Origin: Clostridiales bacterium
GTDB taxonomy: Bacteria; Bacillota; Desulfotomaculia; Desulfotomaculales; VENG01
DNA: 63,272 nucleotides
NCBI GenBank assembly: GCA_016278505.1
Contig: JADQBQ010000011.1
Location: forward strand, 1-63,272
Direction: 5' to 3'
Positions 1 to 63,272 of the stretch are shown in pieces (within the stretch, counting starts at the first letter, position 1; every line of letters begins with the position of its first letter). Below the pieces are notes generated by a model. The model had not been told where the DNA came from and made no database searches. It saw only the letters and a program-made list of their open reading frames with translations. The position numbers and the translations under genes are program-made.

Positions 1-160
1 CTTAGTCCTTAATCCTCTTTTATCCTGTAATCCTGTCAAAGGTTTAAAGGTTTAAGGGTTTAAAGGTTTAAAGATTAAAGGCTCTTAGACAGGATTACAG
101 GATTTGCAGGATAGATAAGTTAGGTTGGGCCCTGGGTTGATATCTTGGTTTTCCTAACGC
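1..160. repeat. Fragments of the nested inverted-repeat element (family A)
   Basis: The first 40 bases end in TTATCCTGTAATCCTGTC, the right outer arm of family A, so a copy continues off the left edge of the window. A second left arm, GACAGGATTACAGGAT, starts at 88 and runs through the conserved GATAAGTTAGG stretch before it is cut off near 160. The argS gene follows directly. See 2371-2785 for a complete copy. Confidence 0.75.
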
Positions 161-263
161 CTAACCCCTAAAAACAAACTCTCTGCCAATTTTGTCTTTT
201 TGTGGCGGAGAAAACAGGATATAATAGAGCTTAGTGTTGAAAAGTGCTCAAGAGGTGATTGCA

Positions 264-1946
264 ATGCACATAGTAGAAAAATTACGTTCAGAAGTGCGCG
301 AGGCATTAATAATAGCAGTGGAAAAATCCATAGAGGCAGGAGAACTACCTTCATTGGAAATCCCCTCCTTTACCCTAGAAGTGCCCCGCGAAAAGGACCA
401 CGGCGACTTTGCCACCAACCTGGCCATGATGCTGGCTAAACCGGCCCGAAATGCTCCCCGGAAAATTGCAGACATACTGGTTAAAAACTTAAAGGCCGGT
501 AATAGCCGGGTCAAAAATATTGAAATTGCCGGTCCCGGTTTCATTAATTTCTACCTTGATCAAGGCTGGCCCCTGGAAGGTTTCCCAGCTATCTTTAATG
601 AAAATGAGGATTACGGGCGGGTCGCTTTAGGTGGCGGAAAAAAAGTACAGGTGGAATTTGTAAGTGCCAATCCTACAGGCCTTTTGCACATGGGTAACGC
701 CAGAGGAGCGGCCCTGGGGGACAGCCTGGCGGGGATACTTGACTTTGCCGGCTATAATGTTTCCCGTGAATATTACATAAATGATGCCGGCAAGCAAATA
801 GAAAATTTCGGGCTGTCATTAGAAGCCAGATATTTTCAACTGCTGGGAAGAGAAGGGGATATCCCTGAAGGAGGCTATCACGGGCAGGATATAACAGATA
901 CAGTTGAAAATTTTGTAATACAGTTTGGTGACAAGTATTTGGATGCCGAAGAAACTAGTCGCCGCAGCGCCCTGATAGAATTTTCCCTGCGGGAAAAATT
1001 GGATGCCATTAAAAAGGGATTAAAAGAATTCGGAGTGGAATACGATGTTTGGTTTTCCGAACAGTCCCTGCACAACAGCGGCAAGGTTGACGAGGCCATA
1101 AAGTTGCTTCAGGATCGTGGTCATACCTATGAACAAGACGGCGCTTTGTGGTTTAAGGCCACTGAATTCGGAGTGGAAAAGGATGAAGTACTGGTACGCA
1201 AGAATGGTATACCCACCTATTTTGCCGCTGACGCAGCCTATCATATGGATAAATTCCTGCGGGGCTTTGACTGGGTAATAAATGTATGGGGAGCCGACCA
1301 CCATGGCCACGTGCCCAGGATGAAAGGCGTGGTGGACGCACTGGGTTATGACCCCAATACCCTCGATGTAGTTATTATGCAGTTGGTGCGGCTGTTCAGA
1401 GGTGGTGAAATGGTACGCATGTCCAAGCGTACCGGCCAGTTCATTACCCTGGAAGAATTAGTGGACGAAGTAGGAAAAGATGCTGCCCGTTATTTCTTTG
1501 TCATGCGCAGTTCGGACAGCCACTTGGATTTTGATTTGGACCTGGCCAAATCAAAAACTAATGAAAACCCTGTCTACTATATTCAATACGCGCATGCTCG
1601 TATTTGTAGTATTTTACGGCAGCCTGGTGCTGCTGAAATTAGTGAGCAGGCGCGAGAGGAAATGTATCTACAAAAACTTTCTAGTGAAGCCGAATTGGCT
1701 CTGGCCCGCAGGCTGGTGGACTTGCCGGAAGAAATTACTTATGCGGCCGGTCAGCTGGCCCCGCACAGAATTGCTCGTTATTTGCACGAAGTGGCAGGCC
1801 TTCTGCATAGTTTTTACAATGCGCACCGTGTGATTACTGAGGACAAAGAATTAAGTATTGCCCGCCTGGCGCTGGTAGATGCCACCCGCATCATACTGCG
1901 CAACGGATTAAATTTGCTGGGGCTTACTGCACCTGAGAAGATGTAA
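264..1946 (+). CDS. argS: Arginyl-tRNA synthetase
   Basis: Class I aminoacyl-tRNA synthetase that charges tRNA-Arg in the cytoplasm. The protein has 560 residues, a normal length. The HIGH signature appears as HMGN (His about residue 142) after the conserved SANPTG stretch. The KMSKS loop appears as RMSKRTGQF, followed by the TLEELVDEVGKDAARYF region typical of ArgS, and a helical anticodon-binding C-terminus. I start at ATG 264 because AGAGGTGA lies just upstream; a longer frame from 234 lacks a site. No T-box leader is visible; the upstream 260 bases are mostly repeat. Confidence 0.96.
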   Translation: MHIVEKLRSEVREALIIAVEKSIEAGELPSLEIPSFTLEVPREKDHGDFATNLAMMLAKPARNAPRKIADILVKNLKAGNSRVKNIEIAGPGFINFYLDQGWPLEGFPAIFNENEDYGRVALGGGKKVQVEFVSANPTGLLHMGNARGAALGDSLAGILDFAGYNVSREYYINDAGKQIENFGLSLEARYFQLLGREGDIPEGGYHGQDITDTVENFVIQFGDKYLDAEETSRRSALIEFSLREKLDAIKKGLKEFGVEYDVWFSEQSLHNSGKVDEAIKLLQDRGHTYEQDGALWFKATEFGVEKDEVLVRKNGIPTYFAADAAYHMDKFLRGFDWVINVWGADHHGHVPRMKGVVDALGYDPNTLDVVIMQLVRLFRGGEMVRMSKRTGQFITLEELVDEVGKDAARYFFVMRSSDSHLDFDLDLAKSKTNENPVYYIQYAHARICSILRQPGAAEISEQAREEMYLQKLSSEAELALARRLVDLPEEITYAAGQLAPHRIARYLHEVAGLLHSFYNAHRVITEDKELSIARLALVDATRIILRNGLNLLGLTAPEKM

Positions 1947-1985
1947 AAAATGTTTGGGCTGTTCTCTTGGGCAAACATATTTTTA

Positions 1986-2328
1986 GACAGGATTACAGGA
2001 TTTGCAGGATAGATAAGTTAGGTGGGCTTTGGATTGCTGTCTTTCCTGATTAAAGGAAGTTGTTCGTGTCGACGGCTTAAAGATTAAAAGATAAGACCTT
2101 TTTTCGACGAGATTAACGGGATTTATGGGATTATTGAATTACGAAGGCTTGAAGTAAGTGGCTTTATTATTGGGCAGAAAATTTTTTTGTGGGTCTATTT
2201 ATAAAAAGATTTATTATTTAAGTTCATTATAGGATAAGTATTTAACATAGTGTCAAAAAGATAGAGATGACCCCAAAGGAATACCCAAGGCCTTAGTTTT
2301 TAATCCTCTTTTATCCTGTAATCCTGTC
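1986..2328 (+). repeat. Family A element, copy lacking the right inner arm
   Basis: Left outer arm GACAGGATTACAGGAT at 1986, left inner arm CGACGAGATTAACGGGAT near 2105, and right outer arm ATCCTGTAATCCTGTC ending at 2328. The right inner arm (ATCCCGTTAATCCCGTC) that should precede the AAAGACCCCAAAGGAATACC stretch is missing, apparently by a short deletion near 2255. It lies in direct tandem with the next copy. Confidence 0.85.
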
Positions 2329-2370
2329 AAAGGTTTAAAGGTTTCAAGATCTAAAGATTAAAGGCTTTTA

Positions 2371-2785
2371 GACAGGATTACAGGATTTGCAGGATAGATA
2401 AGTTAGGTGGGCTTTTGGACTGATGTCTTGGCTGATTAAGGGAAGTTGTTCGTATCTACAATTAAAAGATTAAAAGATTTAAACCTTTTTCGACGGGATT
2501 AACGGGATTTGCGGGATGGGTGTGCATTACGAGGGCCTTGAGTGAGTGGCTTTACTAATGAGCAGATAAGATTTTTCATGGGTCTACTTTTTAAAAGGTT
2601 ACTATTCTTTAAAATCACAATAAGATAAGTACTGGATATAGAGTGGATCAGGTTACATACGCTGACTATGCAACTGCGCATAAAAAAATCCCGTTTGATC
2701 CCGTTAATCCCGTCAAAAGATAGAAAAGACCCCAGAGGAATACCAAGGCCTAATCTTTAATCTTCTTTTATCCTGTAATCCTGTC
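2371..2785 (+). repeat. Family A element, complete copy (reference)
   Basis: Complete element of about 415 bp. Order of parts: outer left arm GACAGGATTACAGGAT; GATAAGTTAGG; inner left arm GACGGGATTAACGGGAT (about 2491); A/T-rich loop; inner right arm ATCCCGTTAATCCCGTC (about 2698-2717); a conserved GACCCC..GGAATACC block; outer right arm ATCCTGTAATCCTGTC ending at 2785. Both arm pairs are inverted repeats, so the unit can fold as two nested stems. The arms are built of iterated CAGGATT or CGGGATT words. No open reading frame of note. Confidence 0.88.
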
Positions 2786-2839
2786 AAATAACTTGACCCC
2801 AAACTTTGACCCAAATTTATTTTTCTAGGGGGATTGTCT

Positions 2840-3007
2840 ATGCGTGACGTAGTGCTGGCCCTGTTGACCGGTTTTGTGCTGGGACTTATTTTTTGCCGCC
2901 TCAAGCTGCCCGTACCTGCCCCCCCTTCCCTGGCCGGAGTCATGGGGATCGTCGGCATCTTTCTCGGGTATGTGGCGGCCACACGAATATTCGGATGGGG
3001 AGATTGA
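2840..3007 (+). CDS. XapX domain-containing small membrane protein
   Basis: A 55-residue protein that looks like a stand-alone XapX domain (DUF1427). It has a first membrane segment (VVLALLTGFVLGLIF), the conserved turn RLKLPVPAPPSLAG, then a second segment (GVMGIVGIFLGYVAA). The family's LPVPAPP motif is what identifies it; the function is unknown, although XapX modules occur near xanthosine genes. ATG 2840 follows TAGGGGGATT. It sits between a family A repeat and the pyrG promoter and is transcribed alone. Confidence 0.8.
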   Translation: MRDVVLALLTGFVLGLIFCRLKLPVPAPPSLAGVMGIVGIFLGYVAATRIFGWGD

Positions 3008-3023
3008 CACCATATTGTTTCTA

Positions 3024-3052
3024 TTGACACTTTAATGACCCGGCTATAGAAT
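3024..3052 (+). promoter_or_regulatory. Vegetative (sigma-A type) promoter for pyrG
   Basis: TTGACA at 3024-3029 and TAGAAT at 3047-3052, separated by 17 bp, a near-consensus housekeeping promoter. The transcript would start about 3059, at the base of the hairpin at 3057-3093. Confidence 0.7.
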
Positions 3053-3056
3053 AAAG

Positions 3057-3093
3057 AAAGTTGGGCGAAGGTAGTTTACCTTTGCCCAACTTT
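3057..3093 (+). promoter_or_regulatory. Hairpin at the extreme 5' end of the pyrG transcript
   Basis: AAAGTTGGGC-GAAGGTA and TACC-TTTGCCCAACTTT form a long stem that begins at the predicted transcription start. It has no run of T after it, so it is not an ordinary terminator for the XapX gene. It may protect the 5' end or take part in CTP-dependent control, which is known for pyrG leaders in Bacillus; the exact Bacillus GGGCUC start is not present. Confidence 0.5.
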
Positions 3094-3154
3094 CATGCAT
3101 AGCTTTTAAGCAAATACAAAAAAAGCAAACAAGAATTGTCATCCGGAGGACTAA

Positions 3155-4759
<1,605 letters not shown>

Positions 4760-4795
4760 AAGGTGAAAAATATTAAGGAACTACTAGACACAAGC

Positions 4796-4828
4796 AGCTT
4801 TGGATTATAGAATATCCAAAGCTTTTTT
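4796..4828 (+). terminator. Intrinsic terminator after pyrG
   Basis: AGCTTTGGAT and ATCCAAAGCT form a perfect 10-bp stem, followed by TTTTTT. Confidence 0.85.
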
Positions 4829-4848
4829 GTTAGCGAGGTAGGTTCGGT

Positions 4849-5008
4849 GATACCCGGAGTGAACTTATGAGGGTAAATCAAAGAGCGAACGGAGCGGAGG
4901 ATCAGCGGCGAATCTGTCTGAGCGAAGCGAGTTATGCAGCCGCCCGGAGCGCAGTGAGCTCTTACAATTAAAAGGCCGAATAGGGAACGGAGGGTATCAC
5001 CGGACCTT
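4849..5008. repeat. GC-rich intergenic element bounded by an imperfect inverted repeat
   Basis: The stretch between pyrG and sppA is much richer in G+C than other intergenic DNA. It is bounded by GGTTCGGTGATACCCGG at the left and GGGTATCACCGGACC at the right, which are inverted copies of each other with few mismatches. Inside are words such as GAGCGAAGCGAG and GGAGCGCAGTGAGC. No credible gene fits. It may be a small mobile element relic or a structured RNA; no second copy was seen in this window. Confidence 0.45.
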
Positions 5009-5084
5009 TGCAACGCCCCGGGTATAAGGAATGGTTTTTTCAGCATGCTACACAAGTAAGGCAAAATAGGAGGTGTTTTGTAAA

Positions 5085-6041
5085 ATGCAGAGAAAAGTGA
5101 TAGCAGGTATAGTAATGGCAGTTTTTCTCCTTTCAGTCATAGCGGCCGGATTACTGGCCCGGAATTCCACCCCCCTTGCGTCATCGGATACCAGGGGTGA
5201 TATAGGTTTAATTAATATTGGCGGCATGATCACCACCGGCGGCTCACAATCCAGCATCTTGGGCGAAGTGACATCCGGCTCAGGGGATATTAATCGTCAG
5301 ATCCGGGAAGCAGCTGATAATCCAAATTTAAAGGCGGTTATTTTGCGCTTTAATAGTCCGGGAGGCACGGTCGCCGGTACTCAGGAAATTTCCCGCGAGA
5401 TTGACAAGCTTAAAAAAACCGGCAAAGTGGTAGTAGCGTCCATGGGTGACGTAGCGGCTTCCGGTGCTTATTGGTTAGCTGCGCGCTGCGATAAGATAGT
5501 GGCCAATCCGGGTACCATGACCGGCAGCATAGGCGTCATTATGAGCACGCAAAATATGGAAGGGCTTTACGAAAAGCTTGGTATTGAGCCCATCACTTTA
5601 AAAAAAGGCAAATATAAAGATATGGGTTCAGCGGCCCGGGAAATGACGGAAGAAGAAAAAGCTATTTTACAAAGCATGATTGATGACGACTATAATCATT
5701 TTGTCCAGGCAGTTGCCGAGGGTCGGGATATGAGTGTGGCCCGGGTGAGGGAGCTGGCCACAGGCAGAGTGTTTAACGGCAGCCAGGCCAAAGAAGTGGG
5801 GCTGGTAGACCAAATGGGCAATTTTTATGATGCGGTAGATTTAACTGCAAAACTGGCCGGGATCAAGGGTGACCCCAGCGTAGTAAATATGGAGCAAGAA
5901 AAAAGTTGGTTAGAATTAATTGGTAATGTAAAGCTTGATTCGTTAAAAGACAGTGGTCTGCAACACATGCTGCAGGCCTATCCTGCAGCATGGCTTATAT
6001 ATTCCCCGGCTTGGGGGGCGGAGGTTCTTTATGAAGGATGA
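5085..6041 (+). CDS. sppA: Signal peptide peptidase SppA (S49 family)
   Basis: Membrane-anchored serine protease that degrades cleaved signal peptides. Residues 1-25 form one N-terminal membrane segment (KVIAGIVMAVFLLSVIAAG). The core FNSPGGTV motif is followed by the catalytic serine in VAASGAYWLAA (about residue 126), and the conserved lysine falls in LKKGKYKDMGS. At 318 residues it is the short, single-domain form found in Gram-positives. TAGGAGGTG lies 11 bases before ATG 5085; the GTG at 5073 overlaps that site and is rejected. It overlaps the next gene by 11 bases. Confidence 0.93.
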   Translation: MQRKVIAGIVMAVFLLSVIAAGLLARNSTPLASSDTRGDIGLINIGGMITTGGSQSSILGEVTSGSGDINRQIREAADNPNLKAVILRFNSPGGTVAGTQEISREIDKLKKTGKVVVASMGDVAASGAYWLAARCDKIVANPGTMTGSIGVIMSTQNMEGLYEKLGIEPITLKKGKYKDMGSAAREMTEEEKAILQSMIDDDYNHFVQAVAEGRDMSVARVRELATGRVFNGSQAKEVGLVDQMGNFYDAVDLTAKLAGIKGDPSVVNMEQEKSWLELIGNVKLDSLKDSGLQHMLQAYPAAWLIYSPAWGAEVLYEG

Positions 6042-6843
6042 AAAAGATATTAATAGTGTCAGTAGTGAAAAAGAACCGGTGAGAGAAGATAATGAACGTT
6101 TTTCGAAAAATGTGGAAGAAACGGGAGGCGTACCGGGACTGCCGGCTGCTGCTTCTGCTCCGGACCCGGATGGGCCCGGAGCAGGCCCGGAAAAGCCAGG
6201 GTTTAATTTTTTAGACCTTGTTTACGGGGTGTTATTTGACCCGGCACGTACCTTCCGAAAGGTGGCGGCCAATCCCCCGCTTTGGCATGCGGTTTTAATT
6301 TACGGTATAATCTCTGTTCTTACCGGGGCTATGGGGGTATTTGTTAACTTTAGAACCATGTCTTTTACCGATTCGGAATTGATGGCAACAGTTACCGGTC
6401 TTGTTCAAGGCATTCTTCCTTTACTGGCTCTGGGCGGAATTTTTTTGCTGTTTATTAAATGGTTTACCTATAGTGCCCTTCTGCATTTGCTGGCTGACTT
6501 TTTCGGCGGTAAGGGGGCGGCCCGCGGGGTCTTTACCGTTTACGGGCTGGCCGGATTACCCACACTGTTTATAATTCCTGTTCAGTTACTGGTACTGGGA
6601 ATCAACCCGGGCAGTTCTTGGCTGGGTATTTTAACTATACCGGTTTCACTTGCCCTTGGCATTTGGGGTGTGGTTCTTTTAATTCTGGGTATTAGAGAGG
6701 TGCACGGTTTTTCCACCGGACGCGCGGCGGCAGTCGTTTTTACACCGGTAGCGGTAATCGTGTTGCTGGTTTTAATTACAATTATTATTATGGTTTCTGC
6801 TATGACATCCATGTACCCACCGCAAAACTTGCACTTTCTATAA
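6031..6843 (+). CDS. Yip1-family integral membrane protein
   Basis: A 270-residue protein with a hydrophilic, acidic N-terminus (about residues 1-55) followed by a YIP1 domain with about five membrane segments. The domain opens with DLVYGVLFDPARTFRKVAANPPLW, the usual entry of the bacterial family, here quoted in two parts: DLVYGVLFDPARTF and RKVAANPPLW. Function in bacteria is unknown. ATG 6031 follows GGCGGAGG and lies inside the end of sppA, so the two are translationally coupled; a role at the membrane alongside SppA is an inference from that. Confidence 0.85.
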   Translation: MKDEKDINSVSSEKEPVREDNERFSKNVEETGGVPGLPAAASAPDPDGPGAGPEKPGFNFLDLVYGVLFDPARTFRKVAANPPLWHAVLIYGIISVLTGAMGVFVNFRTMSFTDSELMATVTGLVQGILPLLALGGIFLLFIKWFTYSALLHLLADFFGGKGAARGVFTVYGLAGLPTLFIIPVQLLVLGINPGSSWLGILTIPVSLALGIWGVVLLILGIREVHGFSTGRAAAVVFTPVAVIVLLVLITIIIMVSAMTSMYPPQNLHFL

Positions 6844-6857
6844 GAGAGCAATAGATG

Positions 6858-6886
6858 CGAACTCCCATTTTATAAGCGGGGGTTCG
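6858..6886 (+). terminator. Terminator-like hairpin after the Yip1 gene
   Basis: CGAACTCCC and GGGGGTTCG pair with one G-U, around an 11-base loop. There is no T run, so it may act weakly or as an mRNA end stabiliser. Confidence 0.45.
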
Positions 6887-6898
6887 ACAGTGATGACA

Positions 6899-7107
6899 AA
6901 CCTGCCTTTTGCGCATAGCGAATGAATTGAATCGAGCCGTGGTCAGGCTTGGCGAGGTCGATAAGCGTAAGCGGGACCGAGCACAGGACGTGCGGGGCCG
7001 CCCCTTGAGCCAGGACGGCGAATGGGGTGGCCCCGTTGGAGTGTGAGACTGAGCCTTAGCCTGGCCCGGCGAGATGAATTGCTATGAGCGGGCGCAAAAG
7101 GCAGGTT
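6899..7107. repeat. Family B element: 209 bp with 16-bp terminal inverted repeats
   Basis: Begins AACCTGCCTTTTGCGC and ends with its exact complement GCGCAAAAGGCAGGTT. A second inverted pair lies inside: CCGTGGTCAGGCT near the left and AGCCTGGCCCGG near the right. The interior is GC-rich and closely matches the copy after rho (12559-12770). It looks like a MITE-type or structured-RNA element. It contains no convincing gene. Confidence 0.85.
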
Positions 7108-7132
7108 AGCTGCACAGCTTTGTCAACAAAGT

Positions 7133-7162
7133 AAAACTCCCGCTATACTTAGTGGGGGTTTT
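7133..7162 (+). terminator. Terminator-like hairpin downstream of the family B element
   Basis: AAAACTCCC and GGGGGTTTT pair around CGCTATACTTAGT. It has nearly the same stem as the hairpin at 6858-6886, so the family B element lies between two related hairpins. Confidence 0.5.
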
Positions 7163-7269
7163 AATTTGAGTTAGTATATAGTATAGAAAAAATTCGCCAT
7201 GACTAAAGGTATTCCTATCTTGTTGGAGAATAACTGTGTATTCGCTTTGCGGGTTTGGGGGAATTTTAT

Positions 7270-7674
7270 ATGAGTAAGTGCTGTGACATCTTGGTCGTGG
7301 ATGATCAGCAGGGTGTTCGTAGGCTTTTGCAGGAAGTTTTAACCGAACAAGGCTACGAAGTGGTAACTGCTGCTAATGGCATCAAAGCCCTGGATTTATT
7401 ATCTCGCTTTAAACCCCGTGCAGTAATTTTGGATATGAAAATGCCCGGCCTTGACGGCCTTGAAACTCTAAAAAAGCTACGGGAGAGAAACAGTGAAATC
7501 CCGGTAATTATGATGACTGCTTATGGCGAGTTGGATACGGAAGAGAGATTTCAGCAGTACGGGGTGCGGCAATTCTTGGTCAAACCCTTTGATTTAAACG
7601 ATGTATGTTTTTTAATCAAGAAAGTTTTAGAGACGGCAGAAAAGCCTGGCAATTTTCAAAATATTGGTCGCTAA
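7270..7674 (+). CDS. spo0F: Sporulation response regulator Spo0F
   Basis: Single-domain receiver of 134 residues with no output domain, the intermediate phosphotransfer protein of the sporulation phosphorelay. Acidic pocket Asp11/Asp12 in LVVDDQQGV, phosphoacceptor Asp55 in ILDMKMPGLDG, switch Thr in MMTAYGELD, and Lys105 in LVKPFDL are all present. The AYGELD sequence is close to that of known Spo0F proteins and separates it from CheY. ATG 7270 is preferred over TTG 7255. It is followed by fba and a transaldolase-like gene, as in Bacillus (spo0F-fbaA order). Confidence 0.88.
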   Translation: MSKCCDILVVDDQQGVRRLLQEVLTEQGYEVVTAANGIKALDLLSRFKPRAVILDMKMPGLDGLETLKKLRERNSEIPVIMMTAYGELDTEERFQQYGVRQFLVKPFDLNDVCFLIKKVLETAEKPGNFQNIGR

Positions 7675-7821
7675 ATTATTATTGTATAATGACACTGGGA
7701 AAAGGGATTTTATTATTATCGGCGAAACAGTATGTGTAAATGAGTAAAAAACTCAATGCCGTTGTAGCGAAAACAGTTGTTCAACAAGGCATTTAGGGCT
7801 GTTTTTGGAGGAGGAGAGTGA

Positions 7822-8508
7822 ATGTTTTTAGTTACAGATACTTATTTGGCCATACGTTGCCCTGAATGTGGGAAATTGGAATATACAAAATTGTCCCGTT
7901 TTCAGCTTAATAGAAACCGAAGCTTTAATGTTGACTGCTCGTGTGGTGCTGCAAAGTTAATTGTAAGCACCAGGAATAATAAGGATTATTGGGTGCAGGT
8001 ACCCTGTGTGGTATGTGAGACTAAACACCTGCGAAAAATCTCAGGCAAATTGCTTTGGTCAAAAGGTGATGTTCAATACTTGCTCTGTCAGGAAACCGGC
8101 CTGGAATTAGGCTATTTAGGGCCGGAAGAAAAAGTGAAGGACATGAGCAGTGAGTATGAAGACGAATTGCAGGTTTTAACCGGTGAATTTGGTGATGACG
8201 ATTATTTCCACAATTCAGAAGTAATGTATGAGGTATTAAATTGTCTGCATGATATAGCTGAAACCGACGCTCTTTATTGTCAGTGCGGAAATAGAAACGT
8301 AGAAGTGGACATTTTCCCTGATCGGCTGGAATTGCACTGCCAGGAATGTGATAGTGTAAATATTATTTATGCTGAAAACGACGAGGATCTGACGGTAATC
8401 AAAGGGGTAGAAAACATCGAATTGACCCAAAATGGGTTTGAGTGCCTGGATAGCCTGGCCAGCACCAGTAAAATTCATAAAAAACCCAAACGAAAGCGCA
8501 ATAAATAA
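7822..8508 (+). CDS. Cys-rich zinc-ribbon-like protein of unknown function
   Basis: I do not recognise a named family. The 228-residue protein has repeated cysteine pairs: CPECGK near residue 14, CSCG near 38, CVVC near 63, then CQCGN and CQECD near 153 and 173, so two or three zinc-ribbon-like modules are likely. The middle is acidic (residues about 100-135) and the C-terminus is a basic tail, KKPKRKRNK. GGAGGAGAG precedes ATG 7822. Its place between spo0F and fba suggests it is a lineage gene; a nucleic-acid-binding or redox role is only a guess. Confidence 0.7.
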   Translation: MFLVTDTYLAIRCPECGKLEYTKLSRFQLNRNRSFNVDCSCGAAKLIVSTRNNKDYWVQVPCVVCETKHLRKISGKLLWSKGDVQYLLCQETGLELGYLGPEEKVKDMSSEYEDELQVLTGEFGDDDYFHNSEVMYEVLNCLHDIAETDALYCQCGNRNVEVDIFPDRLELHCQECDSVNIIYAENDEDLTVIKGVENIELTQNGFECLDSLASTSKIHKKPKRKRNK

Positions 8509-8514
8509 TTGGAA

Positions 8515-8533
8515 ACACCCCCTCTGGGGGTGT
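8515..8533 (+). terminator. Intrinsic terminator after the Cys-rich gene
   Basis: ACACCCCC-TCT-GGGGGTGT, an 8-bp stem with a three-base loop, followed by ATAATTATTTTT. Confidence 0.75.
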
Positions 8534-8615
8534 ATAATTATTTTTGCCTGGGATTGCCAAATTAATATGACTTTAACAGGGCATATTAAGAAAAAGTGAA
8601 AGGAGGAAATAATTT

Positions 8616-9470
8616 TTGAGCTTTGTACCGTTAACAGATTTATTAAAGGAAGCTGTTCAAGGCAAATATGCAGTTGGAGCATTTAACTGTAACAATATGG
8701 AGATAGTGCAGGCTATCATCGGCGCTGCAGAGGCGGAAAAGGCACCGGTGATTGTACAGGCCAGTCAGGGTGCCATTAAATATGCAGGAATTAATTACAT
8801 TGTGGGCCTGACCAGGCTGGCTGCCGAGTCCGCCAGCGTGCCGGTAGCTCTGCACCTGGATCATGGGACGAGCTTTGACCAGGTAATGCAGTGCATCCGG
8901 TCGGGATTCAGCTCCGTTATGTTTGATGGCTCAAAGTTACCTGTGGAAGAGAATATAAATATTACTAACCAGGTTTTGGCTGCTGCCCGGCCGGTAGGGG
9001 TATCAGTAGAAGCGGAATTGGGTAAAATCGGTGGTACCGAAGATGATATTACCGTGGATGAAAGGGATGCCATGCTCACCGATCCAGATGAGGCCAAGTA
9101 TTTTGTGAGCAAGACAGGGGTAGACGCTCTGGCTGTGGCTATCGGTACCGCGCACGGTATATATAAAGGGGAACCCAAATTAGATTTTGCCAGGCTGACC
9201 AATATACGTTCGTTGGTGGACACTCCCATAGTGCTGCACGGATCATCAGGAGTCCCTGATGAGGCCATTAAAGAGGCAGTTACCCGTGGTGTAAGTAAGA
9301 TAAATATAGATACCAATATCCGTGAGGCCTTTACCGGGAGGTGCCGGGAAGTAATGGCTCAGAAGCCGGAAGAAATAGATCCCCGAAAAATATTAGGGCC
9401 GGCCAGGGAAGCAGCCATGGATATAATCAGAGAAAAAATTAGATTGTTTGGGAGTTCAGGAAAAGCTTAA
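8616..9470 (+). CDS. fba: Fructose-bisphosphate aldolase, class II
   Basis: Zinc-dependent aldolase that cleaves fructose 1,6-bisphosphate into DHAP and glyceraldehyde 3-phosphate. The zinc histidines lie in ALHLDHGTSF, in GTAHGIYKG and in VLHGSSGV, and the catalytic and phosphate-binding residues in SVEAELGKIGG and KINIDTN are intact. 284 residues matches the FbaA/GatY-type family. The start is TTG 8616 behind AAAGGAGGAAAT. The next gene follows 21 bases downstream, so the two form an operon. Confidence 0.95.
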   Translation: MSFVPLTDLLKEAVQGKYAVGAFNCNNMEIVQAIIGAAEAEKAPVIVQASQGAIKYAGINYIVGLTRLAAESASVPVALHLDHGTSFDQVMQCIRSGFSSVMFDGSKLPVEENINITNQVLAAARPVGVSVEAELGKIGGTEDDITVDERDAMLTDPDEAKYFVSKTGVDALAVAIGTAHGIYKGEPKLDFARLTNIRSLVDTPIVLHGSSGVPDEAIKEAVTRGVSKINIDTNIREAFTGRCREVMAQKPEEIDPRKILGPAREAAMDIIREKIRLFGSSGKA

Positions 9471-9491
9471 GTGAGTTTCCGAAGGTGGTGA

Positions 9492-10142
9492 TTGACCATT
9501 AAGCTCTTTATTGATACTGCTAATGTGGAAGAGATTCGTGAGATTAATAAGTGGGGCGTTATCACCGGTGTAACTACTAATCCTTCTTTAATAGCAAAAG
9601 AGGGGCGAGACTTTAAAGAAGTTGTCAAGGAGATAACCTCCATTGTGGACGGGCCGATAAGTGCCGAAGTGGTAAGCATGGAGGCAGAGTCTATGGTCCG
9701 GGAAGCCCAAGAATTGGCTGCTATTCACCGCAACATTGTGATCAAGATCCCCATGACCGCCCAGGGGCTTGAAGCTACTAAAGAATGTGCCCGGAAAGGA
9801 ATTAAGACCAATGTGACCCTGGTTTTTTCTGCCAACCAGGCCCTTTTGGCCGCCCTTGCCGGTGCTACTTATGTCAGCCCCTTTGTGGGCAGGCTGGATG
9901 ATATAGGGCAAAACGGCATTGATCTGGTAAGTGAGATCGTAGAAATATTTGACGTGCACGGCTTGGAAACGGAAGTGATATCGGCAAGTATCAGACACCC
10001 GCAGCATGTAATTTCCTCAGCCCTTGCCGGCGCACACATTGCAACTGTTCCATATAATGTATTAAACAAAATGCTAAAACATCCCTTAACTGATCTGGGT
10101 ATCGAAAAATTCCTAGCAGATTGGGAGAAAGTCCCCAAGTAG
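9492..10142 (+). CDS. fsa: Fructose-6-phosphate aldolase / transaldolase-like protein
   Basis: Small class I aldolase of the transaldolase family (about 215 residues). The Schiff-base lysine is in NIVIKIPMT. Other family marks are [13 protein letters not shown] at the start, [15 protein letters not shown], and [16 protein letters not shown]. Whether it is a transaldolase or an FSA cannot be told from sequence alone. The frame opens with TTG 9492, but the ribosome site GAAGGTGGTGAT leaves only about three bases to it; an ATT codon at 9498, giving the usual (M)KLFIDTAN start, is better spaced. It is cotranscribed with fba. Confidence 0.88.
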
Positions 10143-10163
10143 TCCGAAAACAAATCAACTTTT

Positions 10164-10286
10164 GACAGGATCTACAGGATTAACAAGATAAGCAATGAAG
10201 TTTATCTGACAATGGACCATGAAGTATCTACGCTCTCAAAGTAATGATCCTGCAAAAAAAATCCTGTAAATCCTGTTAATCCTGTC
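10164..10286. repeat. Short family A derivative
   Basis: GACAGGATCTACAGGATTAA at the left and TCCTGTTAATCCTGTC at the right form an inverted pair with only about 80 bases between. It is followed by the conserved ACCCCAAAGGAATACC block of family A. The gap 10143-10506 otherwise holds only the promoter at 10417. Confidence 0.7.
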
Positions 10287-10416
10287 AGAAAACGACCCCA
10301 AAGGAATACCCCAAATGTTTTCCAAATAGGAATACCTGAGATGTTTTTATATCAAATAAAACCCCGAAGTTCTAACTTCCAACCGATTATAAATCTCATA
10401 TCCTCATTTTGGTGTC

Positions 10417-10445
10417 TTGACTGTTTGTCTGCCGAAGGATATACT
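10417..10445 (+). promoter_or_regulatory. Promoter for the DUF2062 gene
   Basis: TTGACT at 10417-10422 and TATACT at 10440-10445 with a 17-bp spacer, about 60 bases before the TTG start. Confidence 0.55.
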
Positions 10446-10506
10446 TTACAAAAAAATGTATGTAATTGTAAGCTTTGTTTGGTAAGATTTAAGGAGATGA
10501 AAGTGT

Positions 10507-10986
10507 TTGCGCATTGTTGGGCGCTTCAAAGGTTATTACAACCGTGTTCTGGATTTGCCGGATGCGCCCGTGAAAGTTGCCTGGGGAGCGGCCCTGGGCA
10601 CAGCATTGGATTTTTTTCCTATACCCATCGTTAGCATTCCGGTTGCCTACCTATTGGCCCGCCTTATTGGAGTCAACGGATTAGCTGCTGCCCTGGCGGC
10701 CGCATTCTTTAAATGGGCGGTTCCTTTCTTTTACTTTTTCAATTTTGCAATGGGACAAATTTTTATCAGGGATAGCTCAAAGACCGCAGCCGTTTTCAGC
10801 GGCTCTGTCCGGGAGAATTTCTTTGATACCTTAAGTGCCCTAGGTTACCCGTTTTTATTAGGGGCATCTTTGAACAGCCTGCTTGCAGGTGTAACAGTAT
10901 ATTTTCTAGTAAAACGTCTTTTACTTTTTCGCCAAAAAAGGCGTGATATAAAAGCCGGAAGTTTAAAAGACATTGAGGTTGAATAA
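10507..10986 (+). CDS. DUF2062 membrane protein
   Basis: A 159-residue protein with three or four membrane segments. Its opening, RFKGYYNRVLDLPDAPVKVAWG followed by TALDFFPIP, is the DUF2062 signature (here in two pieces: DLPDAPVKVAWG and GTALDFFPIP). The C-terminus is basic (KRLLLFRQKRRD). Function unknown. TTG 10507 is chosen because AAGGAGATGA lies just before it. A promoter lies about 60 bases upstream. Confidence 0.82.
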   Translation: MRIVGRFKGYYNRVLDLPDAPVKVAWGAALGTALDFFPIPIVSIPVAYLLARLIGVNGLAAALAAAFFKWAVPFFYFFNFAMGQIFIRDSSKTAAVFSGSVRENFFDTLSALGYPFLLGASLNSLLAGVTVYFLVKRLLLFRQKRRDIKAGSLKDIEVE

Positions 10987-11079
10987 CCGAAGCATGACCT
11001 TGAGTATTAACAATTTAAACAACAGGAGCAGTGGTCTGCTGTTTAGGAAACAATGCAAACGAATCTTAAAAAGAAAGGG

Positions 11080-11169
11080 GTGAACAGCCTGGTTGACTGG
11101 CATGTTCACCGGAAAGAACTGTTTGGTATAGGTAACCTGATAGATGAGAATCTATGGCCCAGCAGTTGA
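11080..11169 (+). other. Possible 29-codon leader ORF upstream of rho
   Basis: GTG 11080 lies directly behind AAAGAAAGG and opens a 29-codon frame (MNSLVDWHVHRKELF...) that stops 33 bases before the rho start. The whole 10987-11202 gap holds no other gene. It could be a regulatory leader peptide; the ribosome site nearly touches the start, so it may also be chance. Confidence 0.25.
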
Positions 11170-11202
11170 ATCCCGTGACACTGCCGCCCGTTTGTCGGAT
11201 GG

Positions 11203-12546
11203 GTGAAAAACTTATTAGAATCTGTTATTGATAGATTTCGATTGGTTTTAAAACCAGGGTTGCCATTGAACTATTCGGAATTAGAAGGTAAAACTATAGC
11301 CGAGCTTTATAAAACCGCCAAAAAAATGAACCTTACAGGTTATTCCCGCTTACGAAAGCAGGAACTTATATTTGAGCTAATGAAGGCTCAGACAGAGAGT
11401 AATGGGTTGGTCTTTGCCAAAGGAGTTCTGGAAATACTGCCCGACGGTTTTGGTTTTTTGCGCCCGTTTCAATATGTACCCAGCCATGATGATATTTATG
11501 TGTCCTCTTCACAAATACGGCGCTTCGATCTGCGCACCGGTGACCTGGTTGCCGGCCAGGTTCGCGGCCCCAAGGAAAATGAAAGGTATTTTGCACTTTT
11601 AAGAGTGGAACAAGTAAACGGGGAAGACCCGGACGTAGCCTCGGAGCGTCTGCATTTTGAAGGACTTACCCCCCTTTACCCCCAGGAACGTATTAACCTC
11701 GAAGTTTCTCCTGATCACACCGCCACAAGGATCATAGACCTTCTGGCACCACTTGGTAAGGGCCAAAGGGGGTTGATTGTAGCCCCACCCAAGGCCGGTA
11801 AAACCATGTTACTAAAAGAAATTGCCAATAGTATTACCAAAAACCATCCCGAGATGGACCTGATAGTGTTGCTTATAGATGAGCGTCCGGAAGAAGTTAC
11901 TGATATTGAACGGTCTGTTCAGGGTGAAGTGGTAAGTTCGACCTTTGATGAGCCTCCGGAGAACCATGTGAAAGTGACAGAAATGGTTTTAGAAAAGGCA
12001 AAGCGCCTGGTTGAACACCAGCGCGACGTAGTTATCCTTATGGACAGTATTACGCGCCTGGCCCGGGCACATAACCTGGTGGTGCCGCCCAGCGGGCGCA
12101 CTTTAAGCGGCGGAGTGGACCCGGCCAGTTTACACAAGCCAAAAAGGTTTTTCGGTGCCGCCCGCAATATTGAAGAAGGCGGCAGCCTGACTATCCTTGC
12201 CACCGCTCTGGTGGAAACCGGCAGCCGTATGGATGATGTTATCTTCGAAGAGTTTAAAGGAACAGGTAATATGGAGCTTATTTTGGACCGCAAACTGGCC
12301 GAAAGGCGTATTTTCCCGGCCATCGACGTAGTCCGCTCCGGTACACGTAAAGAAGAGATGTTGTTAAACAAAAATGAATTGGAAATGGTATGGTACTTCC
12401 GCAAGGCCGTTGCAGGGATGTCAGCCATTGAGGCCATAGAGATGCTGAGTAAGCATATACGCAAGACCAAAAGCAACAGCGAATTGATCAAAGCCTTCCG
12501 GATTCACAATAAATCTTCCGTACCCTTTTCCGCAGTGCATTCGTAA
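11203..12546 (+). CDS. rho: Transcription termination factor Rho
   Basis: Hexameric RNA-dependent ATPase that ends transcription at Rho sites. The N-terminal Rho_N helices ([32 protein letters not shown]) are followed by the cold-shock-like RNA-binding fold ([28 protein letters not shown]). The ATPase has Walker [15 protein letters not shown] (about residue 195) and Walker [14 protein letters not shown]. The GTG 11203 start has a poor ribosome site and gives some 20 extra residues before the conserved ELEGKTI; a TTG further in is possible. The downstream terminator is separated from it by a family B repeat. Confidence 0.94.
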
Positions 12547-12558
12547 AAAAATGATGAC

Positions 12559-12770
12559 AACCTGCCTTTTGCGCATAGCGAATGAATTGAATCAAGCCGT
12601 GACCAGGCTTGGCGAAGTAGATAAGCGGAAGCGGGACCGAGCACAGGACGTGCGAGGCCGCCCCTTGAGCCATGGATGGGGATTGGGGCGGGAATCCCGC
12701 TGGAGCGTGAGACTGAGCCTTAGCCTGGCCCGGCTTGATGAATTGAAAGAGCGGGCGCAAAAGGCAGGTT
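12559..12770. repeat. Family B element, second complete copy
   Basis: 212 bp, again AACCTGCCTTTTGCGC to GCGCAAAAGGCAGGTT. It differs from the copy at 6899-7107 mainly in a central stretch (about 12673-12705). It begins 12 bases after the rho stop codon and lies before the rho terminator. A 73-codon frame runs through it but matches only the repeat and has no ribosome site, so I do not call it a gene. Confidence 0.85.
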
Positions 12771-12781
12771 AAGAAACACTT

Positions 12782-12811
12782 AGGCCAGGGTTTTTTAAAC
12801 CCTGGCCTTTT
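12782..12811 (+). terminator. Intrinsic terminator of the rho transcript
   Basis: AGGCCAGGGTTT and AAACCCTGGCCT form a 12-bp stem followed by TTTTG. Confidence 0.8.
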
Positions 12812-12950
12812 GCTGTTTAAAAAGGATAGGTGGCACCAGCTTGTTCCCATGTATAAATTGCCCAACAAGTGGCAATAATGGTATTGACATCCTGCCCCGC
12901 CTTTGTCTGATTACATTGGCACAGCATTATGGAAGTGAGGTTTGAGAAAA

Positions 12951-13847
12951 ATGAGGAAATCAATGAAATATAATAAGCTAATGAAAAACACTTTTGCTAT
13001 AGGTATATCACTGGCTGTTCTTTTCACTGCAGTGCCTGCCGGAGCCCGGTGGGATGAACTTATTGATCCGGCGACTCCCTATGCGGGGCCTGTGGTGCAG
13101 GAGCAGCAGGAAGCGGCTAAATCTTCTCCCCAGGGGATTTACCGGGTTGAACGGGGGGATACCCTGTCATTGATAGCCCAAAGGCTGGGCTTTTCAGTTG
13201 CTCGCCTGGCGGCTATGAACAGCATTTTGGATAATGACCGCATATTTGAGGGACAAATATTACGTTTGCCGTCAACCATAGTAAAGCACCGCGTGGCAGC
13301 AGGAGAAACCCTCTCCGGCATCGCGTCTGAATACGGCGTGGGTATGGCTTTAATAGCCAGCTGCAATAATATTAAAGATTATGATACCGTTACAGTGGGA
13401 ACACGGCTCTCCATTCCGGCCCCGGAAAAGCAGTCCGCCCGCTCTACAGTAGATAGGAGCATCATGGCGGGACAGCTGCCCTGGCCGGTGACCGGTTGGG
13501 TAAGCTCTCCTTTCGGTTTCCGAGACGGGCGCATGCACGAAGGCGTGGACATTGCGGCTGACAGTGGTGATCCTATTAAAGCGGTGAGTGGCGGCCATGT
13601 GGTCTTTGCCGGCACTCAGGATGGATATGGCTTTACTGTAATTATTGATCACGGAAACGGCATCAGCACCCTTTACGGCCACTGTTCAAAACTTCTGGTT
13701 AAGAACGGGGAAAGGGTTGCATCGGGACAGTTGATTGCCAGGGTTGGCAGTACCGGCCGCTCCAGCGGCCCGCACCTGCACCTGGAGGTCAGGGTAAATG
13801 GAGTACCTCATGACCCCTTGCAATGCCTGCAAAGGACGTACGCCTAA
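12951..13847 (+). CDS. Secreted LysM - M23 metalloendopeptidase
   Basis: Cell-wall endopeptidase of 298 residues. A signal peptide covers about residues 1-35, ending near AVPAGARW. LysM 1 (YRVERGDTLSLIAQRLG) spans about 63-106 and LysM 2 (HRVAAGETLSGIASEYG) about 113-156; both bind glycan. The M23 domain from about 176 keeps all zinc ligands: His196 and Asp200 in MHEGVD, and His275/His277 in HLHLEV, so it should be active. GTGAGG fits ATG 12951 better than TTG 12942. It stands alone with its own terminator. A role in peptidoglycan turnover or sporulation is inferred. Confidence 0.92.
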   Translation: MRKSMKYNKLMKNTFAIGISLAVLFTAVPAGARWDELIDPATPYAGPVVQEQQEAAKSSPQGIYRVERGDTLSLIAQRLGFSVARLAAMNSILDNDRIFEGQILRLPSTIVKHRVAAGETLSGIASEYGVGMALIASCNNIKDYDTVTVGTRLSIPAPEKQSARSTVDRSIMAGQLPWPVTGWVSSPFGFRDGRMHEGVDIAADSGDPIKAVSGGHVVFAGTQDGYGFTVIIDHGNGISTLYGHCSKLLVKNGERVASGQLIARVGSTGRSSGPHLHLEVRVNGVPHDPLQCLQRTYA

Positions 13848-13850
13848 CGA

Positions 13851-13903
13851 AAAAAAGGGGACAGGCTACTTTTCCAATTCAAATAAGTAGCCTGTCCCTT
13901 TTT
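13851..13903 (+). terminator. Intrinsic terminator after the M23 gene
   Basis: AAGGGGACAGGCTACTT and AAGTAGCCTGTCCCTT form a long stem, followed by TTTTG. The GGGGACAGG...CCTGTCCC stem belongs to a short palindrome style that recurs in this window (see 47418 and 21394). Confidence 0.8.
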
Positions 13904-13932
13904 GTGTATTTCTTTTGGGTCTTTTATATTTT

Positions 13933-14395
13933 GACGGGATCAATAGGATAAGCGGGATAAAGAGGCTTTGCATGTGGGGCTTTGAAGTAAACATTTTTTT
14001 ACGAAAATACCCGGGATATATAAGATTTTTGCATGCGTTCTTACGGTTCTTTGATATAAGAACATCTTAGGTATTCCTTTTGGGAAAACATGTTTAAAAG
14101 CAGATCCACAAAAAAATCATATCTAGCTATTAATAAAGCATACACTCTAAGCCCGAATAATCCAACAATCCCGCCAATCCCGTTAATCCCGTCGAAAAGG
14201 TCTTAATCTTTTAATCCCTTAATCTTTTATTCCTTAATCGTAAACACGAACACCAATTCTTGATCAGCAAACACATCGACCCAAGGCCTACCTAACTTAT
14301 CTATCCTGCCAATCCTGTAATCCTGTCTAAAAAGGTCTTAAGTCTTTTAAATCTTTAAAATCTTTAAATCTTTGACAGGATTACAGGGTAAAACA
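13933..14395 (-). repeat. Family A element in reverse orientation, plus start of a second
   Basis: Read on the minus strand this is a family A copy: outer arm at 14310-14327, inner arm at about 14170-14194, loop, and the other inner arm at 13933. The far outer arm is lost. A new left arm, GACAGGATTACAGGG, begins at 14374 and breaks off near 14420 where a different inverted repeat starts. Confidence 0.8.
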
Positions 14396-14418
14396 CGATT
14401 AGGGCTTGGGTATTTCTC

Positions 14419-14530
14419 GGGACTGCTGAAAAAGTCCAGATTCGTGTCATAAATACTCAGATTCTTCGCTGCACTCAGAATGACAATCTTGGCTCCTTGC
14501 TATATTTTTCAACTTTTTCACCGGTCTCGC
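14419..14530. repeat. Small MITE-like element
   Basis: GACTGCTGAAAAAGTCC at the left and its near-complement AACTTTTTCACCGGTCTC at the right bound about 110 bp. The interior holds GATTCTTCGCTGCACTCAG, a word that I know as a common intergenic repeat in Firmicutes. It abuts the broken family A copy. Confidence 0.5.
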
Positions 14531-14556
14531 CCTTTTTTTGGGGCCCTTTTTCTTTC

Positions 14557-14585
14557 TTGTCACTGTAAAAACCCTGTGATATAAT
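14557..14585 (+). promoter_or_regulatory. Promoter for rpmE
   Basis: TTGTCA at 14557-14562, 17 bp, then a consensus TATAAT at 14580-14585. The leader to the rpmE start is about 140 bases long. Confidence 0.75.
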
Positions 14586-14626
14586 AATTTAGTGTGCTTA
14601 AGCTTAACACCTATATAAATTAGTGT

Positions 14627-14689
14627 CTGGAAAGAATCTGGAAAGAATCTGGAAAGAATCGGGGACATTCCCCGAAGGGGTGTGTCCCC
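14627..14689 (+). promoter_or_regulatory. Structured leader of rpmE with three 11-bp direct repeats
   Basis: CTGGAAAGAAT is repeated three times head to tail (14627-14659). It is followed at once by a two-tier hairpin: GGGGACA pairs with TGTCCCC, and inside it CCCC pairs with GGGG. Leaders through which L31 controls its own synthesis are known in Firmicutes; this could be one. The match has not been tested against a model. Confidence 0.45.
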
Positions 14690-14733
14690 TTTCATTATTA
14701 TAATTTAAACACCACAAGAAAGAGGTGAGTCCA

Positions 14734-14937
14734 GTGAAAGAAAAAATCCATCCTAAGTACAATGAGGCTACGGTTACTTGTGTTTGTGGCAATAGCTTTA
14801 CAACCGGTTCCACGAAAAAGGAAATCAAGGTAGAGATTTGCTCCAATTGCCACCCTTTTTATACCGGTTCCCAACGTACTATTGAAACCGGGGGACGTGC
14901 AGAAAAATTCCGTAAGAAATACGGCCTGAACAAGTAG
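14734..14937 (+). CDS. rpmE: 50S ribosomal protein L31, zinc-binding form
   Basis: A 67-residue large-subunit protein. CVCGNS and CSNCHPF supply the four cysteines of the zinc-binding (C+) form, and [20 protein letters not shown] is the family's conserved end, here given as HPFYTG and [15 protein letters not shown] 14734 is preferred because AGAGGTGA sits at 14721; a GTG at 14725 overlaps it. It begins a cluster with yqhQ, prfA and prmC, as in many clostridia. Confidence 0.94.
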
Positions 14938-15031
14938 TTATAATAAGCCGAGTACTAATAAAACAAGTACTGATAAACAATGTGGCAGGGCGGTGCGCTC
15001 TGCTATTTGTTTCTGGAAAAGGGGATGAGAT

Positions 15032-15919
15032 ATGAGCCCTAAATTTTCTTACGGCGGTCAAGCAGTTATTGAAGGTGTAATGATGCGGGGTCCTGCTACC
15101 CGGGCAGTTGCTGTCCGGCGCCCGGACTCCACCATTGTCATAGATGAACAGCCAGTGGAATCCATTACCAACCGTTATAAGGTTTTAAAATGGCCCCTTT
15201 TGCGGGGAGTGATAGTTCTATTCGAATCTCTGATCATGGGGATGCAGGCTCTTTCCTACTCTGCTAACCAGGCCATGGAAGAGGAAGAAGAAGATTTAAC
15301 TTCCAGGGATATTATTATCACCATGATCATTGCCTTTTCGCTGGCTATTTTTCTTTTTGTGGTTATACCCACCGGGGCGACTCATTATTTGACCCGCTGG
15401 GTCTCTGGAAGTGTGGCCCAAAACGTGGTGGAAGGTTTTATCCGCATAGGTGTATTTCTGATATACGTAGTTTCCATCTCTTTTATGGCAGATATCAGGC
15501 GGGTTTTTCAATACCACGGTGCGGAGCATAGGGTAATTAATGCCTATGAGGCAGGGGAAGAGTTAAGCGTGGAAAATGTACAACGTTACAGCAGTTTTCA
15601 TCCACGCTGTGGAACAAGCTTTTTACTGATTGTAATGGTGGTAAGTATCCTGGTGTTCTCGCTCCTGGGTGAGCAGGTGTTATGGTGGCGAATTCTGTCA
15701 AGAATATTACTACTGCCGGTTGTTGCAGGTTTATCTTATGAGCTATTAAAATTGTCTGCCAAATATGAGGGCTCAATGCTTTTTAAGGCTATTATAGCAC
15801 CGGGTAAGTGGCTGCAAGGGCTTACTACCCGTGAACCTGACAACAGCCAGGTGGAAGTTGCCATTTCCGCCCTGGGAGCTGTTTTGAAAGATAACAGAGG
15901 TGAAGTAAATGTTCGATAA
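15032..15919 (+). CDS. yqhQ: DUF1385 membrane protein (YqhQ-like)
   Basis: A 295-residue membrane protein. The DUF1385 mark [17 protein letters not shown] opens the chain; four or so membrane segments follow, then [14 protein letters not shown] and [11 protein letters not shown], also family motifs. The conserved His and Cys suggest a metal or catalytic role, but the function is unknown. The end overlaps the prfA start by 11 bases, so the two are coupled in translation. Confidence 0.88.
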
Positions 15920-16979
15920 GCTGGATAGGTTGGAGCAGCGCTATGAAGAGCTTAGCGGTCTTATTAGTGACCCTGAAATCATTGCCGAACACGATAAGTG
16001 GCAGCAATATGTTAAGTCCCACTCAGAGCTGGGCGATATAGTAAATGTCTACCAGGAGTACAAGCAAACCATGCAGGAGATTGAAGATGCTCGGGAAATG
16101 CTTAAAGAGCAGCAGGAACAGGACTTTAAAGAAATGGTGGAAGCAGAGCTGGCAGAGCTGCAGAAGAAAGAGGAGAAACTGCAAGAACAGCTCAAGTTTC
16201 TACTTTTACCCAAGGATCCTAATGATGATAAAAATGTGATCATGGAAATACGGGCCGGTACCGGTGGTGACGAGGCAGGTCTCTTTGCCGGTGATTTGTA
16301 CCGCATGTACCTGCGTTATGCCGAGCGTCAAGGGTGGAAGGTAGATGTCATGGCCACCAGTGATACAGATATGGGAGGCGTAAAGGAAGCTGCCTTTATG
16401 CTTATAGGTAAGGGAGCATACAGTCGCCTCAAGTTTGAGAGCGGTGTGCACCGGGTGCAAAGAGTCCCTTCCACTGAGTCCGGGGGGCGTATTCACACCT
16501 CGGCCGCCACGGTGGCTGTGCTGCCCGAGGCAGAGGACGTGGATGTGGAAATTAGTCCCGAAGATTTACGGGTAGATGTCTTCTGTTCCTCCGGCCCCGG
16601 AGGACAGTCCGTTAATACCACCCAATCGGCAGTGAGGATTACACATGTTCCTTCCGGGATAGCTGTTTCCATGCAGGACGAAAAGTCTCAGCATAAAAAT
16701 AAGGATAAGGCGATGAAAGTGCTGCGTGCACGCTTGTTTGACCAGGCCCAACAGGAACAGCATGCTGAAATGGCCAGTACCCGGAAGTCTCAGGTAGGGT
16801 CGGGTGACCGCAGTGAAAGGATTCGCACTTACAATTTCCCTCAAAATAGGGTGACGGATCACCGCATTGGCCTAACAACCCACAGGCTGCAGCAAATCCT
16901 TATGGGTGAGATTGATGAAATAATTGATGCCTTAATCACTACCGACCAGGCTGAGATGCTAAAGCAGGTGGAAGAATGA
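15909..16979 (+). CDS. prfA: Peptide chain release factor 1
   Basis: Releases the finished protein at UAA and UAG codons. 356 residues, normal length. The N-terminal part is a long coiled coil rich in Glu, Gln and Lys. The GGQ motif, which PrmC methylates on Gln, is at about 231-233 in [19 protein letters not shown]1-type residues SQHKNK and [19 protein letters not shown] (two pieces of the domain) follow. It overlaps prmC by four bases (ATGA). Confidence 0.97.
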
Positions 16980-17893
16980 TTACCGATATAAAAAGCGCCC
17001 TCCGGTGGGGGCGCTTTTTGCTTATGGAGGAAAACAATATTGATTTTGGCTCGCTGGATGCCGAAGTCATTTTAGCTGATCTCTTGGGCAGAGAAAGAAA
17101 TTTCCTTTACCGTGAACCGGATTATCCTTTAACACCCGACCAGCGATCACATTTTCGAGATTTAATCACCAGGCGTGCTCAAGGTGAGCCGTTGGCCTAC
17201 CTGTTAGGCCGGCGTGAATTTATGGGCCTACCGTTTTATGTGGACAACAGTGTTCTGGTTCCCCGGCCTGAAACGGAGTTACTGGTGGAAACCGCGCTGG
17301 TATTGCTGGGTGGCCCTTCTCCCCCCGAAGGCTCGGCGGTTAACCTTCCTCCGGCACCCGTAACCGGCACAGTAGTGGATGTGGGTACCGGCAGCGGAGC
17401 CATAGGCATCAGCCTGGCTCATTATAGTACTCAAATAAAGGTTTGCGCCACCGATATTTCTCCGGCTGCCCTGGAAGTGGCGCGGCACAATGCCGCCCGG
17501 CTGGGAGTGTCGGATAGAGTAGCTTTTTTTTCCGGGAACTTGTTGGACCCTCTTGATCCCCTGAGCATCAAGGGAAAGGTGTCCATAATAACCGCTAATT
17601 TACCCTATATCCCGTCGGTGGAAATGAGTCAGCTGCCCAAAGACGTAGGGGCATACGAACCTCATAGCGCGCTGGACGGCGGGCCTGACGGGCTGTACTT
17701 TTACCGGCGGCTGCTTCCCCGGGCCGGGGAGTATTTGGCACCGGAAGGATATTTGTTAATGGAAATAACCCCCGGGCAAGGCCAGCCCTTGCAAGCCCTT
17801 GCTCCTGCGGGATACACCACCCGGGTTGTAAATGACCTCGGCGGGAGAGAGCGCCTGGTGATTTTTCGGGCACCGCAAGCGAAAAATAAATGA
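16976..17893 (+). CDS. prmC: Release factor glutamine methyltransferase
   Basis: Methylates the GGQ glutamine of RF1 and RF2. N-terminal helical domain ([10 protein letters not shown]...[11 protein letters not shown]) followed by an S-adenosylmethionine fold with [16 protein letters not shown]. The active-site motif, usually NPPY, reads NLPYIPS here, a form I would expect to keep activity since NLPY occurs in related N-methyltransferases. The start overlaps prfA by four bases. An 11-bp terminator-type hairpin lies within codons 5-15. Confidence 0.93.
16990..17019 (+). terminator. Intrinsic terminator inside the prmC coding region
   Basis: AAAAAGCGCCC and GGGCGCTTTTT form a perfect 11-bp stem with an 8-base loop and a TTTTT end. 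It encodes part of the conserved [10 protein letters not shown] stretch, so it is truly within the gene. It may attenuate prmC when prfA-prmC translation stalls or couples poorly. Confidence 0.6.
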
Positions 17894-17901
17894 AGGTATT
17901 T

Positions 17902-17940
17902 AAAAGGCGCGCTAAGGGAACTAATTTAGTGCGCTTTTTT
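17902..17940 (+). terminator. Intrinsic terminator after prmC
   Basis: AAAGGCGCGCTAA and TTAGTGCGC pair with one mismatch, followed by TTTTTT. It closes the rpmE-yqhQ-prfA-prmC unit. Confidence 0.7.
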
Positions 17941-18057
17941 ATGTTTCTTGGGGCAATGATTTTTTATTTTATTCCACATAACCTTTTCTTATAAATGGGA
18001 CATTAATAAAGAATATATCGTGAACAGGGCATGAGCAAATCTTAATTGGGGGAGAGA

Positions 18058-19344
18058 ATGTCTTTGGAAAATGTAAGCGCCTATTATGCCGGTTTCATAT
18101 TCATAGCCACCTACATAATGATTGTTTGGGAAAAAGTGCACCGTACGGTAGTTGCCCTGGCCGGGGCCGTACTTGTTCTATTGACCGGCATACTTTCCGA
18201 AGAAGCAGCTATTCACGCCATCGAGTTCAACACCATTGGCCTTTTAATTGGCATGATGATGATAGTAAGCATCACCCGCAGTACCGGGGTGTTTGAATTT
18301 GTAGGCGTTTGGACTGCCAAACAGGCCCATGCTGAACCCACTAAAATACTACTGGGGCTCTGTGGTTTTACCGCTGTATCCTCGGCCCTCCTGGATAATG
18401 TTACTACTGTCCTGTTGGTGGTTCCCGTTACCATTGAAATTGTCAGCATACTGCGGCTTAACCCGGTTCCCTTTTTAGTTGCAGAAATAATTGCTTCCAA
18501 CGTGGGCGGTACGGCCACTTTAATTGGTGACCCGCCAAATATAATGATTGGAGGTTTCACCGGTTTAAGCTTTTTGGCTTTCTTAACCAACCTGGCCCCC
18601 ATAGCATTGTTTATTTTGGTTATCACCCTTGGTATTTTATGGTTAATTTACCGCAAGCAATTAAATGTCGACGACAAAAATAAGCGTGATTTAATGGAAT
18701 TGAATGAAGCTGAAATGATTAAGGACAAGCCCCTTTTAAATAAATCACTGCTTGTTCTCGGGCTGACTATACTGGGCTTCACTTTGCATGGGGCCCTGGG
18801 GTTGGAATCCTCGACTATAGCTCTCAGCGGCGCGGTTTTACTTTTAATACTGGCCAGGGCGGAGCCTGAGCATGTCCTGGAAGGAGTGGAGTGGCACGTT
18901 ATTTTCTTTTTTGTGGGGCTGTTTATCATCGTAGGTGCCCTGGTGGAGGTTGGTATCATCGAAACCATTGCCAGAGCCGGGCTAGCTTTAACCGGTGGGG
19001 AACTGATGACCACGGGGTTATTGATCCTATGGCTGTCTGCCATCGCATCAGCTTTTGTGGACAATATTCCCTTTGTAGCCACTATGATCCCCCTCATCGA
19101 TGAGTTGGGGCGCCTGGCTAACGTGACCAACATGAACCCCTGGTGGTGGTCACTGGCCCTGGGCGGCTGTCTGGGGGGCAACGGTTCTTTGGTAGGGGCA
19201 GCTGCCAATGTGATTGTGGCCGGCATGGCCGAGCGCCGTGGTGTCCCTATTTCATTTATGGCATTTTTAAAGATAGGATTTCCCATAATGATTTTATCAG
19301 TTTTTATGGCCATGATTTACCTGCTTATTTTTTACCTCAGGTAA
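18058..19344 (+). CDS. SLC13/ArsB-NhaD superfamily ion transporter
   Basis: Integral membrane protein of 428 residues with about eleven segments in two repeats. The repeats show the superfamily marks ALLDNVTTVLL with NVGGTATLIGDPPNIMIGG, and later AFVDNIPFVATM with GNGSLVGAAANVIVAG. This arrangement is seen in ArsB, NhaD and citrate-type permeases; the substrate cannot be told. ATG 18058 is used rather than TTG 18046, which overlaps the ribosome site GGGGGAGAG. It converges on the next gene with only four bases between stops. Confidence 0.85.
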   Translation: MSLENVSAYYAGFIFIATYIMIVWEKVHRTVVALAGAVLVLLTGILSEEAAIHAIEFNTIGLLIGMMMIVSITRSTGVFEFVGVWTAKQAHAEPTKILLGLCGFTAVSSALLDNVTTVLLVVPVTIEIVSILRLNPVPFLVAEIIASNVGGTATLIGDPPNIMIGGFTGLSFLAFLTNLAPIALFILVITLGILWLIYRKQLNVDDKNKRDLMELNEAEMIKDKPLLNKSLLVLGLTILGFTLHGALGLESSTIALSGAVLLLILARAEPEHVLEGVEWHVIFFFVGLFIIVGALVEVGIIETIARAGLALTGGELMTTGLLILWLSAIASAFVDNIPFVATMIPLIDELGRLANVTNMNPWWWSLALGGCLGGNGSLVGAAANVIVAGMAERRGVPISFMAFLKIGFPIMILSVFMAMIYLLIFYLR

Positions 19345-19348
19345 CGTT

Positions 19349-20044
19349 TCAACCGGTATAAATACTTTGTGCCGCTTTAAGGGCGGTGAAGACTCCCACG
19401 CCCATTACAACCACGCCGGCAGCTGCTGCCAGGTGGGTCCAAGTACGTTCGCCGGCTATTTTGACGGTCAGGGAGGACATTTTTATAAAGAGCATTCCCA
19501 CTATGATCAGGGCCAGGGCAGCACCGACACCGAAGGCAAAGACCACTATTAAGCCTGCTCCTAAAGTGCCCGTATTGAGGGAAAGAAGCAGCACTGCAAG
19601 GGCTCCGGGACATGGAATGAGCCCATTGGTCAGACCCAGGATCAACAAGTCAAATATTTTTAGAGAACCTGCGCGCGGGTGGGCATGGTGACTGTGGGAA
19701 TGCCCGTGGCTGCAGCATGATGACTTATTTTGCTTTGGAATTAAGCGGTAACCGATAAAGACAATTAAAACACCTGTAACTAAGTGCAGCCATAGCTTTA
19801 CCTGCTCGTTGGCATCACCGGAAGCACTCTGCAGTGTCGCCGCTGCCGCGTGGGCGGTAATAGCCAGCAGTACCACCACCAGTGTATGGGATAAGGCTGA
19901 GGACAATCCAAGAATAATCACGTGTATGGGCCTGCCGCGGGAAAGTACCAGGTATGTACCCATAACTCCTTTACCATGCCCGGGCTCCAGGGAGTGAAGG
20001 GCTCCCAGCCAAAATGCGGATATAATCTGAAGCAAATATGACAC
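19349..20044 (-). CDS. NicO-type nickel/cobalt transporter
   Basis: A 231-residue membrane protein with six segments. The first segment has GALHSLEPGHGKGVMG, which matches the metal-binding H...GHGK pattern of RcnA/NicO proteins. A cytoplasmic loop is His-rich (CCSHGHSHSHHAHPRAG), and LGLTNGLIPCPGALAVLL is the second family motif. Export of nickel or cobalt is the likely role. It starts with GTG 20044 behind CGGGGAGG on the minus strand and is transcribed alone, opposite to its neighbours. Confidence 0.82.
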   Translation of the reverse strand: MSYLLQIISAFWLGALHSLEPGHGKGVMGTYLVLSRGRPIHVIILGLSSALSHTLVVVLLAITAHAAAATLQSASGDANEQVKLWLHLVTGVLIVFIGYRLIPKQNKSSCCSHGHSHSHHAHPRAGSLKIFDLLILGLTNGLIPCPGALAVLLLSLNTGTLGAGLIVVFAFGVGAALALIIVGMLFIKMSSLTVKIAGERTWTHLAAAAGVVVMGVGVFTALKAAQSIYTG

Positions 20045-20190
20045 AGCTTTTCCTCCCCGTGTTTGTCCTACTTTATAGCCTAAATATATTAGCTAATTAA
20101 TGTATTTATTACGTTCAGTAATTGGCCAGTTTTTTAGTTTTTTAATTTTCCTGGTAAATGGTATAATAAACTGGGAGGATTTGATGTGTT

Positions 20191-21393
20191 TTGACTATTT
20201 TACCGGGTCAACGTAAGCAATACATACAAGATAAAACACCTGAATTTTGGCGGTCCACCCTGGCTTTGAGCGTTGGCGGCTTTGCCGTATTTTCTAATTT
20301 TCACTTAACGCAGCCTCTGCTCCCTCTTTTCTCCAAGGAGTTCGGTGTTTCGCCGGTTACGGCCAGTCTCTCGGTTTCCCTGGTTACTTTAACTCTGAGT
20401 ATTTTTTTACTTGTTTTTGGGCCGGTTTCGGATGCTGTGGGCCGTAAAAATGTGATGGCCTTTGGGCTCTTAGTACCTTCCTTAATCTCTATCGGTGCTT
20501 TTTTTGTACCTGATTTTGGGTTGCTACTCGTGCTGCGCACTTTACAGGGACTGGCTTTAGCTGCCCTGCCGGCCATATCTTACGCTTATATCGGCGAAGA
20601 ATTCGACGGCAAGGCGGTAGGAGTGGCCATAGGGCTCTACATCAGCGCCAATTCCGTGGGAGGAATGGCAGGGCGTATAATCAGCGGTTTTGCTGCAGAT
20701 ATTTGGGGCTGGAGGTATTCCTTTTTAATTATGGGTTTTATCGGCCTGGCTTGCCTCGTATCATTTCTTCTTTTGCTGCCCAAGTCGCGCCATTTTGTGC
20801 CCCATAAGCTGTCCTTGTGTGGTGCCGGCCGGGAAATGAAGCAGCATATAAAAAACTCTGTTTTGCGCGACGCCTATTATATCGCTGCAATCCTATTTTT
20901 TGTATTTATAGGCCTGTTCAATTATTTAAGCTACCATCTGCACGCGGCACCTTATTTTTTGTCCACGGCCTTAATTGGCTTGCTGTATCTTTCATATTCG
21001 GCCGGCACCTTTAGCTCCACACTGTCGGGTAAATTGGAATACTTGTTTACCATCCCCCAGCGCATACTAATAGGACTGGGGATAATGGTCGCCGGGATAC
21101 TGTTAATGACAACCACCCCCTTGTTTACAATCCTTATCGGGCTGGTGGTGCTTTGTTTTGGTTTCTTCTTTGCCCATGCCGCATCCAGCAGCTGGGTGAG
21201 CCGGCATGCCAAAGACGCCAAAGGCAGCGCCTCAGCCCTGTATCTGTTTGCATACTATATGGGAGGCAGCATAGGCAGTACACTGCTGGGCTACATCTGG
21301 GACCCCTGGGGATGGAAGGCGGTGGCGTATGTCTGTATTGGATTCGTTTTGTTGGGCATACTCCTCACCCTGCGCATGAAAAAAACAGCCTAA
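20191..21393 (+). CDS. Major facilitator superfamily transporter
   Basis: A 400-residue permease with twelve membrane segments. Loop 2-3 carries the MFS signature FGPVSDAVGRKNVMAFG, and FAADIWGWRYSFLIMG is the typical end of the first half. It resembles the YnfM/arabinose-efflux branch of drug or sugar exporters; the substrate is unknown. The start is TTG 20191 behind GGGAGG; upstream ATG 20184 leads to a short blocked frame. A good TATAAT lies at about 20163. It is followed by a 54-bp palindrome. Confidence 0.85.
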   Translation: MTILPGQRKQYIQDKTPEFWRSTLALSVGGFAVFSNFHLTQPLLPLFSKEFGVSPVTASLSVSLVTLTLSIFLLVFGPVSDAVGRKNVMAFGLLVPSLISIGAFFVPDFGLLLVLRTLQGLALAALPAISYAYIGEEFDGKAVGVAIGLYISANSVGGMAGRIISGFAADIWGWRYSFLIMGFIGLACLVSFLLLLPKSRHFVPHKLSLCGAGREMKQHIKNSVLRDAYYIAAILFFVFIGLFNYLSYHLHAAPYFLSTALIGLLYLSYSAGTFSSTLSGKLEYLFTIPQRILIGLGIMVAGILLMTTTPLFTILIGLVVLCFGFFFAHAASSSWVSRHAKDAKGSASALYLFAYYMGGSIGSTLLGYIWDPWGWKAVAYVCIGFVLLGILLTLRMKKTA

Positions 21394-21447
21394 CAAGTGG
21401 GGACGGTTCTTGCCTTGCCCGGGCAAGGCAAGAACCGTCCCCACTTG
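21394..21447. repeat. 54-bp perfect palindrome, probable bidirectional terminator
   Basis: CAAGTGGGGACGGTTCTTG is followed by CCTTGCCC, then the exact complement of the whole, with no loop. The axis is between 21420 and 21421. It starts at the MFS stop codon and ends 21 bases before sua5. The GGGGACGGTTC word also occurs as a mobile palindrome style in related clostridia. It would extrude or fold into a very stable hairpin. Confidence 0.85.
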
Positions 21448-21468
21448 ACCCCTTAGGAGTGGAATTAT

Positions 21469-22518
21469 ATGACTATGTATTGGAAGGTAGATGCAAAATG
21501 GCCTGACCTCCAAATTATTCGCCGGGCCGGGTTCACCCTGCTCCGGGGCGGTTTGGTGGCCTTTCCCACGGAAACGGTTTATGGCCTGGGGGCAAACGCT
21601 ATGGACGGAGAGGCGGTGAGCTGCATTTTTGCAGCCAAGGGCCGGCCGGTGGATAACCCGCTTATTGTCCACCTGGAAGATATGCACAAAGTGGATACAG
21701 TCGCGGCAGGTATTTCCCCATTAGCCACAGCTTTAATGCAAAAGTTTTGGCCCGGACCCCTAACTCTGGTGCTGCCGGGTACAGGGGTTCTGCCCGGTGA
21801 AGTTACAGCCGGATTGGATACGGTGGCCGTACGCGTTCCGAATCACGCCGTGGCCTTAGGTTTAATCAAGGCGGCAGGAGTTCCGGTGGCTGCTCCCAGT
21901 GCAAATACCTCAGGGAGCCCCAGCCCCACCACTGCTGGGCATGTGTTGGCCGACCTGGACGGAAAAATAGACGCGGTGCTGGACGGCGGGCCGGCAGGAG
22001 TGGGAGTTGAATCAACCGTGTTGGATGTTACCGGTAAAATCCCTGTGATTTTGCGTCCCGGTGGGGTTACCCCCTCACAAATAAAAGCAATTGCCGGGGC
22101 CGTAGAGTTGGACCCCGCGGTGATGGTTTCCACTGTTCACGAAGCTGATAGACCTCGTTCACCAGGAATGAAGTATCGCCATTATGCTCCCGGAGCCCCC
22201 CTTGTACTGGTAGAGGGTGACGAAGACAAAACGGGGGGAATGCTGGCAGAAATAGCTACCGATTATGCCCACAGCGGCAGGCGTGTGGGTGTATTGGCAG
22301 TTACCGAAGATATTAATTTAAATGGTAATGTGCAGCTGCTGAAGCTGGGGTGTAAAAGTGATCCCGGCACTCTGGCGGCAAACTTATACAGTGCTTTACG
22401 TGATTTTGACCGTAGAGGGGTAGATGTAATTGTCGCCGAAGGGATAAGTACACAGGGGCTCGGTCTGGCTGTTATGAACAGGCTTCGAAGGGCTGCGGAC
22501 CGTATTATAGTGGTGTGA
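21469..22518 (+). CDS. sua5: L-threonylcarbamoyladenylate synthase
   Basis: Makes the threonylcarbamoyl-AMP used to form t6A37 on tRNAs that read ANN codons. The YrdC domain (about 12-205) opens with LRRGG-type RGGLVAFPTETVYGLGANA, followed by FAAKGRPVDNPLIVHL with the KxR motif and APSANTSGSPSPT. A C-terminal Sua5 domain (about 235-349) follows a linker, so this is the long Sua5/YwlC form. ATG 21469 follows TAGGAGTG. In many Firmicutes it lies directly after prmC; here three transporters intervene. Confidence 0.93.
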   Translation: MTMYWKVDAKWPDLQIIRRAGFTLLRGGLVAFPTETVYGLGANAMDGEAVSCIFAAKGRPVDNPLIVHLEDMHKVDTVAAGISPLATALMQKFWPGPLTLVLPGTGVLPGEVTAGLDTVAVRVPNHAVALGLIKAAGVPVAAPSANTSGSPSPTTAGHVLADLDGKIDAVLDGGPAGVGVESTVLDVTGKIPVILRPGGVTPSQIKAIAGAVELDPAVMVSTVHEADRPRSPGMKYRHYAPGAPLVLVEGDEDKTGGMLAEIATDYAHSGRRVGVLAVTEDINLNGNVQLLKLGCKSDPGTLAANLYSALRDFDRRGVDVIVAEGISTQGLGLAVMNRLRRAADRIIVV

Positions 22519-22576
22519 TATCCTGGGCTTTCGGGAAGTATATTAAAAGTAAGTGTAAAAGTTTAGGGGGTTTATT

Positions 22577-23119
22577 GTGACAGTTATTACCTTACTGATC
22601 TTGGCCGTGGCTCTAGGAACAGATGCTTTTTCTATGTGCCTTGGCCTCGGGATGACCGGGGTGAGAAGACGACAGATTTTAATAGTAAGCTTTACGGTGT
22701 TGGCTTTTCATGTGATAATGCCCCTGGTAGGGTGGTTTGCCGGTGAGATTGTTGGGTCGCTGCTGGGTAAGGCGGCCAGTATTGCCGGTGCTCTGGTGCT
22801 TATTTATCTTGGTGTGAGAATGTTATATTCAGCCTGGAAGGGTGGAGGGGATCTCAGTAGCCAGGACGCCCTTGTTACTACCGGTGGCATGCTTCTTCTG
22901 GCGGCCAGTGTAAGCATGGACGCTCTGAGCGTAGGGTTCAGCCTGGGCACTCAAAGTGTGGATCTGCCGCTTACGGTGAGTGTGATTGGTGTTGTGGCGG
23001 GTGTTATGACTGCGGCAGGCCTTATTTTTGGCCGCTATGTGGGCAGCCGGATGGGAGAGCGCGCCGTGGGCGTCGGAGGAGTGCTTTTAGTGGGTATCGG
23101 GGTGAAGTTGTTTTTTTAG
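22577..23119 (+). CDS. mntP: Manganese efflux pump MntP
   Basis: Six-segment membrane protein of 180 residues that exports Mn(II). The family's two acidic motifs are both present: ALGTDAFSMCLGLG in segment 1 and ASVSMDALSVGFSLG in segment 4. GTG 22577 follows TTTAGGGGG. It lies 58 bases after sua5 and is likely cotranscribed; the gap is too short for the yybP-ykoY manganese riboswitch that often precedes mntP. Confidence 0.92.
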   Translation: MTVITLLILAVALGTDAFSMCLGLGMTGVRRRQILIVSFTVLAFHVIMPLVGWFAGEIVGSLLGKAASIAGALVLIYLGVRMLYSAWKGGGDLSSQDALVTTGGMLLLAASVSMDALSVGFSLGTQSVDLPLTVSVIGVVAGVMTAAGLIFGRYVGSRMGERAVGVGGVLLVGIGVKLFF

Positions 23120-23150
23120 CGGGTGCAAGGAAAAGAGAAAAAAATTTTTT

Positions 23151-24284
23151 GATAGGATTACAAGGTTGATAAGTTATATGGGCTTTAAAGAATTAAAGAC
23201 TAAAGACCTTTTTTGACAGGATTACAGGATTGCAAGGATAGATAAGTTAGGTAGTCTTTGGATTGGTGTCTTTGCCGGTTAATGGAAATTATTCTTGTCT
23301 ACTAAGGATTAAACATTAAAGAATTAAAACCTTTTGACGGGATTAACGGGATTTATGGGATTGTTGGGTTGAGGGTTTGACCCAAAAGTAGTGCCCAAGG
23401 CCTTAATCGTCTCTTATCCTGTAATCCTGTCCAAGATTTAAAGATTAAAAAGACTTAAAGACCTTTTTTTAGACAGGATTACAGGATTGCAAGGATTGAT
23501 AAGGTAGGCTGGTTTTGGATTGGTGTCTTTGCTAATTAATGGATGTTGGTCTTGTCTACTAAGGATTAAGCATTAAAGAATTAAAACCTTTTGACGGGAT
23601 TAACGGGATTTATGGGATTGTTGAGTGGTTTGACCCAAAAGTAGTGCCCAAGGCCTTAATCGTCTCTTATCCTGTAATCCTGTCCAAGATTTAAAGATTT
23701 AAAAGACTTAAAGACCTTTTTTAGACGGGATTACAGGATTGCAAGGATAGATAAGTTAGGCGGTCTTTGGATTGAAGTCTTTGCTAATTAATGATGTTGT
23801 TCGTGTCTACGGTTTTAAAATCATTATAGGACAAGTACTTAATATAGGTTGGCTGCCTATTAAAGGAATGAGTGCGGAAATACAGAAAAGCAAAATCCCG
23901 TTTGATCCCGTTAATCCCGTCAAAATAAAAAGACCCCAAAGAAATACCCAGGGCCCTAATCGTCACTTATCCTGTAATCCTGTCCAAGATTTAAAGATTT
24001 AAAAGACTAAAGACCTCTTTTAGACAGGATTACAGGATTGCAGGATAGATAAGTTAGGTGGGCTTTGGATTGAAGTTTCTGCTAATTAATGGATGTTGAT
24101 CGTGTCTACGGTTTTAAAATCATTATAGGATAAGTGCTTAGTATAGGATGGGTTCTTTATAAAAGGAATGAGTGCGGAAATGCAGAAGAACAAAATCCCG
24201 TTCGATCCCGTTAATCCCGTCAAAATAAAAAGACCCCAAAGAAATACCCAAAGCCTTAATCGTCACTTATCCTGTAATCCTGTC
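23151..24284 (+). repeat. Array of four tandem, internally deleted family A elements
   Basis: After a truncated arm (23151-23205) come four units: 23215-23431, 23472-23684, 23724-23984 and 24023-24284. The first two (about 215 bp) keep the left inner arm GACGGGATTAACGGGAT and lost the right one. The last two (about 261 bp) lost the left inner arm and keep ATCCCGTTAATCCCGTC. All keep both outer arms and the GATAAGTTAGG and GACCC blocks. Within each pair the copies are nearly identical, as expected from local duplication. There is no gene in 23120-24351. Confidence 0.88.
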
Positions 24285-24351
24285 AAAGAACTAAAAGACC
24301 CCAAAGCAAAACCCCCAAAAGCAAACTTCCAACTACTAGGAGTGTGCGGAA

Positions 24352-24837
24352 ATGGCTAAGAAAAAAGTAATTTTTGTCTGTACCGGGAATACGTGCCGCA
24401 GCAGCATGGCTGCTGCGCTGGCCAAAGACATCCTCCAGCAAATGAATACCGGAGCGCAGGAAATTGAAATTGCATCGGCAGGTACAACGGCCCTCCCCGG
24501 TATGCCTGCGGCAGAAAACGCCATCAAAGTTCTGAGCTCTATGGGCATAGATTTGAAAGGGCACAGTGCCAGCCTGCTTACCCAGGAGGATGTTCAAGGG
24601 GCGGACCTGATCCTGACTATGACCGGCATGCACCGCCGGCAGGTGCGCAGCATGGTGCCGGAGTGCGAAAGTAAAATCTTTACCCTGGCCGAGTATGCCG
24701 GGGCCGGAGCCGATGTACCCGATCCCATCGGGGGGCGGGAAGAAACATACAGGGCCTGTGCCAGGGAAATACAAACCATGGTTAAGCAAGCATTGCAAGA
24801 GTTTTTATACAGGGAAAAAAAGGACAAGCCGGATTAG
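24352..24837 (+). CDS. ywlE: Low-molecular-weight protein phosphatase, arginine type
   Basis: A 161-residue cytosolic phosphatase. The P-loop is C10-TGNT-C15-R16-S in VIFVCTGNTCRSSMAAAL, with the Thr next to Cys10 that is characteristic of arginine phosphatases such as YwlE, rather than the Ile of tyrosine phosphatases. The catalytic acid is in DVPDPIGG. In Bacillus, YwlE reverses McsB arginine phosphorylation that marks proteins for ClpCP. TAGGAGTG precedes ATG 24352. It heads the rpiB-glyA-comEB run. Confidence 0.9.
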   Translation: MAKKKVIFVCTGNTCRSSMAAALAKDILQQMNTGAQEIEIASAGTTALPGMPAAENAIKVLSSMGIDLKGHSASLLTQEDVQGADLILTMTGMHRRQVRSMVPECESKIFTLAEYAGAGADVPDPIGGREETYRACAREIQTMVKQALQEFLYREKKDKPD

Positions 24838-24925
24838 AATAAATTCTGTCCAAGGTAAAGGAAAAAGGCAGTTAATGTAGAAATTTTGAAGAACTATTGA
24901 TTCTATCAGAAAAGGAGATATTCCA

Positions 24926-25378
24926 TTGCAACTGGCAATAGCATCAGACCACGGTGGACTCCAACTTAAGACTGAAATTATAGATTATCTAAAGGAAGTA
25001 GCAATTGATTGTCAAGACTTTGGTACTTATTCCGGGGAATCAGTTGATTACCCGGATATCGTTATGCCGGTAGCCGAGGCTGTGGCTAAAAAAGAATTTG
25101 ATTTGGGTATACTTTGCTGCGGTACCGGCATTGGTGTTTCCATCGCTGCCAACAAAGTGTCCGGCATCCGCGCCGCACTCTGTCACGACAGCTTTTCCGC
25201 CCGGATGGCCCGGGAGCACAACAATGCCAACATAATTACCATGGGCGAACGGGTAATTGGTGCGGGACTGGCCCGGGATATTTTAGCGACCTTTTTGCAT
25301 GCTCAATTTTCCGGTGGGCGTCATGCACGCCGGGTGGACAAAATACACAACATAGAAAAAAAATATTGTTGTCGCTGA
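24926..25378 (+). CDS. rpiB: Ribose-5-phosphate isomerase B
   Basis: Interconverts ribose 5-phosphate and ribulose 5-phosphate in the pentose phosphate pathway. 150 residues; the family marks are LAIASDHGGLQLK at the N-terminus, LGILCCGTGIGVSIAANK with the catalytic cysteine, and AREHNNANIITMGERVIG. The start is TTG 24926 after AAAAGGAGATA. It is 88 bases after ywlE and about 30 before glyA. Confidence 0.94.
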   Translation: MQLAIASDHGGLQLKTEIIDYLKEVAIDCQDFGTYSGESVDYPDIVMPVAEAVAKKEFDLGILCCGTGIGVSIAANKVSGIRAALCHDSFSARMAREHNNANIITMGERVIGAGLARDILATFLHAQFSGGRHARRVDKIHNIEKKYCCR

Positions 25379-25408
25379 TTGCGGCTTTGCGGGGAGGAAT
25401 TACATAGC

Positions 25409-26644
25409 ATGACCTTTTTTAACAGCCCTATTGCTGATATAGACCCGGCCATTGCCAGGGCCATAAAGCATGAAACGAAACGGCAGCGTAATACCCTGGA
25501 ACTCATTGCTTCGGAAAATATTGTCAGTGCTGCCGTTTTGGAGGCTCAGGGTTCGGTACTCACCAATAAATACGCAGAGGGTTATCCCAGCAGGCGCTAT
25601 TACGGTGGCTGCGGGTGTGTAGACATAGCGGAAAGCCTGGCCATGGAAAGAGCAAAACAAATTTTCGGCGCCGAATATGCTAATGTGCAGCCGCATTCAG
25701 GATCACAGGCCAATACCGCAGTTTACTACGCACTGTTAAAGCCCGGAGATACCATTTTAGGTATGAGCCTGGCTCACGGCGGACATTTGACTCACGGCAG
25801 CAAAGCAAACATCTCAGGCAAATTTTTTAGTGTTGCTTTTTACGGTGTAGACCAAAATACAGGCTGCATAGACTATGAACGGGTGAGAGAAATAGCCAGG
25901 GAAAGCCGCCCGGCAATTATTGTTGCAGGGGCCAGCGCATACCCGCGGGCCATAGATTTTTCTCTATTCAAGGATATTGCTGACGAGGTTGACGCCTATC
26001 TATTGGTGGATATGGCGCACATTGCAGGACTAATTGCCGCAGGCGAACATATGAGCCCTATGCCCTATGCCGATGTGGTTACCACCACCACCCACAAGAC
26101 GCTCCGCGGACCCCGCGGGGGTATGATTCTGGCCCAAGAAAAATATGGCGCTGCTTTGGACAAGGCTATTTTCCCGGGCATTCAGGGTGGACCTCTTATG
26201 CATGCTATTGCCGCCAAAGCTGTAGCCTTTAAGGAGGCCCTGCAGCCTGATTTTAAAGATTACCAGAGGCAGATAATCAGGAATGCTAAAACCCTTGCCA
26301 ATTCCCTGGTGGAACGCGGCTTTGAATTAGTATCCGGGGGCACGGATAATCATATGATGCTGGTGGATCTGCGTCCTAAAGGAGTTACAGGCGCTGATGC
26401 TGAGAACATCCTGGATGAAGTGGGCGTAACAGTGAACAAAAATGCCATTCCTTTTGACCCCCAGCCGCCGGCAGTAGCCAGTGGGATCAGGGTGGGGACT
26501 CCGGCAGTTACCACCCGCGGGCTGAAGGAACCGGAAATGGTAGCCATCGCCGAGATCATGGAAATGGCTCTTTCCAGCCCTGACAGCCGCGCCAAAGCAC
26601 GTTCCATGGCCCGGGAGCTTTGTGAAAGGTACCCTATTTATTAG
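25409..26644 (+). CDS. glyA: Serine hydroxymethyltransferase
   Basis: Pyridoxal-phosphate enzyme that moves the serine hydroxymethyl group to tetrahydrofolate, giving glycine and one-carbon units. 411 residues. [31 protein letters not shown] and the cofactor lysine (about 230) in [14 protein letters not shown] are intact. ATG 25409 follows GGGGAGGAAT. In related genomes upp often follows; here comEB comes next and upp is not in the window. Confidence 0.96.
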
Positions 26645-26674
26645 AATAGATAATTATGGTTGGAGCGATGCCCA

Positions 26675-27124
26675 ATGGAAAACCGCCCGTCATGGGATCA
26701 ATATTTTATGGAAATTGCCGGCCTGGTGGCCACCAGGTCCACGTGCCTGCGCCGCAAAGTAGGGGCTGTGGCGGTACGCGATAACCGCATATTGTCAACC
26801 GGGTATAACGGTGCTCCCAGCGGTTTGACTCATTGCCCCGAGGCCGGCTGTTTGCGTGACCGTATGAAAATCCCTTCGGGGGAGCGGCACGAATTGTGCC
26901 GCGGCCTGCATGCGGAGCAAAATGCCATTATCCAGGCGGCGGTTTACGGCACCCCCATCGGCGGGGCTACCTTTTATCTGACTAACCAGCCATGCAGCCT
27001 CTGCGCTAAAATGCTGGCCAACGCCAATGCTAAGCGGGTAGTTTTCGCCGGCGACTACCCGGATGAGCTCGCAGAAAGTATACTAAAAGAGGCAGGTATA
27101 CGGTTGGAACGGTTTGTTGACTGA
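26675..27124 (+). CDS. comEB: dCMP deaminase (ComEB family)
   Basis: Zinc enzyme of 149 residues that converts dCMP to dUMP for thymidylate synthesis. The zinc site is the His of GLHAEQNAI with its catalytic Glu, together with the cysteines of [10 protein letters not shown]. An extra cysteine/histidine cluster ([10 protein letters not shown]) fits the ComEB branch. ATG 26675 has TTGGAGCG eight bases upstream; the TTG at 26660 lies in that site. It is 30 bases after glyA and probably in the same operon. Confidence 0.92.
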
Positions 27125-27152
27125 GATAGCAGTTTGTTGCTGTAAGGTCTTT

Positions 27153-27389
27153 GACAGGATTACAGGATTGCAAGGATTGATAAGTTAGGCTGGTTTTGGA
27201 TTGAAGTCTTTGCTAAATGAAGGATGTTGTGCGTGTCTACGGTTTTAAAATTAATATAGGACAAGTACTTAATGTAGGATCGGTTCTATATAAAAGGACT
27301 AAGTGCGGAAATGCAGAAAAACGAAATCCCGTTCAATCCCGTTAATCTCGTCAAAAAAGGTTTTAATCCTTTATGTTTTTATTCCCGTC
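27153..27389 (+). repeat. Family A element, short form
   Basis: Starts GACAGGATTACAGGAT, keeps GATAAGTTAGG, lacks the left inner arm, and keeps ATCCCGTTAATCTCGTC near 27334. The right end is decayed (TTATTCCCGTC) and runs straight into the ribosome site of the MazG-like gene. It is the same class as the last two units of the array at 23724-24284. Confidence 0.75.
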
Positions 27390-27406
27390 AAAGGTGGTGG
27401 ACTCGC

Positions 27407-27715
27407 ATGGAAAAGAAACTGATAGCGTTGCCGCGGCTAAATAACCTTTCCCCCACCATGGAATCCACCGCCCTTAAACTCATGGAAGAAGCCGGTGAAC
27501 TGGCCCAGGCCATCGGAAAACTGAGAGGCATGAGCGGTGAGCAGCACAAACTTGACGAACACGAAGTACTGCGCCGTATTACCGGAGAACTACTGGACGT
27601 AGCCCAAACCGCCGTCTCCATGATGTTTGTACTGGAAGAGGCACACGGAGTGGATATAGACAGTGAATTAGAACAACATATACAGAAACTAAAAGATAAA
27701 GGCTACCTCCGTTAG
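27407..27715 (+). CDS. MazG-like nucleotide pyrophosphohydrolase
   Basis: A 102-residue, all-helical protein. LKLMEEAGELAQAIGKL and ITGELLDVAQTAVSMMFVLEE give the EExxE and ExxD metal-binding pattern of the MazG/NTP-PPase fold. It would hydrolyse a (d)NTP to the monophosphate, which suits its place next to dCMP deaminase. ATG 27407 follows AAGGTGGTGG; a longer frame from 27311 starts within the repeat and is rejected. Confidence 0.82.
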   Translation: MEKKLIALPRLNNLSPTMESTALKLMEEAGELAQAIGKLRGMSGEQHKLDEHEVLRRITGELLDVAQTAVSMMFVLEEAHGVDIDSELEQHIQKLKDKGYLR

Positions 27716-27757
27716 TACATAACCAAAAATCCCAACATTTTTAAAGGGAATGATCAT

Positions 27758-28915
27758 ATGTTAAAAGTGATGCCCGTATTCGGTACCCGCCCGGAAGCCA
27801 TTAAAATGGCCCCCTTGGTCAAGGTGCTGGAAAATGACCCCGCTATAGACTGCAGGGTTGCCGTAACCGCGCAGCACCGTGAGATGTTGGACCAGGTGTT
27901 GCAACTTTTCCAGATTACACCGGCGCATGACCTGGATATTATGCGCACCGGACAAACACTCTTTCAAATAACCGGCCGGGTTCTGGAGGGGGTACAGGAA
28001 ATATACGAAAAGGAAAAGCCGGATCTGGTACTGGTACACGGAGATACCACCACCACCTTCGTGGCGGCTTTGGGTGCTTTTTACCTGCAGATTCCGGTGG
28101 GGCATGTGGAAGCTGGACTGCGTACCGGCAACAAGTATTCCCCGTTTCCGGAAGAAATGAACCGACACCTGGCCGGAATCCTAGCCGATCTGCATTTTTC
28201 CCCTACTCCCGGGGCCTGCAAAAATCTGGAACAGGAAAATGTACCTCAAAACAATATTTTTATTACTGGAAACACTGTCATTGACGCCTTGCTCGATATA
28301 GTGGAAACAAATTATAAATTTGCTGACCCGCTGCTGCAAAACCTGGATTTCGATCACAGGCGGGTGCTGCTGGTAACCACCCACCGCCGGGAAAACCTGG
28401 GGGGGAGAATGTGGGAAATATACAAAGCTTTAAAGGATATTACGGAACAAATTCCCGACGTGGAAATAGTTTTTCCGGTGCATAAAAACCCTGCTGTTCG
28501 CCGCCCCGTGCAGGAAGTCCTGGGCGGGCTGGACAGGGTACACTTGATTGAGCCGCTGGACTACCGGCCTTTTGTGAACTTGATGCAGAAATCATACCTG
28601 GTGTTAACAGATTCCGGCGGCCTGCAGGAGGAAGCTCCCTCCCTGGGTAAACCTGTACTGGTGCTGCGTGATACCACAGAGCGCCCGGAGGCGGTTAGTG
28701 CCGGCACCGTAAAACTGGTGGGCGCGGCCAGGGAAAATGTGCGGGATCAAGCGCTGCGCTTGTTAAACGATGACCAATATTACCGCAGTATGGCGGAGGC
28801 AGTAAACCCCTATGGTGACGGCAAAGCCAGCAGCCGCATACTGGAATATATCAAATACCGCCACGGTTTGCGGCCCGAACCTCCACAGCCTTTTCAAGCC
28901 GGCCCCTCGGTGTAG
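27758..28915 (+). CDS. wecB: UDP-N-acetylglucosamine 2-epimerase (non-hydrolysing)
   Basis: Makes UDP-ManNAc for wall teichoic acid or other glycans. 385 residues; GTRPEAIKMAPLV at the N-terminus, HGDTTTTFVAALGAFY, HVEAGLRTGNKYSPFPEEMNR (in two parts: HVEAGLRTG and PFPEEMNR) and DSGGLQEEAPSLGKPVL are the family's active-site stretches. ATG 27758 follows AAAGGGAATG. In many clostridia this gene precedes the atp operon, as here. Confidence 0.94.
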   Translation: MLKVMPVFGTRPEAIKMAPLVKVLENDPAIDCRVAVTAQHREMLDQVLQLFQITPAHDLDIMRTGQTLFQITGRVLEGVQEIYEKEKPDLVLVHGDTTTTFVAALGAFYLQIPVGHVEAGLRTGNKYSPFPEEMNRHLAGILADLHFSPTPGACKNLEQENVPQNNIFITGNTVIDALLDIVETNYKFADPLLQNLDFDHRRVLLVTTHRRENLGGRMWEIYKALKDITEQIPDVEIVFPVHKNPAVRRPVQEVLGGLDRVHLIEPLDYRPFVNLMQKSYLVLTDSGGLQEEAPSLGKPVLVLRDTTERPEAVSAGTVKLVGAARENVRDQALRLLNDDQYYRSMAEAVNPYGDGKASSRILEYIKYRHGLRPEPPQPFQAGPSV

Positions 28916-29015
28916 ATAAAAAATTTTTAAACGTGACGACAAGCTACGCACAAAAAAAGGGGCAGGCACCTTTTAAAAAAGCGAAAAAGGAGCCAGTCCC
29001 CACAGGCTGCCGACA

Positions 29016-29090
29016 AACCTGCCTTTTGCGCATAACGAATGCATTGAATCGAGCCGTGGCCAGGCTTAGCGAAGTCGATAAGCGAAGGTA
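29016..29090. repeat. Family B element, truncated copy
   Basis: Matches the first 75 bases of the copies at 6899 and 12559 (AACCTGCCTTTTGCGCATA ...), then ends abruptly after GATAAGCGAAGG. The right inverted repeat is absent. It follows an imperfect GGGGCAGG...AGTCCCC hairpin (about 28952-29001) that may end the wecB transcript. The rest of the 28916-29405 gap holds the atp promoter and two small hairpins near 29180 and 29213. Confidence 0.75.
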
Positions 29091-29271
29091 GGAAAAAGAA
29101 ACTTGCGAAAAGAAAATTCATAGCAGGATTTAATGATACCATGACGAATAGTTTTCTTAGCGGACGAATAATTTTATGCCAGTTTGTGTTTCACGTCACA
29201 AACGTTAACACATTAGATTTTACTGAGTAAATCTAAAAAAAACATTTATCAGTGGAGGAATAGAGATCTTT

Positions 29272-29299
29272 TTGTAGAACACTATTTGTATGTTAGAAT
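29272..29299 (+). promoter_or_regulatory. Probable promoter of the atp operon
   Basis: TTGTAG at 29272-29277 and TAGAAT at 29294-29299 with a 16-bp spacer, about 100 bases upstream of the first atp gene. Confidence 0.5.
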
Positions 29300-29405
29300 G
29301 TAAGCTAGCCGACATTATTTTTAAATAAATGGCATCACTACATATATGAAAGTACTAATCATAACAATTAAAATTAATTATTAAAAATGGGGTTTATTGA
29401 TAAAT

Positions 29406-29651
29406 ATGAAAGATCTGAAAGATCAAAAACCCAAGCAGTCAGGTGGTATTTTAAAAGCAATATCAGTCACCACCACCATCGGCGCGGAACTTGCCATTAT
29501 GGTGACCCTGGGATTTTTTGGGGGTAAAGCTTTGGATCAAAAACTGGGAACAAATCCGTGGTTGATGGTTACGGGCATCTTATTAGGAGTTGTCGCCGGT
29601 ACGTGGGGCATTATTAAAACTCTGGATCGTTTTTGGAAAGAAGGAGAGTGA
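29406..29651 (+). CDS. atpZ: AtpZ/AtpI-like small membrane subunit
   Basis: An 81-residue protein with two membrane segments (TTIGAELAIMVTLGFFGGKALD and PWLMVTGILLGVVAGTWGIIK, shown here as ELAIMVTLGFFGGKALD and VTGILLGVVAGTWGII). The GGKALDQKLGTNPW link is typical of the AtpZ family, which is linked to Mg/Ca transport or assembly of the ATP synthase. The start is uncertain: ATG 29406 or TTG 29397; the site (ATGGGG) is weak for both. It is five bases before atpI. Confidence 0.78.
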   Translation: MKDLKDQKPKQSGGILKAISVTTTIGAELAIMVTLGFFGGKALDQKLGTNPWLMVTGILLGVVAGTWGIIKTLDRFWKEGE

Positions 29652-29655
29652 ACCG

Positions 29656-30072
29656 GTGTATAAGCCACTACCCATAAACCCCGTCGATAAGCAGTTTTCC
29701 CGCAGTGCCAAGCTCACCGGCATTGTCCTGTTGGCAGTAAGCTTTGGTTTGATAAGTGATGTTACAAACCCACTTATTTGGGGCTTTATAGTAGGTGGGT
29801 TAACCAGCATTTTGAATGCCTTTTTTTTGCGAAATAGGCTTTTAGGCATGTTAGTCACAGACACACAAGAAGCAAAAAAATCATTAAAGCAAAACTTTAC
29901 CATGCGCATGGGCCTTATCGTAGCAGTGGCTTTTTTCGCAGGTAATGTGGACTTTTTGAACCTGTACTTTGTAGGGGCGGGCTTTCTGTTGACTCCCTGT
30001 CTGACTTCAATTGACGCGGCGGTTACGCTGCATCGGCATTTTGCCGCGCGTGATGCCGTTGATAAGATATAA
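29656..30072 (+). CDS. atpI: ATP synthase subunit I
   Basis: A 138-residue, four-segment membrane protein of the ATP-synt_I family. AtpI helps assemble the c-ring. GTG 29656 is chosen because AAGGAGAGTGA overlaps the atpZ stop directly before it; the longer frame from 29590 would overlap atpZ and lacks a site. Segment 3 contains RMGLIVAVAFFAG, and the protein is basic between segments. Confidence 0.8.
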   Translation: MYKPLPINPVDKQFSRSAKLTGIVLLAVSFGLISDVTNPLIWGFIVGGLTSILNAFFLRNRLLGMLVTDTQEAKKSLKQNFTMRMGLIVAVAFFAGNVDFLNLYFVGAGFLLTPCLTSIDAAVTLHRHFAARDAVDKI

Positions 30073-30103
30073 AAAATATTAATAGGAAAGGGGTGAGAAA
30101 AGA

Positions 30104-30874
30104 TTGTCAGCAGAAGCAGCAGCTCACGGAGCAGGTGGTGAGGCTAGTGCAAGCATGCTTGATCAGGTTCACCATGCGCTAAATATTTGGGGATTCCATG
30201 ACCCGGTTACTATTACCGGTCTCGGGCAGCTTAACCTTAAAACAATCGTTATGACCTGGGTTGTTATGTTGCTGGTAATTCTCTTCACAGTTTCCGCGAC
30301 CCGGAGTATGAAAGTGGACCGGCCAAGCAAACTGCAATTGATGGTTGAAGAGCTATTCCAGTTTTTGCGAGGCCTGGTTAATGACAACCTGGATCCCAAA
30401 AAAGGCGCCAGTATAATGGTATTAGTTTTTAGTCTCTTTATTTTCCTACTGTTTAGTAACTTATGGGGTTTGGTACCCTCGATGATGTCTCCCACGGCAG
30501 ATGTTAATACTACATTGGGCATGGCTATTATGGTGTTTGTATTGACCATACTGCTAGGGATTAAGTTTAAGGGCGCCGGTTACTTTAAACATTTTGTACA
30601 GCCTTTCGTGTTCTTCCTCCCACTGGTAATTGTTGAGGAAATAGCCAAACCCATCACGCTGGCCTTCCGACTTTACGGGAACATTTACGCCGGCGAGGTG
30701 TTGATTGCCGTGTTGTTGGGGCTGATACCGCTGGGGGCTACCATATTCGGCGGCTTTATTGCATCTGTTATCTGGTTAGGTTTCAGTATTTTCGTCGGAT
30801 TTATCCAGGCATTTATTTTTACCATGCTTACCATTGCTTACACTTCACAAGCTGTGGAAGAAGCCGAGCATTAA
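30104..30874 (+). CDS. atpB: ATP synthase F0 subunit a
   Basis: Stator subunit that forms the proton half-channels. 256 residues, five or six segments. The essential arginine is about residue 189 in LAFRLYGNIYAGEVLI, and FIGFIQAFIFTML-like GFIQAFIFTMLTIAYT closes the chain. The start is TTG 30104 after AAAGGGGTGAG. A 124-base spacer with a small AT-rich hairpin separates it from atpE. Confidence 0.95.
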   Translation: MSAEAAAHGAGGEASASMLDQVHHALNIWGFHDPVTITGLGQLNLKTIVMTWVVMLLVILFTVSATRSMKVDRPSKLQLMVEELFQFLRGLVNDNLDPKKGASIMVLVFSLFIFLLFSNLWGLVPSMMSPTADVNTTLGMAIMVFVLTILLGIKFKGAGYFKHFVQPFVFFLPLVIVEEIAKPITLAFRLYGNIYAGEVLIAVLLGLIPLGATIFGGFIASVIWLGFSIFVGFIQAFIFTMLTIAYTSQAVEEAEH

Positions 30875-30950
30875 TTCAAGTGAGTTTTAGAACAATCTCT
30901 TTAAGTGACTTTTTGATTAACAAGCTTATCTCTCTAATTAATGGAGATAG

Positions 30951-31232
<282 letters not shown>

Positions 31233-31274
31233 TGCAGGGTAGATCTATTTATTATGTGGTTGGTTGGTGCGGCA

Positions 31275-31326
31275 AAGGCGGTAGAGCGAGATTTGGGGCC
31301 TCCTGCCCCAAATCCGCTATCGCCTT
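31275..31326 (+). promoter_or_regulatory. Two-tier hairpin between atpE and atpF
   Basis: An inner stem GATTTGGGGC / GCCCCAAATC with a five-base loop sits on an outer stem AAGGCGGTAG / CTATCGCCTT. CCTTTTG follows, a poor T run. It may act as a partial terminator or as a 3' stabiliser for the upstream part of the operon. Confidence 0.6.
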
Positions 31327-31369
31327 CCTTTTGTCCACTAGCACACGGCAATTGGAAGGAGGGTAAGTT

Positions 31370-31876
31370 GTGGGTAGTGTTGTTCAAGCTTTAGGCCTTA
31401 ATGCAACACTGGTGGCGCAAATTTTTAACTTCTTAATCCTTTTGGTTTTCCTCCGCCTGGTGGTTTATCCGCCTATTGTTAAAATTTTAGAGCAGCGGCA
31501 AGAGGCCATTCAAGGCAATGTGGCTGCTGCCCAGGAAGAGAGAAAACAAGCCGAGGAACTGCGTCAGCAGTACCTGGGTGATATGCAAAAGGCTAAGGAA
31601 GAAGCAAATGAAGTCATCCAAAAAGCCACCAAGGCAGCCGAAGACGAATCCCGGAGCATTATTGATGCTGCCAAGCAAGAGGCTGACCGGATAAAAGAAT
31701 CGGCATTACAAGATATCGAAAGAGAAAAGGAAAAAGCAGTTTCCGAATTGCGCGAGCAAGTGGCTTCATTATCCATCCTGGTTGCCAGCAAGGTGGTTGA
31801 TGAAAAAATCACGGCTGACGTGCAGCGTGACCTGATAAACGACTTCATCAAAGAGGCAGGGGATCTGCCATGTTAA
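31370..31876 (+). CDS. atpF: ATP synthase F0 subunit b
   Basis: Peripheral stalk subunit, 168 residues. One N-terminal membrane segment (AQIFNFLILLVFLRLVVYPP) is followed by a long charged coiled coil rich in Glu, Lys, Ala and Gln. GTG 31370 has GAAGGAGGGTAAG before it. It overlaps atpH by seven bases. Confidence 0.94.
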   Translation: MGSVVQALGLNATLVAQIFNFLILLVFLRLVVYPPIVKILEQRQEAIQGNVAAAQEERKQAEELRQQYLGDMQKAKEEANEVIQKATKAAEDESRSIIDAAKQEADRIKESALQDIEREKEKAVSELREQVASLSILVASKVVDEKITADVQRDLINDFIKEAGDLPC

Positions 31877-32412
31877 AAGGGGCCGTGGCGGGGCGCTATG
31901 CTGAGGCCCTTTACGAGATTGCGGTGGCAAATGATCTGGTGGGTAAGCTGGAAGAAGAACTGCGGGCAGTGGTAAACCTCTTAGAGGGCGAACCGAAACT
32001 GAAGAAAGTTCTTTACCACCCGCGGATTACTGCCACTGAAAAGAAAGATGTTATGAAGGCCGTGTTGGAGGGCAAAATTTCACAAGTAGCCATGAATTTC
32101 TTGTGCCTGGTTATTGATCGCCAGCGTGGAGTATACCTGGCTGATATGGTGGAAGTGTTTGTCGATTATGCTAATAAGGCCAGGAATATCAGCCATGTTG
32201 AGGTTGCTTCGGCCATTGAATTAAGTGAAGAGAATCAAAAGCGCCTGGTTGAGGCGCTGAGCAAGATGACAGGTAAGGAAGTCAGGGTAAGTTACTCCGT
32301 GGACCAGTCCCTCATCGGAGGGGTAGTGGCCCGGATCGGCGATAAAATTATAGACGGCAGTGTTAAAAGCCGTCTTGAATCCCTGAGAGAACACCTCCGG
32401 CAAATTAGTTAA
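31870..32412 (+). CDS. atpH: ATP synthase F1 subunit delta
   Basis: Connects F1 to the peripheral stalk. 180 residues. The helical N-terminal domain starts VAGRYAEALYEIA, and the C-terminus ends with SLIGGVVARIGDKIIDGSV and SRLESLREHL, both typical. ATG 31870 lies within atpF, so translation is coupled. Confidence 0.94.
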   Translation: MLKGAVAGRYAEALYEIAVANDLVGKLEEELRAVVNLLEGEPKLKKVLYHPRITATEKKDVMKAVLEGKISQVAMNFLCLVIDRQRGVYLADMVEVFVDYANKARNISHVEVASAIELSEENQKRLVEALSKMTGKEVRVSYSVDQSLIGGVVARIGDKIIDGSVKSRLESLREHLRQIS

Positions 32413-32429
32413 GGATAGGGGTGAACTAG

Positions 32430-33941
<1,512 letters not shown>

Positions 33942-33986
33942 ATGCAAGCACCCGGTTTATCTTATAGCGAGGTGGTGAATTTATAG

Positions 33987-36349
<2,363 letters not shown>

Positions 36350-36351
36350 GT

Positions 36352-36753
36352 ATGTCTGAAAAGACTCAGCGCTTGGAAATAGTAACCCCGCAGCGTGTAG
36401 CATATAAAGAAGACGCTCGGTTCGTGGTAGTTCCAGGCGTGGAGGGGGAGCTGGGTTTTTTACCCGACCACGCCCCTCTCGTAAGTGCCCTTAAAGTGGG
36501 TGTTTTACGAGTGCAGAAAGACGGTAATACCACCAGTGTGGCACTGCACGGCGGCTTTGTAGAAGTGCGTGACAGCCGTGTTACAGTGCTTGCCAATGCC
36601 GCTGAAAGATCCGATGAAATTGATATGTCCCGGGCCGAAGAGGCCAAAAAGCGGGCGGAAGAACGCCTGGCAGCGAAAAGTGAAGATGTGGATACGCAGA
36701 GAGCCGAAGCGGCTCTCCGGCGCGCATTGACCAGGCTTAAAGTTTCAGGATAA
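36352..36753 (+). CDS. atpC: ATP synthase F1 subunit epsilon
   Basis: 133 residues: beta-sandwich N-terminal domain (EIVTPQRVAYKEDARFVVVPG, with GELGFLPDHAPLVSAL as the family mark) and a two-helix C-terminal domain rich in Glu, Arg and Ala that can inhibit ATP hydrolysis. It is the last gene of the operon. Confidence 0.95.
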   Translation: MSEKTQRLEIVTPQRVAYKEDARFVVVPGVEGELGFLPDHAPLVSALKVGVLRVQKDGNTTSVALHGGFVEVRDSRVTVLANAAERSDEIDMSRAEEAKKRAEERLAAKSEDVDTQRAEAALRRALTRLKVSG

Positions 36754-36778
36754 TGGAAAGTAGAAAGTTGGAAAGTAA

Positions 36779-36827
36779 AAAGGGACTATACCCTGAGGTG
36801 ACTTAGGGTACGGTCCCTTTCTTTTTT
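36779..36827 (+). terminator. Terminator of the atp operon
   Basis: AAAGGGAC-TATACCCT and AGGGTA-CGGTCCCTTT form a long stem around GAGGTGACTT, followed by CTTTTTT. Confidence 0.82.
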
Positions 36828-36832
36828 GCAGC

Positions 36833-36994
36833 TTAACGCTTGTTAGTGCGGGGCTTAAATGTTTCACACGCCGTATCGTCGGAAATACTAATCATCATGT
36901 CTGCTGTTGAAGGCTTGACTTGAATACTGGAAGCCTTACATTCGCTACCTTCCTGGTACAGACAGTCATCCACGCCACACTTAATCCTGGGCAT
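36833..36994 (-). CDS. DUF1540 small cysteine protein
   Basis: A 53-residue protein. The pattern MPRIKCGVDDCLYQEGSEC, then KASSIQV, then DTACETF is the DUF1540 signature with four cysteines, probably binding a metal. Such proteins are common in spore-formers; their role is unknown. The start at 36994 is set by ATATGGAGGG on the minus strand; the longer frame to 37078 is rejected. It converges on the atp terminator. Confidence 0.85.
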   Translation of the reverse strand: MPRIKCGVDDCLYQEGSECKASSIQVKPSTADMMISISDDTACETFKPRTNKR

Positions 36995-37112
36995 TGATAT
37001 CCCTCCATATAGTTTTTTAACTTTCCACAAATTATTTTGACCAAATGCTAAACTATTATGTTTGGCAATTAAAAACAAAAAGATAAAACCAAAAAGACAG
37101 AGTGCATATTTA

Positions 37113-37350
37113 GACAGGATTACAGGATTTGCAGGATAAGGATTAAAAGAATTATTTTAAAAAATGAAAGAAATATCTCAAATAGCTTATATTAAACAGC
37201 TTTTGTATCCAAAGAAACAGCAAAGGAACCCAAGCAAAACAAAAAATCCTGTTTGATCCTGTAATCCTGTCAAAGAAAATTGTTGGCCCCAAAGAAATAC
37301 CCCAAAATGTTTTTAATCTTTAAATCCCTTACCTGTTAATCCCGTCCAAA
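37113..37350 (+). repeat. Family A derivative, compact form
   Basis: GACAGGATTACAGGAT at 37113 and ATCCTGTAATCCTGTC ending at 37271 are the outer arms, only about 160 bp apart, with little in common inside. A CCTGTTAATCCCGTCC arm follows near 37335-37350. The 37079-37435 gap holds nothing else. Confidence 0.7.
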
Positions 37351-37435
37351 ATCAATCTCCCCTTAACTAGTTTCCAAAAGCCCTAAATTGGAAAGAATAA
37401 CCTCAAAAGAACAATTAACGGGGGTTTAAAATACA

Positions 37436-38779
37436 GTGTATGAACTGGCAATCACAGGCGGGCAACCGCTGCAAGGGACAGTACGCATCAGCGGGGCCAA
37501 AAATGCAGTCCTGCCCGTCATCTGCGCCGCCCTATTGGCAAAAACGCCCAGCGTAATCGAAGACGTACCGGACCTGGCTGATGTCAGGACCATATGTACA
37601 TTAATAGAACACCTGGGAGCACAAGCGGATTTCTGCGAGGGCAGACTCCGCATTGTACCGCCGCGAAAATTGCAAACCGAGGCACCATACCAGTGGGTGC
37701 GCTGCATGCGGGCCTCCTTTCTGGTATTAGGCCCTATGCTGGCCCGGGAAGGCAAAGCAAAGCTTTCCCTACCCGGAGGGTGTGCCATTGGCAGCAGGCC
37801 CATAGACCTGCACCTCAAGGGTTTCCATATGTTAGGCGCAGACATTAATTATGGTTATGGCACCGTAGAAGCAAAAGCTCGCAAACTGGCCGGAAACAGC
37901 ATTCACCTGGATTTTCCCAGCGTTGGAGCGACCGAAAACATTCTCATGGCAGCAGTGCTGGCCAAGGGTAATACAACCATCGAAAATGCAGCTGAAGAAC
38001 CGGAAATAGTGGACCTGGCGAACTATCTTAATTCCATGGGGGCCTGTGTCAGAGGTGCCGGCACCAAGGTAATTCGCATCCAAGGGGTGCCCGAATTAAA
38101 CGGCACCACGCACAGAATAATTCCCGATCGTATCGAGGCAGGCACATTCCTGGTGGCTGCTGCATGCACCGGAGGAGAAGTATTGGTGTCCAATGTCATT
38201 GCCGAGCATCTCAAGCCCGTGATTGCCAAATTAGGAGAATCAGGTGTCCCGGTATTGGAAGAAAAGGACGGGCTGCGAGTGTATCCGACCCGTCTCCTTA
38301 AAGGTGTAGACGTAAAAACAATGCCCTACCCCGGCTTTCCCACCGATATGCAGCCTCAATTGATGGCTATGCTATGTACGGCATCGGGTAATAGCATTAT
38401 TACCGAGACCGTTTTTGAAAATAGGTTCCAACACGTAAGCCAGTTTGAAAAAATGGGGGCGCGTATAAAACTAAGCGGGCGCAGTGCCATCATAGAAGGT
38501 GACCGGCCGCTCCACGGGGCATTGGTTAAGGCCAGCGACCTTCGGGCCGGGGCAGCACTGGTTCTGGCCGGGCTGGCAGCACAAGGCGAAACAAGGGTGG
38601 GCCGCCTTAATCATATTGACCGCGGTTACGAACACCTGGAAGACAAACTCAAGAGCCTTGGTGCACGCATTACCCGTAAAATTGCAGCAGGAGAAATGCC
38701 GCATCATATAATCCATCCGGGAATATATATAGGACAAGACCGTTTAAAAGACCAACCTGAAGAGGGGAATTACAAGTGA
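37436..38779 (+). CDS. murA: UDP-N-acetylglucosamine 1-carboxyvinyltransferase
   Basis: First committed step of peptidoglycan synthesis; adds enolpyruvate from PEP to UDP-GlcNAc. 447 residues. Lys in [11 protein letters not shown], the catalytic Cys about 116 in [16 protein letters not shown] (the fosfomycin target), and the [11 protein letters not shown] loop are present. The start is GTG 37436. The stop overlaps the spoIID start by four bases, an order also seen in Bacillus, where murA paralogues lie next to spoIID. Confidence 0.95.
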
Positions 38780-39726
38780 AAAAGATTCTGTTTCTGGCCA
38801 TTATATTGATTGTGATTATAACCCTGGGACTGCCGCTGCTGGTAAATCTGATAACAGGCCCGGAGCCGGAGGCGGGCAACATGAAAGTTCACCTTTTTCA
38901 CCATGACAGCGGCCAAACTGAAGAGATAGACCTGAATGAGTATATTACCGGGGTTGTGGCCGCGGAAATGCCGGCGACCTTTCCCGTGGAAGCATTAAAG
39001 GCTCAGGCCGTAGCGGCTAGGACCTATGTTCTGAAACGCCTTATGGCCGGTGGAGTTATTAACAGTGAACACCCCGGGGCTGACATTTGCGATGACCATC
39101 GTCATGCGCAGGCCTGGATATCCAAGGAGCAAATGAAGGAGCGCTGGGGAGTTATTGATTATTACCGGCACTACTATAAAATTCGCCAGGCAGTGGATGC
39201 TACCGGCAACACTGTTATAACACATGAAGGCAAAATGATAGATCCTGTTTACCACTCTTCCTGTGGGGGAGTAACCGAAGACTCCGGGTCTGTTTGGAAG
39301 TATTCCATTCCATATTTAAAGAGTGTTAACTGCCCCTATGAAAACAACCCCCGGTTAATTCAGACGGTACGTTTTACCCTGCCGCAAGCACAAAAAGCCC
39401 TGGGCATAGACCTCACCGCCATACCGGTGTCCACCGGCAGCAGCCCGGTAGAGACCATAGAGCAAACCGCAACGGGAAGGGTGAAAACCATTCGCGTGGC
39501 AGACGTCGATCTACCTGCGTTACTGGTAAGGCAGCGCCTGGGCCTGCGCTCCACCAACTTCAGTGCCAAAATTGAGGATAACCAGCTTGTCTTCACCACA
39601 GTGGGCTATGGCCACGGAGTGGGCATGTGCCAATATGGAGCCAAAGGCTTCGCCGAACAGGGATACAGCTATAAAGAAATATTGAAACACTACTATACGG
39701 GTGTGGAAGTTGGGCCGATGGATTAA
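38776..39726 (+). CDS. spoIID: Stage II sporulation protein D
   Basis: Lytic transglycosylase needed for engulfment of the forespore. 316 residues with an N-terminal membrane anchor ([20 protein letters not shown]). The SpoIID core begins [17 protein letters not shown]; the catalytic glutamate is about residue 64. Later motifs [25 protein letters not shown] and [20 protein letters not shown] (in two pieces: [12 protein letters not shown] and KGFAEQG) are intact. It should be active and act with SpoIIM and SpoIIP. Confidence 0.95.
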
Positions 39727-39775
39727 AGAGAAAAAAGAATGTTACTGCTTATGGCCAAAAGCAAAAGACTTTTTT

Positions 39776-40227
39776 GACGGGATTTACGGGATTAGCGGGA
39801 TAAATGATTAAAAAAATGAAAAAAGGCAAAAGGCATAAGGCAAAAGAATTTTAGACAGGATTACAGGATTAAGGGATGAATAATTAAAAAAGGTATTAAA
39901 GAAAGGGCTTAAACATAAGCGAAAATTAAATTGAAAATAATTTTTTGAATATAATAAGACAAGCACCATTTTATCAGCACCAGGCAAATAGTAGAAACAA
40001 CCAAAATGAAATAAACCAAACAAAACCAAAATCCCAAAAATCCCGTTAATCCCGTCAAAAAAACCGTGCTCCAAAATCACAAAGCAGCAAAAACCCAAGC
40101 CCCCAAGTAGAAAAATAACTTCCCAATGTTTTACATAACCTTCACCCGGCACAAAAAACCAACCCCCACCGCAAGGGTCAAAGAATCAAGCAACCCCCAA
40201 AATCCTGTTTTATCCTGTAATCCTGTC
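39776..40227. repeat. Family A derivative with interleaved arms
   Basis: The arms occur in a different order here: GACGGGATTTACGGGAT (39776), GACAGGATTACAGGAT (39854), ATCCCGTTAATCCCGTC (to 40056), ATCCTGTAATCCTGTC (to 40227). So inner and outer pairs are interleaved, not nested; an RNA copy could form a pseudoknot. The 39727-40386 gap holds no gene. Confidence 0.72.
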
Positions 40228-40386
40228 AAAAAAATTGTTGGCCCCAAAGAAATGCCCTAAAAAGGGTTTCTAGTCCCACGCACCAATTCACTCCAAGGAA
40301 GAAATTAACGCCACCAATCCCATTATTAAATCAGCCCCAACCGGGCACACTGTAAATAAGCAACAAATTAAAGGAGTGATTTTACA

Positions 40387-41094
40387 GTGTGGCCCTTTGG
40401 TGAAAGACTTAAAGACCAAAACGGAACGGAAAAATACCGCCGCTGGCTGCGCCGCTGGCTAATGGGCTCATGGCAATATATAGCCGCCGGTACCATTGCA
40501 GCAGCGCTGCTGGCAGGGATCGTATGGGCGAGCTTAAACACTTGGAATAACGACAATGCAGAACCTGCCGCAGGGGATAAATCCAGCGTACAATCAATAT
40601 CAAGCTATTCCCCTGCCAAGGAAACTTTATTAACCGACCCGTCAAAAGACAAACAAACTGAACAGCAAAAACAAGAAAATAATGCCACCACGACTACCCC
40701 GGTGGCAGATAGCGTGCCTACCCTGGCCCTGCCGGTAAACGGTACAGCGGTATCTTCCTTCGGCTATCACTATTCCCCGCTATTTGAAGATTACCGGTTT
40801 CACAGCGGGATAGGCCTGGAGGCTCAGGGAAACAACGAAGTCTATCCCTGCATGCCCGGAAAAGTGTTAAAGGTTGCAGGAAATGATGAACAAGGATATT
40901 CAGTGGAAATGAACCATGAAGGCGCTTGGAGCAGTGTATACGAAGGGCTGGCTTCGGTGTCCGCAGCTGCAGGGGAAAACCTGGATAGTAGTGATTGTTT
41001 GGGACAGACAGCAGGCACAAACGGCACCATTACTTTTACCCTTTATAAAAACGGAAAAGCTGTAGACCCGGTGCCGTACATGCAAAAATTCTAG
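40387..41094 (+). CDS. spoIIQ: SpoIIQ-like protein with degenerate M23 domain
   Basis: A 235-residue, single-pass membrane protein: N-terminal basic part, a membrane segment near residues 31-50 (AAGTIAAALLAGIVWASL), a Ser/Gln-rich linker, and a LytM/M23 domain from about 115. Zinc ligands are largely lost: His139 is kept in RFHSGIGLEA but the Asp of HxxxD is Gly, and the HxH pair is replaced (TITFTLYK). So it should be structural, like Bacillus SpoIIQ in the SpoIIQ-SpoIIIAH channel. AAAGGAGTGAT precedes GTG 40387. The position before spoIIID supports the call. Confidence 0.82.
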   Translation: MWPFGERLKDQNGTEKYRRWLRRWLMGSWQYIAAGTIAAALLAGIVWASLNTWNNDNAEPAAGDKSSVQSISSYSPAKETLLTDPSKDKQTEQQKQENNATTTTPVADSVPTLALPVNGTAVSSFGYHYSPLFEDYRFHSGIGLEAQGNNEVYPCMPGKVLKVAGNDEQGYSVEMNHEGAWSSVYEGLASVSAAAGENLDSSDCLGQTAGTNGTITFTLYKNGKAVDPVPYMQKF

Positions 41095-41128
41095 CTCGTG
41101 GTCAGAGAGATCAGCAAAATGAGCAGCA

Positions 41129-41165
41129 AAAAAACGTCACGGAATAAGTTCCGTGGCGTTTTTTG
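41129..41165 (+). terminator. Intrinsic terminator after spoIIQ
   Basis: AAAACGTCACGGAA and TTCCGTGGCGTTTT pair with one G-U, ending in TTTTTT. Confidence 0.85.
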
Positions 41166-41247
41166 TTCCCCGAAGGAGCATTTATTCATACTGCATGCAT
41201 ATATATAGAGTAGCTTTTTTTTAAAGGGCCCCCGGGGAGGTAAGGCA

Positions 41248-41499
41248 ATGCAGGAGTATATCCAGAAGCGGGTGCTGGAGATCTGTGCTTATATACTGGA
41301 AACAAAGTCCACTGTTCGACATGCAGCTGAAATTTTCGGGGTTAGTAAGAGCACAGTACACAAGGATATGACCGAAAGATTGCCGTCCTTGAACAAGGAT
41401 CTGGCTCATAAAGTAAAGGTGGTCCTTGAGCATAACAAATCCGAACGGCACCTGCGCGGTGGAGAGGCGACCCGGCGCAAGTACAGGCATTCAGTGTAA
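41248..41499 (+). CDS. spoIIID: Sporulation transcription regulator SpoIIID
   Basis: An 83-residue DNA-binding protein of the mother cell. The helix-turn-helix is HAAEIFGVSKSTVHKDMTERL, given here as AAEIFGVSKSTVHKDM, with a basic C-terminal helix RHLRGGEATRRKYRHS. It tunes sigma-E genes in Bacillus. GGGGAGG precedes ATG 41248. It is followed by mbl, the same order as in Bacillus subtilis. Confidence 0.95.
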   Translation: MQEYIQKRVLEICAYILETKSTVRHAAEIFGVSKSTVHKDMTERLPSLNKDLAHKVKVVLEHNKSERHLRGGEATRRKYRHSV

Positions 41500-41519
41500 A
41501 AAAACTGACTTGACTGGAG

Positions 41520-42699
<1,180 letters not shown>

Positions 42700-42807
42700 T
42701 AATAATTAACACCGTTAACTATTTAAATATAGAAGCATTCCCGGCAGGAAGAAAACCCTGGTGTGTTGAAATTAACTCCTGTCGGAAAACTTAAAAGACA
42801 AATTTTT

Positions 42808-43141
42808 GACAGGATAAACAGGATTGACAGGAAAATGATTTAAAAGATGGAAAAAGATTTAAAAGCGATTAAAGATTAAGACTGTATATAAAAAGAGAAT
42901 GAGGGAAAGGCACTGCTAGTTGCTTATGACCAAAAGCAAAAGAACTTTAGACAGGATTACAGGATTGCAGGATTAAGTGATAATAATTAAAAGAGCGGGG
43001 AACCAAAGGCAAAGACCTTATAAATATCATTTTCAAAAAATAAAACAAACACAATCTTATTCGCACTGAGTAAATGGTGTAACATCAAAAAAGCAAATAA
43101 ACAGAACAAACCAAAATCCTATAAATCCTGTTAATCCTGTC
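42808..43141. repeat. Family A derivative
   Basis: GACAGGATAAACAGGATTGACAGG (in parts GACAGGATAAACAGG and ATTGACAGG) starts at 42808, a second arm GACAGGATTACAGGATTGCAGG at 42950, and ATCCTGTTAATCCTGTC ends at 43141. All arms here are of the CAGG type; the CGGG type is absent. No gene in 42700-43297. Confidence 0.65.
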
Positions 43142-43237
43142 AAAAAAACGTGTGCTAAAATATCTTAATAACCAACTAACTCAGCCCCCAAGCTCTTCCC
43201 TTTAGGAATCATGTCAAAATTAAGTTCTTCATCTTTT

Positions 43238-43269
43238 AAGTTCCTTTCACGGAAAGGAGCTTTTGTTTT
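43238..43269 (+). terminator. Terminator-like hairpin in the leader of the surface protease
   Basis: AAGTTCCTTTC and GAAAGGAGCTT pair around a short loop, followed by TTGTTTT. It ends about 30 bases before the protease start, so it could be an attenuator, or the terminator of mbl some 540 bases upstream. Confidence 0.55.
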
Positions 43270-43297
43270 AAAAGGGGTGAAAGCGAGGTAAGCCCGT

Positions 43298-46200
43298 TTG
43301 CATAAATATACTCCATTGGTACTTATTATTTCACTATTAATCATGACTGCAGTCGGGGCAGCATGGCTGACCGGCCCGGAAAACAATAATCAAACTCCCC
43401 CGCAGCAGCCCTTGGATAATAACACCGGCGGCGAGCAACCAGACCCGCCCCAAGAAAGCAAATTAAAGCAATATGCCCTGCAATTGTCCCGGTCCCTGAC
43501 CACAGACGAAAAGACAAAACTGGAATCCATAGCGGAATCCGCGGGTTCTCTGGGGGGAAACACTATACTGGTAAGAGCCCCAGAAGACCGTCAGGGCGAA
43601 TTACAATCCCTTCCCTTCGTAGAAAGTACAAGGGAATATTTACCGGTGCAAAAAACCGGTGACAAGATCAAAAGCAGTACCGGGCAGAGCCAGAAAGTAA
43701 AGGTTACCATCACCCTTTTCTCCGGTGATGACCAAAATGATGTCATTAACTTGATACAAAAGCTGGGAGGCTCTGTTACAGAGAAGCAGGGCCGTTATTT
43801 GCGCGCGGAAATCCCCGGTTTTTCAATCGATAAACTCACCGCCTCACCTGCGGTAATGTTCGTGGAGGAGAATGAAGAACCGGAGCTTTTAAATAACCGG
43901 GCCAAGGATATAACCGGGGCCAGGCCTCTGGCTATTCCCGGCTTTTTAACTGAGCCGGGTCTTACCGGTGAGGGGCAGACGCTGGGCCTTGCGGACAGCG
44001 GCCTGGATACCGGTTCCATGGGTAACCTGCACCCGGACCTAGAAAGCCTGCCGGGGCGAAAACCGCGAGTGATAATGCTCAAATCCTGGGCCGGGGTGGA
44101 AACCCCTGCCGATACCATTGGGCACGGTACCCACATGGCCGGGACCATGGTGGGGAGCGGTCAGGCTTCCGGAGGTTTATACGCCGGTCTGGCGCCGGGA
44201 GCCAGCCTCTATTTTCAGGGTATTATGGACGAGCAGGATAATCTGGCACCCCCTCTTGACCTTAGACAACTATTTAGCCCGGCTTACGATGCAGACGTAC
44301 GTATCCATGTAAACGCCTGGGGCAGAAAAAGTAATATATACAACAGCTCAGCATCACAAATAGATAAATTTGTTCGCAGGTATCCCGACTTTTTACCCAT
44401 ATTCGGAGCAGGAAACTCAGGGCCCCGGGTGGGCAGTCTTACCTCCGAGGCCAACAGTAAAAACTCTTTAACTGTGGGTGCCTCTGTTAGTCCGCGTCCA
44501 GCTTTTGATGACGTTCTGGGCTCAACCGGTGAGACTGCCGGCTTTTCCAGCCGGGGCCCTACAAAAGACGGGCGCATCAAGCCGGACCTGCTTGCCCCGG
44601 GTACCAATATCATTTCAACTGCTTCCAGAGTGGTGGAAAGCGGCCTTCCCGGCAGGCCCGAGTATACTTCCCTGCAGGGAACAAGTATGGCATCCGCGGT
44701 GGCGGGGGGAGCGGCCGCTTTACTGCGGCAGTACCTACAGGAAAATGAAGGCATGGCCGAGCCTTCGGCGGCCTTGTTAAAAGCAGCCCTGATCAATGGA
44801 GCGCGGCATCTGGATGGCACGCCTTCGTCAGTGGGTTTTGGGTTGCTGGATATAAGCAGTACTGTTATTGCTCTGAAAAATGGGCTTTTTAATGCGGTGG
44901 ACAATTATGAAGGTATTACTACCGGTGAAAGTGCGGCCTATGAAATAAAGGTTACCGACAGCACGGCACCTTTGAAGGCTACCCTGGCCTGGACCGACCC
45001 CGAAGCAATGCCCGGCTCTCCCGCCACCCTGGTCAATGACCTCAACCTGGAAGTGACCGCACCCGGCGGCGAGAAATTTTACGGTAACGACTTCAATCAA
45101 AAGGGTATTTCAGATACCCGCAATAATGTAGAACAGGTATACATTCCAAATCCCCGGCCGGGAACTTATAAAGTAACGGTCCACGGCGAATCCGTAGCTG
45201 AAGATGTTACGCTGAGCAAAGGTACTACCCAGGATTACGCCCTTGTATTCGGGCAGCCGCCGGTGCAGGGTGTTGTTACTGAAAGTGCAGGGGATAAAGT
45301 TATTTTAGGCGGAGGGACAGAATTGTCCCCCGGGAAAGACATCACACTGGCGGTGAATGACCGGCTGAGTTCAGTACCAGAAAAATTGCTGCCGGGTACT
45401 GAGTTGTATATGGCCGGTAACCCCCCAAATGGCAAAAAAACGTATGCTGTTCTACGGGCCGGCCGGGTGGACGGCGTAAAAGCCCTGGTTGTAGATGATG
45501 TAACGGTACTGGTGCGTATGAATTCCGAACAGCGGGAAGGCGGTTATGCCGTAGATAACCAGGCGCAGGGCGTGTTATCCCTCAATGGCCACCCACTACA
45601 ACAAGGGACGGTAATTCCGCCCGGATCCAGTGTCACCCGTTATGTTAACCCACACCGGCAAACTCTCTGGAAGGCAGACATTACAAGCCGGGAAATAAAA
45701 GGAGTACTTTCCGGTATAGACCCGGAAAAACACCAAATAGAAATATTAAACACGGATAACATATACCAACTGGCCGGTGAGGCATCCCTTTCCTTTTTTG
45801 ATGTCATGGTGGGCGGTGACCTTGCCGACCTGCCCTTTGGGACTTCCACCCCGGCTGATTTAAACAATCTACTCCAGGGGATGCCCTTGAATATCACACT
45901 GGGCTCGGACGGACAGGTGTACCACCTGGCGGTCAAAAGATATATGGTAACCGGCAAGGTAAGTGAAGTGAAAGCTGCCACAGACCACATTATTCTCTCT
46001 TCAGGCGGCGAATACCATGTAATGCCGGGGATTAAGGTTGTGCGGGACGGGAAACCCGCAGGGCTGGAGGAAATTAGAGAAGGCGACCTGGTAATGGTCA
46101 ACCTGGTTCCCGAATCTACAAGAGCTTTAAGCGTTAACGCCTTTTCCAGTGTAGGTTACGGGCGTGTTATCTATACGGAAGATGATACCCTCTACCTGAT

Positions 46201-47419
46201 GGACAATGAGGATGGCTTTAGCATGTTAAGCTTTCACCCGGATATAACTGTTTTCAGGTGGGGGATGGCTGCAGGTACTTCGTCTTTGAGTCCCGGCCAG
46301 TGGGTACGGGTGATCAAAGATCCCGTTTCCGGTGAGGCAAGGCGGGTTGATATTGCTGATTTGGCCGGCAAGGTAGAAGCCGTATTGGAGGCCTATAACC
46401 CGGGGGGCAATATCATAAAAACAGCGGACGGTGAAAGCTATCGGTTGAGCTCTGTTTCCCAGGTCACCAAAAACGGCATTGCGGTAAAACCGCGAGATTT
46501 GCTGCCGGGAGAACAGGTTTCTATCACAGTGCTGCACGGTCCGGAGGGCGAGAAAATAATTGCCGCCCTGGAAGCCGAAACCCGTGCCGGGGTGAAGCCT
46601 CCGGAGTTAAAAGTAAAATCAACCGTACCATTTGAAGACATTTCACTTATTTCCGGTAATACCACAGCCTCTCGTCTTTATGGGTGGTTTCCGGGTGGAA
46701 AGTATAAAGACATTGAACTTTCCGATGCAGGAGAATTTTATTACCCCGTTCAAGGGGCGGAGGCTGAAAACATCAGGCTGGTGGCCGTAGATACTAAAAC
46801 GGGCGGTGTGGCCTCACTGCAGCTGAGCCTTCCCCGCAGGGCTACCGGATTCCCGGACATTGAGGGGCACTGGGCGGAAATAGATATTGGCAATCTGGTC
46901 TCCAGGGGTATGTTAAAGGGTTACCCGGACGGCACCTTCCGGCCGGACAGGGAAGTAAACCGGGTGGAATTCACCGCCATGCTCACCCGTTTGATGGGGG
47001 GCAGTGCCGCGGGAGCTGATATTCCATATGACGATGCAGAGGATATCCCGCGCTGGGCCAAGGGCGCGGTGGCGCTGGCGCACAGCCGTGGCCTGGTGGG
47101 AGGATACGAGGACAACACCTTCCGCCCCTACGCCGAAATCTCCAGGGAAGAGGTAGCAGTACTACTGGTACGGGCCTACGACATCCTAAAGGGCATTCCA
47201 CAGGATATTGAGGATAATGCTCCCCCCTATGCCGACCGAGGCAGTATCGCCGCGTGGGCAAGGGAAGACGTGGCTCTGGCCAGGGAACTGGGCCTCTTGG
47301 GAGGCAGACCGAACAACCGCCTAGCGCCCAAAGACCACCTCACCCGAGCCGAAACCGCCGCCGCCTTGAGCCGCCTACTACACGACCTAACCAACCAAAC
47401 AACCAAGCAGCCCACCTAA
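43298..47419 (+). CDS. Giant subtilisin-like (S8) protease with three SLH domains
   Basis: A 1373-residue secreted protein. A signal/anchor segment (LVLIISLLIMTAVGAAW) leads to an inhibitor-like prodomain and an S8 catalytic domain: Asp about 233 in LADSGLDTG, His about 276 in GHGTHMAG, the GAGNSGP oxyanion region, and Ser about 463 in GTSMASAVAGG, so the triad is complete. A P-domain/jelly-roll-like part follows, then a long stretch of beta repeats (about 650-1180) that I do not recognise. Three SLH domains (about 1184-1365; GHWAEIDIGNLVSRG, GYPDGTFRPDREV and related) should bind it to the cell wall. TTG 43298 follows GCGAGGTAAG. Confidence 0.9.
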   Translation: MHKYTPLVLIISLLIMTAVGAAWLTGPENNNQTPPQQPLDNNTGGEQPDPPQESKLKQYALQLSRSLTTDEKTKLESIAESAGSLGGNTILVRAPEDRQGELQSLPFVESTREYLPVQKTGDKIKSSTGQSQKVKVTITLFSGDDQNDVINLIQKLGGSVTEKQGRYLRAEIPGFSIDKLTASPAVMFVEENEEPELLNNRAKDITGARPLAIPGFLTEPGLTGEGQTLGLADSGLDTGSMGNLHPDLESLPGRKPRVIMLKSWAGVETPADTIGHGTHMAGTMVGSGQASGGLYAGLAPGASLYFQGIMDEQDNLAPPLDLRQLFSPAYDADVRIHVNAWGRKSNIYNSSASQIDKFVRRYPDFLPIFGAGNSGPRVGSLTSEANSKNSLTVGASVSPRPAFDDVLGSTGETAGFSSRGPTKDGRIKPDLLAPGTNIISTASRVVESGLPGRPEYTSLQGTSMASAVAGGAAALLRQYLQENEGMAEPSAALLKAALINGARHLDGTPSSVGFGLLDISSTVIALKNGLFNAVDNYEGITTGESAAYEIKVTDSTAPLKATLAWTDPEAMPGSPATLVNDLNLEVTAPGGEKFYGNDFNQKGISDTRNNVEQVYIPNPRPGTYKVTVHGESVAEDVTLSKGTTQDYALVFGQPPVQGVVTESAGDKVILGGGTELSPGKDITLAVNDRLSSVPEKLLPGTELYMAGNPPNGKKTYAVLRAGRVDGVKALVVDDVTVLVRMNSEQREGGYAVDNQAQGVLSLNGHPLQQGTVIPPGSSVTRYVNPHRQTLWKADITSREIKGVLSGIDPEKHQIEILNTDNIYQLAGEASLSFFDVMVGGDLADLPFGTSTPADLNNLLQGMPLNITLGSDGQVYHLAVKRYMVTGKVSEVKAATDHIILSSGGEYHVMPGIKVVRDGKPAGLEEIREGDLVMVNLVPESTRALSVNAFSSVGYGRVIYTEDDTLYLMDNEDGFSMLSFHPDITVFRWGMAAGTSSLSPGQWVRVIKDPVSGEARRVDIADLAGKVEAVLEAYNPGGNIIKTADGESYRLSSVSQVTKNGIAVKPRDLLPGEQVSITVLHGPEGEKIIAALEAETRAGVKPPELKVKSTVPFEDISLISGNTTASRLYGWFPGGKYKDIELSDAGEFYYPVQGAEAENIRLVAVDTKTGGVASLQLSLPRRATGFPDIEGHWAEIDIGNLVSRGMLKGYPDGTFRPDREVNRVEFTAMLTRLMGGSAAGADIPYDDAEDIPRWAKGAVALAHSRGLVGGYEDNTFRPYAEISREEVAVLLVRAYDILKGIPQDIEDNAPPYADRGSIAAWAREDVALARELGLLGGRPNNRLAPKDHLTRAETAAALSRLLHDLTNQTTKQPT

Positions 47420-47473
47420 AAAAAGGGGACCGGCACCTTTAAGCTTTTCAAAAGGTGCCGGTCCCCTTTTTTT
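47418..47473 (+). terminator. Intrinsic terminator after the SLH protease
   Basis: AAAAGGGGACCGGCACCTTT and its complement AAAGGTGCCGGTCCCCTTTT form a near-perfect 20-bp stem around AAGCTTTTCA, with a T run. The stop codon lies at its base. Confidence 0.9.
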
Positions 47474-47513
47474 GTGACACAACGAAAACGAAAAACATTA
47501 TTAGACAGGATTA

Positions 47514-48116
47514 CAGGATAAAACAGGATAAAGGCCTTGGGTAATACTTTAGGGTCTTAAATATTTCGACGGGATTAATGGGATCAAACGGGATTTTTTA
47601 AGCTTAACAGGTATAGAATTTGGATCTTAATGGAGTATAATATAGTATAAAGAGGTGATTCAAATGGGTAAAAATTTTCCGGTTATATTAGAACAAGATG
47701 AAGACGGAAAATTTATTGTTACGTGCCCGGTTTTTGAAGGATGCTATAGCCAGGGAAATACATTCGAAGAAGCCATGAAAAATATTCGCGAAGCTATTGA
47801 ACTTTGCCTGGAAGAAAAGGCCGTGACAGATATTCCACTTAAATCGGTTATTGTTGGGAATGTGGTGGTTAATTAAATGACTATGAACTTACATAATAAA
47901 TCTCTTTTAATTAGACCCTCAAAAAACTTTTCTGCCCAAATATAAAGCCTCTCACTACAAGCCTTCATAATTAAACAATCCCATAAATCCCGTCAATCCC
48001 GTCGAAAAAGGGTTTTAATCTTTTAATCGTAGATACGAACAGCTCCCCTTAATCAGCCAAAACATCGACCCAAAGTCAACCTAACTTACCTATCCTGCAA
48101 ATCCTGTAATCCTGTC
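47514..48116 (-). repeat. Reverse family A element split by a hicB-like gene
   Basis: Left part 47514-47597 holds the outer arm GACAGGATTACAGGAT and inner arm CGACGGGATTAATGGGAT. Right part 47884-48116 holds the second half of the loop, from AATAAATCTCTTTTAATTAG, then ATCCCGTCAATCCCGTC and ATCCTGTAATCCTGTC. Compared with the copies at 50022-51320, the missing first half of the loop is replaced by the hicB-like gene. The element thus brackets a gene. Confidence 0.75.
47664..47876 (+). CDS. HicB-family antitoxin-like protein, no HicA partner
   Basis: A 70-residue protein with the HicB RNase-H-like fold: FPVILEQDEDGKFIVTCPVF, GCYSQGNTFEEAMKNIREAI and CLEE (quoted in parts FPVILEQDEDGKFI, GCYSQGNTFEEAM). 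HicB normally neutralises the HicA mRNA interferase, but no HicA gene is next to it. AAGAGGTGATT precedes ATG 47664, with TATAAT-like boxes (GTATAATATAGTATAA) just upstream. It lies inside a repeat element. Confidence 0.82.
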   Translation: MGKNFPVILEQDEDGKFIVTCPVFEGCYSQGNTFEEAMKNIREAIELCLEEKAVTDIPLKSVIVGNVVVN

Positions 48117-48212
48117 AAAAAGTTCTAATCTCTTAATCTTTTAGCCTTTTAATCCTTCCCCCAAAAAACAAAAAAGCAAGGAGCACTTAACCGCTCCCTG
48201 CTTCATTACATC

Positions 48213-49265
48213 CTAACTCTCCAGCCACAAAATAATCGTATCCGTATGAGCTTCCTTATCCCAGGCCTTCAACTGAGCCTGTATGCTCGCCATCCTAACC
48301 TGCAGCTGTTCCCGCTCAGTATCATCCTCAGTGCCTGCCAGCTGAGCCTCCAGCGACCGGTATTGTTCCACATTTTCATTATACCGGCTAGTAATATCAT
48401 TTCTCTGCCGGTCATCGGTTACAACCTGCCCCAAAGCCTTAAGATTCTTAAGCAGGCTTTCGGTCCGGCTGCTTTCCACCACCACTTTTACTGTTTCCTG
48501 GCTACCGGTGGCTGTACTTTCAGAACCGAGAACTTCAAATTGTGCACCCATATTATTGAGGTACTGCACCATCTGCTCGTGGGACGCATCGAAATCATTT
48601 ACCGCCACCCTCAAAAAGGTGCGCTCAATAACCCGGTCCATATCAATGTTCAGCCATACATATTGTGCCGGGTCAGATTGAATTTCAACATTGCCTGCCG
48701 ATGGATCATCATCGGGTACTTCAGTGTCCTTTTCCTCAGGATTCTGAACACCGGGGTCTTTCTCACCGGCACCGGGCTGTTTCGGAGTATCTTTCTCAGA
48801 ACCGGTTGCACCGGTTTCATTGCCCGGGTCTTCACCGCCGCTGTTATCCGGGGCAGGTGAAGGAGAAATATCCGGGTTATCCGTCACTATTGCCGGCGGA
48901 TTTTCATGGGCCACATGTGTCACCGCATTGCCGCCCCACTGCAGATAAGCTCCTGCAGAGCCCGCGGCCACCAACAGAAATGCTGCTGCAGCGGCTACAC
49001 TGCGCTTCCAACCGGCAACCACTCTCCGGGCCGCATTGTTTTGCTGCTCCGGCAACCGTGCCATAACCCCTGCGGCAAAGTCCGCCGGTGCCTTGATAGC
49101 ATTCCCCTCATCACGCAGGGTGGTGCCTATCCCCTGCCAAAAGGAAACCTCATCACGGCAGGAAGGACACTTATCAATATGCTTTTGTATCGCCTCAGCC
49201 TGAAAGGCTTCGGTCTCACAGTCCAGCCAATCGGGTATCAATTGCTGAACCTGTTCGCATTTCAT
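48213..49265 (-). CDS. Membrane anti-sigma factor with zf-HC2 and DUF4349 domains
   Basis: A 350-residue, single-pass protein. The N-terminal zinc-binding anti-sigma domain has HIDKCPSCRDEV (H-x3-C-x2-C). A membrane segment lies near residues 90-107 (AAAAAFLLVAAGSAGAYL). A Pro/Asp/Glu-rich linker leads to a DUF4349 outer domain (about 205-350) with a coiled coil (NENVEQYRSLEAQLAG). It should hold the adjacent sigma factor until an envelope signal releases it. It overlaps the sigma gene by four bases (ATGA). Confidence 0.88.
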   Translation of the reverse strand: MKCEQVQQLIPDWLDCETEAFQAEAIQKHIDKCPSCRDEVSFWQGIGTTLRDEGNAIKAPADFAAGVMARLPEQQNNAARRVVAGWKRSVAAAAAFLLVAAGSAGAYLQWGGNAVTHVAHENPPAIVTDNPDISPSPAPDNSGGEDPGNETGATGSEKDTPKQPGAGEKDPGVQNPEEKDTEVPDDDPSAGNVEIQSDPAQYVWLNIDMDRVIERTFLRVAVNDFDASHEQMVQYLNNMGAQFEVLGSESTATGSQETVKVVVESSRTESLLKNLKALGQVVTDDRQRNDITSRYNENVEQYRSLEAQLAGTEDDTEREQLQVRMASIQAQLKAWDKEAHTDTIILWLES

Positions 49266-49879
49266 CCCTTTTCACCTCCCCGGCGCCTGTCCTTATAGGG
49301 AAGACTTCTGCCGTTTTCAGCGGCAAGCCTCGTTATTTCCTTTTTCAGTGTCTGGCGCGCCCTGTTGATCCTGGATTTGATTGTCCCAAGGGAGCAGTCC
49401 AGCATACCGGCTATCTCGTCATAGGAGTAGCCCTGCATTTCCCTTAGTACCAGCACCGTCCTGTGTTCCGACGACAGTTCCCAGAGGGCATTGCGTACCA
49501 TGCCGCGAAATTCCTTATTTTCATAGGCCTCTTCCGGGCTTTCGCCATTCGATGCCACCATGCGCGGCATTTCCCCTTCCTGGGTTTGTACCGGACTGTC
49601 TAAAGAAACATCAGGTTTCTTTTTGCGCTTTTCATTAATAGAAAGGTTCACTGCTATCCGGTGCAGCCAGGTACCAAAATCCGCCTCGTTACGGAACTTC
49701 GGCAGGGCCTTGTAGGCTTTAATGAAAGTATTCTGGGCCAGGTCCTCAGCATCGGCGTGATTGCCGGTGAGCTGGTAACTGAGTCCATAGATCCTGTCCT
49801 GGTACATGGTCACCAGTTCCTCGAAGGCCCCGGTGTCGCCCTTTTGAGATCTTTTTACCAGTAGCTTAGCGTTATCCAA
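49262..49879 (-). CDS. sigW: ECF RNA polymerase sigma factor (SigW/RpoE-like)
   Basis: A 205-residue ECF sigma factor. Region 2 has FEELVTMYQDRIYGLSYQLTG and DAEDLAQNTFIKAYKALPKF (in parts YQDRIYGLSYQLTG, DAEDLAQNTFIKAY); region 4 has LVLREMQGYSYDEIAGML and TIKSRINRARQTLKKEI. The start is taken as TTG 49879, behind AGAGGGGG; the longer frame to 49927 would begin inside the promoter at 49918-49946. The matching promoter suggests it drives its own synthesis and the S-layer-like gene at 52020. Confidence 0.9.
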   Translation of the reverse strand: MDNAKLLVKRSQKGDTGAFEELVTMYQDRIYGLSYQLTGNHADAEDLAQNTFIKAYKALPKFRNEADFGTWLHRIAVNLSINEKRKKKPDVSLDSPVQTQEGEMPRMVASNGESPEEAYENKEFRGMVRNALWELSSEHRTVLVLREMQGYSYDEIAGMLDCSLGTIKSRINRARQTLKKEITRLAAENGRSLPYKDRRRGGEKG

Positions 49880-49917
49880 AGGGTATCCCCCTCTGGCCTT
49901 AAGCTCCGAACTACTCC

Positions 49918-49946
49918 TTAGACACAAGTATGTAAAGAAAAGTTCC
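49918..49946 (-). promoter_or_regulatory. ECF promoter of the sigma/anti-sigma operon
   Basis: On the minus strand: GGAACTTTT, 12 bases, GTGTCTAA. It is identical in boxes and spacing to the two promoters at 51563 and 51709. Start of transcription would be near 49910, about 30 bases before the TTG start. Confidence 0.75.
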
Positions 49947-50021
49947 GGGCCAGGCCAAAAATTACTAAAAAAAGCTTCTTAAAATCTTAAAGCCTTAAAA
50001 CCTTAAAACCTTAAAACCTTA

Positions 50022-51320
50022 GACAGGATTACAGGATAAAACACGATTAAGGCTTTGGGCATTCCTCTTGGGTCTTTTATTTCGACGGGATTAACGGGAT
50101 CAAGCGGGATTTTGGTTGTGAGCATTTGCGTTACTCACGTATATAAACTAATCTACTCCGTGTTCAACACTGTCCCTATAATGATTTTTAAATAATAAAT
50201 GCTTTTAAAATTAGACCCACCAGACATCCTTATGTGCTAAATAACAAAAACCTCTTACCGAAACCCCAAGCAATCAACAATCCCATAAATCCCGTTAATC
50301 CCGTCGAAAAAAGGTCTTTTAAATCTTTTAATCTTTAAAAAGTAGACGCGAACAGCATCTATTAATCAGCAAAAATATCAATCTAAAGTTCGTCTAACTT
50401 ATCTATCCTGCAAATCCTGTAATCCTGTCCAAAAAAGTCTTAAATCTTTAAATCTTTAAATCTTAGACAGGATTACAGGATAAAACACGATTAAGGCCTT
50501 GGGTATTCCTATTGGGTCTTTTATTTAGACGGGATTAACGGGATCAAGCGGGATTTTGGTTGTGAGCATTTGCGTTACTCAGCGCATATAAGCTAATCCA
50601 CTCCGTATCAAGCAATTATCCCTATAATGATTTTAAAATAATAAATCTTTTTTAAAATAGCCCCACCAAAATTCCTAATGTGCTAAATAGTAAAAGCCTT
50701 TCATAAAAAGCCCAAGCAACCCACAATCCCAAAAATCCCGTTAATCCCGTCGAAAAAAGGTCTTTTAAATCTCTTAATCCTTAAACAGTAGACACGAACA
50801 GCATCCATTAATCAGCAAAGAAAGCAATCCAAAACCTACCTAACTTATCTATCCTGCTAATCCTGTAATCCTGTCCAAGAAGGTCTTAAATCTTTAAATC
50901 TTTAAATCTTAGACAGGATTACAGGATAAAACACGATTAAGGCCTTGGGTATTCCTATTGGGTCTTTTATTTAGACGGGATTAACGGGATCAAACGGGAT
51001 TTTGGTTTTGAGCTGATGCGTTATTTAGCCTTTTAGAACTGATTTACTCTGTTACCAGAGCCTGCCCTACAATGATTTATAAATAATAAATTCTTTAAAA
51101 TAGAACCACACAAAAAAGCTTATCTGTCTATCAGTGAAGACCGGCATATAAAATTCTTTAATTTAACAATCCCGGAAATCCCGTTAATCCCGTCAGAAAA
51201 AGGTCTTAAAATCTTTTAATCTTTAAACCCGTCAACACGAACAACATATCTTTGTCATCAAACACATCAATCTCAAAATTAACCTAAATTATATATCCTG
51301 CACAATCCTGTAATCCTGTC
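50022..51320 (-). repeat. Three tandem complete family A elements, reverse orientation
   Basis: Units at 50022-50429, 50466-50875 and 50912-51320 (408, 410 and 409 bp) repeat with a period of about 445 bp. All keep the four arms and the loop with CTAATCCACTCCGT-type sequence and AATAATAAAT. The third is the most diverged, so the array is not of one age. It fills the space between the sigma factor and the S-layer gene. No gene within. Confidence 0.9.
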
Positions 51321-51562
51321 CAAAATATGTACTTATGTTGTCCCCAAAGCAAAGCCAACTAGATAGTTAACCCTCTTAATAATTTACTCTAAATCATAGC
51401 ACATTTCAAAGGGTACAGGTGCCATACTGTCCTTATTTTTCAAATAAACTATTAGAATTTTTCATCCTAACCCCTTGTCATAACAGGTTTCTTAGGACAT
51501 TCTACCGTAAAACGGTGACATATAATGAAGAAAAACTTTTTCATATTAATTTTGTTACAACT

Positions 51563-51591
51563 GGAACTTTTGGCAAAACCACCGTGTCTAA
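51563..51591 (+). promoter_or_regulatory. ECF promoter P1 of the S-layer-like gene
   Basis: GGAACTTTT at 51563, 12 bases, GTGTCTAA at 51584-51591, the same boxes and spacing as the sigma gene's own promoter. Confidence 0.72.
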
Positions 51592-51708
51592 CTAATCGAG
51601 TATAAACAAAGACATGCCAATTAAGCCAAAGCAATACAGTAAACCCAGCACCGGAAAACAGAGCCATGGTAATAAATCAAAATTTCTACAAAAAATTTTT
51701 CACCAAAC

Positions 51709-51737
51709 GGAACTTTTGACAGAAACCATGTGTCTAA
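51709..51737 (+). promoter_or_regulatory. ECF promoter P2 of the S-layer-like gene
   Basis: GGAACTTTT at 51709, 12 bases, GTGTCTAA at 51730-51737. P1 and P2 are 146 bp apart, and the sequence around them (AACTAATCGAGT and AATTAACCGAGT) is also alike, so one arose by duplication. An open frame of 95 codons through here is rejected. Confidence 0.72.
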
Positions 51738-52019
51738 TTAACCGAGTGAAAAACAAGAACATCCACTGCAAGAAATACATAAGCTACTTGAAGGATCCTG
51801 GAATTACAGCTATAATGTTCCATGGAAGTGGATGGAGAACTTCTTCACAAGGCGAGTCAGCGGCCAAGCCGCTTCTCTATATTAGTAAGTTAATAAATTA
51901 ACTGATACATCTCAAAGGGGGGATGTGAAACACCAGTAAGGGCTTCACCTTTTCAAACTTAGTTTGGAAAGTAAATAAGGCTGAAAGGCCAAAAACAAAA
52001 ATCAAGGAGGGAAATAAAT
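51738..52019 (+). promoter_or_regulatory. Long 5' leader of the S-layer-like gene
   Basis: About 275 bases from P2 to the start codon. The last 120 bases have possible small stems: GTGAA..TTCAC (51927-51950), CAAACT..AGTTTG, and GGCTGAAAGGCC, then AAGGAGGG. It may stabilise a very abundant mRNA. No known riboswitch was recognised. Confidence 0.4.
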
Positions 52020-54248
52020 TTGTTTAGAAGCAAAAAGTTTTCACTTTTAATGGCTCTAGTATTTGCTTTCACCGTAATTATGCCGGTGGGCGCAGCATTT
52101 GCTGGCGAAGACAACACCGATATTAGTGGTACCTACAACTATGTAGAGACCGGCGAAGATGTTAAAGGCGGTAATGTGCGCGTTGTATCAGATACTTGGG
52201 AATTTGATACCAATGATGTAGTAGTTCAATTGAGCCTACCAGAAGGCGTTGATTTTACTGATGATGGCGAAGCTGAAGATAGTGTAGGTGATTGGGTATA
52301 TGCTAACTTGGACGGCGGTACTTTCCAGTCACTCGAAAATTACACAGAAAACACTGATTATGAGCTAGTAAATGTAAGCAGTGACTATGTTGAAATTAAG
52401 TTTGTTTCTCCGACTGAAGCTTCCTTTAAAGCTGAATTTGATTTCGGTAAAGCAGTTTCAGACTTAGAAATTGATGATGATTTCACTGGTAACCTGGATG
52501 TAGCGGTTGATGTTATTGGTATTAATACTGGTACTTCAGAATCAATCACATTTACTGATAATGCAGATGTTACTATCGCAAAAGTTTCCGGTGGAGAAGT
52601 AGATGTGGTTGTCGGTGATACCAAGAAGGTTTCCATTGGTGGAAATGAGGAAGTATCCGATATTACATTAGAAGAATCCATGGCGGGTGCTTTCAATAAT
52701 CCTGAAGAGATTAAACTAGAAATTGAAACTGACGGTGTTGAATTTAAGTCCGTAAAAGTAGATAGCTCACGGCTAGATATAAGTCGCATAAATGTTGACA
52801 CGAATGGTGATGAAAGTGATGTTGCATTAACTGATGGTGATGAAATAACTGCTTTTGAAGAGGACAATGAAGTTCTTCGCCTTAAGGTCACAGGTAACTC
52901 AGAGAGCCTGCCTGGCGAAATAGCTTTAGATCCGATTAAACTTGATATTGCTCCGGATGTTAGTGGAGAAATAGAGATATCAATAACCAGTGACGAAGAT
53001 GGTGCTGATATTGACGAGACAGTTACTGTAGCCACTGTAGGCGATGTTACCGCTGAGGTAGCCGACATTGAAGATAATGACTCCACCGCATATGCTGGTC
53101 AAGATACTGATCTGGATGTAAGCTTTGACCTTAAGACAACTGACGGTAGTGATTTTGAGGAAGGCGACATGGTTATCTTTGAGCTAAACAAAGGTAAATT
53201 CGCGAACAAGCCTTCAGTTGATCTTGGCGATGCTGACGATGTAGATTTGTATAATGACGATGCAAGTTTCTATTACACATTCCCCGACGATACAGATGAA
53301 ATTACAGTTGATGAAATCTCTGTAGTTTTAGATAACGATGCTGAAGCCGGTGACCTCACTCTTGCTATTAGTGGAGACTATGGTGATCTTGAAGAGGTCG
53401 TAATTGGTCAGGTTGCTAAGCCCTTTACGGTAACTGCTGATAAAACTGAAATTCTCGCAGAAGCTCTCGGCCAGGATGCCGGTGACATTACCATCACTGA
53501 AGCTGCTGATGGAGCATTTGTAAAGGATCAGCATATCTACGTTGAAATGCCTTCCGGTATTGAGCTCAGTGGTAAGCCTAGCATAGAAGTGACCGAGGGC
53601 AGTGCTGATGCTGATATTGAAGACTATGACGAAGATTTCTTTGTAGTCAAGATTACTGAAGAGAGTAGTAGTGAGCCTAGCACATTACGCGTATATGACC
53701 TGCAATACGATACCGGTAAATTGGCTTTAACTGGTGACGTAGAGCTTGAATTCCGTGGTGACATTGATGAGACACTAAACAACAATCACACAGATTACGG
53801 TGATGCTCTTGGCACAAATGAAGACAAAAAAGTTGAACAAGATGGTGAAGATTGGGAATTTGATGATGAAAGTATCTTTGCAGTTGTTGCTAACGCTTCC
53901 GTAGTTGACCAAAACGCAGTAACTGCTTCCTTCACCGTTGGTGATGAAGGCGTAGCTATCAAGAATGGCCGTACTCTGGTACAGGTTAATCTCTTGACCG
54001 AAGTTCTTGGCCTTCAGAAGAGCTGGGATGCAGCTAGCAAGACTGCATACTTCGTAAAAGACGGTAAGGTTGTAGCATTCCCCATCGGACAAAACGTAAT
54101 CATGATCAACGGTACCGAACTGCCGGTTGATCAAGGCGGCGTAATCATTGATGGTGCAACCTACGCAACCCTGCGCGGTATCCAGGCAGCCTTTGGCGGC
54201 GAATTGACCTGGGACGGCGTAACCAAGACTGCTACCTTTAACTTCTAG
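52020..54248 (+). CDS. S-layer-like secreted protein with copper-amine-oxidase N-fold, paralogue 1
   Basis: A 742-residue, strongly acidic secreted protein. Signal peptide about 1-28, ending AAFAGEDN. Residues about 30-630 are predicted beta-rich repeats full of Asp and Glu with few Cys, as in S-layer proteins. The last 120 residues form a copper-amine-oxidase N-terminal-like domain (NGRTLVQVNLLTEVLGL, KTAYFVKDGKVVAFPIG, ATYATLRGIQAAFGGEL), which is often a wall-binding module in clostridia. It starts TTG 52020 after AAGGAGGG. Paralogue at 57705. Two ECF promoters precede it. Confidence 0.85.
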   Translation: MFRSKKFSLLMALVFAFTVIMPVGAAFAGEDNTDISGTYNYVETGEDVKGGNVRVVSDTWEFDTNDVVVQLSLPEGVDFTDDGEAEDSVGDWVYANLDGGTFQSLENYTENTDYELVNVSSDYVEIKFVSPTEASFKAEFDFGKAVSDLEIDDDFTGNLDVAVDVIGINTGTSESITFTDNADVTIAKVSGGEVDVVVGDTKKVSIGGNEEVSDITLEESMAGAFNNPEEIKLEIETDGVEFKSVKVDSSRLDISRINVDTNGDESDVALTDGDEITAFEEDNEVLRLKVTGNSESLPGEIALDPIKLDIAPDVSGEIEISITSDEDGADIDETVTVATVGDVTAEVADIEDNDSTAYAGQDTDLDVSFDLKTTDGSDFEEGDMVIFELNKGKFANKPSVDLGDADDVDLYNDDASFYYTFPDDTDEITVDEISVVLDNDAEAGDLTLAISGDYGDLEEVVIGQVAKPFTVTADKTEILAEALGQDAGDITITEAADGAFVKDQHIYVEMPSGIELSGKPSIEVTEGSADADIEDYDEDFFVVKITEESSSEPSTLRVYDLQYDTGKLALTGDVELEFRGDIDETLNNNHTDYGDALGTNEDKKVEQDGEDWEFDDESIFAVVANASVVDQNAVTASFTVGDEGVAIKNGRTLVQVNLLTEVLGLQKSWDAASKTAYFVKDGKVVAFPIGQNVIMINGTELPVDQGGVIIDGATYATLRGIQAAFGGELTWDGVTKTATFNF

Positions 54249-54273
54249 AGTTAGCCAGTCAATTAAAGCTTAT

Positions 54274-54306
54274 AAGAGTCCGGGTTCTGATGAACCCGGA
54301 CTCTTT
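54274..54306 (+). terminator. Intrinsic terminator after S-layer-like gene 1
   Basis: AAGAGTCCGGGTTC-TGAT-GAACCCGGACTCTT, a perfect 14-bp stem, followed by TGTAT. Confidence 0.85.
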
Positions 54307-54442
54307 GTATCTAACTGCAAATTAGGCTTAGGAATTGTTATTAATTGGTTCCTTTACTTATGGTGTTGACTTCCCGCTAATCCGTGGTTATACTTAAAAA
54401 GAAATAGTTAACTGGTTTAACTAATTAAGGAGGGATGGCAGT

Positions 54443-55591
54443 TTGCGGCGGATAGTCGTAAATATTACAATTATATTTCTAATGACCTTTTTGTTTGCCG
54501 GGGTTTGTTATGCAGCCGGTGAGGACATGCAGTCGGCGGATAGTGAGCAATCCGGGCTGACGTTATCGGAAACTATGGAGATGGCCCTTATCAAAAGCAT
54601 ACAGTTGGAACAGGCTGAAAAGGATGAGGAGCGGGCTGAGGAGGTTCGGCACGCTTCCAGGAGCGGTTACATACGTGGTGTTGCTAATACTCCCATGACC
54701 GGTGAATTGTATGTAAGTGCATCAGGAGCAGGGGAGCCCTTCTTCCAGTTCTTGAGTGCTGATGCCCAGTGGGGCATCAGTAAAAAGATGCTGGAAATCG
54801 CCAAGGATTCCATCACCCTTCAGGCCAAGAAAGGCTATTTTGATGTACTGCAAAAGCAGCAAAAAGTGGTGAAAGCACAGGTTGAACTGGACAAGGCGCA
54901 AAGGGATTATCGTAGCGCTGCAGCCAGAAAGTCAGTAGGTATGGCCTCGACTTCTCAAGTACAGGGGGCTAAAGCCGCCGTGGAGCAAAAGGCGAGTAAT
55001 TTGGAACAGGCCAGGGCGGACCTGGAAAAGGCATATCGTTCCTTAAATAAATTAATCGGTAATAAGCCCACGGAACGACCGGAATTGGTAACACCCATAG
55101 AATATGAAAAGTTGGAACCACCGGCCCTGGAGAATAAAATAGCCACGGCATTGTCTTCCGATAATAACCCGTACATGTGGGTTAAGGAAGAGAATTATGA
55201 CCTCAGCAAATATACATGGACCTTTGCACAAGTTGAAGAGGCCGGGTTGATTGATACGGAAAAAGCAAATCTCAGTTATCAAGATGCGCAAAAGGATATG
55301 AGAAATACAATCCACGAATTATATGACACTTTAAAGACCCTGGAGGCGTCATACGAGTCTGCAAAACAGGCGGTGACATCCGCTGAGAGTGCACTGGCTA
55401 CGACGCAAGCCATGTTCAATGTGGGCATGGTCACCAAAAGCGAAGTGTTGGAAAAAAAAGCCACCCTGGAAACAGCAAAGGACGGCTTATTAAAAGTTAA
55501 AAGCTTGTATGCCATAACTAAAGAGACCTTTGAAAAACCCTGGCTGGCCGTAACCACAGCCGGAGCAGGGAGTTCAAGCCAAGCCACCTAA
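54443..55591 (+). CDS. TolC-family protein
   Basis: A 382-residue secreted protein with a signal peptide (about 1-25, ending CYAAGED) and long amphipathic helices of the outer membrane efflux (OEP/TolC) type: LTLSETMEMALIKSIQLEQAE, KGYFDVLQKQQKVVKAQVELDKA, AAARKSVGMASTSQVQGAKAA and AMFNVGMVTKSEVLEKKATLE (each cited in part). Two such hairpins are seen, so the repeat structure of TolC is kept, but the beta-barrel strands are not clear. TTG 54443 follows AAGGAGGG. Its role in a spore-forming Firmicute with no obvious outer membrane is unclear; it may span an S-layer. Confidence 0.8.
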   Translation: MRRIVVNITIIFLMTFLFAGVCYAAGEDMQSADSEQSGLTLSETMEMALIKSIQLEQAEKDEERAEEVRHASRSGYIRGVANTPMTGELYVSASGAGEPFFQFLSADAQWGISKKMLEIAKDSITLQAKKGYFDVLQKQQKVVKAQVELDKAQRDYRSAAARKSVGMASTSQVQGAKAAVEQKASNLEQARADLEKAYRSLNKLIGNKPTERPELVTPIEYEKLEPPALENKIATALSSDNNPYMWVKEENYDLSKYTWTFAQVEEAGLIDTEKANLSYQDAQKDMRNTIHELYDTLKTLEASYESAKQAVTSAESALATTQAMFNVGMVTKSEVLEKKATLETAKDGLLKVKSLYAITKETFEKPWLAVTTAGAGSSSQAT

Positions 55592-55615
55592 TTACGTGCC
55601 GGGTTAAATATCATG

Positions 55616-55646
55616 AAGGGGGACAATACTTTGTCCCCCTTTTAAT
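55616..55646 (+). terminator. Intrinsic terminator after the TolC-family gene
   Basis: AAGGGGGACAA-TACT-TTGTCCCCCTT, 11-bp perfect stem, then TTAAT. Confidence 0.85.
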
Positions 55647-55690
55647 AATTCAAGAAAGAACGGTGACAGTCACCAAAACCTTGAATTATT
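55644..55690. repeat. GTGACAGTCAC palindrome (family C), copy 1
   Basis: AATAATTCAAG and CTTGAATTATT flank GGTGACAGTCACC, itself a palindrome. Four more members follow at 60044, 60364, 61204 and 62391. This one stands directly before the ECF-like promoter at 55695. Confidence 0.75.
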
Positions 55691-55694
55691 TTTT

Positions 55695-55723
55695 GGAACA
55701 AATTTCAGATTCCACTCGTCATT
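55695..55723 (+). promoter_or_regulatory. Weak ECF-like promoter of the PKD surface gene
   Basis: GGAAC at 55695 and GTC at 55718 lie exactly 23 bases apart, the same geometry as the three full GGAACTTTT-N12-GTGTCTAA sites, but the remaining bases differ (GGAACAAAT, TCGTCATT). Confidence 0.4.
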
Positions 55724-55760
55724 ACATTAGATATACAATAATTGGGGGGAGTGATAGGCA

Positions 55761-57443
55761 TTGCCTCATCGTACAAAGTTTTTTCTTGTGGTATTATTTC
55801 TTTTTGCCTTAGCGGTGCCGTACGGTGCCGCTAAGGCGTCGGACACCGTAATAGTCAAGGTTGGCAGCACGTATGCCGTGGTGGATGGCACAGGCAGTGA
55901 TTTGCAGGCGGCACCGGCCATAGTCGACGGCACCACCCTTGTACCGCTGCGGTTTATGGCGGAAGCTTTCGGAACAGATGTCTTCTGGAACGCGGGAGAA
56001 AGGGAGATCACCCTGCGCCAGGACAGTAGTGTTATCAAGATGAAGCCCGGCACAGAGAAAGTTATTATTAACGGTGAGGCCAAGACTATTTCCGAGGCAC
56101 CGGTGGTGGAGAACAGTGTTGTGCTGGTACCCCTGCGCTTTTTGGTGGAAAGTTTGAATTTCCAGGTGAGTTTTAAGCCGGCAACCAAGGAAATACATAT
56201 CAACCGCTTGCCACCACCAAACCAGCCGCCGGTTGCCGAATTCACGGTCTTAAATGATACTATAGCCCAGGGGGAGACTGTATATTACACAGATAAAAGC
56301 TATGACCCGGAAGGGGACCAATTGGTAGCAGAAAGCTGGACCGGAAAGGAAAGAGCTTTTTTTGTTCCCGGAGAATATGAGGTGTCTTTGCAGGTTAAGG
56401 ACAGTAAGGGCGCTTGGAGTGAATCTTATACCAGGGTTATCACGGTTACTGATAAGGTGAAGATGGACGAGCTTGCCTATAACCTGGACAACCCTTTACC
56501 CGGACAGCCTTTGAATGTGTCTGACATTCCGGTATTGGACTACAGAACATTGAATCCAGTGGTTATCACCAATAAAGAAAAAGTAATGATTAGTAATAGC
56601 CCGGAAACGGTTTTGCGGGATGGGGTTCTCTTTAGTGATACTTTAAACGGGGACAACCGTTTGTATTACCACCATTTAAACGGTTCAAGTCAAACTAAGG
56701 GTATTTATGTGCTGGCTGTGAACCGGGAAGATGAGCCGGTCAGGCTGAACGTAAAAAGATGGGGCACTGCGGGACCTGCGGACCCCATTTCCGTTGGACG
56801 GGCAGCGGCCTACAGGTACCTGGACTTTAGTGCAATAGATGCGCGTTCTTATGAGTTGCAGCCCGGCGAATGGATGGTGGTGAATGAAGGGGCCGCTAAC
56901 GCCGTCAAACCTAATCAGGCCGTTCACGGCATGTTTGATGTTCATAGTAATGGGGATCTGCAATTCTTGGTGGTGGCCGTAGGCAGTAGACAACAGTTGG
57001 CTGCTTTTGAAAAACTCCCTGTACTTGCTCGGGACGGCAAACACATCGGAGGGACCTTTTTAAGGGCTAACCGGAATGTAGCGGTGCGACTAAATGTCAA
57101 AGAGCCTACCAGACTAGTGGTGGCTGACGGTGAAGAGGACAGGTTTCTCTACGGCAAGGACGGAGAAACCCTAATCCGTAACAAAGGCAATTATGGATTA
57201 AGCTACAAAGTATTTATACAATCGCAATACCGGGTAGGCGTATTATTCTCTCCCCGGGGCGGCGTTTTCGGTGGGGCCGGAGCCTGGGAAGGGGAAGCTT
57301 TTAACCTCCCGAACCAGGGGGTAATGCAACCGGGAGGCTTGGCTATGATCGGTGTCGTAGAACCTGGACAGGAAAAGGTTTTAGAATTTATCCCACCTGC
57401 GGGTTCCTTTCTGCCGGTAAACTTAATTTTCATTCCATTTTAG
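55761..57443 (+). CDS. Secreted copper-amine-oxidase-fold / PKD protein
   Basis: A 560-residue secreted protein. Signal peptide about 1-26 (VVLFLFALAVPYGAAKA). Two copies of the copper-amine-oxidase N-like repeat lie at about 45-150 (VDGTTLVPLRFMAEAFG, VENSVVLVPLRFLVESLN). A PKD-like domain is at about 155-230 (PPVAEFTVLNDTIAQGE, YDPEGDQL). The remaining 330 residues match no family I know. It may bind the wall with the first part and display the rest. TTG 55761 follows GGGGGGAGTG. Not linked by operon to its neighbours. Confidence 0.82.
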   Translation: MPHRTKFFLVVLFLFALAVPYGAAKASDTVIVKVGSTYAVVDGTGSDLQAAPAIVDGTTLVPLRFMAEAFGTDVFWNAGEREITLRQDSSVIKMKPGTEKVIINGEAKTISEAPVVENSVVLVPLRFLVESLNFQVSFKPATKEIHINRLPPPNQPPVAEFTVLNDTIAQGETVYYTDKSYDPEGDQLVAESWTGKERAFFVPGEYEVSLQVKDSKGAWSESYTRVITVTDKVKMDELAYNLDNPLPGQPLNVSDIPVLDYRTLNPVVITNKEKVMISNSPETVLRDGVLFSDTLNGDNRLYYHHLNGSSQTKGIYVLAVNREDEPVRLNVKRWGTAGPADPISVGRAAAYRYLDFSAIDARSYELQPGEWMVVNEGAANAVKPNQAVHGMFDVHSNGDLQFLVVAVGSRQQLAAFEKLPVLARDGKHIGGTFLRANRNVAVRLNVKEPTRLVVADGEEDRFLYGKDGETLIRNKGNYGLSYKVFIQSQYRVGVLFSPRGGVFGGAGAWEGEAFNLPNQGVMQPGGLAMIGVVEPGQEKVLEFIPPAGSFLPVNLIFIPF

Positions 57444-57451
57444 GGAGAAAA

Positions 57452-57486
57452 GAGGGCATGCTTTAACGAGCTGCTCTCTTTTTCTT
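57452..57486 (+). terminator. Probable terminator after the PKD gene
   Basis: AAGAGGGCATGC and GCTGCTCTCTT pair imperfectly around TTTAACGA, followed by TTTTCTTC. Confidence 0.5.
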
Positions 57487-57583
57487 CAGAAGATAATTAT
57501 TTTTACTAACAGAAAGGAATTACATAATTACGTGTTGAAGTATATGTATCAAATAATCAACTGTCTAAAAATTCTTAATATGC

Positions 57584-57603
57584 ATGAATGATTCATCATT
57601 CAT
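57584..57603. promoter_or_regulatory. 20-bp operator-like palindrome before S-layer-like gene 2
   Basis: ATGAATGAT-TC-ATCATTCAT, perfect 9-bp arms with a two-base centre, about 100 bases upstream of the start codon. It could be a binding site for a dimeric regulator. No ECF promoter like those at 51563 or 51709 is seen for this gene. Confidence 0.45.
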
Positions 57604-57704
57604 ATTGCTATTTAAAAGTTGGGAAGGAGGTAATTTGATTACCGTTAAGTGTACCTTAGAGCTTGTTAAGGGTAAAGGCATACTTTTTAAAGGAGGAAAT
57701 CACC

Positions 57705-59948
57705 TTGATTAAAAGTTCCAGATTGTCTCTATTCATGGTCGTCTTGTTTGCTATTAGCGTAATTATGCCGGGGAGTGTCTTTGCAGCAGAGGATAATACC
57801 TCTATCAGCGGAAGTTACGAATATGTAGAAGCAGGGGACGAAGTCTTTTGTGGTGTGGTTCGTGCTGTTTATGATGAATGGGAGGATGGCACTCAGGATA
57901 TTACTGTGCAGCTGACACTGCCTGATGGTGTGGAATTCTCCGATGAACCGTCAACCATGGCGTGGGTTGGAGACCAGGGGACTAAGATTAATTCCGGCAG
58001 TAGTTATTTTGAAGCTGAGTTTAATGGTGTAGATACTGCTTTTAACGTGGAATTTAATTTTGGTTATGATGAAGGAACACAGGAAGAATATGATAGTGGA
58101 GATGTTGCCCTGGATATCGATGATGATTTTTCAGGTAACTTAGAAGTTAGTGTTGAAGTAATAGGACAGGATGGAGATGGCGCCATCCTATGGGCAGATA
58201 GTGCCGACGTGACCATAGCTAAAGTCTCGGGTGGGGAAGTAGACGTAGTTGTAGGAGACAATGAGACTATAGCTATAGGTGACGAGGAAGTTGCGGATAT
58301 TACCTTGGAAGAAGCCACAGCGGGAGCTATTAGTAAAAATGAGTGGATCTTTCTTGAAATTGACACTGATGGCGTGGAGTTTGAATCACTGACGGTGAAT
58401 GAAACAAGAGTTGATGTGAGCGACGGTAATTACAGCAGGGACGACGCCGGCATTGTTTATGATGAAAATGCCAGTCCCGCGCAGACATATTATTTTGACA
58501 AAGACTTTAAAAAATTTGCAGTTCAAGTGCAAAATGTATCGGAAGGTTTACCGGGTGATGTGATGTTCGAAAATATTAAGCTGCAAATTGATCCGGATGT
58601 AAGCGGTGAAATTGAAATGTCTGTGTGGAGCGAAGTGTCTGAGGATGTTGAGGACGAGTCTGTTGTAGTTGCTACAGTTAAAGACAGTGAAATTACAGTA
58701 ACGTCAGATGAAGATACGGGTATGGAAGAGTATATGCGTATTACTGCTATAGGCGAGCTTTGGGAATTAACCCTGGAAAGCAGTGGGGAGTTTGAAGATG
58801 GAGATAAGATAACGGTTACTTTACCCGATAATTTTGAGTTCTATAAGAAGGCCGTCGAAAACTTACCGGTTAATGATTCCAACTTAGTTGACAGTGTAGG
58901 CACATATAACGGTGATCAAAGCTTATGGCTCGAAGTAAATGCCAATGGTGACGGAGAAGATGAAATTGACCTAAAGAATTTATTCGTTGCCGCCCTGCCT
59001 GGAGCGAAATACGGGGACATTAATGTTGAGATTGGCGGAGATGTCGGAACGGCCACGGCAAAGGCAGGTTTTCTTAAGCCGGCAGTGATGATTAAGCCGG
59101 AGCAGACCTATGTGGTAGCACCGGGTTATGGACAACCCGCCGGAAATATCACCTTTACTGAAACAGATGATGATGCCGTCTTTGACGGTATGAACTTGCA
59201 TATGGTGCTTTCGAACGGGGTGGAATTTGCCTCAACTCCAACTGTTAAGGTAAACGGGGAAGAAATTGACGAGGTAAGAGTGGGCCCGGATGAATATGGA
59301 AAAGATGTATGTCAGTTTACAGTGGATAATTCCAGGAGTTCAAAGATTGATACGCTGGTTGTGTCGGACATCAAGTATGATGTTGAAAGTTGGTTTACAG
59401 CAGGGACTATGATTAATGTCAGTCTCGGAGGAAATGACCCTAAGTTAGGCGATACCTTTAATAAACTGTATGAAAGTTACTTGGCATTTGCGGACAAGGG
59501 CTTAGAGGGCCCACCTGCGGACCCCAAATATTGGGATAACTTTCAATTTAATAGTGAAGCTGACGAAGAAATAATTGCTATTCCCAATGCCATCGTGGTT
59601 GACGCAGATCAAGTTAAAGTATCCTTTACCGTAGGCGATGAAGGCGTATACGTAGAAAACGGTAGAACCTTGGTGCAGGTTAACTTGCTGAGCGAAGCTT
59701 TAGGACTCCAAAAGAGCTGGGACTCTGAGACCAAGACTGCATATTTTGTTAAGGACGGAAAGACTGTTGCCTTTCCCATCGGACAAAACAAAGTTACCGT
59801 CGGTAAAGCAGATCTACCTGTTGACCAGGGAGCAAAGATAATCGACGGCAATACTTGCGTAACGCTGCGCGGTCTGGAAATGGCCTTCGGCGGCAAGCTC
59901 ACTTGGAATGGTGAAACCAAGACGGCTACCTTTGTATTTAACAAGTAA
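57705..59948 (+). CDS. S-layer-like secreted protein, paralogue 2
   Basis: 747 residues, same plan as the 52020 gene: signal peptide ending SVFAAEDNTSISG, acidic beta-rich body, and C-terminal copper-amine-oxidase-fold domain (NGRTLVQVNLLSEALGL, KTAYFVKDGKTVAFPIG, CVTLRGLEMAFGGKL). The ends and the block VTIAKVSGGEVDVVVGD are nearly the same in both; the middles have diverged. AAAGGAGGAAA sets the start at TTG 57705; a longer frame from 57663 would lie before it. It probably forms or joins the same surface lattice. Confidence 0.83.
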   Translation: MIKSSRLSLFMVVLFAISVIMPGSVFAAEDNTSISGSYEYVEAGDEVFCGVVRAVYDEWEDGTQDITVQLTLPDGVEFSDEPSTMAWVGDQGTKINSGSSYFEAEFNGVDTAFNVEFNFGYDEGTQEEYDSGDVALDIDDDFSGNLEVSVEVIGQDGDGAILWADSADVTIAKVSGGEVDVVVGDNETIAIGDEEVADITLEEATAGAISKNEWIFLEIDTDGVEFESLTVNETRVDVSDGNYSRDDAGIVYDENASPAQTYYFDKDFKKFAVQVQNVSEGLPGDVMFENIKLQIDPDVSGEIEMSVWSEVSEDVEDESVVVATVKDSEITVTSDEDTGMEEYMRITAIGELWELTLESSGEFEDGDKITVTLPDNFEFYKKAVENLPVNDSNLVDSVGTYNGDQSLWLEVNANGDGEDEIDLKNLFVAALPGAKYGDINVEIGGDVGTATAKAGFLKPAVMIKPEQTYVVAPGYGQPAGNITFTETDDDAVFDGMNLHMVLSNGVEFASTPTVKVNGEEIDEVRVGPDEYGKDVCQFTVDNSRSSKIDTLVVSDIKYDVESWFTAGTMINVSLGGNDPKLGDTFNKLYESYLAFADKGLEGPPADPKYWDNFQFNSEADEEIIAIPNAIVVDADQVKVSFTVGDEGVYVENGRTLVQVNLLSEALGLQKSWDSETKTAYFVKDGKTVAFPIGQNKVTVGKADLPVDQGAKIIDGNTCVTLRGLEMAFGGKLTWNGETKTATFVFNK

Positions 59949-60043
59949 CCAACATTTTAAACGTCTAAATTAACAGAACCTTACCAAAAAACAATTAGTT
60001 AACCATTTGGTTACCTGGTGCGCACTATGATACTGCTGCATCA

Positions 60044-60088
60044 AATAACACAAGTTTTCGGTGCCTGGCACCAAAAACTTGTGTTATT
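60044..60088. repeat. Palindrome related to family C
   Basis: AATAACACAAGTTTT and AAAACTTGTGTTATT flank GGTGCCTGGCACC. Same plan as family C with a different core. It may end the S-layer gene 2 transcript. Confidence 0.65.
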
Positions 60089-60173
60089 GTTCATCTCTAA
60101 CGGGACAAAGGGACAGGTCCGGCGTCCCGTATGTCAACACCAACCAAAGGGAACGTCCCCTTTAGCTGGTGTG

Positions 60174-60350
60174 TTATTCTATATGGTTTTGATTGATGCT
60201 ACATTTTTTTCAAGCCATTGTACCAGTTCTTCTTTTGTTAATTCCCCGGATGCCAGTTTCATCATCATATATGTTTCTTTCTCTGGTCTGAATGAGTTGT
60301 TCATGAAATAAAAGGATAAGCCTTTCAGGCAAAAAGATTATTCTTCTCAT
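60174..60350 (-). pseudogene. Truncated doc copy (internal deletion)
   Basis: The minus strand here matches the two ends of the intact doc gene at 62478-62885 almost base for base. Its middle is deleted: sequence matching about 62576 jumps directly to sequence matching about 62817. One base is also lost near the end (TGGTTTTGATTG against TGGTTTATGATTG). The Fic motif HPFIDGNKR is gone, so it cannot be active. The flanking GCTGGTGTGTTATTC and GTGACAGTCACC are also duplicated. Confidence 0.8.
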
Positions 60351-60363
60351 TTTGCTAAAGTTT

Positions 60364-60396
60364 TAAGTGACAGTCACCAAAAACTTGAATTATTTG
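60364..60396. repeat. Family C palindrome, partial
   Basis: AAGTGACAGTCACC followed by AAAAACTTGAATTATT; the left AATAATTCAAG arm is lost. Around it, at 60137-60170 and 60467-60495, are copies of a second palindrome style, GCCAGGGGGA..TCCCTGTGGC. The 59949-60589 gap holds these, the doc fragment and no other gene. Confidence 0.6.
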
Positions 60397-60589
60397 TATT
60401 GCAGGATCGGTCAGAGGAAAAGAACAATCCCCTCTCCGGGTAAATCCCGCGAGGGGATTTTGAAACCAGCCAGGGGGATGCTCCCTGTGGCAGGTACGGT
60501 CCATGGTCCATAGAGAATACCGGTTTAAACCTTGCTAAAAAAGTATTGAATGGATATACTATGTATAAACAAAAAGGAGGTGGGTAGGC

Positions 60590-60817
60590 GTGTATGTCTC
60601 AAAGTGGGGTAATAGTTTGGGAATTCGTATCCCAGTGACGGTAGCTAAGAAAGTCGGCTTTGTTGAAGGTACTCCGGTTGAGATTGATGTGGAAAACAAT
60701 AGTATTGTTATCCGCCGAAAAAGCTATAGTCTACAAAAACTCCTATCAGAAATTGATACTGACAATCTTCATGATGAGGTGGAAACCGGTGAGCCGGCTG
60801 GACGTGAGATATGGTAA
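60590..60817 (+). CDS. mazE: MazE/AbrB-type antitoxin
   Basis: A 75-residue protein with the SpoVT/AbrB swapped-hairpin fold at the start (VSKWGNSLGIRIPVTVAKKVG) and an acidic toxin-binding tail (EIDTDNLHDEVETGEP); pieces quoted. It would neutralise MazF and repress the pair. GTG 60590 follows AAAGGAGGTGGG. It overlaps mazF by seven bases. Confidence 0.88.
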   Translation: MYVSKWGNSLGIRIPVTVAKKVGFVEGTPVEIDVENNSIVIRRKSYSLQKLLSEIDTDNLHDEVETGEPAGREIW

Positions 60818-61158
60818 GCACATATAATGATTATGTTCCGGGCCGTGGTGACATTGTTTGGTTACAGTTTAACCCGCGAGCAGGCCATGAGCAGGGTGGT
60901 CGCCGGCCGGCGCTGGTGGTCTCACCGGATGTGTATAATAGAAAAGTCGGTATGGCCCTTTTGTGCCCGGTAACTTCCAAGCAGAAAGGATATCCTTTCG
61001 AAGTGGTACTGCCTCTAGAATTAAAGGTCAGCGGGGTCATTCTTGCGGACCAAATAAAAAACCTTGATTGGCGGGTGCGGCAGGCGGAATTTGTCTGCAA
61101 AGTTACCCCGGAAGTAGTTGAGGAAACATTGGATAAAATCCGAGTGTTGCTTGATTAA
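60811..61158 (+). CDS. mazF: MazF-type mRNA interferase toxin
   Basis: Sequence-specific RNase of 115 residues. GRGDIVWLQFNPRAGHEQGGRRPALVVSP (in parts RGDIVWLQFNPRAGHEQ and RRPALVVSP) and LLCPVTSKQKGYPFEV are the family's core, and ILADQIKNLDWR contains the conserved end motif. ATG 60811 overlaps mazE, so synthesis is coupled. The gene is intact. Confidence 0.92.
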   Translation: MVSTYNDYVPGRGDIVWLQFNPRAGHEQGGRRPALVVSPDVYNRKVGMALLCPVTSKQKGYPFEVVLPLELKVSGVILADQIKNLDWRVRQAEFVCKVTPEVVEETLDKIRVLLD

Positions 61159-61166
61159 ATTTAGCA

Positions 61167-61303
61167 GCCAAGGGACGTTCCCTTCGGCAGGTTGCCGGGT
61201 TTCAATAATTCAAGTTTTAGGTGACAGTCACCCAAAACTTGAATTATTGAGCTCAGCATGTTTTTTATTTTCCGAAAACAGCCAAGGGGACGTTCCCTGT
61301 GGC
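61167..61303. repeat. Cluster of palindromes, families C and D
   Basis: A GCCAAGGGACGTTCCCTTCGGC stem (61168-61190, family D), then a complete family C palindrome AATAATTCAAGTTTT-AGGTGACAGTCACC-CAAAACTTGAATTATT (61204-61248, in parts), then another GCCAAGGGGACGTTCCCTGTGGC (61281-61303). They lie directly after mazF and may end its transcript. The remaining 61304-61555 stretch shows nothing else clear. Confidence 0.7.
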
Positions 61304-61555
61304 AAGAAAAATTTTGCCGTATAGTACAATAAAAGAAAAAACTCCTTTTCCAATGGGTTTAGTAGTTTTAGAGTGAAAAATATAGGAATTAGACCCACGT
61401 GGTTCGGAGGCGGCGCTTATAAAAACCGGTAAAATAGGCAATAATATTGACAGTAGTATAAGTAAATGTTAGAATATTGTTGCGCATAGCAATTGATCTG
61501 TGCGCGATTCGGGCAGGTCCTTGGACCTGCCTTGTTAATTATTTGAGGTGTTTCC

Positions 61556-62366
61556 ATGGGCACGTGGGTATTCTATGTAGATGAAAGTGGAAATTGTGAG
61601 GGACATCAAAACCCGATCCAAAATGGACAAACGCCATTATTTGTTCTTACAGCAGTAGCATTACCCCTTAGTCAGTGGAGAAAGTACTCCAATCATTATG
61701 TAGCATTAAAACACAAATTTTTTAAAAAGGAAATAAATAATAGTAGTAAGCCTCCTACTCAATATGAAGTCAAAGGTAATTATCTTTGTGCTCCTAGAAA
61801 TGCAGTAAGCCGGGGGAATAAACTATTTTTATGTAAAGTTATTGAACTAGTTGATAAATATAATGGAAAAGTTTTCTCAGAGATATTTATAAAAAATTCA
61901 GAACGCCCAACACCAGCTCATTCATTGTATACTATGGGAATCCAAAATCTATCCCAGCGCTTTGACTATTTTCTTGAGGAAAATATTGGCCAGGGATTTA
62001 TCATTGTTGACAATAGAATGAGTAAAATTAATTCTAAGGTCACTCATTCTTATTTGAGCTATTTGTTTGGAAATGAATTAGGAAGACAAATTGAACGAAT
62101 AGCAGCAGAACCGTTGCTATTTGGAGATTCTAGAATAACCTGTGGACTTCAAATCGTTGACAATATAAGTGCAGGTATATATGGTTATCATTTATTTAAA
62201 ATATTGCTCGCATATAGGCAACACCTTGGATTATTCGCATGTTGAAAAGTTTTATTGGCCAAAGCTTAAAACAATAGAGTATAGCAGTTGTGTTCCATGT
62301 GAACGCGCCCCTTTTAATGGCAGAAATATAAATGGGTATCGGTTAATTGATTTTGGCCATCGGTAG
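61556..62366 (+). pseudogene. DUF3800 protein gene with a frameshift
   Basis: ATG 61556, behind GAGGTGTTTCC, opens with the DUF3800 mark WVFYVDESGNCEG. The frame stops at 62245, but the reading continues in the next frame (DYSHVEKFYWPKLKTIEYSS ... GYRLIDFGHR) to 62366. The shift lies near 62215-62235. Without it the protein would have about 270 residues, a usual DUF3800 length. DUF3800 proteins are often found near phage, defence and toxin genes; an RNase-H-like fold has been proposed. Either a real loss or a sequencing error. Confidence 0.75.
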
Positions 62367-62390
62367 GGTTAAAGGGAAGCCGCCCAAGTT

Positions 62391-62476
62391 TTAGGTGACA
62401 GTCACCCAAAACTTGAATTATTTGTGTTAGAGCATGTTTTCGAACCAGCCAGGGGGACGTTCCCTTTGGCTGGTGT
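62391..62476. repeat. Family C and D palindromes between the DUF3800 gene and doc
   Basis: CAAGTTTTAGGTGACAGTCACC-CAAAACTTG (in parts; 62389-62420) is family C without its left AATAATT, and GCCAGGGGGACGTTCCCTTTGGC (62450-62472) is family D. The latter lies at the 3' end of doc on the minus strand and could be its terminator. Confidence 0.65.
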
Positions 62477-62477
62477 G

Positions 62478-62885
62478 TTATTCTATATGGTTTATGATTG
62501 ATGCTACATTTTTTTCAAGCCATTGTACCAGTTCTTCTTTTGTTAATTCCCCGGATGCCAGTTTCATCATCATGGTATAAGTTTCTTTCTCGGTGGCGGT
62601 AATTTCGTAACCATTTCTTTGCAGGAAAACATCCATAACCACAAGTGCAATTCTTTTGTTTCCATCAATAAATGGATGGTTGTTACATATGTGGTACCCG
62701 TATGCTGCTGTCATTTCTATTAGGTTATCATGCAGAAATTTACCTTCAAAAGTTGCTTTGGGTTGCCCTAAAGCAGAATCGAGCAGTTTTTCGTCCCGAA
62801 CTCCGTGAGAACCACCGTAGGTCTGAATGAGTTGTTCATGAAATAAAAGGATAAGCCTTTCAGGCAAAAAGATTATTCTTCTCAT
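62478..62885 (-). CDS. doc: Doc-type toxin (Fic/DOC family)
   Basis: A 135-residue protein with the Fic core HPFIDGNKRIALVVMDVFL, the nucleotide-transfer loop; Doc proteins phosphorylate EF-Tu. GGSHGVRDEKLLDSALGQP is the usual Doc N-terminal stretch. It starts within the antitoxin gene (four-base overlap). A broken copy of it lies at 60174-60350. Confidence 0.9.
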   Translation of the reverse strand: MRRIIFLPERLILLFHEQLIQTYGGSHGVRDEKLLDSALGQPKATFEGKFLHDNLIEMTAAYGYHICNNHPFIDGNKRIALVVMDVFLQRNGYEITATEKETYTMMMKLASGELTKEELVQWLEKNVASIINHIE

Positions 62886-63106
62886 TTTGCTAAAGCTTTT
62901 AGAGTGTTTTTAAATTTACTATTGGTGTTTTCAAAGCTAGAAGCCCATTTTTCAAATTCCGGGTCGTAAGGTGTTAGCTTAAAGCCGTCTCCGGTTTCAA
63001 TAATGTATAATTCCTTACCTTCTTGCAGGTTGTACTTTTCCATAATCTCTTTAGGAATGGTAAAACCGAAGCTATTACCTATTTTTCTAAACTTAACTGT
63101 TCTCAT
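62882..63106 (-). CDS. AbrB-type antitoxin of Doc
   Basis: A 74-residue protein with a SpoVT/AbrB domain (RKIGNSFGFTIPKEIMEKY) and a C-terminal part rich in Asn, Lys and Phe that should bind Doc. AGGTGAGATT on the minus strand precedes the start. A CATTTGTATTACA-type AT-rich promoter region lies upstream; the last 160 bases of the window hold nothing else but a palindrome-like GGGACAAGGGGACAGG. Confidence 0.85.
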   Translation of the reverse strand: MRTVKFRKIGNSFGFTIPKEIMEKYNLQEGKELYIIETGDGFKLTPYDPEFEKWASSFENTNSKFKNTLKALAK

Positions 63107-63272
63107 AATCTCACCTCGGCAAGATTATAACATTTGTATTACATTGCTTTCAAGTTCAGGGATTCAGGGGATTTGGCAAACCCTTCAGATAACAGGCCAA
63201 TTGCCGGGTGAGCTAAAAAGGGACAAGGGGACAGGTCGTGCGTCCGAGAAATGGCGTGTCATATAGTGGGTG

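Follow-up and report, generated by a model that had tools for sequence, protein, structure and literature searches.

The window, a stretch of 63,272 nucleotides from a Clostridiales bacterium, carries an ECF sigma factor gene together with an anti-sigma factor gene and, on the opposite strand, the gene of an S-layer-like surface protein (Table 1). Sigma factors are proteins that aim RNA polymerase at chosen genes. A single motif, GGAACTTTT-N12-GTGTCTAA, stands once before the sigma gene and twice in tandem before the surface protein gene, at the sites that we call P1 and P2. The first-pass annotation had proposed that these three copies of one promoter place both genes in a common regulon. All three are present with 0 mismatches, and P1 and P2 do lie in front of the S-layer-like gene.

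Table 1. Features of the sigma factor and surface protein locus, in window coordinates, with the basis of each assignment.
Feature	Position	Strand	Basis
Anti-sigma factor (zf-HC2, helix 63-110, disordered linker, DUF4349-like ectodomain 212-349)	48213..49265	-	Pfam, alignment, structure prediction
Sigma factor of the ECF type (sigma70 regions 2 and 4), probable start at the TTG of 49879	49262..49879	-	Pfam/NCBIfam and orthologue alignment
Putative autoregulatory ECF promoter of the sigma gene, GGAACTTTT-N12-GTGTCTAA	49918..49946	-	Window and genome scan; same place in orthologues
Putative promoter P1 (upstream) of the S-layer-like gene	51563..51591	+	Window and genome scan, relatives
Putative promoter P2 (downstream) of the S-layer-like gene	51709..51737	+	Window and genome scan, relatives
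Extended 5' leader (282 nt, counted from P2)	51738..52019	+	Conserved among near relatives
S-layer-like surface protein, 742 aa, C-terminal Cu_amine_oxidN1	52020..54248	+	Pfam, composition, structure prediction
TolC/OEP-family protein	54443..55591	+	Pfam; in most relatives, similar genes after or close to the surface gene
Paralogous S-layer-like protein	57663..59948	+	44% identity to the protein at 52020

The sigma factor has the composition of the ECF class, with only sigma70 regions 2 and 4 in about 200 aa (Pfam Sigma70_r2 and Sigma70_r4_2; TIGR02937 at 114.9 bits against a cut-off of 42.9). It scores below the NCBIfam cut-offs for both the SigW equivalog (169.6 bits vs 209) and the RpoE equivalog (151.7 bits vs 236). 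The start of the listed open reading frame, at 49927, overlaps the gene's own promoter. The likely start is the TTG given in Table 1, 38 nt past the promoter site, because the conserved part of the orthologues begins there.

In most loci the sigma gene is followed by a gene for an anti-sigma factor with a zinc-binding domain. The protein of the window matches zf-HC2 at 37 bits (cut-off 22.2), the domain occurs in 28 of the 29 aligned anti-sigma proteins, and H29, C33 and C36 of the HxxxCxxC zinc finger, along with C3, are invariant in all 29 sequences. A Foldseek comparison with RslA reached a probability of up to 0.98, but with E > 0.1. The long N-terminal helix contains a hydrophobic stretch and is probably a membrane helix; beyond it come the disordered linker and an ordered ectodomain, for which fold comparison gave no clear match. 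An outer DUF4349 domain had been assigned to this protein by the first-pass annotation. Of the 29 aligned proteins, 22 match the domain at E ≤0.01, but the window's own protein, at 20.5 bits, stays below the Pfam cut-off of 27.7. The pairing of the two genes suggests that the anti-sigma factor binds and inhibits the neighbouring sigma factor. Upstream of the anti-sigma gene, at 43298-47419, lies a gene for a subtilase of 1373 aa with three SLH domains.

The surface protein has a pI of 4.05, no cysteine and, judged by eye, a hydrophobic N-terminus. Its sole Pfam match is Cu_amine_oxidN1, and neither an SLH nor a CWB2 anchoring domain was found in it. The surface proteins encoded at relatives' loci have a signal peptide, a length of roughly 700-800 aa and usually a C-terminal Cu_amine_oxidN1 domain; among 45 aligned surface proteins, the window paralogue at 57663 included, this domain occurs in 42 and SLH in one. 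Structure prediction gives a chain of beta domains (mean pLDDT 76, pTM 0.41). The sequence profile matched no solved structure, and fold comparison of the predicted model brought up only beta-sandwich adhesins and pilins of a generic kind (best Z 10.5, 124 residues), which is neutral as to S-layer status. We consider this adjacent major surface protein a probable S-layer protein. The paralogue has no copy of the promoter motif in front of it and may be reached by read-through.

The leader between P2 and the surface gene contains a terminator-like hairpin, AGCGGCCAAGCCGCT, at 51859-51873, followed by TCTCTATA, and in its 3' part GGCTGAAAGGCC directly 5' of the ribosome-binding site AAGGAGGG. 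A hairpin of the GGCC-GAAA-GGCC type also stands ahead of the ribosome-binding site in the leaders of near relatives, and the conserved leader could possibly serve as an attenuator or stabiliser. An Rfam search of the leader returned no credible leader RNA, and we do not claim a structured leader RNA, since consensus folding gave one compensatory pair. Three tandem copies of a 446-bp unit (49989-51325, 83% matches), with ATCCCGTTAATCCCGTC- and ATCCTGTAATCCTGTCC-type words in them, take up the space that separates the two promoter regions; in near relatives this space measures only ∼200-400 bp. No Omp85/BamA was detectable in the genome that carries the TolC/OEP gene, and an OEP protein has been found in the surfaceome of Desulfotomaculum reducens (PMC4137172).

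The promoter motif is scarce. Across the 3.92 Mb genome, zero exact copies were found beyond the three of the window, and shuffled windows gave an expectation of 0.20 matches, with a maximum of 2, at up to 3 mismatches. Allowing up to 2 mismatches added two sites, each with 2 mismatches (C32 and C55). Neither is a likely target: the C55 site falls inside a 542-aa open reading frame, and the C32 site inside one of 173 aa, with the next open reading frame 234 nt off. The shorter core GGAACTTT-N15-GTCTAA recovered the same three exact copies genome-wide and four more with one mismatch. Sites precede genes, and the random placement that would have spoken against the first-pass annotation was not seen. 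Its argument that differing spacers around fixed bases betray selection needs qualification. Fixed bases and spacing are the same in all three copies, but P1 and P2 are partly non-independent: they share half of the bases in their spacers, and their flanks correspond as far as about +40.

The comparison with relatives lends the observation much further support. Motif, sigma protein and surface protein each served as a query against 60 related genomes, and a match of at least 200 bits was counted as a close sigma orthologue. A site at ≤1 mismatch was found in 30 of the 35 genomes with such an orthologue and in 2 of the 25 without (Fisher P ∼1e-9 over the 60 genomes, kinship among them ignored). 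The two exceptions are G031 and G016, the latter only 57% complete. Five genomes have the sigma factor and no site at this threshold, and four of them (G021, G030, G039 and G053) carry 2-mismatch sites near the sigma or surface gene. The cleanest set consists of 22 close loci from named genomes, retrieved via the sigma protein alone and including Desulfoscipio geothermicus, Desulfotruncus arcticus, Pelotomaculum, Heliorestis, Heliobacterium mobile, Moorella and Syntrophomonas wolfei. The core is present in 20 of these 22 loci, which together hold 36 sites at N15 and 2 at N14; no other gap length between 6 and 26 is represented, and the chance expectation is 0.0025 per gap. Among 58 control loci of distant ECF factors, N15 sites were absent and N14 was represented once. 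For all retrieved loci together, which were partly chosen by motif, the counts rise to 90 at N15 and 3 at N14.

The promoter takes the form GGAACTTT-N15-GTCTAA with TGTCTAA preferred; a T precedes GTC in 93% of the aligned sites. The genes downstream of the sites are the sigma gene, mostly at a distance of 25-55 nt, or the surface protein gene, at ∼115-480 nt. Exact-core scans of six whole named genomes placed 15 of 18 sites at the sigma/surface locus. Eight further loci have a doublet of the P1/P2 type ahead of the surface gene, the two sites being 73-121 nt apart (146 here); since these loci keep it, the doublet is old and no recent copy. The sequences themselves show the motif with its exact spacing, where it sits and that it is conserved, and the idea of an ECF-type promoter under selection is supported by the fixed spacing, by the position and by conservation in distant genera. 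The motif also precedes the sigma gene both here and in most orthologues, as expected at sequence level of an autoregulated ECF factor and as had been proposed.

Judging from these comparisons, the neighbouring ECF sigma factor almost certainly has its autoregulated promoter in the conserved site and would have a near one-target regulon. One small circuit probably controls both the sigma gene itself and the cell's surface coat, because the sigma and surface genes share the promoter and their pairing recurs across many anaerobic Bacillota. The best explanation, to which we assign a probability of about 85%, is that an ECF sigma factor held by its anti-sigma factor drives its own operon and the adjacent surface gene. 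The zinc-domain anti-sigma factor, which probably spans the membrane, would hold the sigma factor; once freed, the latter would transcribe its operon from the autoregulatory promoter and drive the surface protein gene through tandem P1 and P2, with the TolC-like gene possibly co-transcribed after it. Letting go of the sigma factor would thus raise both the sigma operon and the surface gene. We infer that the neighbouring sigma factor reads the sites and that regulation runs in this direction; the trigger would be the state of the envelope or of the S-layer. Surface stress, the signal put forward in the first-pass annotation, and DUF4349 as its sensor are hypothetical.

A relative in S. wolfei supports the proposed output indirectly and bears on how such a circuit would be used. 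In the relevant passages of the literature, Swol_0133 is a predicted S-layer protein (PMC3582634, PMC4324140, PMC11087674), the membrane-fraction protein of highest abundance (PMC3582634, PMC4324140) and the top-expressed gene in ordinary co-culture (PMC11087674); those passages of the three papers do not connect it with any ECF sigma factor. The divergent target gene of S. wolfei subsp. methylbutyratica (L108) encodes a protein with a C-terminal Cu-amine-oxidase-type domain and has the promoter core beside the sigma orthologue. It is the only full-length match among 12 in that genome, and its product has a mass of 77.7 kDa, against the 78.1 kDa reported for Swol_0133 in the passages concerned. 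By mass and domain, the two would be the same gene.

A challenge to the neighbouring sigma factor as sole controller comes from a paralogous ECF sigma factor with its own copy of the motif (at C18), which, given overlapping specificity, might be the partial or main reader of the sites. A one-mismatch copy of the core, GGAACTTTCATAGCGAGGCGGGCGTCTAG, lies between the paralogue's sigma gene and its anti-sigma gene (L215:3939-3967). In S. wolfei (L250), an exact-core site, one of the three off-locus sites of the six-genome scan, is found where another ECF gene ends, ahead of that factor's anti-sigma gene. Because paralogous ECF systems here and in S. wolfei carry a similar motif, promoter recognition may overlap. 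We nonetheless regard control by the paralogue as unlikely: 23 of the 25 genomes whose best ECF match falls below 200 bits have no site at ≤1 mismatch, and the paralogue's own sites read CGTC instead of the preferred TGTC, although the surface-gene site of S. wolfei itself has CGTC. Far less credible still, to the point of being almost negligible, is a reading of the three copies as a repeated element, or as a recent duplication, that plays no part as a promoter. The partly alike flanks of P1 and P2 and the 446-bp tandem repeat between the sigma and surface genes could be read that way, but the repeat array holds none of the three sites, and the single fixed spacing, the differing spacers and the conservation in distant genera contradict it.

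Housekeeping sigma might instead be the main transcriber of the surface gene, with the ECF promoters adding a conditional boost. The rank of the S. wolfei relative as top-expressed gene in ordinary co-culture, in the passages cited above (PMC11087674), would suit this proposal, as would a 10-of-12 sigma70-like match, TTGAAG-17-TATAAT, at 51788-51816, downstream of P2. Yet sigma70-like matches in the P1/P2 region are at chance level (24 found, 23.2 expected), and this element is absent from several relatives in which the ECF sites are retained, which leaves the proposal a minority view, doubtful but worth keeping in mind. The same reported expression, as far as those passages go, also seems to fit awkwardly with a purely stress-inducible model. 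Since the three papers describe expression of the S. wolfei relative during ordinary growth as extremely high (PMC3582634, PMC4324140, PMC11087674), the circuit of the neighbouring ECF sigma factor may be a standing S-layer driver instead of a stress response. A more speculative extension is an S-layer homeostat, in which the anti-sigma ectodomain would sense coat coverage or export and a sigma factor with essentially a single structural target would continuously drive one of the most abundant proteins of the cell in a number of Bacillota lineages (Desulfotomaculum-type bacteria, heliobacteria, Moorella and Syntrophomonas).

A link between an ECF sigma factor and an S-layer gene in this lineage was not found in the open-access literature, and the proposed circuit shares parts with several known systems. 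E. coli sigmaE (RpoE) governs an autoregulated envelope-stress regulon from the promoter GGAACTT-N16-TCTGA. The -35 element and the spacing are much alike here, and autoregulation, a membrane anti-sigma factor and an envelope output would be common to both. Unlike sigmaE, with its large regulon and outer-membrane porin signal, the present system has an anti-sigma factor with zf-HC2 and an exact-site regulon of almost only itself and one surface protein. Bacillus SigW/RsiW resembles it in the zinc-binding N-terminal domain of the anti-sigma factor, and among NCBIfam models SigW matches the sigma factor best; however, the -35 element is GGAACTTT here and TGAAAC in the SigW consensus, and the ectodomain and target are different. 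The S-layer genes of Brevibacillus and Lactobacillus also have doubled or multiple promoters and a long 5' leader, but those promoters are attributed to housekeeping sigma, whereas both promoters here are copies of an ECF-type site.

The common view of ECF sigma factors is that of stress switches with low basal output, and the one described here appears dedicated to one probable S-layer gene, whose relative in a model syntroph is reported to rank first in expression. The circuit would provide a specific and testable answer to how the synthesis of the surface coat is set in these anaerobes. Its promoter is well defined and may be usable in genetic work, and the circuit gives a starting point for finding out what DUF4349 anti-sigma factors do.
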